DNA of 64,000 nucleotides from Sulfurimonas sp. hsl 1-7 (GTDB lineage Bacteria; Campylobacterota; Campylobacteria; Campylobacterales; Sulfurimonadaceae). Position numbers and translations under genes: made by a program. Under the pieces are notes generated by a model. The model was not told the origin of the DNA and did not search any database. It worked only from the letters and a program-made list of their open reading frames with translations. The DNA lies in assembly GCF_030577135.1 (NCBI RefSeq), contig NZ_JAUIRR010000001.1, positions 186,001 through 250,000 on the forward strand. The letters are read 5' to 3'. Shown here one piece after another: positions 1-64,000 of this stretch; position 1 is the first letter of the stretch; each line of letters begins with the position of its first letter.

Positions 1-12
1 CAGCTAAAATAA
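1..12 (+). other. Possible 3' end of an upstream gene (ATP synthase b'?)
   Basis: The first four codons read Gln-Leu-Lys-stop in frame 1, and the next gene starts 20 bases later behind an AAGGA Shine-Dalgarno. In Campylobacterota the b' subunit gene normally precedes atpF, so this could be its tail. Twelve bases cannot prove that. Confidence 0.25.
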
Positions 13-32
13 GTCAAATATAAGGATGTAAT

Positions 33-545
33 GTGAGTAGAATTTTAGTGTTATTACTAATGGTATCAACTTATGCATTAGCATCTGAAGCAGGTCATGA
101 AAGTACTGATATAGTTCAAAGAACTGTTAACTTTTTATTATTTGCTGGACTTATTTGGTACCTTGTAGCAGAACCGGCAAAAAATTACTTCGCTTCAAGA
201 AGTAATGAAATTGCTGATGAATTAAACAAAGTTCAAGAGAAACTTAAAGAATCTGTAGAACTCAAAAAAGAAGCATTGGCTAAAATATCAGAAGCTGAAA
301 AGTTTGCTGAAGATTTGGCTGCCGCGTCTAAAAAAGAGAACAAGATTTTAAACGACAATATTATGTCTCAATGTGATTCTGATCTTGAAGTTATTGCAAA
401 ACAACATGAGACGAAAAAAGATTTTGAAACAAGAAATATGGTTGTAGAAGTTGTTGAAGAAGTTATTTCTGAAACATTGAATCAAAGTTCTGAAATTTTT
501 GATAGAGAAGCTATGGCTAACGTTATTTTAAAGAAGGTGGCATAG
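33..545 (+). CDS. atpF: F0F1 ATP synthase subunit b
   Basis: Peripheral-stalk subunit b of the F-type ATP synthase, linking the membrane sector to the F1 head. The 170-residue protein begins with a hydrophobic, signal-like stretch (about 1-18), then a membrane helix (about 32-50), then a long charged amphipathic helix rich in Lys/Glu/Ala, as expected for a stalk that dimerises as a coiled coil. The start is GTG at 33, preceded by AAGGA. It heads the visible part of the atp operon, with atpH only 3 bases downstream. An N-terminal signal-like segment before the helix is common in Campylobacterota b subunits (family knowledge). Confidence 0.92.
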   Translation: MSRILVLLLMVSTYALASEAGHESTDIVQRTVNFLLFAGLIWYLVAEPAKNYFASRSNEIADELNKVQEKLKESVELKKEALAKISEAEKFAEDLAAASKKENKILNDNIMSQCDSDLEVIAKQHETKKDFETRNMVVEVVEEVISETLNQSSEIFDREAMANVILKKVA

Positions 546-548
546 TAG

Positions 549-1082
549 ATGGAAGAATTAATAGCAAAAAGATATGTTAAAGCCTTAAAAGATGGCGTTG
601 ATTTAGCATCTATAGAAGCAATTAGCGATGTTTTTTCTGCTTTATCTGATTCTTTTAAAGATGATAAATTTATCAAAATTGTTACTAACCCAGATGTAAC
701 AATTGAAGATAAATCTAATATCTTATTAGAAGCGGTAAAACCAGCAAACTCTGAAAAACTGAATAATTTTGTAAAACTTCTTGTTGAAAACAAAAGAATC
801 GAAGTTATTCCGGCTATTTCAGTTGAGCTAAAAAAAGATATAGCAAACTCAACGAAAACTTATGAAGGTACTGTTTTTAGCGACAGTGAGTTAGATTCAA
901 AAGTTATCAGTGATTTAAGCAGCGGACTTAGTAAAAAGTTTGACTCTACAATAACTCTTAATTTTGTTAAAAATGACTTTAACGGAATTAAAGTTGCAGT
1001 AGACGGACTTGGTGTAGAGATTAATTTTTCTAAAGATAGAATTGATAATCAAATTATTCAACATATAATTAAAGCAATTTAA
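549..1082 (+). CDS. atpH: F0F1 ATP synthase subunit delta
   Basis: OSCP/delta subunit that clamps the peripheral stalk to the top of the alpha3-beta3 head. The 177-residue length is usual for the family. The N-terminal helical bundle opens with the typical 'LIAKRYVKAL' pattern, and the C-terminal beta-rich part includes 'GIKVAVDGLGVEINFS', matching the family ending. The gene lies between atpF (3-base gap) and atpA (21-base gap), so it is part of the same transcript. Confidence 0.93.
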   Translation: MEELIAKRYVKALKDGVDLASIEAISDVFSALSDSFKDDKFIKIVTNPDVTIEDKSNILLEAVKPANSEKLNNFVKLLVENKRIEVIPAISVELKKDIANSTKTYEGTVFSDSELDSKVISDLSSGLSKKFDSTITLNFVKNDFNGIKVAVDGLGVEINFSKDRIDNQIIQHIIKAI

Positions 1083-1103
1083 CTTCAAGAGAGGAGAAAA
1101 ATA

Positions 1104-2621
1104 GTGGTAGCAAAAATCCAAGCTGATGAGATCAGCTCAATAATTAAAGAACGTATCGACAACTTTGAATTAAGTGTTGATATAAATGAAACAGGTAAGA
1201 TTGTTTCTTATGCTGACGGTGTTGCAAAAGTTTACGGACTAAGCAATGTAATGGCAGGAGAAATGGTTGAATTCGAAGACGGTACTAGAGGTTTAGTAAT
1301 GAACCTTGAGGAAGCAAGTGTAGGTGTTGTTATCCTTGGTTCTGGTGACAATCTTCGTGAAGGTATGAGTGTTAAGCGTCTTGGTAAACTTCTTCGTGTA
1401 CCTGTAGGTGATGCTCTTCTTGGTCGTGTAGTTAATGCTCTTGGTGAGCCAATTGACGGTAAAGGTCCAATCGAAGCAACTGAAACTCGTTTCGTTGAAG
1501 AAAAAGCTCCTGGTATCATGGAAAGAAAATCTGTACATGAGCCTTTAGCAACTGGTATCAAAGCTATTGATGCACTAGTGCCAATCGGTCGTGGTCAACG
1601 TGAGCTTATCATCGGTGATAGACAAACTGGTAAAACTACAGTTGCTGTAGATACTATTATCAACCAAAAAGGTAATGGTGTTGTTTGTGTATACGTAGCA
1701 GTAGGTCAAAAAGAATCAACTGTAGCACAAATTGTTCGTCGTTTAGAAGAGCACGGTGCAATGGAATATACAATTATCGTATCTGCAACTGCTGCTGAAG
1801 CTGCTGCACTTCAATTCTTAGCTCCATATACTGGTGTTACAATGGGTGAATATTTCCGTGACAATGCTCGTCATGGTCTTATCGTATACGATGATTTATC
1901 TAAGCATGCGGTAGCTTACCGTGAAATGTCACTTATCCTTCGTCGTCCTCCAGGTCGTGAAGCATACCCAGGTGATGTTTTCTATGTACACTCTCGTTTA
2001 CTTGAGCGTGCTGCTAAACTTTCTGATGAAGAGGGTGCAGGTTCTTTAACTGCTCTTCCTATCATTGAGACTCAAGCTGGTGATGTTGCTGCATATATCC
2101 CAACTAACGTTATCTCAATTACAGATGGTCAAATCTTCCTAGAAACAGACCTATTCAACTCAGGTGTACGTCCGGCGATTAACGTTGGTCTTTCTGTATC
2201 TCGTGTTGGTGGTGCTGCTCAAATTAAAGCTACTAAGCAAGTTGCTGGTACTTTAAGACTTGACCTTGCTCAATACCGTGAGCTTCAAGCATTTGCTCAA
2301 TTCGCATCTGATCTTGATGAAGTTTCTCGTAAACAACTAGAGCGTGGACAAAGAATGGTAGAGGTACTTAAACAACCACCATACTCTCCACTTTCAGCTG
2401 AGAAGCAAGCAGCAATTATTTTCGCTGGTAACGCAGGTTTCTTAGATGATATGGACGCATCAGATGTTGTACGTTTTGAAGCTGAAATGTATCCATTTAT
2501 TGAAGCATCTTATCCACAAATTTTAGAGAACATTAGCAGCTCTAAGAAAATTGATGATGACACAGATGCATTACTTAAAAAAGCACTTGAAGAGTTCAAA
2601 GCTAGCTTTATAGCGTCATAA
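1104..2621 (+). CDS. atpA: F0F1 ATP synthase subunit alpha
   Basis: Non-catalytic nucleotide-binding subunit of the F1 head. The 505 residues match the family length. The Walker A motif GDRQTGKT is at residues 171-178, and the alpha signature '[17 protein letters not shown]' lies near residue 355-371. The start is GTG at 1104, 7 bases after a strong GAGGAG Shine-Dalgarno, which rules out later starts. Codon choice looks biased in the way expected of a highly expressed gene. Confidence 0.98.
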
Positions 2622-2631
2622 GGGATACTTA

Positions 2632-4928
<2,297 letters not shown>

Positions 4929-4952
4929 GCTTTTTTAATATAAAGGACTGTA

Positions 4953-5345
4953 ATGGATAAGTTTAAACTTGAAATCCTAACGCCTAACGGTGAAATCTTT
5001 AACGGTGAAGCTGTTAGCGTAGTTCTTCCTGGTATAGAGGGAGAATTCGGTGTTTTAGCTGGCCATGCTGCACTAACAACATTGTTAGAAGCTGGTGTAG
5101 TTGATGTCGAAAAAGAGGATAAATCAGTCGAATCTATTGTTATTAACTGGGGCGTTGCTCATGTTAATGAAGAAAAAGTTGTTGTTTTAGTTGAAGGTGC
5201 TGCAGCTATTCGTGGTGAAAACGAATCTGAAATTGCTAATGCTATTGATGCAGCGAAAAAACTTATTAACGAAATTGCAGACTCTAGTGCTGCAATTGCT
5301 GCTGTATCAGCTAAAATTGAAACAGCTGCACAAAAGTTACTATAA
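4953..5345 (+). CDS. atpC: F0F1 ATP synthase subunit epsilon
   Basis: Epsilon subunit of the rotor, coupling gamma to the c-ring and damping ATP hydrolysis. The 130 residues show the N-terminal beta-sandwich signature 'LEILTPNGEIF' and 'LPGIEGEFGVLAGHAALTTLL', followed by a C-terminal helical hairpin rich in Ala. It starts 24 bases after atpD and the next gene, a TolQ-like protein, starts 3 bases after its stop, so the atp and tol blocks are contiguous with no visible terminator between them. Confidence 0.95.
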   Translation: MDKFKLEILTPNGEIFNGEAVSVVLPGIEGEFGVLAGHAALTTLLEAGVVDVEKEDKSVESIVINWGVAHVNEEKVVVLVEGAAAIRGENESEIANAIDAAKKLINEIADSSAAIAAVSAKIETAAQKLL

Positions 5346-5348
5346 TAG

Positions 5349-5915
5349 ATGATTAACAATATAATAGATTTTTATTTAAAATCTCATCCGGTTACTATTG
5401 GAGTACTCGCATTACTTGCAGTATATTTTATAGTTTTAAACTGGGTGTTTTTCTACCGCTATTTTTCTCTTAACACGTGGCTAAAAAATGAAAGTGCTTC
5501 ACTTGAAGCACTTTTACTTGGTGCCACAAGAGTAAATGAGAACTCTTTTTTAAATAACTTTGTGAAATCAAGTAATTTTATTTCAAAAGAAGTTTTACAA
5601 TTAGGCCAGTTGGCTGCCACAAAAGAAGCAACAAAAGGTCTTTCTATACTTTCTGTATTTGCTTCAACCACACCGTTTATCGGGCTTTTTGGTACTGTGG
5701 TTTCTATCCTTGATACTTTTACGCACATAGGGCAAACAACAGGAAGTATGTCTGTGATCTCAACAGGTGTATCAGATGCATTAATAGCAACAGCTGCAGG
5801 TATATTTGTGGCAATATTCTCTTACACATATCACCAAATTTTAAAACGATTATCTTATGATGTTATTAGTCATATACAGATGCAAAGTGATGCACTTTTA
5901 GCTCGTAAGGCTTAA
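5349..5915 (+). CDS. tolQ: TolQ/ExbB-family proton-channel motor subunit
   Basis: MotA/TolQ/ExbB-family inner-membrane protein of 188 residues. It has one N-terminal membrane helix (about 17-37), a cytoplasmic loop, then two helices around 100-120 and 140-165 with the family pattern 'ASTTPFIGLFGTVVSILDTF' and 'GVSDALIATAAGIFVAI'. It forms the proton-driven motor with the next gene. Because tolB, pal and cpoB follow, the Tol envelope-stability role is more likely than TonB-linked iron uptake; databases often call this protein ExbB in this phylum. The start is ATG 3 bases after atpC. Confidence 0.85.
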   Translation: MINNIIDFYLKSHPVTIGVLALLAVYFIVLNWVFFYRYFSLNTWLKNESASLEALLLGATRVNENSFLNNFVKSSNFISKEVLQLGQLAATKEATKGLSILSVFASTTPFIGLFGTVVSILDTFTHIGQTTGSMSVISTGVSDALIATAAGIFVAIFSYTYHQILKRLSYDVISHIQMQSDALLARKA

Positions 5916-5918
5916 GAT

Positions 5919-6311
5919 ATGTTATATGATTGGGATGAAAAACCTGAACTTAACATTACGCCACTTGTTGACGTAATGCTTGTTCTTTTAGCAATTTTAA
6001 TGGTTATTGCTCCAAACATAATCTTTGAGGAAAATATAAAACTTCCTCAGGGTTCTACTACAAAACAGATATCTAAAATTCCACCTGTTCATATTACAAT
6101 AGATGAAGAAAAAAATATACAGGTGAATAAAGAAAACTTTTTACTTAACGGTTTTCAAGACAATTTTTATCTATATGCAAACAAATTGGATAAAAAAGCA
6201 ACTGTACTTATCAGTGCAGATGAAAGTTTAGATTATGGTATTGTTATGTCTATATTAGCAGCTGTAAAACAAGCTGGATTTACTGAGGTCTCTTTAGCTA
6301 CCAATGGTTAG
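5919..6311 (+). CDS. tolR: TolR/ExbD-family motor subunit
   Basis: Biopolymer transport protein of 130 residues with a single N-terminal membrane helix (about 15-36). The helix carries the essential Asp of the family in 'LNITPLVDVMLVLLAILMV'. A periplasmic domain follows, ending 'YGIVMSILAAVKQAGFTEVSLATNG', the usual ExbD/TolR ending. It lies 3 bases after tolQ and its stop overlaps the start of the TolA/TonB-like gene by 8 bases, indicating coupled translation. Confidence 0.88.
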   Translation: MLYDWDEKPELNITPLVDVMLVLLAILMVIAPNIIFEENIKLPQGSTTKQISKIPPVHITIDEEKNIQVNKENFLLNGFQDNFYLYANKLDKKATVLISADESLDYGIVMSILAAVKQAGFTEVSLATNG

Positions 6312-7035
6312 GGACGATAAATATTTTTATATCAGTGGTTTTATATCACTGTCTCTTTTTCTATTTTTTTTCGCTCTTTTTGCGATCCTTCTTTTTAGCG
6401 CATCACAAACAAAAAAATACGGTTTAAAAAAAGACAACTATGTCTCTATTTCACTCAATATACCTGTCGTTACAAAGCCTCATACAAAAAAGAAAGTTGA
6501 AAAAGCGCCATCAATAGTTACGGAGAGTAATGAAGTGACAAAAGATGTTGATGTAAATGATCTCTTTAGCGATGTATGGACACAGAAGATCGACCATACG
6601 CAAACGAAACCTAAAAAAATAAACTCTAAAAGAATACAAGAGATCTCAAAAAGAGTGAAAACAAGTAAAACAAATGAAGTTGAATCTATCTCTGAAAAAC
6701 TTAAAAGTCTAGATGCTACAAACAATGATCAAGAGCAACAAAGCAGTTCAACTGCGGATGAAGTTAATGAATATTTAGCTAAAATTCAAGCAATAGTTTA
6801 CGATAATTTCTCTCCCCCTATGAATTCAGAGGGGAATACTGTAAAGATCGTAATAGAACTTGATGCAATCGGTAAAATGTTAGATTTTAGAGTATTAACG
6901 TATTCATCTAATGAGGCTTTAAATCAAGAAGCTGATAAGATAAAAATGAGACTTGCTAACATTATGTTTCCTCAAAACCCCGATCATCATTCATTTAGAG
7001 CTATTATAAATTTAATTCCAGAAAACAAGGAGTAG
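6304..7035 (+). CDS. TolA/TonB-like envelope-spanning protein
   Basis: Protein of 243 residues with one N-terminal membrane anchor (about 9-33), a long Lys/Ser/Thr/Glu-rich linker through the periplasm (about 55-155), and a C-terminal domain 'YLAKIQAIVYDNFSPPMNSEGNTVKIVIELDAIGKMLDFRVLTYSS' typical of TolA/TonB C-terminal folds. It would transmit the TolQR motor force to TolB-Pal. It overlaps tolR by 8 bases and precedes tolB. The position identifies it as the TolA equivalent; sequence alone would also allow TonB. Confidence 0.8.
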   Translation: MVRDDKYFYISGFISLSLFLFFFALFAILLFSASQTKKYGLKKDNYVSISLNIPVVTKPHTKKKVEKAPSIVTESNEVTKDVDVNDLFSDVWTQKIDHTQTKPKKINSKRIQEISKRVKTSKTNEVESISEKLKSLDATNNDQEQQSSSTADEVNEYLAKIQAIVYDNFSPPMNSEGNTVKIVIELDAIGKMLDFRVLTYSSNEALNQEADKIKMRLANIMFPQNPDHHSFRAIINLIPENKE

Positions 7036-7037
7036 TT

Positions 7038-8285
7038 TTGAAGTTATTATTTTCACTCTTAATTACATTTATATTATCATTTGCAAATGATGCGACAATA
7101 GATGTTGTAAAAAAAGTTGATTCTTTACCGTCATTGGCACTAGAAGATGCATCTATAAGTTATGATGACACATTTAAATTACAAGTGTTTAAATCATTGG
7201 TAGCTGACTTAAACGTTATATCTATTTTTAATGTTGATAGACACCATAGAATTGCAAGTTTTAATAATACAGATGTATTAGTTGAAAATAAAGATCAAAA
7301 CTATGTTCTTAGATATATGATGCAAGAAGATGATAACGGGGCATTAAACTTATCTATAAAGCTCTTGAATAAAAATGAAGAAGTGTTTTCCAAGAACTAC
7401 AAAGTAAGTAAGCAAAATCTGTATGTGTTTATCTCTCATGCTATAGCATATGATATTAACGAGTTTATGGGTGAGCCGTCAGTTGAGTGGATGAAAAGAA
7501 AAGTTATTTTTTCTCGTATTGTTGGACCTAAGAAAAGTGAAATAGTAATATCGGATTATACTTTAAGATATCAGCATGTAATCGTTAAGGGTGGTTTTAA
7601 CGTTTTTCCTAAATGGGCTGATAAAAGACAAAAAGGGTTCTACTATACATCTTTAGATGCAAAACCTACTTTAAAATATGTGGATATTACAACTGCTAAA
7701 ATAGAGAGTTTGATATCTTCAGACGGTATGTTAGTTTGTTCTGACGTTAGTACTGACGGTAAAACTTTACTATTGACTATGGCACCGAAAGGGCAGCCGG
7801 ATATCTATACATATAACGTAGATAGCAAAAAATATAAAAGAGTTACAAAATACAGTGGTATTGATGTAAATGCACAATTTATGTCAAGGGATAAAATTGT
7901 GTTTATCTCATCACGTCTTGGTTATCCGAATGTTTTTTCAAAAAAACTTAATACTAATGAAGTAGAACAATTAGTTTATTACGGTAAAAATAACTCAGCT
8001 TGTAGTGCTCACGGTGAATATGTAGTATATAAAGCGCGTGAAAGTTCAAATAGCTTTAGTGAAAATACATTTAATTTACACCTTATCTCTACAAAATCTG
8101 ATTTTATTAGACGTTTAACAGCAACCGGGATCAATGAATTTCCTAGATTTTCAAAAGACGGTGATGCTATTATTTTTATTAAAAACTATAAAAACCAAAG
8201 TTCGATCGGTATCATTAGATTGAAGTATAATAAAAATTATCTCTTCCCATTAAGATACGGACGTGTTCAATCGATGGATTGGTAA
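7038..8285 (+). CDS. tolB: Tol-Pal system beta-propeller protein TolB
   Basis: Periplasmic TolB of 415 residues: a short signal peptide (about 1-16, ending near 'SFANDA'), an N-terminal alpha/beta domain with 'LQVFKSLVADLNVISIFNVD', and a C-terminal beta-propeller made of WD-like repeats such as 'YYTSLDAKPTLKYVD', 'DGKTLLLTMAPKGQPDIYTYN' and 'KIVFISSRLGYPNVFSKKL'. It bridges Pal and the inner-membrane Tol proteins. The start is TTG at 7038, placed 5 bases after AAGGAG, which supports this weak codon. Confidence 0.9.
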   Translation: MKLLFSLLITFILSFANDATIDVVKKVDSLPSLALEDASISYDDTFKLQVFKSLVADLNVISIFNVDRHHRIASFNNTDVLVENKDQNYVLRYMMQEDDNGALNLSIKLLNKNEEVFSKNYKVSKQNLYVFISHAIAYDINEFMGEPSVEWMKRKVIFSRIVGPKKSEIVISDYTLRYQHVIVKGGFNVFPKWADKRQKGFYYTSLDAKPTLKYVDITTAKIESLISSDGMLVCSDVSTDGKTLLLTMAPKGQPDIYTYNVDSKKYKRVTKYSGIDVNAQFMSRDKIVFISSRLGYPNVFSKKLNTNEVEQLVYYGKNNSACSAHGEYVVYKARESSNSFSENTFNLHLISTKSDFIRRLTATGINEFPRFSKDGDAIIFIKNYKNQSSIGIIRLKYNKNYLFPLRYGRVQSMDW

Positions 8286-8300
8286 CAATTAATATTTTTC

Positions 8301-8309
8301 TGGTATAAT
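8301..8309 (+). promoter_or_regulatory. Extended -10 promoter before pal
   Basis: TGG followed by TATAAT (8304-8309) lies 32 bases upstream of the pal start in an AT-rich gap. It is the extended -10 form typical of Campylobacterota sigma-70 promoters. It could give pal and cpoB transcription independent of the atp/tol operon. Confidence 0.55.
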
Positions 8310-8341
8310 ATTTCAAATTATAATTTCGAAGGATTTAAGAT

Positions 8342-8890
8342 ATGAAAAGTTTAGTACTTTCTAGCGTTGCTGTAGCACTTTTAGTATTTAGTGGATGTAG
8401 TTCAAAAGAGCCTGCTGTTGATTCAAAAGCTCAAGAATCTACTGAAAAAGTTGAAGAGGTGCAAGCACCGGCTACTGAGACTGTTGCAGGAGAGGAAAGT
8501 GTTGTAGACTCTAGCACAAATGAAATCTCTAGATTAAGTATGGATGAAGTAGAAAGTAAATTACCAACTATCTATTTTGCTTTTGATAAATTCAATATCT
8601 CGACTCAAGCACAAGAGAAAATCGTAACTGCTGCTGAACTTGGTAAAACAGGTGCAAAACCTTACTCTGTAAAATTAGAAGGTAACTGTGATGAGTGGGG
8701 AAGCGATGAGTATAACTTTGCTTTAGGTTTAAAACGTACGGAAGCTGTTAAAAACGCTTTAGTTAATGAAGGAATCGATGCATCTCGTATCTCAATGGTA
8801 AGTTACGGTGAAAGCAATCCTGTATGTACTGATAAAACTAAAGAGTGCTGGGCACAAAACCGTAGAGTAAACTTTAAACTTCTTCCATAA
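8342..8890 (+). CDS. pal: Peptidoglycan-associated lipoprotein Pal
   Basis: Outer-membrane lipoprotein of 182 residues. A signal peptide ends in the lipobox 'LVFSGC' (Cys19), an acidic linker follows, then an OmpA-like domain (about 75-180) with 'IYFAFDKFNISTQAQEKI', 'LEGNCDEWGSDEYNFALGLKRTEAVKNAL' and 'NRRVNFKL', which binds diaminopimelate in peptidoglycan. AAGGA precedes the ATG. It is the final partner of the Tol chain. Confidence 0.95.
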   Translation: MKSLVLSSVAVALLVFSGCSSKEPAVDSKAQESTEKVEEVQAPATETVAGEESVVDSSTNEISRLSMDEVESKLPTIYFAFDKFNISTQAQEKIVTAAELGKTGAKPYSVKLEGNCDEWGSDEYNFALGLKRTEAVKNALVNEGIDASRISMVSYGESNPVCTDKTKECWAQNRRVNFKLLP

Positions 8891-8899
8891 GTTTTATAG

Positions 8900-9808
8900 A
8901 TGAAACGCACTACAATAATTTTATTACTTAGTGCTGCTGCATCTCTTTCTCTCAATTGTGCCGAGCCATCAGCGTTCGGTGCAGGAGATCTTTCAAGCGA
9001 CAGTCCATACGGGCTTACTCCAGATGAAAAAGTTATATTAGAAACTAAGAAAAAACTTAAAAAAGTTGATCTTAGTACAAAAACTCATGCTTCACAATTG
9101 GACTCATTGAGAGAAAGAATTGATGGACTTCAAGATATTATAGAAGCACTAAGTAGAAAATCACATAACAATAAAATCGCATTAAAAGAGTTACAAAATA
9201 AAGATAAATTAGATGATGAAAACTCTAATGAATATCAGAAAAGACTCTCTGAAGTAGTACAACAAGATTCACAAAGCATTAAAACTTTACAAGAGCAGGT
9301 ATTAGAACTATCTAAGCTTGTAGATCAGATAAATGCAAATTATGTTTCTAAACAAGAGTTTAATGATTTGGTAACAGATATTAATGACTTTAAAACTCTT
9401 GTAGCTAAAGAGCTAAAAAATGGATCGCACAAAGCTGCAAATACAAAAAAAGTAGCAAGTGCAGAGATTTACAATAGTGCAAAAAAGAATTTTGATAAAA
9501 AACTTTATATAAAAGCGATAGAAGAATATACTGAACTTATCGCTAGAAAGTATAAACCTGCATATTCACATTATATGCTGGGAGAGATCTATTATAAACG
9601 TAAAGATTACGGTAAAGCGATATCTTATTTTAAGAAATCATCTAATCTTTATGCAAAAGCGTCTTATATGCCAACGTTAATGTTACATACGGCAATATCG
9701 ATGGAAAAGACGGGGGATAAAGGGCATGCACAATCTTTTTATCAAGCTATAATTAAAAAGTATCCAAATTCAAATGAAGCCAAAGAGGCGAAAAAACTTT
9801 TGAATTAA
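8900..9808 (+). CDS. cpoB: Tol-Pal accessory protein CpoB/YbgF-like (coiled coil plus TPR)
   Basis: Secreted protein of 302 residues with a signal peptide (about 1-20), a central Leu/Lys/Glu heptad-rich coiled coil (about 50-165) and a C-terminal tetratricopeptide domain (about 190-302) with 'YNSAKKNFDKKLYIKAIEEYTELIARKY', 'YMLGEIYYKRKDYGKAISYFKKS' and 'GHAQSFYQAIIKKYPNSNEAKEAKKLL'. The layout matches CpoB, which coordinates outer-membrane constriction with peptidoglycan synthesis in other bacteria. The coiled coil is longer than in E. coli CpoB. It follows pal by 9 bases. Confidence 0.85.
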   Translation: MKRTTIILLLSAAASLSLNCAEPSAFGAGDLSSDSPYGLTPDEKVILETKKKLKKVDLSTKTHASQLDSLRERIDGLQDIIEALSRKSHNNKIALKELQNKDKLDDENSNEYQKRLSEVVQQDSQSIKTLQEQVLELSKLVDQINANYVSKQEFNDLVTDINDFKTLVAKELKNGSHKAANTKKVASAEIYNSAKKNFDKKLYIKAIEEYTELIARKYKPAYSHYMLGEIYYKRKDYGKAISYFKKSSNLYAKASYMPTLMLHTAISMEKTGDKGHAQSFYQAIIKKYPNSNEAKEAKKLLN

Positions 9809-9816
9809 TGTTTTTA

Positions 9817-9825
9817 TGTTAAAAT
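9817..9825 (+). promoter_or_regulatory. Extended -10 promoter before slyD
   Basis: TGT followed by TAAAAT (9820-9825) sits 29 bases before the slyD ATG, in the only sizeable gap of this stretch. It suggests that slyD and the genes after it can be transcribed separately from the Tol block. Confidence 0.5.
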
Positions 9826-9854
9826 CTCGAAATTAATTAAATAAAGGTTATATA

Positions 9855-10376
9855 ATGGCAATCGAAGCAAATCAAATCGTATCTATAGAATATGAAGTAC
9901 GTGACGGAGATAAAGTAGTAGATAGTAATGTTGGTGCAAACCCATTAGTATTTATGTTTGGAAAAGGGCAAATCATTCCTGGTTTAGAAGATGGAATTAA
10001 AGGTATGTCAATCGGTGAAAAAGCTGACGTTCTAGTAAAACCAGCTGATGCATACGGTGAATACAATGCAGAAGCTACACAAGAAGTTCCAAAAGAGCAA
10101 TTCGCTGGAATCGATTTACAAGAGGGTATGACACTTTACGGTCAAGGTGAAGATGGTTCAACTGTACAAGTTATCGTTAAAGAGATCAAAGATGCAGCTG
10201 TAATTATTGACTTTAACCACCCACTAGCTGGAAAAGATTTAATGTTCACTGTAACTATTAACAATATTAGAGAAGCATCTGCTGAAGAAGCTATGACTGG
10301 TATTCCAGAAGAAAATAAACCAGCAGAATCAGGATGTTGTGGAACTGGTGGCGGCAGCGGCTGTGGATGTCACTAA
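9855..10376 (+). CDS. slyD: FKBP-type peptidyl-prolyl isomerase, SlyD family
   Basis: Cytoplasmic proline isomerase/chaperone of 173 residues. The FKBP half contains 'VSIEYEVRDGDKVVDSN' and 'PLVFMFGKGQIIPGLEDGIKGMSIGEKADVLVKPADAYGEY', with the insert-in-flap domain between about 70 and 125. The tail ends in a Cys/Gly/His-rich metal-binding segment 'GCCGTGGGSGCGCH', as in nickel-binding SlyD, where it helps hydrogenase maturation (family knowledge). The tail codons overlap the start of the next gene. Confidence 0.95.
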   Translation: MAIEANQIVSIEYEVRDGDKVVDSNVGANPLVFMFGKGQIIPGLEDGIKGMSIGEKADVLVKPADAYGEYNAEATQEVPKEQFAGIDLQEGMTLYGQGEDGSTVQVIVKEIKDAAVIIDFNHPLAGKDLMFTVTINNIREASAEEAMTGIPEENKPAESGCCGTGGGSGCGCH

Positions 10377-11133
10377 TTTCGTAACAGCTTCTGAAGCGTC
10401 AAGCCAAGCTTTTAAAACAGCAACACTGTTAAAATCGCTTACTATAAACGCCCTTATTATGGGTGAAAATGGTGTAGGTAAAAGAACTTTAGCGTCTTTT
10501 ATCTTACCAAACGCAACAGCAATAAATGGATCAAATTATGAAGAACTTTTACAAGCAATGGAAAGTTCTAATGAAATAATTATTACAGATATTGATACCT
10601 TCCCAAATATAAAACTTTTAATTGATACTATAAAAACAAACAAGGTCAGAGTTATTGCGACATCTAAACAGTCGTTTAGTAATGAATATCTTGATGATAT
10701 ATTTAGTGTAAAATTTGACATTCCTCCGTTATCGGCAAGAGAGGAAGATGTTCAAGAACTAATAGAAGTTTTTGTAAAAGATGCAGTAAAGTTATTTGGT
10801 GGTGAAAATAAGTTTAATATTAAAGACTTTAAACCGGATTTATCAGATAATGCTAATTCGTTAAGAAGACAAGTGATGATAAGTTACCTATTACAAGATA
10901 TTGACGATAAAGAGTTGATGGATATTATAGAAAACTATCTGTTTGACAAATTAGGTTCAAACAGTGATTATAGAAACTATTTATATCTCTATGAAGTTCC
11001 TTTAATTCGAGCAGGGTTAACAAAATTTAAGTCGCAATTACAATTATCTGATAGATTAGGACTAAACAGAAATACATTAAGAAAAAAGATTTCTGATAAT
11101 AAAGAGTATTTACAAGGAGAAAATGATGAGTAA
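10363..11133 (+). CDS. Shortened NtrC-like/Fis-type regulator without GAFTGA
   Basis: Protein of 256 residues related to sigma-54 enhancer-binding proteins. It has a P-loop 'GENGVGK' near the N-terminus, a Walker B-like 'EIIITDID', the conserved 'PPLSAREEDVQELIEVF' segment and a C-terminal Fis-type helix-turn-helix 'LGLNRNTLRKKISDNKEYL'. The stretch between Walker A and Walker B is very short and the GAFTGA loop that contacts sigma-54 is absent, so activation of sigma-54 RNA polymerase is unlikely. The start is uncertain: GTG at 10363 (chosen, 14-base overlap with slyD) or GTG at 10339. Its stop overlaps fabD. Confidence 0.75.
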   Translation: MDVTNFVTASEASSQAFKTATLLKSLTINALIMGENGVGKRTLASFILPNATAINGSNYEELLQAMESSNEIIITDIDTFPNIKLLIDTIKTNKVRVIATSKQSFSNEYLDDIFSVKFDIPPLSAREEDVQELIEVFVKDAVKLFGGENKFNIKDFKPDLSDNANSLRRQVMISYLLQDIDDKELMDIIENYLFDKLGSNSDYRNYLYLYEVPLIRAGLTKFKSQLQLSDRLGLNRNTLRKKISDNKEYLQGENDE

Positions 11134-12064
11134 AATAGCAATGATTTTTGCAGGACAAGGTTCACAAGCAGTTGGTATGGGAAAGGATTTTTATGAAAAT
11201 TCTGAACTAGCACGTGAAATGTTCGAAAAAGCGGGTGAAAGAATAGGTGTTGATTTTAAAGCTTTAATATTTGAAGAGAATGAAAAGCTAAACGAAACTG
11301 CATACACACAACCTGCTATTTTATTAGTGCAAATGATTGCATACAAACTTTTTAAAGAGGTTTGTCCAGACACAAAAGCAGAGCTATTCTTAGGACACTC
11401 ATTAGGTGAATTTTCAGCTTTATGTGCAAGTGGTGCAATTGACTACGTTGATGCGGTAGAGTTAGTACATAAACGTGGTTCTTTTATGCAAGAAGCATGT
11501 AATGAAATAGAAGCCGGTATGATGGCAATAGTTGGATTAGATGACGATGCAGTTGAGAAGATTTGTGCAGATGCACAAGCAGAAGGTAAAAAAGTTTGGC
11601 CAGCAAACTATAACCAAGACGGTCAACTAGTTGTTGCCGGATTAAAACCGGATCTTGCTTCATTAGAGCAAACATTTAAAGATGCAGGTGCAAAACGTGC
11701 ATTACTTTTAAATATGTCTGTAGCATCTCACTGTGATCTTTTATCTCCTGCAGTTGAGAAACTTGGAGCTATTATGGAAACTATGGTAAATGATAGTTTT
11801 GAAGCACCAATCATTTCAAATGTTACAACACAACCGTATAGTTCAAAAGAGGAAGCTATAAAACTTTTAAAAGAGCAATTAACATCTCCTGTAAAATATA
11901 AGCAATCAATCGAAGCTGTTGCAGGTAACCTTGATATGGCTATCGAATTTGGAAATGGTGTAGTTCTTAAAGGTTTAAATAGAAGAATTGCAAAAGATCT
12001 TACAACTCTTAATATCTCTGATATGGCTTCATTAGAGAAAGTTAAAGAGGAAATCTGCTCATAA
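11126..12064 (+). CDS. fabD: Malonyl-CoA:ACP transacylase
   Basis: Transfers malonyl from CoA to acyl carrier protein, starting type II fatty-acid synthesis. The 312-residue protein shows 'IFAGQGSQAVGMGKDFY' at the N-terminus, the nucleophile elbow GHSLGE near residue 90, and later 'VASHCDLLSPA' containing the catalytic His. Two ATGs lie in tandem at 11123 and 11126; GGAG is 6 bases before the second, so I use 11126. It overlaps the regulator stop, giving a coupled pair. Confidence 0.95.
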   Translation: MSKIAMIFAGQGSQAVGMGKDFYENSELAREMFEKAGERIGVDFKALIFEENEKLNETAYTQPAILLVQMIAYKLFKEVCPDTKAELFLGHSLGEFSALCASGAIDYVDAVELVHKRGSFMQEACNEIEAGMMAIVGLDDDAVEKICADAQAEGKKVWPANYNQDGQLVVAGLKPDLASLEQTFKDAGAKRALLLNMSVASHCDLLSPAVEKLGAIMETMVNDSFEAPIISNVTTQPYSSKEEAIKLLKEQLTSPVKYKQSIEAVAGNLDMAIEFGNGVVLKGLNRRIAKDLTTLNISDMASLEKVKEEICS

Positions 12065-12778
12065 ATGAGAATCACTTTAGCCCAAACATCTCCTAAGCTC
12101 AACAGAGGTAACCTACAAGAGGTTATCTCTGTAATAGAGAGCGTAAAAGAGAGCTCAGACCTGATAGTATTTCCCGAGTTAAGTTTAAGCGGCTATATGC
12201 TGCAAGACAAACTTTACGAGGATGCATGGAATGAAGATGAGCTTCAACTACTCAAAGATTTAAGTACTAAGATTGACATAGTTGTAGGTGCTGCTTTAAA
12301 AGACGGTAACGTTTTTAGAAATACTGCACTGTACTTTAGCGGTGGAGAATTACTCTCTAAACACATTAAAGTGCATTTACCGAACTATGGAATGTTTGAA
12401 GAAGCTCGTTATTTTGAAGGCGGAGACAAGTTTGAATCTTTTGAAGTAAATGGTAAAAAAATCTCTATGTTGGTATGTGAAGATGTATGGCATGATAATG
12501 TACATAAAGAGATTATCAAAATGGACCCAGATTTTGTTATAACACTTGTTGCATCTCCGGCAAGAGGCTTCAATGATAGTGGATTAGCTATTGAAGATAA
12601 ATGGTATAAGATTATCAAAACACTCTCTCATGAATCAAACTCAAAGCTTATTTTTGTCAATCGAGTCGGTTTTGAAGATGGTTTAGGTTTTTGGGGTGGA
12701 AGTTGTATTGTTGACAACGGCAATATTGTGGCAAAATTGCCAAGATTTATAAAAAGTATAGAAACATTCGAGGTATAA
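12065..12778 (+). CDS. Nitrilase-superfamily carbon-nitrogen hydrolase
   Basis: Cytosolic amidase-like enzyme of 237 residues. The Glu-Lys-Cys triad is visible in 'VFPELSLSGYM', 'KVHLPNYGMFEEARYF' and 'MLVCEDVWHD'. The CEDVW context resembles the glutaminase domain of NAD synthetases, but no synthetase domain follows, so the substrate is unknown. It follows fabD directly and precedes mtnN by one base, as part of the same co-directional run. Confidence 0.85.
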   Translation: MRITLAQTSPKLNRGNLQEVISVIESVKESSDLIVFPELSLSGYMLQDKLYEDAWNEDELQLLKDLSTKIDIVVGAALKDGNVFRNTALYFSGGELLSKHIKVHLPNYGMFEEARYFEGGDKFESFEVNGKKISMLVCEDVWHDNVHKEIIKMDPDFVITLVASPARGFNDSGLAIEDKWYKIIKTLSHESNSKLIFVNRVGFEDGLGFWGGSCIVDNGNIVAKLPRFIKSIETFEV

Positions 12779-12779
12779 A

Positions 12780-13472
12780 ATGAAAATAGCAATAATGGGA
12801 GCAATGCCTGAAGAGGTAGCACCGATATTAGAAAAGTTAGGTAATTACACAACTACAGAGTATGCAGGAAACAAGTATTATGAAGCAAACTATAAAGGTG
12901 TAGATGTCGTAGTTGCGTATTCTAAGATAGGTAAAGTGTTTTCTACTTTAACTGCTACTACTATGATTGAGCATTTTGGATGTGAGAAACTACTTTTTAG
13001 TGGTGTTGCCGGTGCAGTAAACCCGGAACTTAAAGTAGGTGACTTAGTTGTTGCTACAAAACTTTCACAACACGATCTTGATATCTCGGCTTTTGGTCAT
13101 CCGTATGGTTACGTTCCTGAAGGTTCTGTATATGTAGAAGCTGATCAGGAACTTATCAATCTTAGTAAAGAGGTTGCAAACTCTTTAGGTAAAAGTGTTC
13201 GCGAAGGTATCATTGCTACAGGTGATCAATTTGTTGCCAATGAAGAGAGAAAGAACTGGATTGGGACTACATTTAATGCTGATGCACTAGAGATGGAAGG
13301 TGGAAGCGTTGCCGTTGTTTGTAACGCTTTAAATGTACCGTTTTTTATTCTAAGAGCGATCAGTGATGCTGCAGATATGGACGCAAGTTTTTCATTTGAC
13401 GAATTTCTAGAAACAAGTGCAGTTGAATCGGCAGAATTTGTTATGAAAATGTTGGATGAGATAATCAAATAA
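12780..13472 (+). CDS. mtnN: 5'-methylthioadenosine/S-adenosylhomocysteine nucleosidase
   Basis: Hydrolyses MTA, SAH and in this phylum also 6-amino-6-deoxyfutalosine (family knowledge: the futalosine menaquinone route in Campylobacterota). The 230 residues start 'MKIAIMGAMPEEVAPILEKL', with 'SGVAGAVNPELKVGDLVVA', 'TGDQFVANEERK', 'ALEMEGGSVAVVC' and 'RAISDAADMDASFSFDEFL', which carry the catalytic Glu and Asp. It overlaps the next gene by one base. Confidence 0.94.
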   Translation: MKIAIMGAMPEEVAPILEKLGNYTTTEYAGNKYYEANYKGVDVVVAYSKIGKVFSTLTATTMIEHFGCEKLLFSGVAGAVNPELKVGDLVVATKLSQHDLDISAFGHPYGYVPEGSVYVEADQELINLSKEVANSLGKSVREGIIATGDQFVANEERKNWIGTTFNADALEMEGGSVAVVCNALNVPFFILRAISDAADMDASFSFDEFLETSAVESAEFVMKMLDEIIK

Positions 13473-14242
13473 TGGGGATCAAACTATCTAAAAAAATTAT
13501 GTCTAAACTCGGTAAGACAAATGCCGAGTTTGGATTGATAGAAGAGGGTGATAAGATACTTGTCGGCCTTAGCGGCGGTAAAGACTCTTTAACACTTGTT
13601 CATGCCTTAAAAGAGCAACAACGTCGTGCACCGTTTAAATTTGAGTTTGTGGCCGTTACTGTTACATATGGAATGGGAGAAGATTATTCTAACTTAATTG
13701 CACATTGTAAAGAGCAAGAGATACCGCATGTACTTAAAGAGACGGAAACGTATGAGCTTGCAAAAGAGAAGATCCGTAAAAACTCGTCATTTTGTAGTTT
13801 CTTTTCACGTATGAGAAGAGGCTACTTATATACTGCGGCAAAAGAGTTAGAGTGTAATAAAGTAGCTTTAGGGCATCATTTAGATGATGCTGCAGAGAGT
13901 TTTTTCATGAACTTTATCTATAATGGTCAGCTTCGCTCTTTAGCACCTAAATATACTGCTGAAAACGGTTTAGTAGTTATACGTCCACTTATTCAAATGC
14001 GTGAACGTCAATTGCGTGCCTTTGTTGTTGAGAACGGTATTGAAGCAATAGGTGATGAGGCATGTCCTGCTATGCGTTTTGACGTTAAAATGCCATATGC
14101 AAGAGCTAATACAAAAGATATGCTTGAAAAGATGGAAAAAGAGCATCCTCAATTATTTACTTCACTAAATGCCGCTTTTAAAAATATAAGTATTGATAGT
14201 TTTTTTCTGAGTGAGAAAGAGGAAGAAAAAGTAGGAGTTTAA
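13472..14242 (+). CDS. TtcA-like PP-loop tRNA thiolase with altered cysteines
   Basis: Adenine alpha-hydrolase (PP-loop) protein of 256 residues with SGGKDS at 34-39, similar along its length to TtcA, which makes 2-thiocytidine-32 in tRNA. E. coli TtcA uses two CxxC motifs. Here the first reads CSFF (Cys108, Phe111) in the otherwise conserved 'SRMRRG' context, and the second reads CPAM (Cys198, Met201). Only one Cys of each pair remains. TtcA-like function is plausible but the iron-sulphur chemistry may differ. It is the last gene of the 14-kb (+) block, ahead of a hairpin cluster. Confidence 0.75.
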   Translation: MGIKLSKKIMSKLGKTNAEFGLIEEGDKILVGLSGGKDSLTLVHALKEQQRRAPFKFEFVAVTVTYGMGEDYSNLIAHCKEQEIPHVLKETETYELAKEKIRKNSSFCSFFSRMRRGYLYTAAKELECNKVALGHHLDDAAESFFMNFIYNGQLRSLAPKYTAENGLVVIRPLIQMRERQLRAFVVENGIEAIGDEACPAMRFDVKMPYARANTKDMLEKMEKEHPQLFTSLNAAFKNISIDSFFLSEKEEEKVGV

Positions 14243-14346
14243 AATCCTACTTATAAATTTTCTTTAGAAAAATAGATTTCCTAAAGAAAGAGAAACTTTT
14301 GCTTAAGAAAAGCAGCTTCCTTAGAAACTAGAAAGTTTCTAAGGAA
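14231..14346. terminator. Cluster of three hairpins between convergent genes
   Basis: Three inverted repeats fill the convergent gap: GTAGGA/TCCTAC (14231-14236 with 14245-14250) overlapping the end of the TtcA-like gene, TTTCTTTAG/CTAAAGAAA (14259-14267 with 14281-14289), and a perfect 13-bp stem TTCCTTAGAAACT/AGTTTCTAAGGAA (14317-14329 with 14334-14346, 4-base loop). They most likely stop transcription from both sides. T-runs are modest. Confidence 0.6.
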
Positions 14347-14358
14347 AGGGACATCTAA

Positions 14359-14946
14359 TTAGAAGTCACCTTTAGCAGCACGCTCTGGAACTTTTTCCAT
14401 TGCTTCTTTAACTTTTAATGCAGCTTCTAACATTTCAGGAGGAAGTGTTTTACCACCGTGGATAGCTAAAGTCATATCCATACTTACTAGGTATGCATCA
14501 CCGTTTCCATATGAAACGTACATAATTCTACATGGCATGAAACCACCATAGTATCTTGAGTAGTTAAGGAATACTTTTGCAGTAGTTAAATTACATAAAG
14601 AGTAGATTCTTGCTTCTTTTACTTCATCTGGTGCAGCATCTTCTTTTGTGTACATTTTTACATAACCAGTAAGTCTCATGTTGTACTCTTCAGTAAGTGC
14701 TTCAATAGATTCTTTAACTTCATCACCAGTGATACCTTCAGCAACTTTCCACTCTAGCATCATTGCTCTTGCTGGATCACCATATTCTGTAACTTTAGTA
14801 AACATATTGTCATATGCTTCCATTGCTTTGTCATCAAGCGTATGTTGCTTAGTTACAGCTGTCCAACCCATATGCATTGTTGAACATCCTGACATTAAAA
14901 ACGATAAACCAGCTGCTAATAATACAGCTCCTATACTTTTTTTCAT
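14359..14946 (-). CDS. Lipoprotein of unknown function
   Basis: Protein of 195 residues with a signal peptide ending in the lipobox 'LMSGC' (Cys21), so it is probably a membrane-anchored lipoprotein. The mature part has no motif I recognise; it includes 'HTLDDKAMEAYDNMFTKVTEYGDPARAMMLEWKV' and 'FLNYSRYYGGFMPCRIMYVSYGNGDAYLVSMDMTLAIHGG'. It stands alone between the hairpin cluster and an RDD-family gene. Confidence 0.75.
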   Translation of the reverse strand: MKKSIGAVLLAAGLSFLMSGCSTMHMGWTAVTKQHTLDDKAMEAYDNMFTKVTEYGDPARAMMLEWKVAEGITGDEVKESIEALTEEYNMRLTGYVKMYTKEDAAPDEVKEARIYSLCNLTTAKVFLNYSRYYGGFMPCRIMYVSYGNGDAYLVSMDMTLAIHGGKTLPPEMLEAALKVKEAMEKVPERAAKGDF

Positions 14947-15037
14947 AAATACCCCTGTTTGTAATTTTGGAAATTAGGAGTATATTTTACTATGATAATA
15001 TAAAAGTAGTTTTAAAATATCACAAAGTTCTTACAAA

Positions 15038-15523
15038 TTAATCTAATGTGTATATAACTACGGTATTAGCGAGCATATCGTGGAGAGATTGTTTATTTTT
15101 TGTAAAGATTATCATAAGAAAACCTAATCCAAAAAGGAGCGTTGAGGGAATATATCCTAAAGACCTTGTAATTGCTTGTTTATTAGAGATATCTTTCAGC
15201 GTTTTTGCATCAACAATTTTAATATTTACGATTTTCTTTCCTGGTGTAGCACCTTTGAATTGTTTCCAAAATATAATTGTGACAATCAAAACTGAGAGTT
15301 CAAAGATAAGTTCCCATGTAAAAGATGTTTGCGGTTGTGAGTTAAGAGCATTAGCATTACCAGCCATTGCCATTTGTAGATTTTGTTGATATTGGGAAAA
15401 GTCAAACCACTCTCCGCCGCTGATAAAATAGATAACGATACCAACGGGAAGAGCTAAAAAGAAAGTGTCTAAGAGTGAAGCTAAAAATCTGATACCAAAA
15501 CCGGCATATTTTACTTCACTCAT
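15038..15523 (-). CDS. RDD-family membrane protein
   Basis: Integral membrane protein of 161 residues with the RDD signature 'GFGIRFLASLLDTFFLALPVGIVIYF' at the N-terminus, a second helix around 70-88 and the family segment 'KGATPGKKIVNIKIVDAKTL' followed by 'SLGYIPSTLLFGLGFLMIIFTKNKQSLHDMLANTVVI'. RDD proteins are poorly characterised; some are linked to ion or solute transport. It lies 11 bases after guaB and is probably co-transcribed with it. Confidence 0.85.
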   Translation of the reverse strand: MSEVKYAGFGIRFLASLLDTFFLALPVGIVIYFISGGEWFDFSQYQQNLQMAMAGNANALNSQPQTSFTWELIFELSVLIVTIIFWKQFKGATPGKKIVNIKIVDAKTLKDISNKQAITRSLGYIPSTLLFGLGFLMIIFTKNKQSLHDMLANTVVIYTLD

Positions 15524-15534
15524 AGTGTTATATG

Positions 15535-16998
<1,464 letters not shown>

Positions 16999-17069
16999 TT
17001 AAAATGGTTGTCAATTATTAAAAATTTTTGCATTATACCTTTTTTGTTGTTAAAAACAGGTAAAGAGGC

Positions 17070-17468
17070 TTACTTTTTCTTTCTAAAAAGATGATAATTT
17101 TCAGCTTCTAGCATCTCCTCTATATAGCCGACTACACACTTTGAACATTCTGTCCAAATTCCTGAAGGAAGTCTTACTTCTAGTTTTTTCTTTTCACGAA
17201 GTTTGATAATCTTTTTTGCTGAAAGTACTTTTGTTACAGGTGAGAAGTCAACGTCTGTTAAATCAACATCATTTTTATAAAAACATGTTTGTTTTTTAAA
17301 GTTACCCCAGCCCGGAACACCGTCTTCAGTGTATGGCACTTCATAACCGTTTTTAAACTTGACCATCATTTTATAATGAGATTCTTCAAAAACTGCTACA
17401 ACTTTACCCGGTCCAAAAACAAGACCGTAGACTTTGTCCTTAACTTTTACATCATCAAAATACGCCAT
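17070..17468 (-). CDS. Small CarD-like/Tudor-like protein of unknown function
   Basis: Cytosolic protein of 132 residues. The first half reads as a small beta-barrel, 'KVKDKVYGLVFGPGKVVAVFEESHYKMMVKFKNGYEVPYTEDG', with the Gly-Pro-Gly turn and following valines reminiscent of CarD/Tudor-like RNA-polymerase-binding modules. A later Cys pair, 'ECSKC', and a Lys/Arg-rich tail follow. The resemblance is by eye only. It lies between gatA (10-base gap) and guaB on the same strand. Confidence 0.6.
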   Translation of the reverse strand: MAYFDDVKVKDKVYGLVFGPGKVVAVFEESHYKMMVKFKNGYEVPYTEDGVPGWGNFKKQTCFYKNDVDLTDVDFSPVTKVLSAKKIIKLREKKKLEVRLPSGIWTECSKCVVGYIEEMLEAENYHLFRKKK

Positions 17469-17478
17469 AAAACTGTCC

Positions 17479-18819
17479 TTATTTGTAGTTTAGTTCTTTT
17501 TCTAGGCTAAGTGCACCGTCAAAAAGTGTTTGTTCATCGTATGCTTTTGCAATTAGTTGTAATCCGATAGGCATACCCTCAGAGTTTTTCATAATCGGAA
17601 GTGAAAGACCCGGAAGACCTGCAAGATTTACGCTAATAGTGTAGATATCACTTAAGTACATATCCATAGGGTTTGCAAGTTCACCGAATTTCGGTGCAAC
17701 TGTAGGAGCTACAGGTGAAAGAATAAGGTCTACATCTTCAAATACTCTTGCATACTCCTCTTTAATAATATGTCTTGTTTTTTGTGCTTTTACATAATAT
17801 GCTTCATAGTATCCGCTGCTTAGTACGAAGTTACCAAGTAGGATTCTTCTTTTTACTTCGTCACCGAAACCTGCACTTCTTGTTTGAACAAAAGTATCTT
17901 CAAGGTTTTTACCCTCAACTCTGTTTCCGTAACGGATACCGTCATAGCGTGCAAGGTTTGTCGTAGCTTCTGCAGTTGCCGTGATGTAGTAAGCAGAGAT
18001 ATCGTATTTCGCATCCATTAGCTCTTTTTCAACGATCTCATGACCTGCAGCTTTTAGCGCTTCAGTTGCGAGTTTATATGCATTTTTGATATCTTCACTT
18101 GCATTTTCGATATATTTCGGAACTACAGCTACTTTTAGTTTTCTTGTTGGATCAAGGTTTGGTACAACTTTATCATCCATTTTTGCATTTGTAGAGTCTT
18201 TCTCGTCGCTTCCACTGATAATGTCATATAAGATAGCTGCATCTTCCACGTTTTGCGTCATAGGACCGATTTGATCAAGACTTGAAGCATACGCACCAAG
18301 ACCGTAACGGCTTACTCTTCCGTAAGTCGGTTTCATCCCAACAATCCCACAATATGCAGCAGGTTGACGGATTGAACCACCCGTATCAGAACCTAATGCT
18401 GCGATCGCAAGACCGGCACCGACTGCAGCTGCACTACCGCCTGAACTTCCGCCTGGAACACGGTCTGATGCATGAGGATTTAATGTTTTACCGTAGAAAC
18501 TTGATTCAGTCGTAGAACCCATTGCAAACTCATCCATATTTGTTCTACCAAATGGAGAAAGACCAGCATCAACCATCTTATTGATAACTGTAGCATTATA
18601 TGGAGCTATATAGCCTTGAAGGATATTTGAAGCTGAAGTAACAGACCAATCTTTTACTTGAATGTTGTCTTTAACCGCGATAGGAATACCTTCGCCGAAA
18701 TCGTTTACATCAATATATGCATTAATATCTTTGTTTGCTTCAATTTTTGCTTTTAATTCTTCTTTAAAACTTGCTAATTCTTCTTTTGAGAGTTGTAGGG
18801 CTTCTTTTAATGTAATCAT
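17479..18819 (-). CDS. gatA: Glutamyl/aspartyl-tRNA amidotransferase subunit A
   Basis: Amidase subunit of GatCAB, which makes Gln-tRNA and Asn-tRNA by transamidation; many Campylobacterota rely on it. The 446-residue protein has the Ser-cisSer-Lys triad in '[11 protein letters not shown]' (Lys), '[16 protein letters not shown]' and '[15 protein letters not shown]'. A longer reading to 18894 would add 25 unrelated residues; the ATG at 18819 has AGGAAAC just upstream and begins the usual '[11 protein letters not shown]', so I use it. Confidence 0.96.
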
Positions 18820-18903
18820 TAAGTTTCCTATGAACGTAAAATTATTTTTTGTATTATACCTAAATGTGTTTATTTTTTCTTTAGAACATAACAATTATTG
18901 CTC

Positions 18904-19665
18904 TTACATCGTGGCAATGTTGAACACTTCTCGAAGAATATAAGCTGTTACATAAGCCAACGATGCTGCAGCACTTCCGGTTAAAAGTGTACGCAATCCG
19001 GATAAAAAAGAGGGCTTTGCACGTGTAATGTTTTTATACATACCGATTAAAAAGAACATAACTCCAGCCAGTAAAGCACTGAACATAAACTGTTCATTTA
19101 TCTTTAGTGATGAAATTAAATAGGGGATAAGAGGGAAGGTGCCGACAAAAATAAATGCTAAAAAAGTCACTAATGCGGATCTATATGGTGAAGGGGATGT
19201 TTTACTGATTCCATGCTCTTCTGCTAGCATTACATCAAGCCAAATTTTTTCATCTTTTGTGATAGTCTCTATGATAGTGTCAAGCACCTCATTTTCAAAA
19301 CCTTTCGCTTTAAAAATTTGTCTTATCTCCTCTTTTTCCCCTTCCGGAAACTCTTTTATATGCATCTTTTCAGAGGTTTTGACGGCATCGTTAAACTCCT
19401 GATCTGCCCGAATAGATTCGTAATTGCTCGTAGCCATGCTAAAACCGTCTGCAAAAAGATTTGCAAAACCGAGAATCACGGCTACGGAAGAGGGGAATCC
19501 AGCCCCGACAGATCCTGAAACTACGGCAAAAGTTGTTATACATCCATCGATACCGCCTAAAACTGCATCGGAGACATTATACTTTTGTTGTGTACGAGAA
19601 AGTCGTTCGCGAATCATTGCCGGCTGGTGTTCTTTTATGAGTTCTTCTTTATTTGGCTCTTGCAT
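18904..19665 (-). CDS. VIT1/CCC1-family transporter
   Basis: Integral membrane protein of 253 residues of the vacuolar iron transporter family, which exchanges Fe2+/Mn2+ for protons. The first membrane segment '[23 protein letters not shown]' and the second '[20 protein letters not shown]' carry the conserved Asp/Gly residues. A cytoplasmic three-helix metal-binding region rich in Glu spans about 95-150 ('[19 protein letters not shown]', 'MLAEEHG'), then three more helices. Metal specificity cannot be told. Confidence 0.88.
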
Positions 19666-19686
19666 ATTGTCTCTTATTCATAGTGT

Positions 19687-20316
19687 TTAGAGTGATTGCG
19701 GTTGATGGACAAAATAGCGCATATTTATATTTTGTAACTGTTTATTCCACCCGATAAAAAGAGTTTTCTCATCTGTTTTTATGGAGGTGAAATTATTGAG
19801 AAAATAGTGTTTCATAATCTTTGAAAGATCATGCTCATCGGTTACATCTGCAATCCAAATGAAACCTTTTGCTTTGAGTAGCGGTACCTCTTTTCTACTG
19901 CGCATAATGTTTCTAAGTTCAGTCTCAATCTCATGTTCCTCATCAAAATGGGAAAAATAGGAAACCTCAATAATTGCTTGTAAATCTTCATCATCTACAA
20001 TTTTTTTCCAACGATCTTGAGGGTATTTTTCCGAAAAGTTAAAACTGGTGTAAGTTGATTTAGTAGAGATCCCAAAAGAGACACTTTGGATATATTCAGG
20101 TGCATTAGCGTGTAGAAATTTTATGGTTTTATCTGTATGCGTAGTGTTTGAAAAGCCTTCTTGATCGAAGAACTCTATCTCTTTGAGTGTTTCTAAAACA
20201 GCATTTTCTTTGACACGAGTTTGATCATGGACTATTTTTATAGGGTAGTTTTCTATGTAGGAGAGTGTTTTACCTGTAAGTAAGGTGTCTTTTATATGTT
20301 CAATTATCTTATCCAT
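19687..20316 (-). CDS. Conserved-looking protein of unknown function
   Basis: Soluble protein of 209 residues that I do not recognise. It contains 'WKKIVDDEDLQAIIEVSYFSHFDEEHEIETELRNIMRSRKEVPLLKAKGFIWIADVTDEHDLSKIMKHYF', rich in acidic residues and His, and no signal peptide or membrane segment. Its start follows the 5'-nucleotidase stop with no gap, so the two are co-transcribed and may act together. Confidence 0.7.
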   Translation of the reverse strand: MDKIIEHIKDTLLTGKTLSYIENYPIKIVHDQTRVKENAVLETLKEIEFFDQEGFSNTTHTDKTIKFLHANAPEYIQSVSFGISTKSTYTSFNFSEKYPQDRWKKIVDDEDLQAIIEVSYFSHFDEEHEIETELRNIMRSRKEVPLLKAKGFIWIADVTDEHDLSKIMKHYFLNNFTSIKTDEKTLFIGWNKQLQNINMRYFVHQPQSL

Positions 20317-21273
20317 TTAGGTCTCCTTGTTTAATGGTGATGTTGAAGGGTATAAAACTTTTCCTGAAGGCACTACCAAAGAGGAACTGTTGAGGTGAAC
20401 CTCCTGATCATCAAAAAAGATGTGCGCTTTAAAAGCTTTTAATATATTGCTTTTTTCAATCCCGCCTAGAAAAAATGCTTCATCGACATATACACCCCAG
20501 TGTCTGAGAGTTTTTATAACTCTGAGATCTGATGGGCTGTTTCTAGCCGTGACTATGGCAATTCTTACCGGAGAGTATTCAACTTTCATGGGAAGTCTCT
20601 CTTGCAGAGTAGAGAGCTTTTTTAAAAAACTTGCAAAAGGTCCTTCATTCATAGGAACATTCTGGGAGTTGTTTTCATTTTCATGAAATGCATCAAGCCC
20701 TTTTTCTTTGTATACAAGTTCACTTGATTCATCAAAAAGGACGGCATCTCCGTCAAAGGCAATTCTTACTTGATCGTCCGGAATGTCACATTTGTATTGT
20801 GGAGGGGTAGAGAGCACAGCGGAGGCACAAGCACCACTGTCAATCACCTTTTGTGCATCTTCTTCATTGGTTGTTAAAAAGAGATCTACATCAAAAGCCT
20901 CTAGATAATCGGCACTTGATTCACCTGCCGTAAAAGCTGAACGGGTGATGTTTAAATTGATGTTTCTAATGGTGTTTAAAACTCTGATTCCGGTTTCGGG
21001 AGAGTTTCTTGATATTACAACAACTTCAACAAGGGGCGCTGCATCTTTTTCTTGATACCTGTTGAGGTTTAGAAGTGCTTTTACAAGGGGAAAACCTATC
21101 CCCTCATCTAGAGGTTCTTCCTCATTTTCGAGCATATACTGTCTATATCTTTCGATCGCATGGTCGGGATCTTTTTTATACTCTTCTTGAAAAAGTTGAT
21201 CCGACTCTGAAAGGTCAAATAATGCTGTTGCTGAGATGCCGATAACTAACGTGTCTTTTAAATTAAGTGGCAC
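20317..21273 (-). CDS. Cytosolic 5'-nucleotidase (NT5C1-like)
   Basis: Protein of 318 residues similar to the 5'-nucleotidase family related to eukaryotic cytosolic NT5C1, which dephosphorylates nucleoside monophosphates. The recognisable parts are 'LVIGISATALFDL', 'EEPLDEGIGFPLVKALLNLN', 'VVVISRNSPETGIRVLNTI', 'VRIAFDGDAVLFDE' and 'RIAIVTARNSPSDLRVIKTLRHWGVYVDEAFFLGGIEK', a HAD-like fold. A TTG at 21318 would extend it, but the GTG at 21273 has GAAGGGA five bases upstream. Confidence 0.82.
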   Translation of the reverse strand: MPLNLKDTLVIGISATALFDLSESDQLFQEEYKKDPDHAIERYRQYMLENEEEPLDEGIGFPLVKALLNLNRYQEKDAAPLVEVVVISRNSPETGIRVLNTIRNINLNITRSAFTAGESSADYLEAFDVDLFLTTNEEDAQKVIDSGACASAVLSTPPQYKCDIPDDQVRIAFDGDAVLFDESSELVYKEKGLDAFHENENNSQNVPMNEGPFASFLKKLSTLQERLPMKVEYSPVRIAIVTARNSPSDLRVIKTLRHWGVYVDEAFFLGGIEKSNILKAFKAHIFFDDQEVHLNSSSLVVPSGKVLYPSTSPLNKET

Positions 21274-21370
21274 AGTTGTCCCTTCTCTTTTATATGCGTT
21301 TAGAAAAATTATAGCCAAAGTTAATTAAAGTTGAAAATATATTTTTAAATATTTAGCGTAGTTTAGTTAG

Positions 21371-21379
21371 TGATATAAT
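21371..21379 (+). promoter_or_regulatory. Extended -10 promoter before the AEC carrier
   Basis: TGA followed by TATAAT (21374-21379) lies 27 bases before the GTG of the next (+) gene, in the divergent gap with the 5'-nucleotidase. It fits a sigma-70 promoter with an extended -10. Confidence 0.55.
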
Positions 21380-21406
21380 TGCGCAAAAAAATCAGGTTGT
21401 GAGTAA

Positions 21407-22303
21407 GTGGAAAATTTTGTATTTATTGTTTTGATGATGTTTATAGGTTATTTTTTTAAGAAATTGCAGATCTTTGAACGTGACATAGCAACATCTCTAA
21501 ACCAGTTTGTGATCTTTATTTCGCTTCCTGCACTTATACTTGTACAGATATCTCAGCTTACATTCTCTTTTGATATCTTAATTCCCGTTATTGTCTCTTG
21601 GAGCGTCATGACCGCTTCGGCACTAATCGTACTCGGGGTTGCAAAATTTATGGACTTTTCTAAAGAGATTACGGGTATGTTAATGCTTGTTGCAGTGCTT
21701 ACAAACAGCTCCTTTTTAGGATTGCCGATCATTCAAGCGTATTATGGTGAAGAAGCATTACCTTACATTATGGTCTATGATCAACTCGGTGTCTTTTTGG
21801 CTTTGGCAACTTACGGTACTTTTGTAAGTGCTTTTTACAGTGCAACTACGAAAATCACCCCATCTATGGTGGTTTATAAAATAGTAACATTTCCACCGTT
21901 TATAGCATTGATCATAGCTCTGTTTTTAAATGGTATAACCTTTCCGTCTTCAATAGAATTAGCTCTAAATTCGCTCTCTGCTACGGTTATCCCTTTAGCT
22001 CTGGTTGCAGTTGGTTTGCAACTTGAGTTTAAACTCCCAAAACATGAGCTTAAACCATTTAGTGTAGCACTGATTATCAAGCTGATTATTGCACCGATGA
22101 TTGCTATATTGGTTTGCTATATGTTTGCTTGGGATACTTTAGCGGCAAAAGTTTCCATCTTAGAAGCTGCAATGGCACCGATGATCACAGCTGCAGCAAT
22201 GGCATCTATGGCAGGGCTCTCACCAAGGCTAAGCTCTGCTATTGTTGGATACGGGGTACTTATCTCTTTTGTTAGTAGTTATCTTTTTTATTTAGTCATA
22301 TAA
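21407..22303 (+). CDS. AEC-family auxin-efflux-like transporter
   Basis: Inner-membrane carrier of 298 residues with about ten hydrophobic helices in two halves, including 'MFIGYFFKKLQIF' near the start, 'LTNSSFLGLPIIQAYYGEEALPY' in the first half and 'APMITAAAMASMAGLSPRLSSAIVGYGVLIS' near the end, both typical of AEC transporters. Substrates in bacteria are usually small organic acids; here unknown. The start is GTG at 21407. Confidence 0.88.
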   Translation: MENFVFIVLMMFIGYFFKKLQIFERDIATSLNQFVIFISLPALILVQISQLTFSFDILIPVIVSWSVMTASALIVLGVAKFMDFSKEITGMLMLVAVLTNSSFLGLPIIQAYYGEEALPYIMVYDQLGVFLALATYGTFVSAFYSATTKITPSMVVYKIVTFPPFIALIIALFLNGITFPSSIELALNSLSATVIPLALVAVGLQLEFKLPKHELKPFSVALIIKLIIAPMIAILVCYMFAWDTLAAKVSILEAAMAPMITAAAMASMAGLSPRLSSAIVGYGVLISFVSSYLFYLVI

Positions 22304-22310
22304 AGGTTTT

Positions 22311-22733
22311 TTACTTATATTCTAAACGGATAAACTCTTGTGCGTCGTTGTGTTGTCCAAAGGGGATGAGAAAGCGAAGGTTTTTGATCATCTTTTTGTC
22401 ATGAAGTTCTTTTACAGCGTAAACATTCAGCGGCTCATCTTCTCTTTGCTCGAAATTAGATATTGTGTTGCTGTAAGCATAAAATATATGACACTCAAAA
22501 GGTTTGCCGTCACCATTGATGCCTGACATAATGCCACGCTGTTCCCACTCTAAGCAAAGTCCAGTTTCTTCCATACACTCACGATCCATAGCCTCCTTTG
22601 GTTCCTCTGCTCCTTCGATCTTTCCACCGATCCCGTTTAGAGAATTTTTCTGCCAGGCAGGACGTAATTTTTCTATGAGAAGAACATGCTCTTTATCTTC
22701 AGAGAATGCAAAACCGACAACGTAAGACTTCAT
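22311..22733 (-). CDS. Nudix hydrolase (MutT/8-oxo-dGTP type)
   Basis: Protein of 140 residues with a complete Nudix box: Gly-Lys-Ile-Glu-Gly-Ala-Glu, then seven residues, then 'RECMEETGL' (about residues 37-59). It hydrolyses nucleoside diphosphate derivatives; the nearby 'KNSLNGIGGKIEGAEEPKEA' context resembles nucleotide-sanitising members. Stand-alone gene, convergent with the AEC carrier, with only 7 bases between stops. Confidence 0.88.
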   Translation of the reverse strand: MKSYVVGFAFSEDKEHVLLIEKLRPAWQKNSLNGIGGKIEGAEEPKEAMDRECMEETGLCLEWEQRGIMSGINGDGKPFECHIFYAYSNTISNFEQREDEPLNVYAVKELHDKKMIKNLRFLIPFGQHNDAQEFIRLEYK

Positions 22734-22858
22734 AATATTGTTTCCTAATAAGAGTTAAAATTGAAAAAGCATTATATGGAGATATACTTGCAAAAAGATT
22801 ATGAATTACTCTTTTTAGATAAAATAGTTGTTCTGATTTTTAAACGTATGGAGAGATA

Positions 22859-23377
22859 ATGAAACTCAGCGCTTTTTTATTTGTAATGGTTTTTGGATGG
22901 AGTTTAAATGCTCTGACAATAGGTGAAGTACCTAAAAATATTGTACTAAGCGGAGCAAATGGTGGTCTTGTAAAAGATGGAAGCCAATGGAGTTCTAGCT
23001 CGCTAAAAGATAAAGTTTTAGTGATGTTTTATGTCGATCCAGATGAGAAAGACCTCAATGAGGAGTTTGCCGACACACTTAAAGCCAAGAAGTTTGATAA
23101 AGAAAAGTTTGGAAGTATTGCGATCATCAACATGGCGGCATCATGGAAACCGAATTTTGCTATACAAATGGCACTTGAAGCAAAACAGAAAAAATTTCCC
23201 CATACACTTTACGTAAAAGATATGAAAAGTGTAGTAGTAAAAGAGTGGGGCGTTGCAGACAATAATTCAGATATCTTGATCTTCTCAAAAAACGGTAAAC
23301 TGCTTTTTAATAAAGACGGTAAGTTAAGTGCCGACGAGATCGCAGAAGCGATCAAGATCATTGAGAATAACATTTAG
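22859..23377 (+). CDS. YtfJ-like thioredoxin-fold secreted protein
   Basis: Protein of 172 residues with a signal peptide (about 1-18, 'MKLSAFLFVMVFGWSLNA') and a thioredoxin-like body: 'SLKDKVLVMFYVDPDEKDLNEEFADTLKAKKF', 'FGSIAIINMAASWKP', 'FPHTLYVKDMKSVVVKEWGVADNNSDILIFSKNGKLLF'. It matches the YtfJ family of periplasmic proteins and lacks a CxxC redox motif. Function is unknown. Confidence 0.8.
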   Translation: MKLSAFLFVMVFGWSLNALTIGEVPKNIVLSGANGGLVKDGSQWSSSSLKDKVLVMFYVDPDEKDLNEEFADTLKAKKFDKEKFGSIAIINMAASWKPNFAIQMALEAKQKKFPHTLYVKDMKSVVVKEWGVADNNSDILIFSKNGKLLFNKDGKLSADEIAEAIKIIENNI

Positions 23378-23390
23378 TTTCAGTCAAGTA

Positions 23391-24191
23391 TTACCAAAGA
23401 TAAAAACTAGACTTTTTATTCATTATGTTTAATTCAACATATTCATTACAATAAGATTGATGCACGCCATAGCAAACATGTAAAGGGAGTAAGTGTTCCT
23501 CCCTAGGATGGCAGTAGCGGGCATAAGGTGCACTTTCCCATTTTACCAACCTGTCTGTTCTTACAGTATCTGAAAGATCTTTGTTTGAGCATGTGTCAGA
23601 CAGCCACTGTTCAAACTGCTCATTCATAGAGATAGTTTCGGCAGTGTCTTTTACAAAAAAAGCTCTCATATTATGAAAAGAAAAACCCGAACCAATGATT
23701 AGAAGATTATCATAGTTTATATCAGCTAAGGCAGAACCTATATTTATATGTTCGAGTGGATCAAGAGTGTTAAGTAAAGAGATCTCTACACAAGGGATGT
23801 CTGCTTCTGGATACATTATTTTTAGAGGTATAAAGAGACCGTGATCAAAACCATGATCTTCATTAAGTTCTGTTTCTATACCTGCATTTGTCAGTACTCT
23901 GTCAACTTCTCGAGCTAAAGAGGGCTCTCCATTACAAGGGTATTTGATATCATAAGATTCTTTTGGAAAACCGTAATAATCATAAATAAGTGAAGGATGT
24001 CTGGCTGAGGTGATGCAAACTAGTTCATCTTCCCAATGGGCACTAATGAGTAAAATAGCTGATGGTTTTGGAAGTTTTAAAGCTAAATCTTTGAGCTTCT
24101 CAACCATCTCTAAATGCCCTTCATCACCGAGTACTGGTAAAGGGCCACCGCCGTGAGATAGAAACAAGACACGAGGTTTTTGAGTATTCAT
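23391..24191 (-). CDS. DODA-type extradiol ring-cleavage dioxygenase
   Basis: Protein of 266 residues of the LigB/4,5-DOPA dioxygenase (YgiD-like) class of Fe(II)/Zn(II) enzymes. It begins 'RVLFLSHGGGPLPVLGDEGH' with metal-ligand His residues, followed by 'AILLISAHWEDELVCITS', 'EDHGFDHGLFIPLKIMYPEADIPCVEISL' and 'LLIIGSGFSFHNMRAF'. The His residues in SHGGG, SAHWE, DHG and FHN fit the family metal site. The natural substrate is unknown. The start has AAGGA upstream. Confidence 0.88.
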   Translation of the reverse strand: MNTQKPRVLFLSHGGGPLPVLGDEGHLEMVEKLKDLALKLPKPSAILLISAHWEDELVCITSARHPSLIYDYYGFPKESYDIKYPCNGEPSLAREVDRVLTNAGIETELNEDHGFDHGLFIPLKIMYPEADIPCVEISLLNTLDPLEHINIGSALADINYDNLLIIGSGFSFHNMRAFFVKDTAETISMNEQFEQWLSDTCSNKDLSDTVRTDRLVKWESAPYARYCHPREEHLLPLHVCYGVHQSYCNEYVELNIMNKKSSFYLW

Positions 24192-24316
24192 AATTATTCC
24201 TTTTGAATAATAATCGCTGGATATTTTAAACTAACTCTTCAATCAAAAGGTATTATATAGCAACAATCTCAAAACACCAAATATATTTTAAATTCAATAG
24301 TTTTTTAATGAGGTGT

Positions 24317-24586
24317 TTAGTCTCCGTAGTGTGTCCACATTCTTAAAACTCTGACAACTTTTTCCTGCTCTTTTACTTCATAGATGATTCTATGGTGATG
24401 GTTGATTCGGCGTGCAAAAGTGTTGTGTAGATTGCCGATCAGCTTTTCAAAAGAGGGGTGTTGTTGAAAGGGATCTGTTTTTAGGAGCTCTATGAGCTTT
24501 TTCGTTTTCTCGGCAAGGTTGGAACCTGTGAGTTTTTTAGCATCTTTAAGTGCATGGTGTGAGAAGAGAACTTTGTAGTTTACCAT
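24317..24586 (-). CDS. YoeB/Txe-family toxin
   Basis: Ribosome-dependent mRNA interferase of the RelE superfamily, 89 residues. It has 'FSHHALKDAKKLTGSNLAEKTKKLIELLKTDPF' at the N-terminus and the YoeB-type C-terminal core 'LHNTFARRINHHHRIIYEVKEQEKVVRVLRMWTHYGD', with the conserved Arg and His residues and the ending W-x-H-Y. It overlaps the 3' end of the antitoxin gene by 7 bases, the usual coupled toxin-antitoxin order. Confidence 0.9.
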   Translation of the reverse strand: MVNYKVLFSHHALKDAKKLTGSNLAEKTKKLIELLKTDPFQQHPSFEKLIGNLHNTFARRINHHHRIIYEVKEQEKVVRVLRMWTHYGD

Positions 24587-24753
24587 TCGATCTCCTCACT
24601 AAAATCACTGTCGTCTAATTCCATCACTTCACGAATAGAAGCTATGAGGTTAGGTATGGAGTTGAGATATTCTACCTCTTTTAAAGCATTAGTATGTTCG
24701 CTCAGGTTTTCATCTTCTATATCTAATACTGAATCTAGAATATGAGTATCCAT
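24580..24753 (-). CDS. Small antitoxin of the YoeB-type toxin
   Basis: Acidic protein of 57 residues, from 'MDTHILDSVLDIEDENLSEHT' to '...DDSDFSEEIEW'. It precedes the toxin and its TAA lies inside the toxin start region (7-base overlap). The acidic C-terminal tail fits a toxin-neutralising arm, although I do not see a clear DNA-binding fold at the N-terminus, as YefM would have. The call rests on position and composition. Confidence 0.75.
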   Translation of the reverse strand: MDTHILDSVLDIEDENLSEHTNALKEVEYLNSIPNLIASIREVMELDDSDFSEEIEW

Positions 24754-24823
24754 TTAGTTCCCTTCACTTTCAATATATTACTTTTTATTAGGAAGAATTA
24801 TATATTGATTATCTTGATTTTAG

Positions 24824-25324
24824 CTAAATACACAGCTCCATTTTATAATCATCCATCACATATCCTTTTCCTATATCAGCACATACTTCAGCTGTTATTT
24901 GAAAGTTCATCTTTTGATATGCTGTAATTGTGTTTAAATTATGTTTGTTTACAGTAAGGGTGATTTTTGTTAATTCAAAAGAACGGGCTAATTGTTTTAA
25001 AAAATCGATACTTAATCTTCCAAAGCCATTTTTTCTGTATGAGAATAAAATATAGAATTTACTTAAAAAAAGTTTTTGTTCTTCTATATTGATTCCAATA
25101 TATCCGATAGGTGTAGTATCTTTGATGATTAGGAAGTATTCATACCCTTTATTTTTGATCTCATTGGAGATAGTATCTTCGGAGTGAAAAGTTTTTAGCA
25201 TATAGTCAACTTGCTCTGCACCGATAATGGGAGTGTAGTGCTCTTGCCATATTGTATTTGCCAATTGGGTTACTGTGTCAATTTGTTCGGTTGTTGTAAC
25301 TTGTTCAAAACTTATTTTTATCAT
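24824..25324 (-). CDS. GNAT-family N-acetyltransferase
   Basis: Protein of 166 residues with the acetyl-CoA-binding pattern: 'PIGYIGINIEEQKLFLSKFYILFSYRKNGFGRLSIDFLKQLA', where the Gly-Phe-Gly-Arg corresponds to motif A, followed by 'LTVNKHNLNTITAYQKMNFQI', the C-terminal GNAT element. The substrate is unknown. Its start overlaps the stop of the rhodanese gene by 4 bases, so the two are co-transcribed. Confidence 0.88.
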   Translation of the reverse strand: MIKISFEQVTTTEQIDTVTQLANTIWQEHYTPIIGAEQVDYMLKTFHSEDTISNEIKNKGYEYFLIIKDTTPIGYIGINIEEQKLFLSKFYILFSYRKNGFGRLSIDFLKQLARSFELTKITLTVNKHNLNTITAYQKMNFQITAEVCADIGKGYVMDDYKMELCI

Positions 25325-25689
25325 GATTTTATCGTTTCCAAGCCCTTATCGATCCAACCCCAGTTGATCCCGCCGTCTAATTCATAGACATTAGTATATC
25401 CAAGTTTTAGGCCCATTATTTCACCCACTATTTTTGTTCTGGTGGCATGGGCACATACTAAAATAAAAGGCTGTTCTTTATCTGCTACTACCTTTGTAAA
25501 TTGCTCTAGGAACTGCTCAATATCAAACTGTCCCAATTGATCATAAAATGTGATCTTATAGCTCCCCTCAATAACACCGAAATCTTCCCACTCATCAGCT
25601 CTTCTTATGTCAATGACGGCAAAACCTTCTTCTCTTTTTTGTTGAAACTCTTTCGTTGAAAGAGATTTAAACGGTCCAAAATTTAACAT
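25321..25689 (-). CDS. Single-domain rhodanese-like protein
   Basis: Protein of 122 residues with a rhodanese fold: 'FAVIDIRRADEWEDFGVIEGSYKITFYD' (substrate-side motif) and the active-site loop 'LVCAHATRTKIVG', whose Cys would carry the persulfide. Such proteins handle sulfur transfer or thiosulfate, which fits a sulfur-oxidising lifestyle, but the acceptor is unknown. It overlaps the downstream GNAT gene. Confidence 0.87.
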   Translation of the reverse strand: MLNFGPFKSLSTKEFQQKREEGFAVIDIRRADEWEDFGVIEGSYKITFYDQLGQFDIEQFLEQFTKVVADKEQPFILVCAHATRTKIVGEIMGLKLGYTNVYELDGGINWGWIDKGLETIKS

Positions 25690-25794
25690 CTACTTCCTTT
25701 TACAGACTGTTTGAAAGTGTATATGCATAAAGTGTACTTTATAGTTTTGTAGTTGTATTTATATAGGGGAAGAAAAAATGAGAGAAGAAAAAGC

Positions 25795-25917
25795 CTAAGA
25801 GTTTCTAGACTTTTTCCCAAGTTTTACAAGTGCGATCCCTACTGCGATTACAGCAAAGATGACACCGATTGTAGAGAGGATGAAGCTCATCTCTACAGGT
25901 TGTGTCATGTCAGGCAT
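25795..25917 (-). CDS. 40-residue single-span membrane protein coupled to ileS
   Basis: A small open reading frame whose ATG (25915-25917) overlaps the ileS TAA in a TAATG junction, a strong sign of coupled translation. The protein begins 'MPDMTQPVEMSFILSTIGVI', continues with a hydrophobic helix to about residue 31 and ends with a Lys/Arg-rich tail 'KLGKKSRNS', giving one membrane span with a cytoplasmic basic C-terminus. I know of no assigned function. Reality is supported by the junction and composition, not by homology. Confidence 0.6.
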   Translation of the reverse strand: MPDMTQPVEMSFILSTIGVIFAVIAVGIALVKLGKKSRNS

Positions 25918-28676
25918 TATGCTACAACCTCTGCACATCTAGCACAAGTGCAGTCCTCTTTTTCAGCTTGGAATTTCCAACATCTTGGACATTTGTGTGC
26001 AGTCGCTTTTGCTACCGTGAAAGTATCGTCACCAACTTTAAATGAACCAAGTTCGTTCTCTTCAGGTTTGTCTTCGAAGATGCCGCTTACAACAAACCAG
26101 TCTTCAGCATCTGTTTCGTTCATATCTAAAACAGTTTTTGACTCAGTGTAGATGATAAGTTCTAGAGTAGCTTTGATAACTTTCTCTTTTTTCAGTGTAT
26201 CTACAATCGCTCCGAAACCTTCTCTTGCTTTGTCCATGTAAGCAGCATCAAATGGTGCTTGAACTTCAGGTAAAGACTCATATGTAAAGTCGAAGATATC
26301 CTCTGCATCACCTTTGATGATTGCAGGTGCATTTTCTATGATCTCATCTGCCGTATACGTCAGAATCGGTGCTACAAGAAGCAGCATCGCTTTTGTGATC
26401 ATAGCCATAGCACTTTGACTTGCACGACGGCGAGCAGAGTTTTTATCGTTACAGTAAAGGTTGTCTTTTGTCATGTCGATATACATACCGCTTAACTCGT
26501 TAACGATGAAGTTGTTAAGTGTATTCATACCGTTAACGAAATTGTACTCGCTAAATAGCTTGTGAACTTCATCAAAAGTTTCTTTTGCAACTGAAAGGAT
26601 CCACTTGTCTAAGTCACCCATAGCATCAATGCTTACTAACTCTTCAAGATCGTTGATGTTTGCAAGCATGATTCTAAACGTATTTCTTAGTTTACGGTAA
26701 TTTTCACTTGTCTGCTTTAAGATACCTTGAGAGATTTTAAGATCTCCTTGGTAATCTGAAGATGCTACCCATAAACGTAGGATCTCAGATCCGTACTCTT
26801 TAAGAACTTTATCTGGTGCGATAACGTTCCCTTTAGATTTAGACATCTTCTCACCTTTTTCATCAACTGTGAAACCGTGAGTAAGCACACCTTTATACGG
26901 TGCTTGATGTTCTATTGCAGTTGAAAGAAATAGTGAAGACTGGAACCAACCGCGGTGTTGGTCACTTCCCTCTACGTAAAGATCAGCCGGGTATTCTCCA
27001 GCATCATAGTTACGAGATTTAAGTACAGAGTACCAAGTTGAACCACTGTCAAACCATACATCTAAAATGTCATTTACTTTCTCTAACTCTTCAGCTTTGT
27101 AACCACTACCTGGGTAAAGAAGTTCTTCGATCGACATTGAGTACCAAGCATCAGATCCTTGCATTTCGAAGATCATCGCGACAAAGTTCATCACTTTCTC
27201 ATCAAGTATAACCTCACCTGTAGCTTTTACTCTAAAGAATGCGATAGGCACACCCCAGTCACGTTGACGAGAGATACACCAGTCCGGGCGGTTTTCAACC
27301 ATAGAGTTCAGTCTTTTTCTACCAGTTTCAGGGATGAACTTAGTTTTTTCAACTTCGCTAAGTGCAATCTCTCTTAAAGTCCTTGCTTCACCTTCAGGCG
27401 TTCCGTCAACAGAGATAAACCACTGTTTCGTAGCACGGAAGATAAGAGGAGTATGACTTCTCCAACAGTGTGGGTATGAGTGAGTGAACTTAGTTACTTT
27501 AAGAACTGCATCACCCATAAGCTCAATGATGTCATCGTTAGCTTTGAAGATGTGACGACCTAAGAAATCCTCAGCGTTAGGGATTAGCTTTTCACGTACG
27601 ATTGTCTGATCGTAACAACCAGTCTCATCAACAGGCATAACTACGTCAAGGTTATAAACAAGGCCAACACGGTAGTCATCCTCACCGTGTCCTGGTGCCG
27701 TGTGAACACAACCAGTACCATTGTCAATTAATACGTGTTCACCAAGAACGATGCGAGAATCTCTGCCGTTAAGAGGGTTGATAGCTACTAGATTTTCAAA
27801 TACAGTTGCATCGAATTCTTGAGCTATTGTTCCGCTGATAACTTCATTTTCAACATTTGCATTGTAAAGTTCTTTAGCAACGATGTAACCGTCAGTTGTA
27901 AGAACATACTTCTCATTTGGATTTAAAGAGATACCTGTATTTGCAGGGATCGTCCAAGGAGTAGTTGTCCAGATAACCGGAGCAGCTTTACCTGTAATGC
28001 CTAGTTTTGCTTTTGCATCGTCGTTTAATTCAAAGGCAATAAAGATAGAGTGAGACTCTTTGTCTTCATACTCAACTTCCGCTTCAGCAAGTGCAGTACG
28101 CTCAGCCCAAGACCAGTAAACCGGTTTACTACGCTCGATTAACAGACCTTTTTTTGCAACTTCACAAAGAGTTCTATAGATATTTGCTTCAAATTTAAAA
28201 TCCATAGTTACATATGGGTTTTCCCAGTCAGCTAAAATACCAAGCTGTTTAAACTCACCACGTTGTATATCTACAAATTTTGCAGCATGTTCACGGCAAA
28301 GTTTACGGATTTCAGCAGTTTCTAACTGCTCTTTTTTCGCTTTACCGCCAAGTTTTTTCTCAACTTGTTGTTCGATTGGTAGACCGTGACAGTCCCAGCC
28401 CGGAGTGAAACGAACAGACTTCCCGTTGAAGTAGTTGTGTTTGATGATGATATCTTTTAAAACTTTATTGAGTGCATGACCGATATGAATATTTCCATTT
28501 GCATACGGTGGTCCATCGTGTAGTGTAAAGCTTTCTGCATCTTTACGGTTGATTTTCATTTTGTTGTAAACTTTTTTATCTTCCCAATCTTTGTATCTTA
28601 GGGGTTCATTATTGATCAAGTTACCACGCATTGCAAACGACGTTGTCGGTAAAAGTAATGTATCTTTATAGTCCAT
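25917..28676 (-). CDS. ileS: Isoleucyl-tRNA synthetase
   Basis: Class I aminoacyl-tRNA synthetase of 919 residues. It has 'PPYANGNIHIGHALNKVLKD' (HIGH motif, about 55-75), the editing CP1 domain with 'VIWTTTPWTIPANTGISL' and 'VHTAPGHGEDDYRVG', 'KMSKSKGN' (about 600) and a C-terminal zinc finger 'CPRCWKFQAEKEDCTCARC'. It is complete, with family-typical length. A 40-residue protein follows directly. Confidence 0.98.
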   Translation of the reverse strand: MDYKDTLLLPTTSFAMRGNLINNEPLRYKDWEDKKVYNKMKINRKDAESFTLHDGPPYANGNIHIGHALNKVLKDIIIKHNYFNGKSVRFTPGWDCHGLPIEQQVEKKLGGKAKKEQLETAEIRKLCREHAAKFVDIQRGEFKQLGILADWENPYVTMDFKFEANIYRTLCEVAKKGLLIERSKPVYWSWAERTALAEAEVEYEDKESHSIFIAFELNDDAKAKLGITGKAAPVIWTTTPWTIPANTGISLNPNEKYVLTTDGYIVAKELYNANVENEVISGTIAQEFDATVFENLVAINPLNGRDSRIVLGEHVLIDNGTGCVHTAPGHGEDDYRVGLVYNLDVVMPVDETGCYDQTIVREKLIPNAEDFLGRHIFKANDDIIELMGDAVLKVTKFTHSYPHCWRSHTPLIFRATKQWFISVDGTPEGEARTLREIALSEVEKTKFIPETGRKRLNSMVENRPDWCISRQRDWGVPIAFFRVKATGEVILDEKVMNFVAMIFEMQGSDAWYSMSIEELLYPGSGYKAEELEKVNDILDVWFDSGSTWYSVLKSRNYDAGEYPADLYVEGSDQHRGWFQSSLFLSTAIEHQAPYKGVLTHGFTVDEKGEKMSKSKGNVIAPDKVLKEYGSEILRLWVASSDYQGDLKISQGILKQTSENYRKLRNTFRIMLANINDLEELVSIDAMGDLDKWILSVAKETFDEVHKLFSEYNFVNGMNTLNNFIVNELSGMYIDMTKDNLYCNDKNSARRRASQSAMAMITKAMLLLVAPILTYTADEIIENAPAIIKGDAEDIFDFTYESLPEVQAPFDAAYMDKAREGFGAIVDTLKKEKVIKATLELIIYTESKTVLDMNETDAEDWFVVSGIFEDKPEENELGSFKVGDDTFTVAKATAHKCPRCWKFQAEKEDCTCARCAEVVA

Positions 28677-28755
28677 ATTTGCCTCAAGTATTTAGATGTT
28701 TTTATCTGTATAATTGGGCGGATTATATCTTTTTTGCGTTTAAAAGTGTATAAAA

Positions 28756-28764
28756 TGCTATAAT
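28756..28764 (+). promoter_or_regulatory. Extended -10 promoter before cinA
   Basis: TGC followed by TATAAT (28759-28764) lies 37 bases before the cinA ATG, in the divergent gap with ileS. It is a good match to a sigma-70 extended -10. Confidence 0.55.
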
Positions 28765-28801
28765 AAGCCGATTTTAGTTTATAGTAAAAGGTAAGAGATC
28801 G

Positions 28802-29890
28802 ATGAAATTGCACGTGATGTTTGTAGGAAGTAAATTTATTTATAACGAGTCATTAAAAGAGTATGTTATTAGACATATTCAAAAAACGTGTGATGAGATT
28901 GAACTTATAAGTTACTATAAAGATGGAGAAAATACTCTGTTTTTAGAGATAGAAAAAGAGCTTAATAATAAAAACAGACTTATTATAGTTACAACCAAAC
29001 AAAACTTTTCAACGATAGGCAAACTTATCTCTACCGCTACGACAGATATACAGGTTTTAAAAGATGGGTTTTTAATGCCGCAAAAAGCTTTAGTATATGA
29101 AGAGGGGAGTTATCTTATAGAACATGACAAAACTCTTGTAAATGTACTTCAAGTAGATGAGTCGACAAATATCCCTCCCATACTTATGAAAAGTGAAACA
29201 ACCAATGCAACTATTCATGTGTTTGATGAGGAAAAAGATACTTTAATTAATATACTTACTCCAATCGCACAAACATATGAAGTGACGTTTGAAGTTACAA
29301 CACTTATAGACGGATGGCAAAGGATAGATATCTGTTCAAAAAGATATGGAGATATCTCTAACTTTATCAGTGCATCAAAAAAACTTCTTTCAAACAATTT
29401 GATACCGGCAAGTAATGTTCTTGAATACATTATAGAAAGACTCTCTTCACTTGGCAAAAAGATAACATTTGCTGAGAGTTGTACCGGAGGACTGCTCTCT
29501 TACTATCTTACAAAAAACAACGGAGCTTCAAAAATTCTCGAGGGCGCACTTATAACGTACTCAAATGATCTCAAAGATAACTGGTTAGCTGTTAGTGAAA
29601 AAACTTTAGAGGAGTTTGGAGCCGTCAGTGCTGAAGTTGTTCGCGAGATGAGTGAAGGGGCAATGGCCGTGAGTCATGCAGACTATGCAATAGCAGTCAG
29701 CGGTATAGCAGGAGACACGGGTGGAACAGATGAAAAACCTGTCGGAACTGTATATATTGGTGTTAGAGGCAAATCCGATCATAATGAAAAGCATCTTTAC
29801 TTTAAAGGGGATAGAAACTTTGTACAAAATCAAAGTGCTCTTTATGCCATCAAAATGCTCTTACTTTTAGATAAAAAAACTTTTTTTTAA
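28802..29890 (+). CDS. cinA: CinA-family protein with intact amidohydrolase domain
   Basis: Protein of 362 residues. The C-terminal half is a full CinA/PncC domain: 'ITFAESCTGGLLSYYLT', 'GALITYSNDLKDNWLAVSEKTLEEFGAVSAEVVREMSEGA', 'AIAVSGIAGDTGGTDEKPVGTVYIG', which in relatives deamidates nicotinamide mononucleotide. The N-terminal MoaB/MogA-like half (COG1058) is degenerate: where the family has TGGLGPTxDD, this protein reads 'TTKQNFSTIGK' near residue 65-75. The nucleotide-pyrophosphatase half is thus probably inactive. Confidence 0.88.
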   Translation: MKLHVMFVGSKFIYNESLKEYVIRHIQKTCDEIELISYYKDGENTLFLEIEKELNNKNRLIIVTTKQNFSTIGKLISTATTDIQVLKDGFLMPQKALVYEEGSYLIEHDKTLVNVLQVDESTNIPPILMKSETTNATIHVFDEEKDTLINILTPIAQTYEVTFEVTTLIDGWQRIDICSKRYGDISNFISASKKLLSNNLIPASNVLEYIIERLSSLGKKITFAESCTGGLLSYYLTKNNGASKILEGALITYSNDLKDNWLAVSEKTLEEFGAVSAEVVREMSEGAMAVSHADYAIAVSGIAGDTGGTDEKPVGTVYIGVRGKSDHNEKHLYFKGDRNFVQNQSALYAIKMLLLLDKKTFF

Positions 29891-29906
29891 AAAATTGCAA
29901 TTTTTT
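29889..29906. repeat. AT-only palindrome at the end of cinA
   Basis: A perfect 18-base palindrome, AAAAAATT-gc-AATTTTTT, begins at the cinA stop and lies 11 bases before the tRNA promoter -35. It could act as a weak terminator or an A-tract/UP-like element for the tRNA promoter. Confidence 0.4.
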
Positions 29907-29917
29907 TCAAAAAACCC

Positions 29918-29946
29918 TTGACATATAATTTCAATTTGTCTATAAT
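29918..29946 (+). promoter_or_regulatory. Consensus sigma-70 promoter of the tRNA array
   Basis: TTGACA (29918-29923) and TATAAT (29941-29946) are separated by exactly 17 bases, a perfect consensus promoter, with A/T tracts just upstream. It is 29 bases before the first tRNA, so it very likely drives all six tRNAs. Confidence 0.9.
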
Positions 29947-29975
29947 TCCAGCCTCTTAAATGAGAGAAACAAAAT

Positions 29976-30051
29976 GTCTCGTTAGCTCAGCTGGTAGAGC
30001 ACGTCACTTTTAATGATGTGGCCGATGGTTCGAATCCATCACGGGACACCA
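29976..30051 (+). tRNA. tRNA-Lys (anticodon UUU)
   Basis: 76 bases with encoded CCA. The acceptor GTCTCGT pairs with ACGGGAC and the anticodon loop is CTTTTAA (anticodon TTT). The D arm GCTCAGCTGGTAGAGC and T arm with TTCGAAT are standard. First of six tRNAs. Confidence 0.97.
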
Positions 30052-30065
30052 TTTTTAAACTAAAT

Positions 30066-30142
30066 GCGGTGGTAGTTCAGTTGGTTAGAATACCTGCCTG
30101 TCACGCAGGGGGTCGCGAGTTCGAGTCTCGTCCACCGCGCCA
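30066..30142 (+). tRNA. tRNA-Asp (anticodon GUC), copy 1
   Basis: 77 bases with encoded CCA. Acceptor GCGGTGG pairs with CCACCGC, and the anticodon stem-loop CCTGC-CTGTCAC-GCAGG has anticodon GTC. The same sequence recurs at 30457-30533. Confidence 0.97.
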
Positions 30143-30154
30143 TTTAGTATAAAT

Positions 30155-30230
30155 GGGCGCTTAGCTCAGTTGGTAGAGCGCTACCCTTACAAGGTAGATG
30201 TCACTGGTTCGAGTCCAGTAGTGCCCACCA
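30155..30230 (+). tRNA. tRNA-Val (anticodon UAC), copy 1
   Basis: 76 bases with encoded CCA. Acceptor GGGCGCT pairs with AGTGCCC, and the anticodon arm CTACC-CTTACAA-GGTAG has anticodon TAC. The same sequence recurs at 30366-30441. Confidence 0.97.
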
Positions 30231-30257
30231 TAACAATAACCCTTTGTTAACATAAGT

Positions 30258-30333
30258 GACCCTTTCGTCTAGTGGCCAAGGACACTATCACTTCATGGTA
30301 GTTACAGAGGTTCAAATCCTTTAGGGGTCGCCA
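30258..30333 (+). tRNA. tRNA-Glu (anticodon UUC) with C at position 33
   Basis: 76 bases with encoded CCA. Acceptor GACCCTT pairs with AGGGGTC, and the D arm GTCTAGTGGCCAAGGAC is Glu-like. Aligned by length to E. coli tRNA-Glu, the anticodon arm is CTATC-ACTTCAT-GGTAG. This gives anticodon TTC but puts C at position 33, where U is almost universal, and lets A32 and U38 extend the stem. The T stem AGAGG/CCTTT has one G-T pair. Confidence 0.9.
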
Positions 30334-30365
30334 AAATTTGGTGTTTTTAATTTTCCCATTTAGAT

Positions 30366-30441
30366 GGGCGCTTAGCTCAGTTGGTAGAGCGCTACCCTTA
30401 CAAGGTAGATGTCACTGGTTCGAGTCCAGTAGTGCCCACCA
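30366..30441 (+). tRNA. tRNA-Val (anticodon UAC), copy 2
   Basis: Identical by eye to the tRNA-Val at 30155-30230, including the CCA end, with different flanks. It points to duplication of a Val-Asp or Asp-Val segment within the array. Confidence 0.97.
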
Positions 30442-30456
30442 TTTCTTTTTACATGC

Positions 30457-30533
30457 GCGGTGGTAGTTCAGTTGGTTAGAATACCTGCCTGTCACGCAGG
30501 GGGTCGCGAGTTCGAGTCTCGTCCACCGCGCCA
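30457..30533 (+). tRNA. tRNA-Asp (anticodon GUC), copy 2
   Basis: Identical by eye to the tRNA-Asp at 30066-30142. Last tRNA of the array; an AT-rich gap follows with no clear hairpin terminator. Confidence 0.97.
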
Positions 30534-30568
30534 CTTCATTTTTAATAATTTTTTAAATAACATTTCTT

Positions 30569-30574
30569 TATAAT
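30569..30574 (+). promoter_or_regulatory. Possible -10 box before the chemoreceptor
   Basis: TATAAT 44 bases before the chosen start at 30619, in the gap after the tRNA array. No convincing -35 is seen. Transcription might also read through from the tRNA promoter. Confidence 0.4.
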
Positions 30575-30618
30575 GACCATCCTTCTACATATATTACTAA
30601 CAAATAAGGAAAAACTTG

Positions 30619-32487
30619 ATGTTATTTCTCAGTACTTTTAAATCCAGATTAATCCTCATGGCCGGGGTTTCTATTGTCTCATTTCTTATATTGGGTCTGT
30701 TCTTTTCTTACTCATCATCACAAGCTAAAGAGTTAGCTAAACTTAAATATGAAGTAACAAATATTGATAATACAATACTACAGTTACGCCGTAATGAAAA
30801 AGATTTTTTAAGTCGAAATGATTTGAAGTATCAAGAGAAATATCAAAAAAACTATCAAAAACTAGAAATACAACTTAATAACATTACTACAGAATTAGAA
30901 AACTTTGGAATCGATCTTACAAAGGTTCAAAATTTACGTACAATACTTGAAGAATATTCAAAAGATTTTAATGCTATCGTAGATATACAAAAAAAGATAG
31001 GTTTAAATCCAAAAGATGGCCTTTACGGTTCACTTAGAGATAGTGTTCACAATCTGGAAGCTTTACTCAAAAAAGATAATAATTATAAACTCTCTACTGA
31101 TATGTTAATGCTTCGCCGCGGAGAAAAAGATTTTATGTTACGTAAAGATCTAAAGTACGTTGGGAAGTTTGACGCTTCACTAAAAACTATTCTCACACAT
31201 CTTCAGGAAGAAGAACTCTCAGATAAAGCTTTGGCAACAAAATTCTTGGACAATTATAAGAAAGATTTTTATAATCTAGTTGAAGGGTATAAGATGATTG
31301 GGCTCTCTTCTCAAGAGGGTGCTTTAGGAAAAATGAGAGATACTATTCATCAAACAGATAAATCTTTGAATGAGGTACTCAATAGCGTAGATAATACAAT
31401 TTTGGAAAAAGAATCACAAGTGCAGTTCTTATATATAACTATATTTGTTATTTTATTATTAATAGTAAGTGTACTTACATACATTGTAACAACAACGATC
31501 AATAAAAAAATAACAAATATCTCGCACTCTATTCACGACATAACAAACAGAAAAGATCTTTCTAAACACCTTACAGTAGAGGGTAAAGATGAATTGTCAC
31601 AACTAGCAAAAGATTTAAACTATATGTTTCATGAGTTACAAACAGTTATCAATGATGCTAAAGCTAATTCTTTGGAAAACTCTTCTATCTCTCATGAGCT
31701 CTCCACAACGTCATTACAGGTAGGAAAAAATGTTGAAGAGTCTGTTAAGATTATCGACAGTGCTACAAAGCAAACATCTGAGATTATCAATACAATAATG
31801 GTAGCAATTGATGATGCAAAAAAATCAAAAGAGGAGATTCAAGAGGCTAACGGTATGCTTCTTGAGTCACAAGATGAGATTGTGAATCTTACAAACAGTG
31901 TCCACAATAGTGCAGAACTTGAAACTGAACTTGCACATACGATTGAGACACTTTCAACAGACATGGACCAAGTAAAAAATGTTTTAGAGGTTATCTCTGA
32001 CATTGCAGATCAGACAAACCTTTTAGCGTTAAATGCTGCCATTGAAGCTGCACGAGCAGGGGAACATGGACGTGGGTTTGCCGTAGTAGCTGATGAAGTA
32101 AGAAAACTTGCAGAGCGTACACAAAAAACTTTGATGGAGATAGACAGTACGATTAACATGATCGTTCAAGCTACAAACTCAGCAAGTGAGCAGATGAATA
32201 ACAACTCTCAACATATAAAAGAGCTTGCAGAGATCTCTACAAATGTTAAAAACAAAATAGAATTAACAAACGGCATTGTCTCCCAAGCGGCAAATGTTAG
32301 TGATAGAACCGTTACAGAGTTTGAAAATACTGGTAATAATATTGATAAAATTGCAACTATAATCGGCCAGATTAATAGCATTTCGACAGAAAATGCAAGA
32401 AGTGTGGAAGAGATAGCAAGTGCATCGGAACATCTAAATCACATGACAAGTTCATTAACAGGAAAACTTGAGCAATTCAGAACCTGA
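30619..32487 (+). CDS. Methyl-accepting chemotaxis protein with HBM-like sensor
   Basis: Membrane chemoreceptor of 622 residues: an N-terminal membrane helix (about 12-32), a periplasmic all-helical sensor, a second helix (about 270-290), a HAMP-like linker and a signalling tip '[40 protein letters not shown]'. The sensor holds two related modules: '[17 protein letters not shown]' (55-71) and '[17 protein letters not shown]' (164-180), each followed by an 'IGL...G.L..-RD..H' segment. This matches the helical bimodular (HBM) domain. The ATG at 30619 follows AAGGA by 8 bases; the in-frame TTG just before is less likely. Confidence 0.92.
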
Positions 32488-32589
32488 GACTTTTTTATTT
32501 TTATATAATATAAATTAACATTAGCTTTATCAAAAATTAATTCTATTAAGGATATTATTAATTAAAATTATATTAGAGGTAATAAAGAT

Positions 32590-35136
32590 ATGAAGATAAC
32601 AACACTTAAAAATGCTTTTAGAGTCTCTATTTTTACAATTACAGTTAGTTTATTTATATTATTCTATTTTTTCTCCTCTTACATCTATAAAAATATCACG
32701 ATCACAGAAATTCAAAAAGTCTCTGAATCCTTATCTAAACAAGTCTTTAATTCTATGTACCAAGTTATGAGAAAAGGGTGGAGCAGGGATGATCTCCAAG
32801 TGTTTTTAACAGAAACCCAAAACTCTTTTGAAAATAGTAACTATTCGGTAGAGATATATAGAGGGAAAAAAGTTGAAGCTCTTTTTGGAAAAATTGAACA
32901 AGGAGAGATGAATAATAACGTTCAAAAAGTTTTTCAAACAAAAGAAAAAATTTTGACTACAGAGAATGATACAACGAAGATAGTTACACCTATTATAGCG
33001 AAGCAAGAGTGTATACAGTGTCATATCAATACTCAAGAGGGAGATATCCTGGGTGTAGTTTCTGTAGAGTATGATTTTTCTGAAATTATTGAGAACAGTA
33101 AAAATGAACATCTTCTATTTTTTATTCTAATCTTGCCTTTGATGTTTATTGTAGTATATATCTTTTCAAAACTGTTTTTAAACAAGATAAATATCTCGTT
33201 AGATGCATTTCAAAAAAAGATACACAATATCAACAGTGTTAAAGATTTTAAAAACCTGAGTATAGTTAAAGATAAAAACACATACAAAGAGTTTGACCAG
33301 ATACTCGAGGGTTTAGATATATTGAGTAAAAAGCTTAAAGATATTGCCGTAGATAAAGATATACTCGAGTTTGAAGTAAAACTACTTGATAAGATGGTTA
33401 TCACTTCAGATGTGATCAAGGATTGGAAAGAGTATATAAAAGACCTTTTACACGAGATCAATTTTGTACTCCCTGTATATTGTTTAGTGACAATATTTAA
33501 AACAGAAGATGAGCAGTATGAGGTAGAAGTATTTTGGTACGGTAAGCCGGATAAAAAGCTTATGGAGCATCTTAATATAATTGCAAAAGAGATGATTACC
33601 GAGTACCATCATTCAGATCATAACGGTTCTAAAATCAATCATAATTTTAGTGAAGAAAATCTTTGTTTGACGGAACTTGCCATTGATGATATTGAGCATG
33701 AGGCGAAATCTTTATTACTTGAAACTCCAAAAATTGGTGGTATTGTAGGACTTGGTATACAAGCAAGAATGGAAAAAGACTCAATTCATTCGATCGTTAT
33801 CGATTCAATTTTAACAACACTTTTAAATTTAGTAGGATCAATTAAAGCGATCAATAAATATACGGAACATTTAGAGTTTTATGCAACAAGAGATCCTTTA
33901 ACGGGACTCTTTAGTCAAAGGGTATTTAGAGATCTCTTAGAGTATGAAGTAAAAAGGGCAGCAAGACATAAGTATGAGTTTGGGGTCCTTGTAATTGACT
34001 GTGATAACTTTAAACCTATAAACGACACATACGGGCATAGTTTCGGTGATGAATTTTTAAAAGCATTTGCAGAGCTTCTTGAAGAGTCAAAACGTGATGA
34101 AGATATCTTGTCTCGCTACGGTGGAGATGAGTTTACTTTGATTTTACCGGAGTCTGGAGATCAGGAGACTTTTACAGTAGCAAACAGAATCTTGGAAAAT
34201 GTTGCCAACTTTGAACTTATTGCACCGGATGGGACACCGACAAGTATGACTGTTTCAATCGGAATCGCGATCTTCCCGGAACACGGAAAACAGCCTAAAG
34301 AGCTTTTCGATGTTGCTGATTCTATGATGTATAAGGCAAAATACGAAGGGAAAAACCTTGTTAAATATCCTACTGAGATTGATATTGAAGAGATAGCACA
34401 AAAAGCTCAAGATCAGTCGATTGTTGTTTTAGATGCAATCAAACAGAAAAAAATAATTCCACATTTTCAACCGATCATGGATGTTAAAACCAATAAGGTC
34501 GCGATCAATGAACTTTTAATGAGAATAGAGGTTGACGATGAAGTGCTTTCAGCGGGTCGCTTTATAGAAACAGCGGAAGCTTTAGGTGTAGTGCATCAAA
34601 TGGATTACATGGTTATAGAAGCTGCTTTTGAAAAGATCAAAAAGCTTAACTATCAAGGGTTGTTATTTATAAACCTTTCTCCAAAAGCACTGATGATTGG
34701 GGAGTTTATCAATAAAATTGTTCTTTTAAGCTCACAATATGAGATCAAAAGAAGTAACATCGTATTTGAAATCACTGAGAGAGAAACGGTTAAGAGCTTT
34801 GCATTGCTTGAAAAATTTGTTCAAAATTTAAAACTGGAAGGGTTTAGTTTTGCAATAGATGATTTTGGTTCGGGCTTTTCATCGTTTCACTATATAAAAA
34901 GATTTCCGATCGACTATATAAAAATAGACGGTGACTTCATAATCAATATCCATCAAGATAAAAAAGATCTTGCATTTGTGAAATCTATTATCTCTCTTGC
35001 TAAAGAGTTGGGAGTAAAAACAGTTGCCGAATATGTGGAAAATGAAGATATCCTGAAATTCTTACAAGAGATAGATGTTGACTATGTTCAAGGATTTTAC
35101 ATAGGCAAGCCATCAGAAAAACTACTAACTATTTAG
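32590..35136 (+). CDS. Haem-c sensor GGDEF-EAL cyclic-di-GMP protein
   Basis: Protein of 848 residues. Two membrane helices (about 12-33 and 175-195) flank a periplasmic DUF3365/Tll0287-like domain with the haem-c motif CIQCH at 141-145. A long linker leads to a GGDEF domain with an intact YGGDEF and an RxxD inhibitory site (RDED) just before it. An EAL domain follows with 'NELLMR' (degenerate EAL, Glu kept), 'FEITERETV', 'DDFGSGFSSF', 'KIDGDF', 'AEYVE' and 'QGFYIGKP'. It could both make and break c-di-GMP under redox or gas control. It follows the chemoreceptor on the same strand. Confidence 0.92.
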   Translation: MKITTLKNAFRVSIFTITVSLFILFYFFSSYIYKNITITEIQKVSESLSKQVFNSMYQVMRKGWSRDDLQVFLTETQNSFENSNYSVEIYRGKKVEALFGKIEQGEMNNNVQKVFQTKEKILTTENDTTKIVTPIIAKQECIQCHINTQEGDILGVVSVEYDFSEIIENSKNEHLLFFILILPLMFIVVYIFSKLFLNKINISLDAFQKKIHNINSVKDFKNLSIVKDKNTYKEFDQILEGLDILSKKLKDIAVDKDILEFEVKLLDKMVITSDVIKDWKEYIKDLLHEINFVLPVYCLVTIFKTEDEQYEVEVFWYGKPDKKLMEHLNIIAKEMITEYHHSDHNGSKINHNFSEENLCLTELAIDDIEHEAKSLLLETPKIGGIVGLGIQARMEKDSIHSIVIDSILTTLLNLVGSIKAINKYTEHLEFYATRDPLTGLFSQRVFRDLLEYEVKRAARHKYEFGVLVIDCDNFKPINDTYGHSFGDEFLKAFAELLEESKRDEDILSRYGGDEFTLILPESGDQETFTVANRILENVANFELIAPDGTPTSMTVSIGIAIFPEHGKQPKELFDVADSMMYKAKYEGKNLVKYPTEIDIEEIAQKAQDQSIVVLDAIKQKKIIPHFQPIMDVKTNKVAINELLMRIEVDDEVLSAGRFIETAEALGVVHQMDYMVIEAAFEKIKKLNYQGLLFINLSPKALMIGEFINKIVLLSSQYEIKRSNIVFEITERETVKSFALLEKFVQNLKLEGFSFAIDDFGSGFSSFHYIKRFPIDYIKIDGDFIINIHQDKKDLAFVKSIISLAKELGVKTVAEYVENEDILKFLQEIDVDYVQGFYIGKPSEKLLTI

Positions 35137-35162
35137 TAGTCTGACGAGCCTCTTTTCTGATG

Positions 35163-36962
35163 CTAGTGTTTACTTTTAAATAGTTCTTTTACCTGCTGTA
35201 GAAGAACTTTTGGAGATACGTTTTTACTCAGAAGCTTAGATATTGGATAGTCAATATTGTGTGGCTTTATCCCAAGTAAAATAATTTTTGGGGAGACAAG
35301 AATATATTTTTTGTAATATTTCAAAAAAATTTCTGCATTTAGGCGTGAAAGCTCATCCTCTATAATTAAAACTTTTATAGTATGCTTCATAGCCCATTTT
35401 AGTGCTGATTTTTCATCAATAAATGCTTTAACTTCATATGCAGAACCTAGTTTTTTCAATTCAGATTCGTATTCCATAGCATCTTGTGCTGAGCTTGATA
35501 CTATCATCACCTGATCTTTATGTAAGGAGACGAGATAATTATAGAGTTTAACAAGTTGTTGGTTATCTTCACTGGTTTTATTGTCATCTAATGAATCAAG
35601 ATAATATTTTAAATATGTTTTTGTATTTAATTCACCTTCAATATTAGATTGTTGAAAATGGGCTTTTATAGCTTTTGAGCTTTTTGCCTGTTTCCATAGT
35701 TGATCATCTAATAAAAAAGCTTGCACATTTAAAAGTTCTAACAAATCAATATGGTGTTGTTTTGCAGCTACACTAAACATATCACTAAATTCTTCTTTAT
35801 ACTCTTGTTCAAAAGTCTGCAAAAGTTGCATATCATGTTTGTATCTTTCATCAATTTCTGCCATCATATGAACAATATCAACATAGGCACCGTTTAAAGA
35901 CTTTAGTTCATCTTGTAGAAGATCGAACTCTTCTGTTTGAATATTGTCTGAAAGTTCTTGCTTTTTCACTTTCAAAATAGTACCAATTTGCTCTTCACTG
36001 CTTCGTAATCGTGAAAGCTTTTCCATCATATCATGAGCACCTTTTGTGATCTTCATATATTCGTCTTGACACGCTAAAAAGACCTCTTGGTAAGCTAAAG
36101 CAGGGTATCTTGTTTTTCTTATAAAATCATCGTAAAGACGGCTGGTTAATTTTAGGTCATCACTTAACATTTTGATTTGAGGTGTGATAATATGAATATC
36201 AATTTCACTGAGATTATTATATGTTGTCCATAGAAAACGTCTAATTAGAAGATAATTGAGTTTTCCTTTTATTTTTTTATAACTATGTCTATTTATAATA
36301 TGATTGTTAATAATATTAAAATAATTCTCTACAGCAATTTTGATATTAAGTGTCAATGTAACACTCTCTTCTCTTGGACCATATTCCTCCTCAAGATCAT
36401 TCAAAAGTTCAATGTCCTCGTCATCTTCAAAATGTTTAGGGTCTGGTTCTTCCGTATTCTCTTCTTGAACGTCTTGCTCTTGGTCATCATTCTCAACAGC
36501 ATCTTCATTATCTGTAGAATGTTTTTCTTCTACTTGAAGAGTGTCGTTTTCTGGTTTTATAGGAGTTTCATCATTGAGTTTGTCTTGAGAAGTTTCTTGA
36601 ATGTTTTCTTCTGGAGTTTCATCAACTTCATCTTCTGCAGTTTCTTGAATAGTCTCTTCTGAAGTTTCAGAAATATTTTTTGTAGGCTGAGGTTCTGTTT
36701 CTATTTGGGAAGTTTCCTCTGGAACAGTTGCTGTTTCCAGTTGAGTGGTTCCTTCCTCTTCTATATCATCATCTTGTTTTGCAGCAATATTTTTTGCGGT
36801 TTCATCTATATAGTCAAATACTACTTCTAATCCTAATGCAGGCATAATCTCAAAGTCATCCCACTCCATTACATTAAATTGGAGCTTTTCTTTTTGAGAA
36901 GTTATAATAATACCACTGCCTTCTGTAGCATTAAAAAAAAGTACTTTACCATATTTCTTCAT
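35163..36962 (-). CDS. Cold-shock-like / acidic linker / receiver-like protein
   Basis: Protein of 599 residues with no family that I can name as a whole. Residues 1-55 look like a cold-shock (OB-fold) domain: 'KYGKVLFFNATEGSGIIITSQKEKLQFNV'. Residues about 65-195 are a very acidic, repetitive low-complexity stretch of Glu/Asp/Thr/Gln. The middle (about 200-440) is helical, and the C-terminus (about 490-599) has a receiver-like pattern: 'VMIVSSSAQDAMEYESELKKLG', 'VLIIEDELSRLNAE', 'PKIILLGIKPHNIDYPISKLLSKN'. The phosphoacceptor site looks altered (IIED-E). Soluble, single gene. Confidence 0.75.
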   Translation of the reverse strand: MKKYGKVLFFNATEGSGIIITSQKEKLQFNVMEWDDFEIMPALGLEVVFDYIDETAKNIAAKQDDDIEEEGTTQLETATVPEETSQIETEPQPTKNISETSEETIQETAEDEVDETPEENIQETSQDKLNDETPIKPENDTLQVEEKHSTDNEDAVENDDQEQDVQEENTEEPDPKHFEDDEDIELLNDLEEEYGPREESVTLTLNIKIAVENYFNIINNHIINRHSYKKIKGKLNYLLIRRFLWTTYNNLSEIDIHIITPQIKMLSDDLKLTSRLYDDFIRKTRYPALAYQEVFLACQDEYMKITKGAHDMMEKLSRLRSSEEQIGTILKVKKQELSDNIQTEEFDLLQDELKSLNGAYVDIVHMMAEIDERYKHDMQLLQTFEQEYKEEFSDMFSVAAKQHHIDLLELLNVQAFLLDDQLWKQAKSSKAIKAHFQQSNIEGELNTKTYLKYYLDSLDDNKTSEDNQQLVKLYNYLVSLHKDQVMIVSSSAQDAMEYESELKKLGSAYEVKAFIDEKSALKWAMKHTIKVLIIEDELSRLNAEIFLKYYKKYILVSPKIILLGIKPHNIDYPISKLLSKNVSPKVLLQQVKELFKSKH

Positions 36963-37005
36963 GGAACAATTCTATCTTGATTCTGCTTAAAAGAAACGTT
37001 CATTC

Positions 37006-37893
37006 TTATTTTTGTGTAAGCTTTTTTATTTTACTAACTATTTTATTATAAATATGAAGTTTTTCTAATACTTTTTGTAATATATACCTGTGGACTATAC
37101 GAGTGATAGGAAAGATAGCTAATAAAATGACAAACATTAATCCTAAAAGAATTATAACGTGCATAGTCCCATCAGGGTCATTAGCAAAAAAGAGATTTTG
37201 GGTGTTCATACCAAAAAAACCTACAATAAGGTTGAGCGGTAAAAATATTCCCGAGAGGATTGTAAGTACATAGATGTTGTTATTTATTTTGTCGTTTTTT
37301 AAAGAGTTATAGTAGCTATATAAAGTGTCAAGTTTTATAGTATGTAAGTTTGCCAGTCTTTGATAACGCTGTATGTGTTCTAAAATATTAGAGAGGGAAT
37401 CATCCGGAAAATTTTTATTTTCCGGTTGTTCGCTTTTGTACTCTTTTAAAACGATATCAATCCTTTCTAACATTCTGTCTATTCTAGTTAAGTCTTTTTT
37501 GAGATCAAACCACAGATCTAAAAAGATTGCAGGTATTTTACGGGAATACAAAGCATCTTCAAGGTTGTCGATTTCATCTAAATATCTTTTGACAAGTCTT
37601 TCCGCTTTTCCTAAATGAATACTTATAGAGTGAAGCATCTCTTCAATGTTATGGTATACCGAAAAACTGTTTGTTGTACGGTTGTATTTACAGATCAATT
37701 CATCTTTGATAATGTAGGGGATAGATACACCGCGAAGCTCATCCTCTTCAATTTCAAAAAATCTCACTATAAGAAGAACATAATTATCCGTAGGGAAGTA
37801 ATAAGACGGATGATCGCTGTTTAATATATCTTTAACATGTAAAGGATCGAGTTGCTCTGTAACTGTTGCAAAATCTAGACTATTTGTTTTCAT
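37006..37893 (-). CDS. CorA-family divalent cation transporter
   Basis: Protein of 295 residues with a cytoplasmic alpha/beta and helical N-terminal domain and two C-terminal membrane helices. The first helix ends in the family's GMN motif: 'IYVLTILSGIFLPLNLIVGFFGMNTQN' (GMN near residue 225). It probably transports Mg2+ or Co2+/Ni2+. It sits 43 bases upstream of the cold-shock-like gene on the same strand. Confidence 0.9.
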   Translation of the reverse strand: MKTNSLDFATVTEQLDPLHVKDILNSDHPSYYFPTDNYVLLIVRFFEIEEDELRGVSIPYIIKDELICKYNRTTNSFSVYHNIEEMLHSISIHLGKAERLVKRYLDEIDNLEDALYSRKIPAIFLDLWFDLKKDLTRIDRMLERIDIVLKEYKSEQPENKNFPDDSLSNILEHIQRYQRLANLHTIKLDTLYSYYNSLKNDKINNNIYVLTILSGIFLPLNLIVGFFGMNTQNLFFANDPDGTMHVIILLGLMFVILLAIFPITRIVHRYILQKVLEKLHIYNKIVSKIKKLTQK

Positions 37894-37906
37894 AGGTCAA
37901 CCTTTA

Positions 37907-39019
37907 TTAGAGAAAACTTTTTGTTCCCCGTTTATCGTACATATCTTTATATCTAAAAGTGATAAGGTTTTGCATAATAGCAAAGAGAACCATAAAGTTT
38001 AAGAAACTACTTCCCCCGTAACTAAACATAGGCAGAGGTACCCCCACAACAGGGGCAAATCCTATCGTCATGGAGATATTAACTCCCATATAGATAAATA
38101 TCATAAAAGAGATCGCGACGGTAACAACTTTTATGTAGTAGTCTTTATTGAAAACACCGAGACTCAGCAGATGTAAAATGAGTACTACATAGATTAAAAT
38201 GAGTAAGAGTGCCCCTAAAAATCCTGTTCTCTCAACCACAAAAGCAAAAATAAAGTCACTCGTTGCAATAGGGAGGAATTTCATTTGTGTCTGTGTAGCT
38301 TCCTCTTTGTTTTTTCCTGTCCACCCGCCTGAACCGATAGCGATGATCGACTGTTGCACATGGTACGACGGCTTTTCACTTAAAAAGTCTTTGATACGTA
38401 CTTTTTGGTAATCGTGTAAGCCGTACTTGTAAGCAAGCGGTGAGATTAAAAGGATTGCTGCGGCAATAGTTGCAATTATTTTCCAGTAGATCCCGACAAA
38501 AAATAAAACACCGTAACCGATGAGCAGAAGTACTAAGGCAGTTCCAAGATCGGGTTCTTTTACGATTAAAATAAACGGGATGAGGATATAAACACTTATA
38601 CGTATAAAATCTTTGAGTCGATAACCACCAACCGGAGGAGGGGTTTTGTCGATCAGATATGCAAGCATTAAAATAAGTGCAGGCTTTACAAACTCTGAGG
38701 GTTGGATAGTTGCATTTACAAAAGGGATGTCAATCCAACGCTGGGCACCCAGACGAGAGTGCCCAAAAAACTCAACCCCAAGGAGTAAAAGGATATTGAG
38801 CCAATAGATAAAAGGGATCACCCATCTCATCTTTCTAATAGGGAGTAAAAAGACACCTAAAGAGGTCATCAGTGCTACACCGACATAGGCAAGTTGTTTC
38901 TCTGCAAGTGCAGGAACCGCTTCCCCGATTAGCCAGTTGGACATAATAACGAGGGGTATGATAAGAATTATAGAAAAAAAGTCAAATTGTGATAAAATAC
39001 TCTTATCAAATCTCCACAA
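37907..39019 (-). CDS. rodA: RodA/FtsW-family peptidoglycan polymerase
   Basis: SEDS glycosyltransferase of 370 residues with about ten membrane helices. Family marks are 'FFGHSRLGAQRWIDIPFVNATIQPSEFVKPALILMLAYL', 'VKEPDLGTALVLLLIGYGVLFF', 'QSIIAIGSGGWTGKN' and 'VGVPLPMFSYGGSSFLNFMVLFAIMQNL'. The conserved Asp/Glu residues and 'PLPMFSYGG' fit RodA (elongation) rather than FtsW, but I cannot exclude FtsW. An upstream ATG at 39118 would overlap the divergent gene; the TTG at 39019 has GGAG eight bases before it and starts 'MWRFDKSIL', so I use it. Confidence 0.9.
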   Translation of the reverse strand: MWRFDKSILSQFDFFSIILIIPLVIMSNWLIGEAVPALAEKQLAYVGVALMTSLGVFLLPIRKMRWVIPFIYWLNILLLLGVEFFGHSRLGAQRWIDIPFVNATIQPSEFVKPALILMLAYLIDKTPPPVGGYRLKDFIRISVYILIPFILIVKEPDLGTALVLLLIGYGVLFFVGIYWKIIATIAAAILLISPLAYKYGLHDYQKVRIKDFLSEKPSYHVQQSIIAIGSGGWTGKNKEEATQTQMKFLPIATSDFIFAFVVERTGFLGALLLILIYVVLILHLLSLGVFNKDYYIKVVTVAISFMIFIYMGVNISMTIGFAPVVGVPLPMFSYGGSSFLNFMVLFAIMQNLITFRYKDMYDKRGTKSFL

Positions 39020-39068
39020 GTTTGTAACTCCAAATAAAATTATTGTGATTGTAACATAAAGGTATATA

Positions 39069-40064
39069 ATGAGAGATGTAAAAGAGTATATTTGTGAAAA
39101 ATCAGAACGATTAGACACTTTTTTAGCTTCACAAATAGCTCAAACACGTTCACAAATAGCGCAACTGATTAAACAAGAAGTTGTATTTGTAGACGATAAG
39201 TTAGTAGCTCGTCCCGGTGTAAAGTTAAAAGCGGGACAAAAAATAAAAGTTGAATTTCCGGAATTGAAAATTGATGAGGTCAATACTAATTTGCTTGAAG
39301 AGGTTTCTTGGGCAAAAGATGTAGAAGTTCTTTATGAAGATGAAGATATTATGGTTATCAATAAACCAAGCGGAGTAACGGTCCATCCTGCACCAAGCGT
39401 AAAAGAGCCCACTCTGGTTGACTGGTTAAAGTTTAAAGGGATCCGACTCTCTACGATCAGCGGCGAAGAGCGTCACGGTATCGTGCACCGTCTTGATAAA
39501 GGGACATCAGGTGCGATGGTGATCGCAAAAACAAACGAAGCACATGAGTTCTTATCTCAGCAACTGCAAGACAAGAGTATGGGAAGATATTATCTTGCTA
39601 TAATTGCACCACCGTTAAAAGAGGATGTGACTACTGTTGAGTCAAACATCGGTAGAAGCAGTTCAAACCGTCTAAAAATGGCAAGCGGATTAGAACACGG
39701 TAAATACGCCAAAACAATGTTTAAACAACTGCTGCTAAGTGATGATGAAAGAATGCAATTAATCGCATGTAAGCTTTTTACTGGAAGAACACACCAGATA
39801 AGGGTACACTTAGAGAGTTTGAACAGACATATCGTCGGGGAACACTTGTATGCGCAAAGCCCGAAAATGGAGAAATCGGAACGAATTTTGCTCCATGCGT
39901 ACATAATATATTTTATACATCCAACAACAAAAGAGCTGCTCTCTTTTGAAGCAAAATATGATGAAAATATGAAAAGTTTTATAGAGAAAAAATTTGATAT
40001 GGAGAAGGTCAATGAAGTTACTGAACTTGAGTACATTACTGACAGCTTCACTACTGACATTTAG
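39069..40064 (+). CDS. RluA-family 23S rRNA pseudouridine synthase (RluD-like)
   Basis: Protein of 331 residues. An N-terminal S4 RNA-binding domain, 'RLDTFLASQIAQTRSQIAQLIKQEVVFVDDKLVARPGVKLKAGQKIKV', is followed by the catalytic domain with 'VLYEDEDIMVINKPSGVTVHPAP' and 'ERHGIVHRLDKGTSGAMVIAKT', where the Asp of HRLDKGTSG is the catalytic residue. The architecture fits RluD/RluC. The end overlaps the next gene by 53 bases. Confidence 0.92.
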   Translation: MRDVKEYICEKSERLDTFLASQIAQTRSQIAQLIKQEVVFVDDKLVARPGVKLKAGQKIKVEFPELKIDEVNTNLLEEVSWAKDVEVLYEDEDIMVINKPSGVTVHPAPSVKEPTLVDWLKFKGIRLSTISGEERHGIVHRLDKGTSGAMVIAKTNEAHEFLSQQLQDKSMGRYYLAIIAPPLKEDVTTVESNIGRSSSNRLKMASGLEHGKYAKTMFKQLLLSDDERMQLIACKLFTGRTHQIRVHLESLNRHIVGEHLYAQSPKMEKSERILLHAYIIYFIHPTTKELLSFEAKYDENMKSFIEKKFDMEKVNEVTELEYITDSFTTDI

Positions 40065-41394
40065 TGCATGTAGTGGTGTGAAACCTAAGGTAGATGAAAA
40101 AACTGCCGTTGATGATACACTTCCTGTTATAACACTTACACAAAACGGGATCATCTCAGATATGACAAGTATCGCTTTTGAGTGGAGTAGTATTAAAGAC
40201 CCGAGAGTAAAAGAGATATATGTCTATAGAACATCTCCAAAGTCTGAAAACAATAAAGAGATGCAATATTATGAGAGTGTAGACAGTCGTTTTAAAACAC
40301 ACTATGTTGACGACGATGTAACTCCTGATACTATCTACTCATACAGTTTTAGAGTTTTAGCAGAGGATACGCAGGGAAGACTTTCTCAAGTTTATAAGAT
40401 AAATACAAAACCTGTTTTACAATCTGTTGCATGGATACACAGTATTACAGGGCTTCCAAGAAGTGCAAAAATTATTTGGCGTCCCCATTCAAACCAAAGG
40501 GTACAAAAGTATATTGTAGAGCGTAAAACACTTGAAGATACAGAATGGGAAACACTTGAGACTATCAATGACAGATTAAGTGCAGAGTTTTTAGATACTG
40601 ATCTAAAAGATAATTATGTGTATATGTACAGACTCAGAGCAAAAACATATGATGGTATTATCTCAACACCTTCACAAATCGTGAAAGTAGTAACAAAACC
40701 TTTACCGAAAACTGTTACAAATATCAGAGTAAGTACAAATCTTCCAAAGCAGATCCAAATTGACTGGGATGCGACGACACAAAAAGATTTTTCAAGATAC
40801 TATGTGTATAGATCTGCCAGTATAGACGGTAATTATGAACTGATCGCTAAACTTCATAACAATACGTTTACAGATAAGATCGATGAAGACGGCGCACGCT
40901 ACTTTTATCGTGTAAGTGTTGTTGACAAAGACGGTTTAGAGAGTGAAAACGAAAAGAACAGCATCATGGGGATGACACTTGCAAAACCTGCGGCACCTGC
41001 AATTTTTAAAGCAGAAATTGTCGGTTCGGCTATAGAGTTAAACTGGTCAAAAGTTGATCCTAGATCAAGAAGTTATATCATCGTTAAAGAGACGCAAAAA
41101 GGTTGGCTTGATACTAAACGTGACGAGTTTAGAGATATTACAGGGACAAAATACAGCGATAACGTTGTAGATGCAGACACTACATACACGTATAGAGTTT
41201 ACAGTTTAGATGAAAATAAGATTTTATCTGAATCTAGTGAGCCTGTAGTGGTTGTAACTCCGGAATCAACACAGTTTATTGAAGCTCCAAAAGCGCAAAA
41301 GGTACAAGAGCAAACGGTTAAAAAACCGGTTGAAGTGAAAACAGATGAAAAGGTGATAGCACCTGCAGAAGATTTAGATATGAACGAGTTATAA
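40012..41394 (+). CDS. Fibronectin type III-domain lipoprotein
   Basis: Secreted lipoprotein of 460 residues. The signal peptide ends in the lipobox 'LLTFSAC', then about four Fn3-like repeats follow, seen in recurring patterns such as '[21 protein letters not shown]', '[19 protein letters not shown]', '[18 protein letters not shown]', '[20 protein letters not shown]' and '[15 protein letters not shown]'. A Val/Lys/Glu-rich tail closes it. Its start overlaps the 3' end of the pseudouridine synthase by 53 bases; GGAGAAGG lies just before the ATG at 40012, which excludes the in-frame upstream start. The function is probably surface adhesion or envelope structure. Confidence 0.8.
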
Positions 41395-42563
41395 TGCCAC
41401 ATTTACACATTAAAGAATTTAAACAGATCGATTTACCTCAAGAGATAGACGGGGTGAAATTTAATTTCCTAGCTGATAATGCTACTAGAGATGATGAACA
41501 GTTAATCTCGACAACAGTTGATGGTGAGAAGTTCTTTTTACTTGTTAAAGAGGATGAGGACAGAGTCCTTTTAAAAACAGATAAGCTTACACGCCCGGCG
41601 TCAATTTCAATCGTACATAAAGCACTTTTAGCGTATGCAAAAGGTGCCAAACTTGATGTACTGGCTTCAAATGTTGTGGAGAGAAAAAATATCCACCTTG
41701 AAGAATCAACAGCACTTAAAAAGATAGAGTACTTTGCAAAAGAGTTCCCTAAAGACAGAGAAGTGCGCATTGAGGTTGGTTTTGGTTCAGGGCGTCACTT
41801 GCTGCATCAAGCGGCAAATAACCCGGATGTGCTTTTCATCGGGATAGAGATCCACAGACCATCTATTGAACAGGTTTTAAAACAAGCCGTTATTCAAAAG
41901 TTAGACAATCTTTTAGTACTCGATTATGATGCAAGACTTTTTCTGGAATTAGTACCTTCAAATCTAGTGGGGGCTGTATATGTTCACTTCCCGGTTCCTT
42001 GGGATAAAAAGCCGCACCGCCGTGTGATCTCAACAGCATTTATTGAAGAGTGTAGACGTGCGCTTAAAGTTGGCGGTACATTAGAGCTTCGTACGGACAG
42101 TGAAAACTATTATGCTTACTCGTATGAAACATTTATAGCATTTCCAAAAACAACACTGCTTATCAATAAAAACAAAGATATCGCTGTTAGTTCAAAGTAT
42201 GAAGACAGATGGAAGAAGATGGAGAAAAACATCTACGATGTTATTATGACTAATGACGAAGAGTCTGAACCTCTATCGATCGAGGGTAGTTTTGAGTTTG
42301 ATGAGGTGAAACTCTCAAATGAGGAACTGATCTCTTTACACGGAACTACAAAAAGATTTGAGAGCGGTTTCATCCATTTTGAAAGAGTGTATAAAACAGA
42401 TGAGGGTGTGATGCTGCGTACATCAATGGGAAGTTTTGACAGACCTGAACATCTTTATGTGATTGTTCGAGGAACATCTGCCGAGTATTATCCTGAACTC
42501 CCTTTACGCTCAAAAGCAAACCTGAGAGCACATCAATATCTAAATGAGGTTTTGAATGGATAA
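41394..42563 (+). CDS. trmB: tRNA (guanine-N7)-methyltransferase TrmB, extended form
   Basis: Makes m7G46 in tRNA. The 389 residues are longer than the usual 220-240. The methyltransferase core contains '[42 protein letters not shown]' and '[46 protein letters not shown]'. An N-terminal block of about 115 residues and a C-terminal block of about 120 residues are extra. This enlarged form is common in Campylobacterota. It starts at the overlap with the Fn3 lipoprotein stop and overlaps ftsE by 8 bases. Confidence 0.88.
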
Positions 42564-43227
42564 AGTTATAATCGCCGAAAATCTATCTCTGGCTTACTCG
42601 AGTGAAGAAACCATTATAAACAAAGCGAATTTTTCTATAGATTCAAGTAGTTTTGTTTTTATAACGGGTGCAAGCGGTAGTGGGAAATCTACACTGCTAA
42701 AATCTCTTTACGGTGCGTTAAAACCGAAAGAGGGTTCACTTGTTGTAGGTGGCGTTGAGTTAAGAAACGTATCTAACTCAAAACTTAACTTTCTACGAAA
42801 GCATTTAGGGATAGTTTTTCAAGATTATAAACTTGTAAAAGAGTGGACAATTGAAAAAAATATTATGTTGCCGCTGATCATCAACGGTTACGATAAAACG
42901 GTAACGCAAAACCAGGTAGACTCTTTACTAAAGCATGTCAGACTGAAACATCAAGCGGGAAAATATCCTCTTGAACTCAGTGGTGGGGAGCAACAACGTG
43001 TCGCAATGGCTAGAGCACTGGCACACAACCCGATCCTGATTTTAGCGGATGAGCCGACGGGGAATCTTGACGATTACTCCTCTCAACTGATCTGGAACCT
43101 TTTAGAGGGTGCAAATGAGCAATTAAAAACGACGGTTATTGTCGTAACGCACCACATACCGGAAAATCTGAAAGTGAATTATAAACATTATCATATTGAG
43201 TTTGGAGATATCCGTGAAGTCCTTTAA
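42556..43227 (+). CDS. ftsE: Cell-division ABC ATPase FtsE
   Basis: ABC ATP-binding protein of 223 residues with Walker A 'GASGSGKST', the Q-loop region '[31 protein letters not shown]', signature '[15 protein letters not shown]' and Walker B '[13 protein letters not shown]'. It forms the FtsEX complex, which controls peptidoglycan hydrolases at the septum. The call rests on sequence plus the partner FtsX and an EnvC-like protein directly downstream. It overlaps trmB and ftsX. Confidence 0.92.
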
Positions 43228-44026
43228 AAATCATATATCTTTAGTATTAGCTTTGCTTGGAATCCTTTTTGCCTTGCAGGTTTTTATGGTTGTTGAGCGT
43301 TCTATTGATAGTTATAAAGTAAATTTAGCAAACAATTACTCTTTAGTAGTAGTGAGTGAGAAATCTTTAGAGACAAAACAACTTCAATCGATCAATCCAT
43401 TAATTGCTAAAATGGAGACTTTATCTCCTGATAACATCATTAAAAAACTAAATACCGGCATCAATAAAACGAACTTAGAGCTTTTAAAGTTAACATTGCC
43501 AAAGTTTTATAAAGTAAGCCTGCAACACTATCCAAGTCCCTCAGAACTTAAAACACTTACTCGAGAACTGTTGAAAAATAATTACATTACAAAAGTTGAA
43601 ACTTTTGAAAAGACACACGACACTACATACAGACTTCTTTTACTGTTTAAAAATGTAATAACTGTTTTTGCTTTTACTGTTATAGTCGTAACGCTTCTTT
43701 TAATCTCTAAAGAGTTAAGAATATGGCAATTTAAACACAATGAACGTATGAGCATTATGGGATTGTTCGGAGCACCATCTTGGCTTCGTTCAGCTGTACT
43801 TTTTCGTCTTGCCATAGTGGACGCTTTGATCGCATCATTTTTAGCTTTTATACTGTTTGCATATATCAGTACATTACCGATGATTGCACAAGAGTTTGAG
43901 CATATTGGGATTAGTATAGTACTTTTTGATTATACGTATGACTTTTTACTTATGCTTGGAGTATCTATCTCTGTCGCTATTTTATTGGCCTCATTTGTTA
44001 TGTTAGGTCATAAAGAAGAGGTATAA
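43214..44026 (+). CDS. ftsX: Cell-division ABC permease FtsX
   Basis: Membrane protein of 270 residues with four membrane helices (about 8-30, 155-178, 200-225, 235-262) and a large loop between the first and second helices, the periplasmic domain that signals to the EnvC-type activator. GGAG lies 6 bases before the GTG at 43214, so the frame's earlier ATG at 43196 is rejected. It overlaps ftsE by 14 bases. Confidence 0.88.
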   Translation: MKSFKNHISLVLALLGILFALQVFMVVERSIDSYKVNLANNYSLVVVSEKSLETKQLQSINPLIAKMETLSPDNIIKKLNTGINKTNLELLKLTLPKFYKVSLQHYPSPSELKTLTRELLKNNYITKVETFEKTHDTTYRLLLLFKNVITVFAFTVIVVTLLLISKELRIWQFKHNERMSIMGLFGAPSWLRSAVLFRLAIVDALIASFLAFILFAYISTLPMIAQEFEHIGISIVLFDYTYDFLLMLGVSISVAILLASFVMLGHKEEV

Positions 44027-45252
44027 TGATCAAAATATTTTTCTCTTTAGTTTTACTATTTGGTTTTGTTTACGGTGCAAATAATATTGATACAAAAATA
44101 AAAAGTACGAGTAAAAAACTTCATAGTTACAGTCAAGATTATTCTAAGATCAATAAAAAAATGGCACAAACGGCTAAGGCGATTTTAGAACAAAAAAAAG
44201 AGCTCTCAAAACAGGAAAAATATTTAGAAGAACTTAAAAAAGAGTTAGAGTCTAAAGCAACTAGCTATAAAGACAGCCGCGTTCAGCTTGATGAGCTCAG
44301 AGCAAAACAGATAGAACTAAAGAAAAAGCAAAATAAACTTGAGCAGGAACTTGTTTTTGTTATAGCACAAAGTGTCTCTTTATCGATCGTTTTAGAAGAG
44401 GATTTTAAAAGTGATGCAGACTCTTTGATCGAGCTGGAAGTGCTTGGTTCTATGTTGGAATCCTCAAGAAAAAAAGCGAAAGAGTTAAGTGAAAAGTTTT
44501 TGGCTAACTCTGAAGATATAGATTCTTTACGTCAGCATGCGACAACTTTAGAAAGTTCAATCAAAGAGATCGACGATAAACGTAAAAACGTATTGGTAAC
44601 GCAAGAGGAAAATAAGAAGGCTCTAAAAAAACTGGAAATTGCAAAAGCATCTTATAAAAAAGAGCTGGAAAGCTTACTAAAAAGACAGAATGCTTTAAAA
44701 GATACACTTTCACATCTAAATATTATTAAAATCGATCAGCAGAAAAAAGCTCAAGAGGAAAAAGAGCGTAAAGCTGCTTTAGCGAAAAAAGAGATATATG
44801 TTGAGGATAAAAACCTGCCGACAGTAAAAAAACACGGCAGCTCTTATCAGGCAATGAAAACGATTAAGTATCGAGGAGCTAAAACTATAGCCCCATTAAA
44901 CGGATACACGATTACGAAAAATTACGGGACTTACACAGACCCGATTTACGGAATAAAAATCTTCAACGAGTCAATCTCTTTAAAACCGAAAAAACCGGAT
45001 GCAAAAGTAAGAACAGTCTTTAACGGTAAAGTTATATATGCAGATAAAACTGCGGTTCTTGACAATATTGTTATTGTTGAACATGACCATGGTTTACACA
45101 CGATTTATGCAAACTTATCACAGATTGCTCCAAATATCAAAGTTGGTAATAAAATTAAAAAAGGGTATACAATCGGAAGGGTAAAAGATGAACTTATCTT
45201 TGAAGTTACCCAAAAAACATCCCATATCAACCCTATAAGATTATTTAGGTAG
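44026..45252 (+). CDS. EnvC-like murein hydrolase activator, catalytically dead LytM
   Basis: Secreted protein of 408 residues with a signal peptide (about 1-17), a long coiled coil (about 25-240) and a C-terminal LytM/M23-like domain. In that domain the zinc ligands are replaced: the usual HxxxD region reads 'GIKIFNESISLK', the usual YxHLS reads 'YANLS' and the final HxH region reads 'ELIFEV'. This is as in E. coli EnvC and NlpD, which activate amidases rather than cut (established). Located directly after ftsEX, with which EnvC works. Confidence 0.9.
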   Translation: MIKIFFSLVLLFGFVYGANNIDTKIKSTSKKLHSYSQDYSKINKKMAQTAKAILEQKKELSKQEKYLEELKKELESKATSYKDSRVQLDELRAKQIELKKKQNKLEQELVFVIAQSVSLSIVLEEDFKSDADSLIELEVLGSMLESSRKKAKELSEKFLANSEDIDSLRQHATTLESSIKEIDDKRKNVLVTQEENKKALKKLEIAKASYKKELESLLKRQNALKDTLSHLNIIKIDQQKKAQEEKERKAALAKKEIYVEDKNLPTVKKHGSSYQAMKTIKYRGAKTIAPLNGYTITKNYGTYTDPIYGIKIFNESISLKPKKPDAKVRTVFNGKVIYADKTAVLDNIVIVEHDHGLHTIYANLSQIAPNIKVGNKIKKGYTIGRVKDELIFEVTQKTSHINPIRLFR

Positions 45253-45259
45253 ATTTGGG

Positions 45260-45265
45260 TATAAT
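45260..45265 (+). promoter_or_regulatory. -10 box before thrC
   Basis: TATAAT 29 bases before the thrC ATG, preceded by TTTGGG. It sits just after the EnvC-like stop, the first place where a new transcript can begin. Confidence 0.5.
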
Positions 45266-45294
45266 CGCGAAAAATTTTAGATTAGAGAAATGAT

Positions 45295-46767
45295 ATGAAC
45301 TTTATACAAACTCGTGGCGTTGATCCGTCAAAACCTAAAACAGTTACTTTTTCACAAGCTATTTTAGACCCGATAGCATCTTACGGTGGACTTTATGTTC
45401 CTGAAAAACTTCCGGAATTAGGTCAAGCATTTTTAGATAAACACTTAAACTCTTCATATAAAGTGTTAGCAAAAGATATGTTAGATGCTTTTAATATCGA
45501 TATAGAATCAGCTGTAATTGATGAAGCGTTAAACCTATATGACAAGTTTGATGATGCTTCTAACCCTGTACCGGTTGTAAAAGTAAAAGAAAATCTTTAT
45601 GTAAGTGAGTTGTATCACGGTCCTACACGTGCATTTAAAGATATGGCACTACAGCCTTTTGGTATTGTTCTTTCATCTATTGCACAAAAAAAGAATGAAA
45701 ACTATTTAATCTTAGCGGCAACAAGCGGTGATACTGGTCCGGCTGCATTAGAGACTTTTAAAAATCGTGCAAACGTAAGAGTTGCTTGTTTATACCCTGA
45801 CGGTGGAACAAGTGATGTTCAAAGATTGCAAATGGTTACTGAAGATGCAGAAAATCTAAAAGTTATCGGTATAAACGGTGTATTTGATGATGCACAATCA
45901 GCTCTTAAAAGATTACTTGCATCAAGCGAATTCAAGTTTGCATTGTCTGAAAAAAATACAAAACTTTCAGCTGCAAACTCTGTAAACTTTGGTCGTATCA
46001 TTTTCCAAATCATTTACCATATCCATAGTTATTTAGAACTTGTTCGTCAAAATGCAATCACTATGGGTGAAAAAGTTTACCTAAACGTTCCAAGTGGAAA
46101 CTTCGGAAATGCTCTTGGCGGATACTATGCATGGAAAATGGGACTTCCTGTTGAGAAGATCATTATCTCTTCAAACGAAAATAATGTATTAACTCGTTTA
46201 ATTAAAACAGGTAAGTACGATCTAAACGGTTGTGATGTAGTAAATACAACTTCACCTGCTATGGATATCTTAAAATCTTCAAATGTTGAAAGAATTCTTT
46301 TTGATATGTTCGGTGAAGTAAGAACGAAAGAGTTAATGCAAGACCTTGAAGAGAAAAATGTTTATGAGCTTACAGCAGATGAACTAGCAACTTTACGCAC
46401 TTGTTTCGATGCAGATTTCTGTAATGGGGATGAAGGTAAAGCTTACATCAAAGATACATTTGATAATGACAATTATCTAATGGATCCTCATACTGCAACT
46501 TGTTTTAAATCATATGAAACGTGTAGTGATCCTAAAATAAAATCTATCATCTACTCAACTGCAGAGTGGACGAAATTCTCTCCTGTAATTGCAAACGCAC
46601 TTACTGGTGAAGTAGATGCAGAAGATATTATCGCACTAGAGTCTATCTCTAAAACTGCGAAATTAGCAATCCCTGCTATGGTGAAAGAACTCTTTACTAA
46701 AGAGATAGTTCAAAAAACTATCATCAATAAAGAGGATATAGAAAAAGAGATTTTAGATTTTATCTAA
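45295..46767 (+). CDS. thrC: Threonine synthase
   Basis: PLP enzyme converting O-phosphohomoserine to threonine. The 490 residues contain 'FIQTRGVDPSKPKTVTFSQAILDPIASYGGLYVP' (N-terminal signature), the Schiff-base lysine region 'ELYHGPTRAFKDMALQPFG', and 'LAATSGDTGPAALETF' for phosphate binding. It is the longer class I form. Independent promoter upstream. Confidence 0.96.
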   Translation: MNFIQTRGVDPSKPKTVTFSQAILDPIASYGGLYVPEKLPELGQAFLDKHLNSSYKVLAKDMLDAFNIDIESAVIDEALNLYDKFDDASNPVPVVKVKENLYVSELYHGPTRAFKDMALQPFGIVLSSIAQKKNENYLILAATSGDTGPAALETFKNRANVRVACLYPDGGTSDVQRLQMVTEDAENLKVIGINGVFDDAQSALKRLLASSEFKFALSEKNTKLSAANSVNFGRIIFQIIYHIHSYLELVRQNAITMGEKVYLNVPSGNFGNALGGYYAWKMGLPVEKIIISSNENNVLTRLIKTGKYDLNGCDVVNTTSPAMDILKSSNVERILFDMFGEVRTKELMQDLEEKNVYELTADELATLRTCFDADFCNGDEGKAYIKDTFDNDNYLMDPHTATCFKSYETCSDPKIKSIIYSTAEWTKFSPVIANALTGEVDAEDIIALESISKTAKLAIPAMVKELFTKEIVQKTIINKEDIEKEILDFI

Positions 46768-46887
46768 AACTCTTTTCTTCCCTCCTAATCTCTCCGAATT
46801 CTTCTAAAATCAATATTTCTTATACTCTTTTATACTTGTTTAATAATTTATGTCATACAATGATAGTATCTTGTAATAGGATTGGTC

Positions 46888-47307
46888 ATGGGTATAGATG
46901 AAGACTTAGAACACAAACGACACATGATGTATTATAATCAGCTTCTACAAACCGATAGAAGATCGAAGCTCAAAGGTGAAAAGAGTAAGAAAAAGAAAAA
47001 AGATAAGTTGAGCTTTGGATCACAAAAAGTTGATTTTAAAGACTACGTGTATGCGCCCGACGATTATGAATGGTTAGCATATCTTTTTTACTTTATAGCT
47101 ATCCCTTATGTAACGGGGGCAGTGTTCTTATTTTTATTTATTGCCGGTGGTGATTTTGATAACTTTATGCTGCTTAATCTCAACTCATTCATTATTGTAT
47201 GGTTGATCGGATATGAGATAGTTGCCGCATTTTTATTATTTTGGATTTTTATCATGTTCTTACAATATGAACGTGAAGATGATGAAGACCCTTACGGGTT
47301 TGGATGA
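46888..47307 (+). CDS. Small two-span membrane protein of unknown function
   Basis: Protein of 139 residues: a charged N-terminus with a Lys-rich stretch ('KLKGEKSKKKKKDKLSF'), then two membrane helices (about 68-92 and 102-127) and an acidic tail. AGGA precedes the ATG at 46888 by 6 bases, so the in-frame TTG at 46882 is not used. No function can be inferred. Confidence 0.72.
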   Translation: MGIDEDLEHKRHMMYYNQLLQTDRRSKLKGEKSKKKKKDKLSFGSQKVDFKDYVYAPDDYEWLAYLFYFIAIPYVTGAVFLFLFIAGGDFDNFMLLNLNSFIIVWLIGYEIVAAFLLFWIFIMFLQYEREDDEDPYGFG

Positions 47308-47312
47308 GAGAG

Positions 47313-47915
47313 TTATCTTACTCTCATCTCTTTTGGAGCGTCTTTAGGTACAAGTCCGTATTTTGAAAGATCGACCATAATCTCTTCTCTTTTATCTTTA
47401 AGAAGTTTTTGCATAACAGGGTTTCGGTCCATTTTGTATGTCTCTGTTTTAACTACGTTACCTTTGTGATCGTAGTATTTTTTTAATCCCACTTTATAGT
47501 TGTTTTTATAATAAACCTCAGAGTAGAGATAACCCTCTATATCCCACTCTTTCATTACACCTTCACGTCTTCCCATAACATAGTTGACTTCAGAACCAAG
47601 TACTCCGTTGTCATAGAAGATCTTTTGTATATCGTGTTTTTGGCCATCTACATATTTTACAACGAGCTTTTTAGCTCCGTTATCGTAAAAAGATGTGTAA
47701 ACTCCATTCTCTTTTCCATCTACAAAATTAACTTGTGATTTTACTTTACCGGTATCTGTATACCAGTATGTCATTCCGTTTCTTTTACAGTTTTTATATG
47801 TTGATGATTGAGTATTGTCTTTTTGAATGTATTCACTAGGATCGGCACAAAAAAACTGTGTATCATTGGCAAAAATAGCTGTAGAAAGCAATATTAAAGA
47901 TAGAGACTTTAACAT
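47313..47915 (-). CDS. Secreted MORN-like repeat protein (YwqK family)
   Basis: Protein of 200 residues with a signal peptide (about 1-16) and a chain of MORN-like repeats: 'GMTYWYTDTGKVKSQVNFVDGKENGVYTSFYDNGAKKLVVKYVDGQKHDIQKIFYDNGVL' and 'GVMKEWDIEGYLYSEVYYKNNYKVGLKKYYDHKGNVVKTE'. The YwqK family name includes 'antitoxin' from one system, but here no toxin lies next to it, so the role is unknown. Confidence 0.75.
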   Translation of the reverse strand: MLKSLSLILLSTAIFANDTQFFCADPSEYIQKDNTQSSTYKNCKRNGMTYWYTDTGKVKSQVNFVDGKENGVYTSFYDNGAKKLVVKYVDGQKHDIQKIFYDNGVLGSEVNYVMGRREGVMKEWDIEGYLYSEVYYKNNYKVGLKKYYDHKGNVVKTETYKMDRNPVMQKLLKDKREEIMVDLSKYGLVPKDAPKEMRVR

Positions 47916-47972
47916 AATGATTCCTTATAAAAAAATTTTTAAAAATAATACCATATACTCATCACATTTTTA

Positions 47973-48734
47973 TCAAGATAATTCTGTTGCACGTTTATAG
48001 GCAGTTTCAATAGCGTCTATACAGGCATTTCTGACATTGCCTTTTTCAAGTGCTCCGTATCCTGCAGCAGTAGTACCGCCCGGGCTCATTACGCCGTCTT
48101 TAAGTAGTGCAGGGTGGATATCTTGGATCAGTTTTCCAAAACCGCCGAAAAGTCCTCTCATAATTGCCATTGCATCATCACGCTTAAGTCCTTGTTTTAC
48201 TGCTCCGTCAGTAAGTGCTTCAGCAATAAGCGCTAAATATGCAGGACCGCTTCCCGCTAAGGCTGTTGCGATATCAAGCTCTTTTTCACTTCCAAGCCAT
48301 ACAGTCGGTCCGATTGCGCTAAAGATCTCTATCGCTTCATCTTTAAATGTTTCATCACCTGTTAAAGTTGTCATAGAGTGGTGCACAGAAGCTGCCAAAT
48401 TCGGCATAGTTCTTACAACTGCCTGTGTTGCAAAATTGTTTTTTAGTTTCTCTACAGTACTTCCCGCTAATACAGAGTATATAACTCTAGCTTTCCCTTT
48501 TAGCTGTTGAGACACCTCTTCGATATTGTACGGTTTAACACAAAGAATAATAGTTTTATCTTCAATATTAAAATCTTTAAGTAATGATTTTTCTGCTGTA
48601 ATACCTAAATCTTTTTCAAACTTTTCTAATTTTGTAAGATCTCTTCCAACAACTTCTATTTTATATGTATCCTTTAAGCCTTGGGCAATGCTAAGTGCCA
48701 TATTTCCGTTACCAATAAAAGTTATTGTTTTCAT
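47973..48734 (-). CDS. proC: Pyrroline-5-carboxylate reductase
   Basis: Last enzyme of proline synthesis, 253 residues. The N-terminal Rossmann fold shows 'ITFIGNGNMALSIAQGL', and the C-terminal domain has 'ALAGSGPAYLALIAEALTDGAVKQGLKRDDAMAIMRGLFGGFG' and 'DGVMSPGGTTAAGYGALEKG', the family signature. It is transcribed away from proA, with 62 bases between the two starts. Confidence 0.95.
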   Translation of the reverse strand: MKTITFIGNGNMALSIAQGLKDTYKIEVVGRDLTKLEKFEKDLGITAEKSLLKDFNIEDKTIILCVKPYNIEEVSQQLKGKARVIYSVLAGSTVEKLKNNFATQAVVRTMPNLAASVHHSMTTLTGDETFKDEAIEIFSAIGPTVWLGSEKELDIATALAGSGPAYLALIAEALTDGAVKQGLKRDDAMAIMRGLFGGFGKLIQDIHPALLKDGVMSPGGTTAAGYGALEKGNVRNACIDAIETAYKRATELS

Positions 48735-48796
48735 ATTTCGTCCTCAAAATTTTTTATGTTATTATAGCATTAATATTTACGAGGGGATTTTTTAGT

Positions 48797-50029
48797 ATGG
48801 AACAATTTTTAAAAAATGCAAAAAACGGCAGTAGAGTTTTAAATACATTAAGTGGAAAAGAAAAAAATAGAATTTTAAGAGAGATGGCTGAGGCTTTAAG
48901 AGCAAATACTATGAGTCTGATCGAAGCTAATGCTATAGATATGGCAAACGGTAAAGAGAATGACCTTAGTTCTGCACTTATGGATCGTCTTTTTTTAGAT
49001 GAGAAAAGAATTGATGCTATGGCGATTGCAGTTGAAGAGATCGCAGCACTAAAAGAGCCGACTGGAAGAGTGCTTGAAGGTTGGGTAACTGAAGACGGTT
49101 TGAAGATCGAGAAAGTATCTATCCCTATCGGTGTAATAGGGATCATCTATGAGTCTCGTCCAAACGTTACAAGTGACACGGCAGCACTTTGTTTTAAAAG
49201 CTCAAACGTATGTGTGCTAAAAGGTGGTAAAGAGGCTGAAAACTCTAATCAGGCGATCGCAAAAGTACTGCAAGCGGTATTAGAGAAAAACAACTTGCCA
49301 AAAGAGCTTATTTCACTTTTACCGGACAGTTCACGTGAGGGTGTAGCTAAACTTATTAAGATGGATAAATATGTTGACCTTATCATTCCTCGTGGTGGTG
49401 AAGCGCTTATTCGTTATGTAAGTGAAAATGCTACGGTAAGTGTAGTAAAGCACGATAAGGGTTTATGTCATACATATATTGACAAAGATGCAGATCAAGA
49501 AAATGCGGTAAAAATTGCGATCAATGCAAAAGTACAACGTCCGGGTGTTTGTAATGCTATGGAGACATTACTTGTAGATAAAGCAGTAGCTGCAGAAGTT
49601 TTACCAAAACTCAAAAAGGAGTTTGATGCAGCAGGAACTGATCTACGAGGTTGTGGAGCTACACAAGAGATAATCAACGTTGCAAATGCAACAGATGAAG
49701 ATTATGATACTGAGTATCTGGCAAATATCTTAAGCATTAAAGTTGTTGACGGTGTAGAGGAAGCGATTGAACATATTGTAAGATTTGGTTCTGGACACTC
49801 TGAAGCTATTATTACCGAAAACATTACAACTGCAGAGGAGTTTTTAAATAACATTGATGCAGCGGCACTCTATGTAAATGCAAGTACACGTTTTACTGAT
49901 GGCGGGGCATTTGGTTTTGGAGCGGAAGTTGGGATCTCAACAAATAAACTTCATGCCAGAGGACCTATGGGAATCGAAGGTTTGACAACGTATAAATTTA
50001 AAATATACGGAAGTGGTCAAACAAGATAA
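48797..50029 (+). CDS. proA: Gamma-glutamyl phosphate reductase
   Basis: Second enzyme of proline synthesis, 410 residues. Signature parts are 'GKEKNRILREMAEALR', 'VIGIIYESRPNVTSDTAALCFKSSNVCVLKGG', the catalytic-cysteine loop 'QRPGVCNAMETLLVD' and 'GFGAEVGISTNKLHARGPMGIEGLTTYKF'. The longer reading from 48725 is rejected because it would overlap the proC start and family members begin near 'MEQFLKNAKN'. GAGGGG lies before the ATG. Divergent from proC. Confidence 0.95.
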   Translation: MEQFLKNAKNGSRVLNTLSGKEKNRILREMAEALRANTMSLIEANAIDMANGKENDLSSALMDRLFLDEKRIDAMAIAVEEIAALKEPTGRVLEGWVTEDGLKIEKVSIPIGVIGIIYESRPNVTSDTAALCFKSSNVCVLKGGKEAENSNQAIAKVLQAVLEKNNLPKELISLLPDSSREGVAKLIKMDKYVDLIIPRGGEALIRYVSENATVSVVKHDKGLCHTYIDKDADQENAVKIAINAKVQRPGVCNAMETLLVDKAVAAEVLPKLKKEFDAAGTDLRGCGATQEIINVANATDEDYDTEYLANILSIKVVDGVEEAIEHIVRFGSGHSEAIITENITTAEEFLNNIDAAALYVNASTRFTDGGAFGFGAEVGISTNKLHARGPMGIEGLTTYKFKIYGSGQTR

Positions 50030-50038
50030 ACAGAGTAT

Positions 50039-51208
50039 CTATTTTTGATACTCTTTTATATCTTCAAGTAAGATGTTTAGGTGGTGTTGGTACTGCTGCA
50101 ATAGTGTGAGGTAGCTTTTCTCCTCATCATCTGCGATAGAATCTTTAATATATGTAGCAACATTATGTAGTTTTACAGCGCCGATATTTGCTGATACACC
50201 AATAATATCTAAAAGTAATTTATCTGCTTTTTTTAGCTCATTGTTTTCCAACAGACTAATTAATGTTTGATCTGAATCACTGTATGTCTCTAAGAACTCA
50301 CTTAAAATTTCATGGTAAAAAGTTTCATCACCGCCACAAATTTCTAAACCTCTTTCACCGTCAAGTTCTCTTGTTGTGACAACATTAACCATATCTTCAT
50401 CATCTGATGATTGTTCCTCTTGATTCCCTGAGTATGCATATAAAATATCATACAGAGCATCCATTTTAAGAGGTTTTTCAAGGTGTTCAGACATACCTGC
50501 TTCTGTCATCTTTCTAATATCGTCAGATGCAGTATCACCGCTTAGTGCCACAACTACGATATGATCGTATTCAGGTGTTGCACGTATACGGCGTGTAGCT
50601 TCAAAGCCGTCAATATTTGGCATATGTGCATCCATAAGGATAATAATAAAGTTGCTGTCATTTTGTAAAATGCTTAATGCTTCTTGTCCGTCATTTGCAA
50701 CAATCACTTCTATACCGCTGTCTGCTAAAAGACCAAGTATAACTTTTTGGTTGATGAGGTTATCTTCAGCCAATAATATTCTTTGACCTGAGAACTCTTG
50801 GAAGCTATCTTTTGTAATCTTGCCGTGTGGCGGTACTTCTCTTTTTTGGATGGTTTTTGTTTGAGGAACTTCTTCTTCTGTTACAGTTTCCTCTTCAATA
50901 ACACCGAAGTCACCCTCTTCAGAACCCATACCTTGAGGCTCTAGATCCATTAAATCTGTTTGTTTTTCTTCTGTTGGTTCTTCGGGAGTTACTCTCTCTT
51001 CTTGAACTGTTTCTTGCTGCTCGTCATATTCATCTTCTAAAAGAGCTTTTTCACCTATCTCATCTTCTTTTACTTCTTCTAAATCATCTTCGATTAACTC
51101 TTCTGATGATTTTTTAGAACTTATTTTATAAACTACAAATGCGACGATAAGTAGAAGGACAACGGCAATAGCAACCAGTTCAATATTATTTAGTAACTCT
51201 TCTAACAT
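50039..51208 (-). CDS. Membrane-anchored receiver with a degenerate HPt domain
   Basis: Protein of 389 residues: an N-terminal membrane helix (about 10-28), an acidic low-complexity linker (35-125), an intact receiver domain (143-260) with Asp193 ('IIILMDAHMP') and Lys245 ('EKP'), and a C-terminal HPt-like helical bundle (about 285-389). In the HPt the motif reads 'LLLDIIGVSANIGA', so the phosphorylatable His is replaced by Leu333. It may be a signal sink or scaffold rather than a relay. No histidine kinase gene is adjacent. Confidence 0.85.
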   Translation of the reverse strand: MLEELLNNIELVAIAVVLLLIVAFVVYKISSKKSSEELIEDDLEEVKEDEIGEKALLEDEYDEQQETVQEERVTPEEPTEEKQTDLMDLEPQGMGSEEGDFGVIEEETVTEEEVPQTKTIQKREVPPHGKITKDSFQEFSGQRILLAEDNLINQKVILGLLADSGIEVIVANDGQEALSILQNDSNFIIILMDAHMPNIDGFEATRRIRATPEYDHIVVVALSGDTASDDIRKMTEAGMSEHLEKPLKMDALYDILYAYSGNQEEQSSDDEDMVNVVTTRELDGERGLEICGGDETFYHEILSEFLETYSDSDQTLISLLENNELKKADKLLLDIIGVSANIGAVKLHNVATYIKDSIADDEEKSYLTLLQQYQHHLNILLEDIKEYQK

Positions 51209-51300
51209 TTTTTTCTCTTTTGTGTTAATTTTACTAATAGTACACTAAGTAAAATTAAAGATAAATTATAGCCTTGAGACAATACTTTACAATTTTGGGG

Positions 51301-51306
51301 TATAAT
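51301..51306 (+). promoter_or_regulatory. -10 box before rsmH
   Basis: TATAAT 30 bases before the rsmH TTG, in the divergent gap with the receiver-HPt gene. It is preceded by GGGG, and a good -35 at 17 bases is not seen. Confidence 0.45.
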
Positions 51307-51335
51307 CTTAAGAAAATAATAGCTCAAGGAAAATT

Positions 51336-52262
51336 TTGGAAAACATCCCACATATACCAGTTTTATATAGAGAAGTTGTAAGTGCTTTTGATGATATTAC
51401 AGATGGAATCATCATAGATTGTACAATGGGATATGGTGGACACTCAAGTCTGATTTTGGATAATAATCCAAACATAAAACTTATCGCTATCGATCAAGAT
51501 CAAACAGCCATAGACTTTTCAACAAAAAGACTGGAGAAGTATGGCGAGCGTGTAGAGATCAGAAAAGGGCGTTTTTCCAATGTTATCAAAGATATTTTAA
51601 ATGAGTATGATCCTCGTGACATAAAAGGGGTTCTTGCAGATATCGGTGTATCTTCACTGCAACTGGATCAAAAAGATAGAGGTTTCTCGTATGAGAGTGA
51701 TAACCTCGATATGCGTATGGATAAAGATGCTCCGCTTAGCGCTTCAAATGTGATAAATGAATATTCTCAAAACGATTTAGAGATAATCTTACGCGATTAC
51801 GGAGAGATGAGAAACTACAAAAAAGTAGCTTCGGTTATTATGCAAAACAGACCGTTTCACTCCGCTAAAGAGTTAAGCCAAAAACTGAACCCTTTTATGC
51901 CTAAAGGGAAAAAGATCCATCCCGCAACACTTTTAATGCAAGCTATCCGTATTGAGGTAAATGATGAGTTAGGGGAGCTTAAAAACTTACTTGCTGCTCT
52001 AGAGGATGCAAAACTCCCAAGTGCAAAAATTGCAATTATCTCATTTCACTCTTTAGAAGACCGAATAGTAAAACAAACCTTTGCTGCTTGGGCAAAAAGT
52101 TGTATATGCCCGCCTCAGGCGATGCGATGTGAGTGTGGAAATAACCACAACTTAGGAAAAATCATAACAAAAAAACCGATTACGGCTCAAAGTGATGAGC
52201 TCAAAGATAATGCTCGAAGCAGAAGTGCGAAACTGCGAGTATTTCAAATGGAACTGGAATGA
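51336..52262 (+). CDS. rsmH: 16S rRNA (cytosine-N4)-methyltransferase
   Basis: Makes m4C1402 in 16S rRNA, 308 residues. Signature parts are 'HIPVLYREVVSAF', 'IIDCTMGYGGHSSLIL', 'IKGVLADIGVSSLQLDQKDRGFSYESDNLDMRMD' and 'SFHSLEDRIVKQTFA'. The start is TTG at 51336 with AAGGA six bases upstream. An FtsL-like protein follows and overlaps its stop, as in the dcw cluster. Confidence 0.95.
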   Translation: MENIPHIPVLYREVVSAFDDITDGIIIDCTMGYGGHSSLILDNNPNIKLIAIDQDQTAIDFSTKRLEKYGERVEIRKGRFSNVIKDILNEYDPRDIKGVLADIGVSSLQLDQKDRGFSYESDNLDMRMDKDAPLSASNVINEYSQNDLEIILRDYGEMRNYKKVASVIMQNRPFHSAKELSQKLNPFMPKGKKIHPATLLMQAIRIEVNDELGELKNLLAALEDAKLPSAKIAIISFHSLEDRIVKQTFAAWAKSCICPPQAMRCECGNNHNLGKIITKKPITAQSDELKDNARSRSAKLRVFQMELE

Positions 52263-52537
52263 ATGATAAGACAGAACTTTTAGAAGAGTATGACAATCTA
52301 ATTAAAGTTAAACAAAAGCTTGATTTTAATTATTTTTTATATATGCTTCTTGTGATTACCTTTATAGCTGTTTTTGCTTTTCCAAAGATATATATCAATC
52401 AGCAAATATACTATACAAGCAGGGATATTTCGAAGTTACAAGTAGAGTATGAAACCCTGCAAGAGGAAAATAAACTTATCCGATCATCGGTTGAGTCGAT
52501 CAAGTTTAAGAATCAAGTTTTAGATACGATGTTTTAA
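52259..52537 (+). CDS. FtsL-like single-span coiled-coil protein
   Basis: Protein of 92 residues: a short cytoplasmic N-terminus, one membrane helix (about 26-43) and a periplasmic coiled coil ('RDISKLQVEYETLQEENKLIRSSVESIKFKNQ'). It overlaps rsmH by 4 bases. The position after rsmH and this topology match FtsL, the divisome bitopic protein, although FtsL is too variable for sequence proof. Confidence 0.72.
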   Translation: MNDKTELLEEYDNLIKVKQKLDFNYFLYMLLVITFIAVFAFPKIYINQQIYYTSRDISKLQVEYETLQEENKLIRSSVESIKFKNQVLDTMF

Positions 52538-52549
52538 TAAGGGAATTAA

Positions 52550-55500
52550 GTGGTACGCAGTTTTATCAGGTTTTCTATAGAGAAACCTCTTTTAAATCAT
52601 ATACTTTTAATATTTATATTTATGCTCTCAATCTTTGCGTATATCAATATACCAAAAGAGATCTTTCCGCCTATGAACATGGACAAGATCGTAATTACCG
52701 GCGGATATAGTGGAACTTCCGCTGATGTCCTCGATAAGATGGTGGTGCAGACGATCGAAGACGATATGCAAAATATCGATGACCTTGAAGAGATCAAGAG
52801 TGATATCAAAAACGGTGCCTTTACAATCTCGGCAGATATCAAACCGGGTGCCGATAATATCTTGGTGCTTAATGATGTCAAAGATATAGTAAGCAGTGTT
52901 AAAAAAGACCTCCCTTCAGATATGAACGAACCCGTTGCAAAGATCAAACTTCACGCTTTCCCACTGGCTCTTATTGCACTCTCGGGCGATGTTTCTAAAG
53001 AGGAGTTGTTAGATAGAGCAGAAGAGCTAAAAAGCGAACTCTCAAACTTTAAAGACCTCAGTGACATCACTATCCGTGGTGATGCAGATGAAGAGCTTGA
53101 TATTGTTTTAAATAACGACAAAATCAAAGCGTACGGACTCCAGCCTGCACTCGTGGTATCTGCGATCAGCAACATCAGCTCCATTTTTCCGATCGGTACG
53201 ATCAAACAACAGGCAAACCACCTTTATATCTCAACATTTAACGGGGAAAAAACAAAAGAGGGTGTAGAAAATACCCTGATTGATGTAGGCGGTAAAAAAC
53301 TGAAAATCAGTGATATTGCAGATGTCGATTTTACGCTGAGTGACGAGGCTGAACTCTCTCACTATAACGGTGTAAGAAACATCTCTGTCAATGTGACAAA
53401 AAGTAAAGACGGAAATGCCATAGCACTTGTAAAAGATATACGTGCGTTGTTAAAAGAGCTGCATCAAAAAAATCCGCAGTTCAATTACGATATCTATACA
53501 GATACATCGGTATGGATTAAAAACCGTCTTAATGTAGTTTTTTCAAACATAATGTTTGGATTGATGTTGGTATTTTTAGCAATGCTTATTTTCATCAACC
53601 GCGGGATTGCATTTGTTGTAGCCCTTGGTATTCCTGTGAGTTTTATGATCGGACTTATTGTAAGTGAATTACTTGGAGATAGTTTAAATATGCTCTCACT
53701 TCTTGGAGCTTTGATAGCCCTTGGGATGCTTGTGGATGAAGCTATCGTAGTAGCCGAGAATATCTACAGACACTTAGAGGAGGGGATGGAGCGTAAAGAA
53801 GCGGTAGTTCAGGGTGCAGTAGAGATGTTTCCGGCAGTTTTAACGGCAACGCTGACAACGGTATTTGCTTTTTTACCTATGCTTCTCATGAGCGGAGAGA
53901 TGGGGATGTTCATTAAGATCATCCCTATTATGATCACTGTTTTACTTTTATCTTCATTATTTGAAGCGTTCTATTTTCTACCGCTTCATGCTTATGAATT
54001 TTTGAGAGTTTCCAAAGAGGGAAGTTTTACAAAAAATATGTGGGCGGGTATGTATGTCCGCTACAGTAAAGTGTTACACTTTTTCTTTAGAAGAAAAGTG
54101 ATCTCACTCATCACTATGGTTTCTTTGATCCTTGGAGCTACCGTACTTTTTGTTTCACAACTAAAGTTTCAGTTGTTTCCAGATTTCGATACGACACAGG
54201 TGTATGTGTACGGCAAAGTAGATATTAACAATGAACTGACAGATACGGAACAATACGTTGCACAATTAGAGAAAAAGATTTTAGCAAAGATTGATCCTCA
54301 GGATGTCTCTTCAGTTACTTCGGTGATCGGTTTTAAGATGGATTCTAAAAACAATGCGGAGATAGGGGAAAATCTTTTTCATATCTTTGTTGATCTAAAA
54401 GAGAGAGCACCTGTAAATATGTTCGATACATATATAAGCCCGTATCTCTCGATCGAATACGATAAAGATATTAAAACACGGCAAAAGGACTCTAGAGATA
54501 TCGCACAAGATATAAAAGAGCTTTTAAAAGATGAGTTTGCAAAATATGACGAGTTAGTTGTAAAAGTTCCGGGCGCGGGTGTGATTGCACACGATATTGA
54601 GATCGGACTTCGATCACAAGACGGCAGGGATGTCGTGCCGTACCTCAAAGAGCTTGAAAGCGAGATCGCAAAAATAAACGGTGTATTTAATATCTCCGAT
54701 GATGCAACATTGGGGGAAAAAGAGTTAAAGCTTCGCATAAACAAGTACGGTCAAGAATTAGGTTTTAATGAACAAAGCATCTCAAACTCTTTACGTGCAT
54801 ATTATCTCAAAGGGGAGTACGGAAAACTCTTTAACAATAGTGGACTGGTACGTATAAAAATTGAAAGTAATATGAACGAAGATATAGACTCTTTAAAAGA
54901 TCTAGAGGTGCAAATCCCTTCAACGAACCAGTATGTGCTGCTTAAAGATATAGCAGATTTTATCTATGTGCAAAGCTATGTGACACTTAAAAAAGAGGAT
55001 GCAAAACGTATAAAAAGTTTTTATGCCTCTTTAGATAAAACAGTTATAACATCGTCTGAAGTTATGAAAAAGCTTCAACCGGTATTTGAGAAGCTTAAAA
55101 ATGAAGGTATTTTAATCGATATCAAGGGTGAAGAGAAAGAGAATAAAAAGAATATCAGAGAGATGACACAGTCTGCTCTGATCGCATTATTTTTAATTTT
55201 TATTACGTTAGTATGGTTGTTTGATTCTATAAAGAAATCTTTAATTGTAATCAGTACAATACCACTTGTTTTACTTGGTGTGTTTGTCGGGCATTACGTG
55301 ATGGGAATCAATCTGACAATGCCGGGAATGATAGGTATAGTAGGACTTGCAGGTGTTGTTGTAAATGACGGGCTTATTATGGTTGACTTTATCAAAAAAG
55401 CCAAAGATACGGAAGAGTTGATGTCAAGAGCAAAAACAAGACTCCGGCCAATTTTACTTACATCACTGACAACGGTACTTGGGCTTTTAACACTGATCTT

Positions 55501-55648
55501 CTTTGCATCGGGTCAGGCGATGATACTCCAGCCGATGGCGGTATCGCTTGGATTTGGTATAGCATGGGCTACAGTGTTGAATCTTATATATGTACCGCTT
55601 TTATATGCAGTGGCATATAGAATAAAAGCACCGCAAAATATTAATTAG
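52550..55648 (+). CDS. RND-family efflux transporter permease
   Basis: Inner-membrane pump of 1032 residues with 12 helices in two halves and two large periplasmic loops. Recognisable parts are the start 'RSFIRFSIEKPLLNHILLIFIFMLSIFAYINIPKEIFPP', 'LGALIALGMLVDEAIVVAENIYRHLEEGMERKEAVVQGAVEM', and in the second half 'MPGMIGIVGLAGVVVNDGLIMVDFIKKA' with 'RLRPILLTSLTTVLGL'. No membrane-fusion protein or outer-membrane channel gene is adjacent, so the full complex lies elsewhere. GTG start with GGGA upstream. Confidence 0.9.
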   Translation: MVRSFIRFSIEKPLLNHILLIFIFMLSIFAYINIPKEIFPPMNMDKIVITGGYSGTSADVLDKMVVQTIEDDMQNIDDLEEIKSDIKNGAFTISADIKPGADNILVLNDVKDIVSSVKKDLPSDMNEPVAKIKLHAFPLALIALSGDVSKEELLDRAEELKSELSNFKDLSDITIRGDADEELDIVLNNDKIKAYGLQPALVVSAISNISSIFPIGTIKQQANHLYISTFNGEKTKEGVENTLIDVGGKKLKISDIADVDFTLSDEAELSHYNGVRNISVNVTKSKDGNAIALVKDIRALLKELHQKNPQFNYDIYTDTSVWIKNRLNVVFSNIMFGLMLVFLAMLIFINRGIAFVVALGIPVSFMIGLIVSELLGDSLNMLSLLGALIALGMLVDEAIVVAENIYRHLEEGMERKEAVVQGAVEMFPAVLTATLTTVFAFLPMLLMSGEMGMFIKIIPIMITVLLLSSLFEAFYFLPLHAYEFLRVSKEGSFTKNMWAGMYVRYSKVLHFFFRRKVISLITMVSLILGATVLFVSQLKFQLFPDFDTTQVYVYGKVDINNELTDTEQYVAQLEKKILAKIDPQDVSSVTSVIGFKMDSKNNAEIGENLFHIFVDLKERAPVNMFDTYISPYLSIEYDKDIKTRQKDSRDIAQDIKELLKDEFAKYDELVVKVPGAGVIAHDIEIGLRSQDGRDVVPYLKELESEIAKINGVFNISDDATLGEKELKLRINKYGQELGFNEQSISNSLRAYYLKGEYGKLFNNSGLVRIKIESNMNEDIDSLKDLEVQIPSTNQYVLLKDIADFIYVQSYVTLKKEDAKRIKSFYASLDKTVITSSEVMKKLQPVFEKLKNEGILIDIKGEEKENKKNIREMTQSALIALFLIFITLVWLFDSIKKSLIVISTIPLVLLGVFVGHYVMGINLTMPGMIGIVGLAGVVVNDGLIMVDFIKKAKDTEELMSRAKTRLRPILLTSLTTVLGLLTLIFFASGQAMILQPMAVSLGFGIAWATVLNLIYVPLLYAVAYRIKAPQNIN

Positions 55649-55656
55649 GAGAGTTT

Positions 55657-56094
55657 ATGAATTTTGATATAGCATACGGAGAGTTTGGTGTAAGACCCCC
55701 GGTTACAAAACCGATTCCTGAGTTTTTGATCGAAGTAGGGGAAGCGGGAATAAGAAAGTTAATTGATGAGCATTATGAGGCTATAAAAACGAGTGAGATA
55801 GCACATCTGTTCCCTATGGATCCTCAAGACCTAGAAAAAGCTAAAAAACATGCAGCCGACTTTTTTATTCAGATTTGCGGCGGTCCCGATTATTTTAATC
55901 AAAGCAGAGGTGCTCCTCAAATGGTAGGTCGTCATGCACGTTTTCGCATAGATGCTAAAGCAAGAGAAGTATGGTTGAGTCTATATATACCGCTCCTTGA
56001 AAAACTCAAAGAAGAAGGTGTTACAGAGACGTCGTTACAGTCATTTTGGAACTACTTAAATGTATTCTCTTTATGGATGGTAAATACACAGTAG
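55657..56094 (+). CDS. Truncated haemoglobin-like globin
   Basis: Protein of 145 residues of the truncated globin superfamily. 'HAADFFIQICGGPDYFNQSRGAPQMVGRHARFRIDAKAREVWLSLYIPLLEKL' covers the E-F region and the proximal-His segment ('RHARF'). It probably binds O2, NO or sulfide species. It starts 8 bases after the RND pump and may be co-transcribed with it. Confidence 0.82.
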   Translation: MNFDIAYGEFGVRPPVTKPIPEFLIEVGEAGIRKLIDEHYEAIKTSEIAHLFPMDPQDLEKAKKHAADFFIQICGGPDYFNQSRGAPQMVGRHARFRIDAKAREVWLSLYIPLLEKLKEEGVTETSLQSFWNYLNVFSLWMVNTQ

Positions 56095-56136
56095 ATTTCA
56101 CACAATATAGTAAGCTAATTCTAAGCAACTGATGAG

Positions 56137-56142
56137 TATAAT
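56137..56142 (+). promoter_or_regulatory. -10 box of the tRNA at 56164
   Basis: TATAAT 21 bases upstream of the tRNA 5' end. The -35 region has no good match. Confidence 0.45.
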
Positions 56143-56163
56143 TTCGCCCTACCAAAACAAAGT

Positions 56164-56240
56164 GGGTTCTTAGCTCAGTTGGTTAGAGCCCTCCGCTCAT
56201 AACGGAGTGGTCCCGTGTTCGAGTCACGGAGAACCCACCA
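56164..56240 (+). tRNA. tRNA with anticodon CAU (Met or Ile2)
   Basis: 77 bases with encoded CCA. Acceptor GGGTTCT pairs with AGAACCC, and the anticodon arm CTCCG-CTCATAA-CGGAG has anticodon CAT. Elongator tRNA-Met and lysidine-modified tRNA-Ile2 share this loop and cannot be told apart by eye. Its 3' end is 36 bases from the end of an integrase gene on the opposite strand and is the likely attachment site of the element to the right. Confidence 0.93.
56221..56240. mobile_element. Probable left attachment site (attL) in the tRNA 3' end
   Basis: The T arm and acceptor end of the CAU tRNA is the likely core because a tyrosine integrase is encoded next to it and reads toward it. No second copy of this tRNA tail is seen to the right, so the right end of the element is beyond 64000 or has decayed. 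Inferred from position only. Confidence 0.45.
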
Positions 56241-56276
56241 CTTTTAATCCCAAAAATACGAACTTTTTAATTTTAC

Positions 56277-57443
56277 CTAAGCTCTATTTAGATGTCTAAT
56301 TGTACTAGTGTCACCCAAAGTGTCACCAGCCTTTTTAAACAACTCTATATTTGTAGCAACCTTTAAATGCTCATTTCTGATAAAACCTGCATAGTTTTTC
56401 ATAATCATCTCTGGTGAAGTGTGTCCGACAATGGCTGCAATTTCCATTATTTTAAACTGTTCACTATTGAGCATTGCAGTGATAAAAGTGTGTCTTGTCG
56501 TATAGAGTTTTCTATAATTCATTCCACAATCTTTTACGAGCTGATGCCATCTTCTTTTAAAGAATGTAGCGTCTTTGATAAAGCTTCCATCAAACTCAAA
56601 TAGATAAAGCGATTTACTTAGTTTTCGTTGGCTTTCAATATATGGCTTTACAGCATCAAACAATGGAATATCTCTAACACTTCCTAGTGTTTTAGGTGAA
56701 GTAACCCGACCTTTGGAAACTGAACGTCTAATGGTGATTCTATCTTCCAATATATCACTATGCATCAAACCTAATATCTCACCGCTTCTCATACCAGTAT
56801 GTAAAGCAACACCTAAGTAGTTTCGAAACATGCCAGTTGAGTTTTCTAGCATTAGATTTACTTCTTGAACTGAAAAGGGTTCAATGGGAGCTTTCTCTTC
56901 TCTTTTAAACCTAATTCCAAAAGCAACATTACGCTCAATTGCATCATCATCAAGTGCAATATCTAATGTGCCTTTAATACATCCGAGATAATCTCTTTTT
57001 GTACCATTTCTTAGATTTAAAGATGCTAAGTATTCTTTAACGGTAAGAGGTTTTATTTTTGCAACATTCATATCTCCAAAGTAACGATTTACTTTGTTAT
57101 AGATTCCTATTCTCGTATGATAGCTTTTATCTGTTTTATGAAGTTCAAGAAACTTTTTAAAATAGTAAGAAAACTTTTTAGACTCTTGCTTTTTGGCTTT
57201 GAGTTCTTCCATCTTCTTAGCTATCCAAACGGGTAAATATTTTGTTTGCATATATTTGAGAGTCTTTTCAGTCTTTAGAACTTTTGTACTCTCTTGACCA
57301 ACTTTAACATCATCATTTTCAAATAACACTTGGTATTTCACATACCAAAATTTTCTGTTTCCTCGTGATAAAATAGAGGCTTTTATATCTTGCACTCTGT
57401 CTCCTTTTTTTACAAAGGATTTAGTATCACTTACAACTAACAT
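56277..57443 (-). CDS. Tyrosine-family site-specific integrase
   Basis: Protein of 388 residues with an Arm/SAM-like N-terminal part and a C-terminal catalytic domain. Catalytic residues are Arg219 ('HTGMRSGEI'), Arg317-His318 ('YTTRHTFIT'), His341 ('VGHTS') and Tyr351 ('NYAGF'). The first His of the usual HxxR box is Tyr314, as in many phage and island integrases. It probably inserts the element into the adjacent tRNA. Confidence 0.93.
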   Translation of the reverse strand: MLVVSDTKSFVKKGDRVQDIKASILSRGNRKFWYVKYQVLFENDDVKVGQESTKVLKTEKTLKYMQTKYLPVWIAKKMEELKAKKQESKKFSYYFKKFLELHKTDKSYHTRIGIYNKVNRYFGDMNVAKIKPLTVKEYLASLNLRNGTKRDYLGCIKGTLDIALDDDAIERNVAFGIRFKREEKAPIEPFSVQEVNLMLENSTGMFRNYLGVALHTGMRSGEILGLMHSDILEDRITIRRSVSKGRVTSPKTLGSVRDIPLFDAVKPYIESQRKLSKSLYLFEFDGSFIKDATFFKRRWHQLVKDCGMNYRKLYTTRHTFITAMLNSEQFKIMEIAAIVGHTSPEMIMKNYAGFIRNEHLKVATNIELFKKAGDTLGDTSTIRHLNRA

Positions 57444-57449
57444 GTTATT

Positions 57450-57680
57450 CTAACCTCTTCTAGCTAAAAGATTTTCAAGCTCATCATTTTGCTCATAACC
57501 TTTTAACCAGTTTTCAAGTGCTTCAATATCCCAAAGAACAGCTTTTTTAGTTTTAGAGTTAGTAGGCGGTATAAAAAAGTGAATACCTTTGATAAACTCT
57601 GTATGCATTCTTTGTTGGAAGTAATCAATTGACAAATCAAAAATTTCAGGAAGGTTTTTAGTTTGAAGGTATTTTTTCAT
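57450..57680 (-). CDS. AlpA/excisionase-like small DNA-binding protein
   Basis: Protein of 76 residues with a MerR/AlpA-type layout: an N-terminal helix-turn-helix followed by 'IHFFIPPTNSKTKKAVLWDIEALENWLKGYEQ', the wing-plus-helix typical of excisionases and AlpA regulators. It lies 6 bases before the integrase, a usual place for the recombination directionality factor. Confidence 0.8.
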   Translation of the reverse strand: MKKYLQTKNLPEIFDLSIDYFQQRMHTEFIKGIHFFIPPTNSKTKKAVLWDIEALENWLKGYEQNDELENLLARRG

Positions 57681-57692
57681 ACATTTTCCTTT

Positions 57693-59006
57693 CTAAAATG
57701 GATATTCACAAGGATTATCTAGTCCACGAGTTTTTAATTCAATATAAGCGTTCTCATACTTTTTAATGAGTACTTGTATATCTAAATCACTTGAACTATC
57801 TAAATCCTCTTTGAGTTTGAGAATATATTTTTGCAACTCTAAATCATCTAAATCTCTTGGATTTATTTGAGTAGTTACATTTTCATAAACGAGTTTGACA
57901 CCTTGTTTATCTTTTATAGAGTTGATATGATTCTTTTTAAACTCATCTAGCACATCTTTGAAGAACATCTCATCTATTACACCACCATGTATATGAAACT
58001 TTCTAGCTACTGCGATAGTGTCTTTAATTGCTTCGACAATTGTATATTTATAGCTCTTTCTTTTAATACGTTCTATAGGAGCTTGAATCTCAAAGAACTC
58101 TTTTAATATATAACTTTTTTCAAGATGTTCCCATAGTGGATGAGTCTTAGCTCTATGTTTATTTTTCATCTCTTTAGTGTTATCTGTAATGGAGGATAAA
58201 TCAACCATACGTATACCGTTTAAACACTCTTTGAATAACGCTTCAGCACCAGAGAGTAAATCATCTACAGTATCTATCTTAAATGTCTTTAGATAGTCTC
58301 TATGCATCTCAAATTCTATGTTGTATATATCTTTAGTTCTCTCAAACCCATTAGAGAGAAAATGAAAGTACATCATATCTTTTTTCTTTGACTTTTTAAG
58401 TTCAGCTCGTTTATCATAGAGTCTTAATAAAAAAGGGCGTTTACCTATATACAAAGTCTCTAATTTATGTTTATTTGCACGCTCTTTGATAAGTGTTTCA
58501 TATTTACGTTTACGAGTTACAAACATTGTTTTATCTATCCATGATAAATCACTTTGCACAAAGATATTTAAATCAGCTCTTGTAATTGGTTTATGACCTG
58601 TAATATAATCAACTAGAATAGCATCTATATATTGAATTAAAAACTTAATACCTAGAAAATAAATCCCTCTTGCATCTAACTGGACTTGGATATCATTTAA
58701 ACCTCTATTGGTTTTATAGTCCTTGAATCCTATAGTGAAATAACTATCAATGTGTGTAAACCAATAAAACCCTTGTGCCTTTCCATTGAAGAAAAAAGTT
58801 TGTTTATTGATGAGTACATTTATATCTTTGTTCTCATACTTTAAATCTCTCTTTTCAAACCTTGCTTTGCTTTCCTCGTATTGGTCTAATATATCTAGGA
58901 ATAAATCATCATACTGTTCATTAGTTTCATAGAAGTAGTAAAGTGTATCTATACCGCTGATAGTTTTAGGAGTACTACCTAACTCTTGTGTCTCTAAATC
59001 TTTCAA
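57693..59006 (-). CDS. Rep_trans/RstA-like replication initiator of an integrated element
   Basis: Protein of 437 residues. Its centre has the marks of the replication initiation factor family (PF02486-like, as in RstA and Gram-positive Rep proteins): 'ITRADLNIF' at 141-149 and 'TLYIGKRPFLLRLYDKRAEL' at 184-203, where the Arg/Tyr-Asp-Lys pattern is conserved. Such proteins nick an origin for rolling-circle replication. The start is TTG at 59006 and is uncertain. It shares a strand with the integrase and the AlpA-like gene, and an inverted-repeat-rich region lies upstream. Confidence 0.72.
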   Translation of the reverse strand: MKDLETQELGSTPKTISGIDTLYYFYETNEQYDDLFLDILDQYEESKARFEKRDLKYENKDINVLINKQTFFFNGKAQGFYWFTHIDSYFTIGFKDYKTNRGLNDIQVQLDARGIYFLGIKFLIQYIDAILVDYITGHKPITRADLNIFVQSDLSWIDKTMFVTRKRKYETLIKERANKHKLETLYIGKRPFLLRLYDKRAELKKSKKKDMMYFHFLSNGFERTKDIYNIEFEMHRDYLKTFKIDTVDDLLSGAEALFKECLNGIRMVDLSSITDNTKEMKNKHRAKTHPLWEHLEKSYILKEFFEIQAPIERIKRKSYKYTIVEAIKDTIAVARKFHIHGGVIDEMFFKDVLDEFKKNHINSIKDKQGVKLVYENVTTQINPRDLDDLELQKYILKLKEDLDSSSDLDIQVLIKKYENAYIELKTRGLDNPCEYPF

Positions 59007-59339
59007 TCTTTTTTACCTAACAACCTCTTTGAGGTTTAGAAGGGGGTGTTACTAGACACCCCGAACAAAAAAGGTAGCTAACGCAATCTACGCTCGAAGT
59101 GGCAAAGCCACAACTCCGCTACTAATTGCTCGTAGCTACCGCCTCGTGTGAATATTTCTTTAGATATCTATATGTTTATGCTCGTTGGTAGACCTACGCT
59201 TTCAGCTACGGCCCTTTGAGAAAGCATTTTAGCTTTGCAAACTATACGAGTTCTAAGACTCTTATGTTTCTTTCATTAATGATGGTGGAAGTATGAAGTA
59301 ATTTGGAGAAAAAGAATAGAAAAAAATTTCACATATTTC
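59007..59339. other. Inverted-repeat-rich non-coding tract, candidate replication origin
   Basis: No gene is seen in these 333 bases. From left to right: AACCTC/GAGGTT stem (59022-59036); GGGGTGT/ACACCCC stem (59043-59062); an imperfect 68-base hairpin (59073-59140) closed by GGTAGCTA/TAGCTACC with the core GTGGC-AAA-GCCAC (59099-59111); and GCTTTC/GAAAGC (59198-59203 with 59220-59225), which overlaps AAAGC/GCTTT (to 59236). The tract lies directly upstream of the Rep-like gene. It suggests a double- or single-strand origin, or alternatively regulatory leader structures. Confidence 0.55.
59073..59140. repeat. 68-base imperfect palindrome
   Basis: The outer arms GGTAGCTA(A)CG and CGTAGCTACC pair with one bulged A. 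The middle arms pair in part (CAAT against ATTG), and the centre GTGGC-AAA-GCCAC is a perfect 5-bp hairpin with a 3-base loop. As single-stranded DNA it would fold into one long hairpin, typical of rolling-circle origins. Confidence 0.7.
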
Positions 59340-60212
59340 TTAGAATTTTTTATAAACTCCTAAAAGTTTGTAAATAGGTTGAAGGTCATCATCTAAATGT
59401 TCTTTGATTTTTTCTCTCCAAGCGATATTATCTTTGTTATTCTCTATTTGTTTGTTTAAACTCTCTGTAATTGCTTTGAGATTTATTATTGATTTAATAT
59501 CATTTTTACCTGGATATGCAAAAATAAATAAGTCATTAACTATAGCTGTCACTATAGCATTATCAATTTTATTGATTTGGATTGTTGTCGGAATATCAAG
59601 TTGATAAAATAAATTTTCAATCAGTTCCTTAATTTGATATTTCTTTAAATTTGTTTGATTTAATATAAATTTATATAAAAGGATTGAAAGGGAAGTAGTA
59701 ATCCCTTTTTCTGTCAGTGGCATATACTGAAAAAATTTAAATATATTTTTTAAACTTTGATGGGTATGATACATAGCTAAATATGTTGTTTCTTTATCAT
59801 TTAACTCTGTTGCTTTCATTTTATTTTGTAAAGTTTTTATAGCCCATTGTAAATCTACATATGTCAAAAAATATGTATATGTATCACTTTGTAATTTAGT
59901 AAACTTTTCATAATCTTCCAAATATAGTTCAAACACATTTTTGTGAGTTTTCATCGTATAGCTATTGATTCTATCATTTAAGATGTCATAGTACTGTTGA
60001 TTCTGTTTAAAGGCTGTAATGTATGGACGTAAACGTTCTTTATTTTCTTTTATTCTTCTTGTTTCTATCATATCTTTGGTGTCACCATTGATATATTGAA
60101 TTAAATCAATATGCTTGGTATATATTTGATATATATCTTCACTTAAAGAGTTTATGTCTTTTTCATTAGTTTCAAGTTCTTTGAGTATATCTTGTATTAT
60201 TCGTTTCTTCAT
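59340..60212 (-). CDS. Helical protein of unknown function
   Basis: Protein of 290 residues, almost all predicted helical, Lys/Asn/Ile-rich and without signal peptide or recognised motif. Notable stretches are 'YEKFTKLQSDTYTYFLTYVDLQWAIKTLQNKMKATELNDKETTYLAMYHTHQSLKNIFKFFQ' and 'IDNAIVTAIVNDLFIFAYPGKNDIKSIINLKAITESLNKQ'. Very low GC compared with the chromosome to the left of 56000. It is divergent from the TIR-like gene, with 196 bases between starts. Confidence 0.65.
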   Translation of the reverse strand: MKKRIIQDILKELETNEKDINSLSEDIYQIYTKHIDLIQYINGDTKDMIETRRIKENKERLRPYITAFKQNQQYYDILNDRINSYTMKTHKNVFELYLEDYEKFTKLQSDTYTYFLTYVDLQWAIKTLQNKMKATELNDKETTYLAMYHTHQSLKNIFKFFQYMPLTEKGITTSLSILLYKFILNQTNLKKYQIKELIENLFYQLDIPTTIQINKIDNAIVTAIVNDLFIFAYPGKNDIKSIINLKAITESLNKQIENNKDNIAWREKIKEHLDDDLQPIYKLLGVYKKF

Positions 60213-60408
60213 AATATTAAAATTTGGCTACTTTATTGGAGAATATTTTACTCTAAAAAATTTAGGTAAGTGTATAAAAAAATTGTTTTTAATTTTCAAT
60301 CTATATTGAATAATTTATATATTGGTTTTCAAGTTACATTTTATACATATATTAGTAGAATATTATAAACTGTTAAAGAAAACAAATCTTCTAAAAAAGA
60401 GAATATTT
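60213..60408. promoter_or_regulatory. AT-rich divergent intergene
   Basis: 196 bases between the starts of two divergent genes, extremely AT-rich. It must hold their promoters, but no -10/-35 pair stands out because nearly any window resembles TATAAT. Confidence 0.4.
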
Positions 60409-61362
60409 ATGGATACTTCAATAAGAAAAAATGAAAAATGTATCATTGGTTTACCAAGTTGTGGTTATGTCTTTAATTCGACACAATCTTGTTTTATTGG
60501 ATATGGTTTTAATTCTTCTCAATTGGAGGTAGACATTATCACTAATATTCTAGAAAAAGAACATATAGAACCAGTCGAAGCAAAAAATCATTCAACATAT
60601 GCAGAAAGTGTTTTTTGCACGAAAATATGTTCTAAAATTATTACATCTCGCTTTTGTATTATTTTTGTCAATAATGATATTAAAGATGGAGTTTCAATGC
60701 CCAATGCTAATGTCAATATGGAATATGGACTAATGCTTGGTTTGAATAAACATATTATTCCTTTTCAAAAAGAAGAAGATAGTTTGGCTTTTAATATAGC
60801 TGGATTGGATACTGTAAAATATACTCAAGCTAATTTAAAAGAAAAAGCTACAAAAGCAATTAAAGAAGCTATTTTAAAGACAGCACAGCAAGAAATCTCA
60901 GACGAAGTTTCAAATGAACAAATCGAATTCTTTTTATTATCTAATGGCTTTGAAGTTACTAGTTTGGAAGATGTAGGGGAGCGAGTATTATATAAAATGG
61001 GAGCAGTTCTAAAGTTTTATTTAGCAACACATTTAAGTGGATTAGGTTATATGTATTTAGGGGATTTTAGAAGTTTAAGCACAGATACAACTGTTAAACG
61101 AATATCTAAACTGTTTGAAATACTTGCTATTAAATTAGAATCTATGAAAAAGAAACAGGAATTAAAAATTATACCATCAGATGATAAAGCTATAACAATT
61201 ATGTTACATATCTTAAAAACTTTAAAAGTATGGATTATATGTGATAATCAAACATCAAAAAATGAAGTTGAAAAACAAATCAAAGATACAAAAATCCCAA
61301 TACATTTAATAGAAGAATTAAAGGTTTTTGAATCAAGTGAAATACAAAGTGACCTTATGTAA
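60409..61362 (+). CDS. Protein with a TIR/deoxyribosyltransferase-like N-terminal domain
   Basis: Protein of 317 residues. Residues 25-140 look like a TIR-like or nucleoside-deoxyribosyltransferase-like nucleotide-processing fold: 'CFIGYGFNSSQLEVDIITNIL' (strand-helix), 'SRFCIIFVNND', then 'NANVNMEYGLMLGLNKHIIPF' (99-119) with Glu105 where such enzymes have the catalytic Glu, and 'FNIAGLDTVKYT'. The C-terminal 170 residues are unknown. The start at 60409 is chosen over 60322 because the extra residues look like random AT-rich translation. The family resemblance is by eye; an NAD- or nucleotide-degrading defence effector is plausible. Confidence 0.6.
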   Translation: MDTSIRKNEKCIIGLPSCGYVFNSTQSCFIGYGFNSSQLEVDIITNILEKEHIEPVEAKNHSTYAESVFCTKICSKIITSRFCIIFVNNDIKDGVSMPNANVNMEYGLMLGLNKHIIPFQKEEDSLAFNIAGLDTVKYTQANLKEKATKAIKEAILKTAQQEISDEVSNEQIEFFLLSNGFEVTSLEDVGERVLYKMGAVLKFYLATHLSGLGYMYLGDFRSLSTDTTVKRISKLFEILAIKLESMKKKQELKIIPSDDKAITIMLHILKTLKVWIICDNQTSKNEVEKQIKDTKIPIHLIEELKVFESSEIQSDLM

Positions 61363-61397
61363 TTAGTATCTATAAAATTGGGGACATTCTATACTTA

Positions 61398-61925
61398 TTA
61401 TTTTTCAGTATTATAGGACTCAATTAAATTATCTAATTTTTTGTAGTCTAATCTGTATCTTTCCATGGCAAGTATATATGTCATAATTGCAAACATAATT
61501 ATTAATGCTTGATAAAATGGACTCAAAATAAATATTAAAACTACACATGACACGAGAGAAACAAGTGTTATATTCCATAATTTATCTGAAATTTTATGTA
61601 TTTCTCTTTGATTTTTTTTAAAATAAGATAATTTTCCATTTTTGTATATTAAGATTTCTGGAAACTTTTTCATATATTGAATAACACGGAAACACTTAGT
61701 ATCTTTGGATAGATTTATAATTTCATCAGCATCTAAAATTAAATGATATGCACTATAAAATTCTTTTTGAAGAATACATATATTAGGAGTGTCTTTTTTT
61801 ATTTCGTTATGCAGATTTTCTAAATGTGATGTTTTTATACGATGAACATAAAGAAAAACATCATTAAATAAAAATTTTATTATTTCTAATGTAACTTCTA
61901 GTATTTTTGTATACTTTTCAAACAT
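61398..61925 (-). CDS. Membrane protein of unknown function
   Basis: Protein of 175 residues. A soluble N-terminal half includes 'LHNEIKKDTPNICILQKEFYSAYHLILDADEIINLSKDTKCF'. Two hydrophobic segments (about 117-135 and 138-152) form a membrane hairpin before a basic C-terminus. Convergent with the TIR-like gene. A membrane partner of a defence system is possible but unproven. Confidence 0.6.
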   Translation of the reverse strand: MFEKYTKILEVTLEIIKFLFNDVFLYVHRIKTSHLENLHNEIKKDTPNICILQKEFYSAYHLILDADEIINLSKDTKCFRVIQYMKKFPEILIYKNGKLSYFKKNQREIHKISDKLWNITLVSLVSCVVLIFILSPFYQALIIMFAIMTYILAMERYRLDYKKLDNLIESYNTEK

Positions 61926-62091
61926 ATTTTCTACCTTATGATTCTAAGCTTTCAACGAATTCTATAACTAACAAGATTAAGATTTTGTTTGATATTGACT
62001 TCTTCTTATAATGTACACAGTTATTTTATCTAATTAATTGATTCAAAAATTGTCTACTTTATAGGAAGATTCCAAATTTCAAAATTTTTCA
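61926..62091. other. AT-rich gap between membrane protein and HEPN gene
   Basis: 166 bases on the promoter side of the membrane-protein gene and the 3' side of the HEPN gene. No gene or clear hairpin is seen. Confidence 0.4.
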
Positions 62092-62730
62092 TTATCTTTT
62101 GTACTTTTCTAATAATGCATTATTTTCTATTTGAGTTTTTATCACTTCAAATAATGCAATAATATCATTATGAAATTCATTATACAGTTTTAAATCAACT
62201 TGTAAATATTCACCGTGTGCAATATGATTTCGCATATCTACTAAATCATTAATTAAATCTTTTTTTGCACTAAAGGAAGATTCTTCCAAGTTTAAGATTA
62301 ATAACATTTCTTGAAATACATCATATTTTAAATTAGATTTAGTATTAATGATTCCCTTTTTTGGTATATTAGATCTATTTGTATATTCATTAAATAATGT
62401 TTCGACAACTTTTGTTTTATTGATAATACTATTTACTTCTAGATCTCCAATTTTATTTTGTAATGATAAAGCTAAAAAAGAATATTGTAGTTTATCATTT
62501 GTAAGATGTTTACTTGATACATATTCTAGGTAGCAAGATAAAGTCACTTTTACAAAACCTTCCCAATGCGCATACAATAATGGAACTGCTGAACGTAAAA
62601 AAACTGATTGCATAGCATTTTTAGTAGTAGGAATTTTATTTTGTATAATTGTTAATTCTTTTCTTCTCCATCCAAGCTCTTCAGCTAATTTATTTGTTAA
62701 ACCATCAAAAGTACGTAAATCTTTTGCCAT
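62092..62730 (-). CDS. MAE_28990-type HEPN putative RNase
   Basis: Protein of 212 residues of the HEPN superfamily. 'LLYAHWEGFVKVTLSCYLEYV' (51-71) is the conserved early helix of the MAE_28990/MAE_18760 group, and 'DMRNHIAHGEY' gives the catalytic R-x4-H motif (Arg167-His172) of metal-independent RNases. It lies 3 bases downstream of the DUF262 gene, so the two form one operon. The likely job is RNA cleavage in a defence or toxin system. Confidence 0.82.
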   Translation of the reverse strand: MAKDLRTFDGLTNKLAEELGWRRKELTIIQNKIPTTKNAMQSVFLRSAVPLLYAHWEGFVKVTLSCYLEYVSSKHLTNDKLQYSFLALSLQNKIGDLEVNSIINKTKVVETLFNEYTNRSNIPKKGIINTKSNLKYDVFQEMLLILNLEESSFSAKKDLINDLVDMRNHIAHGEYLQVDLKLYNEFHNDIIALFEVIKTQIENNALLEKYKR

Positions 62731-62733
62731 TCC

Positions 62734-63825
62734 TTATTTCCTAAAATAAGTCTTTATAAATGGTAATAAGTTTGGAATTCTAGTTCTTGCATTTGTACCA
62801 GAACCTGTGTATTTTTTAAATTCGTCATCAGAATGTAAATTTTGAATTTTTTCTATAAGTAAATCATTATCTTGAGGGAATGAATAACTATCGATATTGT
62901 AAGCTACTCCAATAGAAATTGCTTCAAATGCTGATTCTAAAAATTTACCTTTAAACTTTGTTCCATCATATCTCTTAAATGTATTGTCATCAAGTATTGA
63001 ATTTAGTATGCTAAAAGTACTAATAAACTTATCTTTAATCTTCTCATAGTCAAATTTATCTTCTAAAAGTATTTTTTCTGTAATATCATCAAAAAAATCT
63101 TTAATATCTTTTTTTGGAGTATATTCATAGTATAATAATGCAATATGCCGCAATACTAATTCTACATTATATTGTTCTTCATAAAGTCTATCACTGAGGG
63201 AGAGTGTATTTTGAAACTCTTTATTAGCAGCTAGTTCTATAAACCATTCATATGTTGGTTTATTAACCATTATCATAACACTATTTCTAACTTCCTGATC
63301 AGATGCATAAGAGCCACCTGTATTAAGTCTTTGAAAAACTTCAAACTTGGCATTTGCACCTGTATCTCCAATAATAATTGATAAGTTTAGTTTCACTCTT
63401 TTAAAATTCAATTTCACTGTATCAGGTATTTCATACTCTTTATCTTCTTCATTCTCCCATTTAAAATTTTCTAAATGTGGAAGATATTTTGTTGCTTGTA
63501 ATGTTAAAGGTTCTTTACCTTCCAAAACACCCATAAACTGTAAAATAGTAGAAACCCTTTGTAATCCATCGACAATTTCCCAAATTCCATCTTCGCGTTG
63601 AAATACAAAAATAGATGGTAAAGGAATTCTCAGCATTATTGATTCAATTAATCTAGTTTTTTGAAGAGGTGACCATCGAAAAAATCTTTGAAAGTCAGGA
63701 TTTATAACTACTTCCCCATTTATATATAAGTTTACAAGTTCTCCAATAGACATAGGGTAATTTTCATTTTTAAATTCTTCTCTTTTTACTTCAATTTCAC
63801 GTATTAATGTTTCACTTGTAGTCAT
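62734..63825 (-). CDS. DUF262-domain protein (GmrS/ParB-like)
   Basis: Protein of 363 residues. The DUF262 domain shows 'YINGEVVINPDFQRFFRWSPLQKTRLIESIMLRIPLPSIFVFQ' (35-76) and 'IWEIVDGLQRVSTILQF' (DGLQR at 86-90, variant of the DGQQR motif), then 'KFEVFQRLNTGGSYASDQEVRNS'. DUF262 is related to ParB and the N-terminal part of the GmrSD type IV restriction enzyme and is thought to bind or cleave nucleotides (family knowledge). It lacks the DUF1524 nuclease part, so the HEPN partner may supply the effector. Confidence 0.85.
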   Translation of the reverse strand: MTTSETLIREIEVKREEFKNENYPMSIGELVNLYINGEVVINPDFQRFFRWSPLQKTRLIESIMLRIPLPSIFVFQREDGIWEIVDGLQRVSTILQFMGVLEGKEPLTLQATKYLPHLENFKWENEEDKEYEIPDTVKLNFKRVKLNLSIIIGDTGANAKFEVFQRLNTGGSYASDQEVRNSVMIMVNKPTYEWFIELAANKEFQNTLSLSDRLYEEQYNVELVLRHIALLYYEYTPKKDIKDFFDDITEKILLEDKFDYEKIKDKFISTFSILNSILDDNTFKRYDGTKFKGKFLESAFEAISIGVAYNIDSYSFPQDNDLLIEKIQNLHSDDEFKKYTGSGTNARTRIPNLLPFIKTYFRK

Positions 63826-63966
63826 AAAATTTTTCCTATAAATTTAAATTCAAACATAAGTTTATATTTTATATAAGTATACTTTAAATAAATAAATATT
63901 TAGTGAGTTATACGCTGTGATAATATAAGAATAGCTTAAAGAGATATAGAAAGATTTATTGAGAGA
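63826..63966. promoter_or_regulatory. AT-rich upstream region of the DUF262-HEPN operon
   Basis: About 140 very AT-rich bases between the DUF262 start and the hairpin at the window edge. It must contain the operon promoter; no clear consensus element stands out. Confidence 0.35.
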
Positions 63967-63997
63967 ACTGTTTTAGCTACTCAGTAGCTAAAATAGT
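63967..63997. terminator. Hairpin at the right window edge
   Basis: TTTTAGCTACT (63971-63981) and AGTAGCTAAAA (63983-63993) form a perfect 11-bp inverted repeat around one base. ACT/AGT plus a G-T pair extend it to 15 bp. It could be a terminator of a gene beyond the window or a structural site of the element. The TAGCTAC core also occurs in the 59073-59140 palindrome. Confidence 0.5.
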
Positions 63998-64000
63998 GTT

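Follow-up and report, generated by a model that had tools for sequence, protein, structure and literature searches.

The inverted-repeat tract at positions 59022-59236 of the window (the whole 64,000-nucleotide stretch of Sulfurimonas sp. hsl 1-7 DNA that we analysed) is probably the cis-acting replication region of an integrated 8.0-kb element, one of a family that is best read as inovirus satellites. We consider it quite probable that the tract comprises a rolling-circle double-strand origin together with flanking hairpins that serve as single-strand-origin or packaging elements. The earlier note on this DNA had proposed a rolling-circle origin and had made the proposal depend on a Rep_trans fold for the 57693-59006 product; the first is supported by covarying arms and the predicted fold, the second by a predicted model that matches RepDE.

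The integrated element and its genes

The element is 8,029 bp in length, is integrated in a Sulfurimonas tRNA-Met gene and ends 277 bp past the end of the window. Its principal features are as follows.

56196-56248, plus strand: attL, the 53-bp 3′ part of tRNA-Met (gene 56164-56240), an exact direct repeat
56277-57443, minus strand: tyrosine integrase (Pfam Phage_integrase, 2.7e-13)
57450-57680, minus strand: small AlpA/excisionase-like protein (a weak assignment, by clustering with family members)
57693-59006, minus strand: rolling-circle initiator (Rep) of predicted Rep_trans fold (AlphaFold2 model, invariant catalytic motif)
59340-60212, minus strand: 290-aa protein that clusters with the gene at the same place in element L048
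60409-63825: cargo block encoding a TIR protein, a 175-aa membrane protein, a HEPN protein and a GmrSD_N/DUF262 protein (Pfam)
60409-61362, plus strand: TIR protein of CAP12/Pycsar type, just under the Pfam cut-off
62092-62730: HEPN protein (Pfam)
62734-63825: GmrSD_N/DUF262 protein (PADLOC NsnA, 7.3e-61; PD-T4-2_A, 1.1e-32)
64225-64277 (window-equivalent, just past the window end): attR, the identical 53-bp copy

The related genome G082 (L123) retains an empty site, in which a single att copy joins both flanks. The claim that the element is able to replicate after excision draws support from this site and from the clean att repeats, while the replicating circle itself stands as a proposal. 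The 57450-57680 product returned no significant Pfam match, and one member of its cluster matches HTH_17 at 3.8e-5. Within the cargo, the TIR gene lies on the strand opposite to the rest of the element, and the HEPN and GmrSD_N/DUF262 pair (62092-63825) at the element's far end resembles a PD-T4-2 or NsnA defence system. No Zot/pI assembly ATPase or coat gene was found among the genes of the window element, which has a replication module and integrates and is devoid of morphogenesis genes.

The initiator

Rep homologs were detected in 22/199 related genomes. The window Rep alone matched neither the Rep_trans profile nor any relevant Pfam entry, a sequence search of the PDB returned no match, and the IMG/VR, phage and plasmid collections yielded nothing except a weak match (31 % identity) to a Paenibacillus plasmid Rep. 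With the Rep_trans profile (PF02486), 4/19 homologs matched at an E value of 1 or better (best 1.1e-4), L011 scoring 19.2 bits vs the Pfam cut-off of 29.6. Across the 19-sequence Rep alignment, Y197-D-K199-x-x-E202 (Y-x-K-x-x-E), D20, D145, E231 and E233 are invariant. Motif III of RelSt3 consists of Y252, K254 and E257, and members of the family are expected to have three acidic positions (PMC6499999); the Y-x-K-x-x-E spacing is that of RelSt3 motif III, a mapping by spacing and order only.

The AlphaFold2 model of Rep (pLDDT 78) matched RepDE (4cwe: Z 13.9, rmsd 3.7, 228 residues; 4cij: Z 13.6). Staphylococcal RepDE and Geobacillus Rep together scored Z 13.1-13.9, with the next unrelated rows at about 7, and the model also matches predicted Inoviridae Reps. 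By prediction, the Rep_trans fold of the window Rep is established. Elsewhere in the family, the Rep gene of L042 (G061:C1:2564340-2568255) is split by about 2.5 kb containing other ORFs, as by transposon insertion, and the Rep frames of G104 (L008) and G105 are also truncated.

MOBT relaxases likewise have a Rep_trans domain and motif III (PMC6499999), and the small size of the element, its integrase and its tRNA att sites would suit an integrative mobilizable element as well, with Rep a MOBT-type relaxase, the hairpin an oriT and transfer left to a foreign conjugation apparatus. We regard this as unlikely, as relatives encode an OB-fold ssDNA-binding protein beside Rep, some relatives have a hairpin in common with Zot inoviruses, and no coupling-protein-like gene was found among the annotated window cargo. 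The Rep model also begins at the first core strand, leaving no RelSt3-type N-terminal helix-turn-helix (HTH). Some MOBT-type proteins are similarly without one; hence, its absence in Rep only lowers the MOBT claim.

Inverted repeats upstream of Rep

The tract is non-coding, sits directly 5′ of the 437-aa minus-strand Rep ORF and falls within the interval from the TTG start codon of Rep (59006, minus strand) to 59340, where the upstream ORF ends. We assign the following features within it.

59022-59036, minus strand: ICRIII-like inverted repeat AACCTC-AAA-GAGGTT (arms of 6), candidate Rep binding site
59043-59062, minus strand: likely nick hairpin (double-strand origin core), GGGGTGT-CTAGTA-ACACCCC, conserved in 21 relatives with a covarying stem
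59073-59140, minus strand: H3, 68-nt imperfect hairpin with tip GTGGC-TTT-GCCAC
59136-59190, minus strand: H2, conserved helix TACCAACGAG...GAGGCGGTAG, candidate single-strand origin or packaging element
59191-59213, minus strand: H1, hairpin GGCC-GTA-GC..GC-GTA-GGTC, directly 5′ of H2

Every repeat that the earlier note named within 59022-59236 was found in its place: the arms GGTAGCTA/TAGCTACC close the imperfect hairpin 59073-59140, whose GTGGC-AAA-GCCAC core is located at 59099-59111, and a weak distal repeat lies around 59222-59237. Alignment with related elements, the check proposed there, revealed that the arms are kept and that compensatory changes are present. The list of repeats was correct but left out the conserved helices at 59136-59190 and 59191-59213; the 68-base hairpin, on which stress had been laid, is not the likely nick site.

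Repeat number and folding are weak evidence by themselves. The two perfect repeats with arms of at least 7 in the tract were equalled in 66/500 dinucleotide shuffles and reached by 160/597 windows of the same size, and folding was mildly better than that of shuffles (DNA z −2.24 for the plus strand and −1.72 for the minus strand; RNA z −2.46). As the number of repeats is not above chance, the case rests on comparison with relatives.

The probable nick hairpin

In each of the 21 relatives whose upstream DNA could be read, the Rep-coding strand carries, 33-190 nt before Rep, a hairpin whose loop contains GTAAY (CTAAC at L036, GTAAY at the other 20 loci). Its stems vary in concert (GGGGT/ACCCC, CCGAGT/ACTCGG, GGGCGT/ACGCCC): 63/66 stem cells are paired, vs 46 after shuffling of the arms, and 0/10,000 shuffles, which ignore the relatedness of the loci, reach 63. 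For this count, a register with one mismatch was used for the window and L034; in another register, their 7-bp stem pairs fully. The comparison thus yields an origin feature, namely a hairpin with a conserved loop and conserved pairing beside an initiator gene, suggesting that 59043-59062, rather than the 68-base hairpin, is likely the nick hairpin. The nick would most likely fall at G|T between 59052 and 59051, in the loop CTAG|TA of the minus strand.

In the pT181 family, the site recognized by Rep has its centre 23 bp downstream of the nick (PMC4797284). The centre of the repeat 59022-59036 lies 23.0 nt past the putative nick, a spacing found in the window and L034; the repeat is missing or elsewhere in most other relatives and is perfect in the window lineage only.

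The auxiliary hairpins

The 68-base hairpin is, in this refinement, auxiliary to the nick structure. Between H3 and its counterpart in the nearest relative (G031) there are only two substitutions, which amount to a single compensatory change from C-G to T-A, and hairpins with similar tips occur in the folds of L036, L038, L020 and L030. H1 is conserved in L034, L048, L037 and L028. Positions 59136-59140 are common to the 3′ arm of H2 and the 5′ arm of H3, so the two structures are mutually exclusive; L036 and L038 seem to have the same overlap.

For H2, the pattern TAnCAACGAG...GAGGCGn'TAG was derived from an alignment of seven upstream regions and then used to search 135 Sulfurimonas genomes, returning 11 matches vs 1 for the reversed pattern. 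The n:n' pair is Watson-Crick in 11/11 and takes all four types (A/T, T/A, C/G and G/C). Three of these matches lie in a different class of Zot-less elements (L100-L102), encoding an inovirus-type Rep and an integrase; H2 is therefore common to two Rep types and is not a Rep-specific part of the origin. This class of small elements, represented by L100 (G074), L101 (G037) and L102 (G105), contains H2, a CopG-like gene, often an ssDNA-binding gene, the inovirus-type Rep, an HTH gene and the integrase.

We also considered H2 as an integron attC site and rejected it, given that the invariant AAC/GTT core triplet is absent (the triplet in the window is ACC/GGT) and the middle pair takes all four types.

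Being 5′ of rep, the tract would form a leader if transcribed, and since it folds as RNA too (z −2.46), the hairpins could act as a leader or antisense RNA structure that controls rep, as in pT181 copy-number control. Covariation itself cannot separate DNA from RNA. We nevertheless judge such a role very unlikely, as the nearly invariant GTAA loop and a nicking-type Rep point to DNA, and neither an Rfam match within the tract nor a terminator-like site was found. In L100-L102, moreover, H2 lies upstream of what appears by eye to be promoter-like sequence of the next gene, and so is probably not a leader there.

Taking the tract as a DNA origin, we propose the following course of events. The integrase would excise a circle at the tRNA-Met att sites, and Rep would bind the repeat 59022-59036 and nick the minus strand within the 59043-59062 loop, most likely at CTAG|TA. 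The nick would drive rolling-circle replication, with the Rep-coding strand being displaced. H3, H2 and H1, just 5′ on this strand, would then serve the displaced circle as a single-strand origin or a packaging/assembly signal, although the assignment of these roles among the three is putative.

Related elements

About 20 relatives share the replication module, and most encode an OB-fold ssDNA-binding protein. Their common gene order is cargo, ssDNA-binding protein, hairpins, Rep, AlpA-like protein, integrase and tRNA. Most relatives with readable direct repeats span about 6.6 to 8.1 kb, some of these repeats being short and less certain; L051, with a truncated Rep, is shorter (3.7 kb). The 85-aa ssDNA-binding protein was modelled with a pLDDT of 89, and its closest folds are PriB/SSB, of OB type (Z 6-7), a predicted similarity that alone is not decisive. 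The protein also matches inovirus G5P by profile and Putative_G5P weakly, and a viral-structure search with the model returned no significant match. The ORFs of 290-410 aa upstream of the ssDNA-binding gene are not one family by profile comparison.

Cargo in other elements includes retron-type reverse transcriptases (L048:11851-13677 and L046:5027-5968; PADLOC RT-Toprim and RT_II-A), a PtuA-like ATPase, a methylase and Shedu-like, TIR, NACHT and KAP proteins. The source genome holds a second family element (G000:C1:94101-95396; L024, L035), which adjoins a tRNA-Ser gene and, unlike the window element, has the ssDNA-binding gene, along with a PtuA-like ATPase.

The absence of this gene from both the window element and L034, together with a genome that contains no helper, would fit a decayed remnant, past replicating, whose hairpins are historical. 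This seems improbable to us, as Rep, the integrase and the AlpA-like protein have intact frames, the two att copies match at all 53 bp, and both changes in H3 relative to G031 are compensatory.

Possible link to filamentous phages

Many Sulfurimonas genomes contain Zot-bearing inoviruses, which are common in this genus, and the family integrase profile matches the integrases of these phages, down to 1e-88. The Rep of these inoviruses is of GPA/G2P type and shows no profile match to the element Rep. Between secretin and Rep, they possess a long hairpin with a stem-GAG..CGA-stem tip, and this tip is also present upstream in four sister elements (L039, L042, L050 and L120) and in one Zot-less element with an inovirus-type Rep. 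One version of the tip, searched for genus-wide, gave 9/11 matches in such elements or inoviruses, the remaining two being in unrelated coding sequence (G206 and G048). L102 combines H2 with the inovirus tip. Loose H2 and tip patterns matched mostly unrelated contigs in IMG/VR, the tip matches including inoviruses L255, L259 and L276, and blastn of satellite against inovirus intergenic regions returned short chance matches only. In inoviruses L073 and L075-L078, a hairpin 5′ of the G5P gene, with a loop near GTCACTTCT and variable stems, is a candidate plus-strand origin.

The auxiliary module varies among otherwise similar elements, being the inovirus tip, H2 or another hairpin, as would be expected if it were read by something outside the element; perhaps the exchange of these modules matches different helpers. 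We lean modestly towards reading the family as inovirus satellites, with the window copy a likely one. Counting against this are the missing ssDNA-binding gene of the window element, an H2 module for which no counterpart was detected in the Zot-bearing inoviruses examined, and a source genome (G000) in which no Zot was found. As satellites, the elements would depend on helpers, replicating with their own Rep while helper inoviruses export them and the defence genes are carried along.

Comparison with known systems

In the Ff phages (M13, f1), the intergenic region comprises packaging and minus-strand hairpins, the plus-strand origin and then the initiator gene on the viral strand. The window has a similar order of auxiliary hairpins, nick hairpin, candidate Rep-binding repeat and rep gene. 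The likeness is one of layout rather than of demonstrated sequence homology, and the Ff initiator, the gene II product, is by contrast an HUH enzyme. With the pT181/pC221 plasmids (RepDE, RepD), the window element shares the predicted Rep_trans fold, motif III and a putative nick hairpin followed, in the window lineage, by a repeat centred about 23 bp downstream. Unlike these plasmids, it integrates by a tyrosine integrase, and its origin lies upstream of rep and is flanked by hairpins common to phage-like elements.

The ori(+) of CTXφ contains several inverted repeats and an apical loop that is nicked between G and T (PMC4439123), and RS1 is a satellite of CTXφ (PMC11389934). The resemblance to the window element lies in the Zot-less gene content and phage-type initiator of RS1, and in the inverted repeats and G|T apical-loop nick of ori(+), the latter putative here. 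RS1 has the same origin and initiator as its helper and uses host XerCD, whereas the window element has its own integrase, a tRNA att site, defence-like cargo and an initiator unrelated by profile to the GPA/G2P-type Rep of the local inoviruses. Another proposed satellite of an inovirus is an autonomous plasmid (Schmid et al. 2024, cited in PMC11389934); as described there, it too would be packaged by an inovirus, but it is a free plasmid, while the window element integrates. P4-like satellites are small, integrative, helper-dependent islands with defence hotspots and variable anti-phage genes (PMC9122126), and they resemble the window element in being small integrative islands with defence cargo but have tailed phages as helpers.

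Implications

No description of such an element family was found in the open-licence literature, and to our knowledge, few satellites of filamentous phages have been recognized, namely RS1 and one plasmid. We put it at about an even chance that the elements constitute an undescribed Sulfurimonas family of integrative, defence-carrying inovirus satellites with their own Rep_trans initiator and exchanged hairpin modules. Here, a family of about 20 members in one bacterial order carries defence cargo and, in part, a hairpin tip common to the resident inoviruses, and its covarying DNA helices supply exact positions for mutation. If true, the satellite reading would make it possible to ask which DNA hairpin is packaged by a filamentous phage and in what way small mobile elements that have no capsid themselves spread defence genes.
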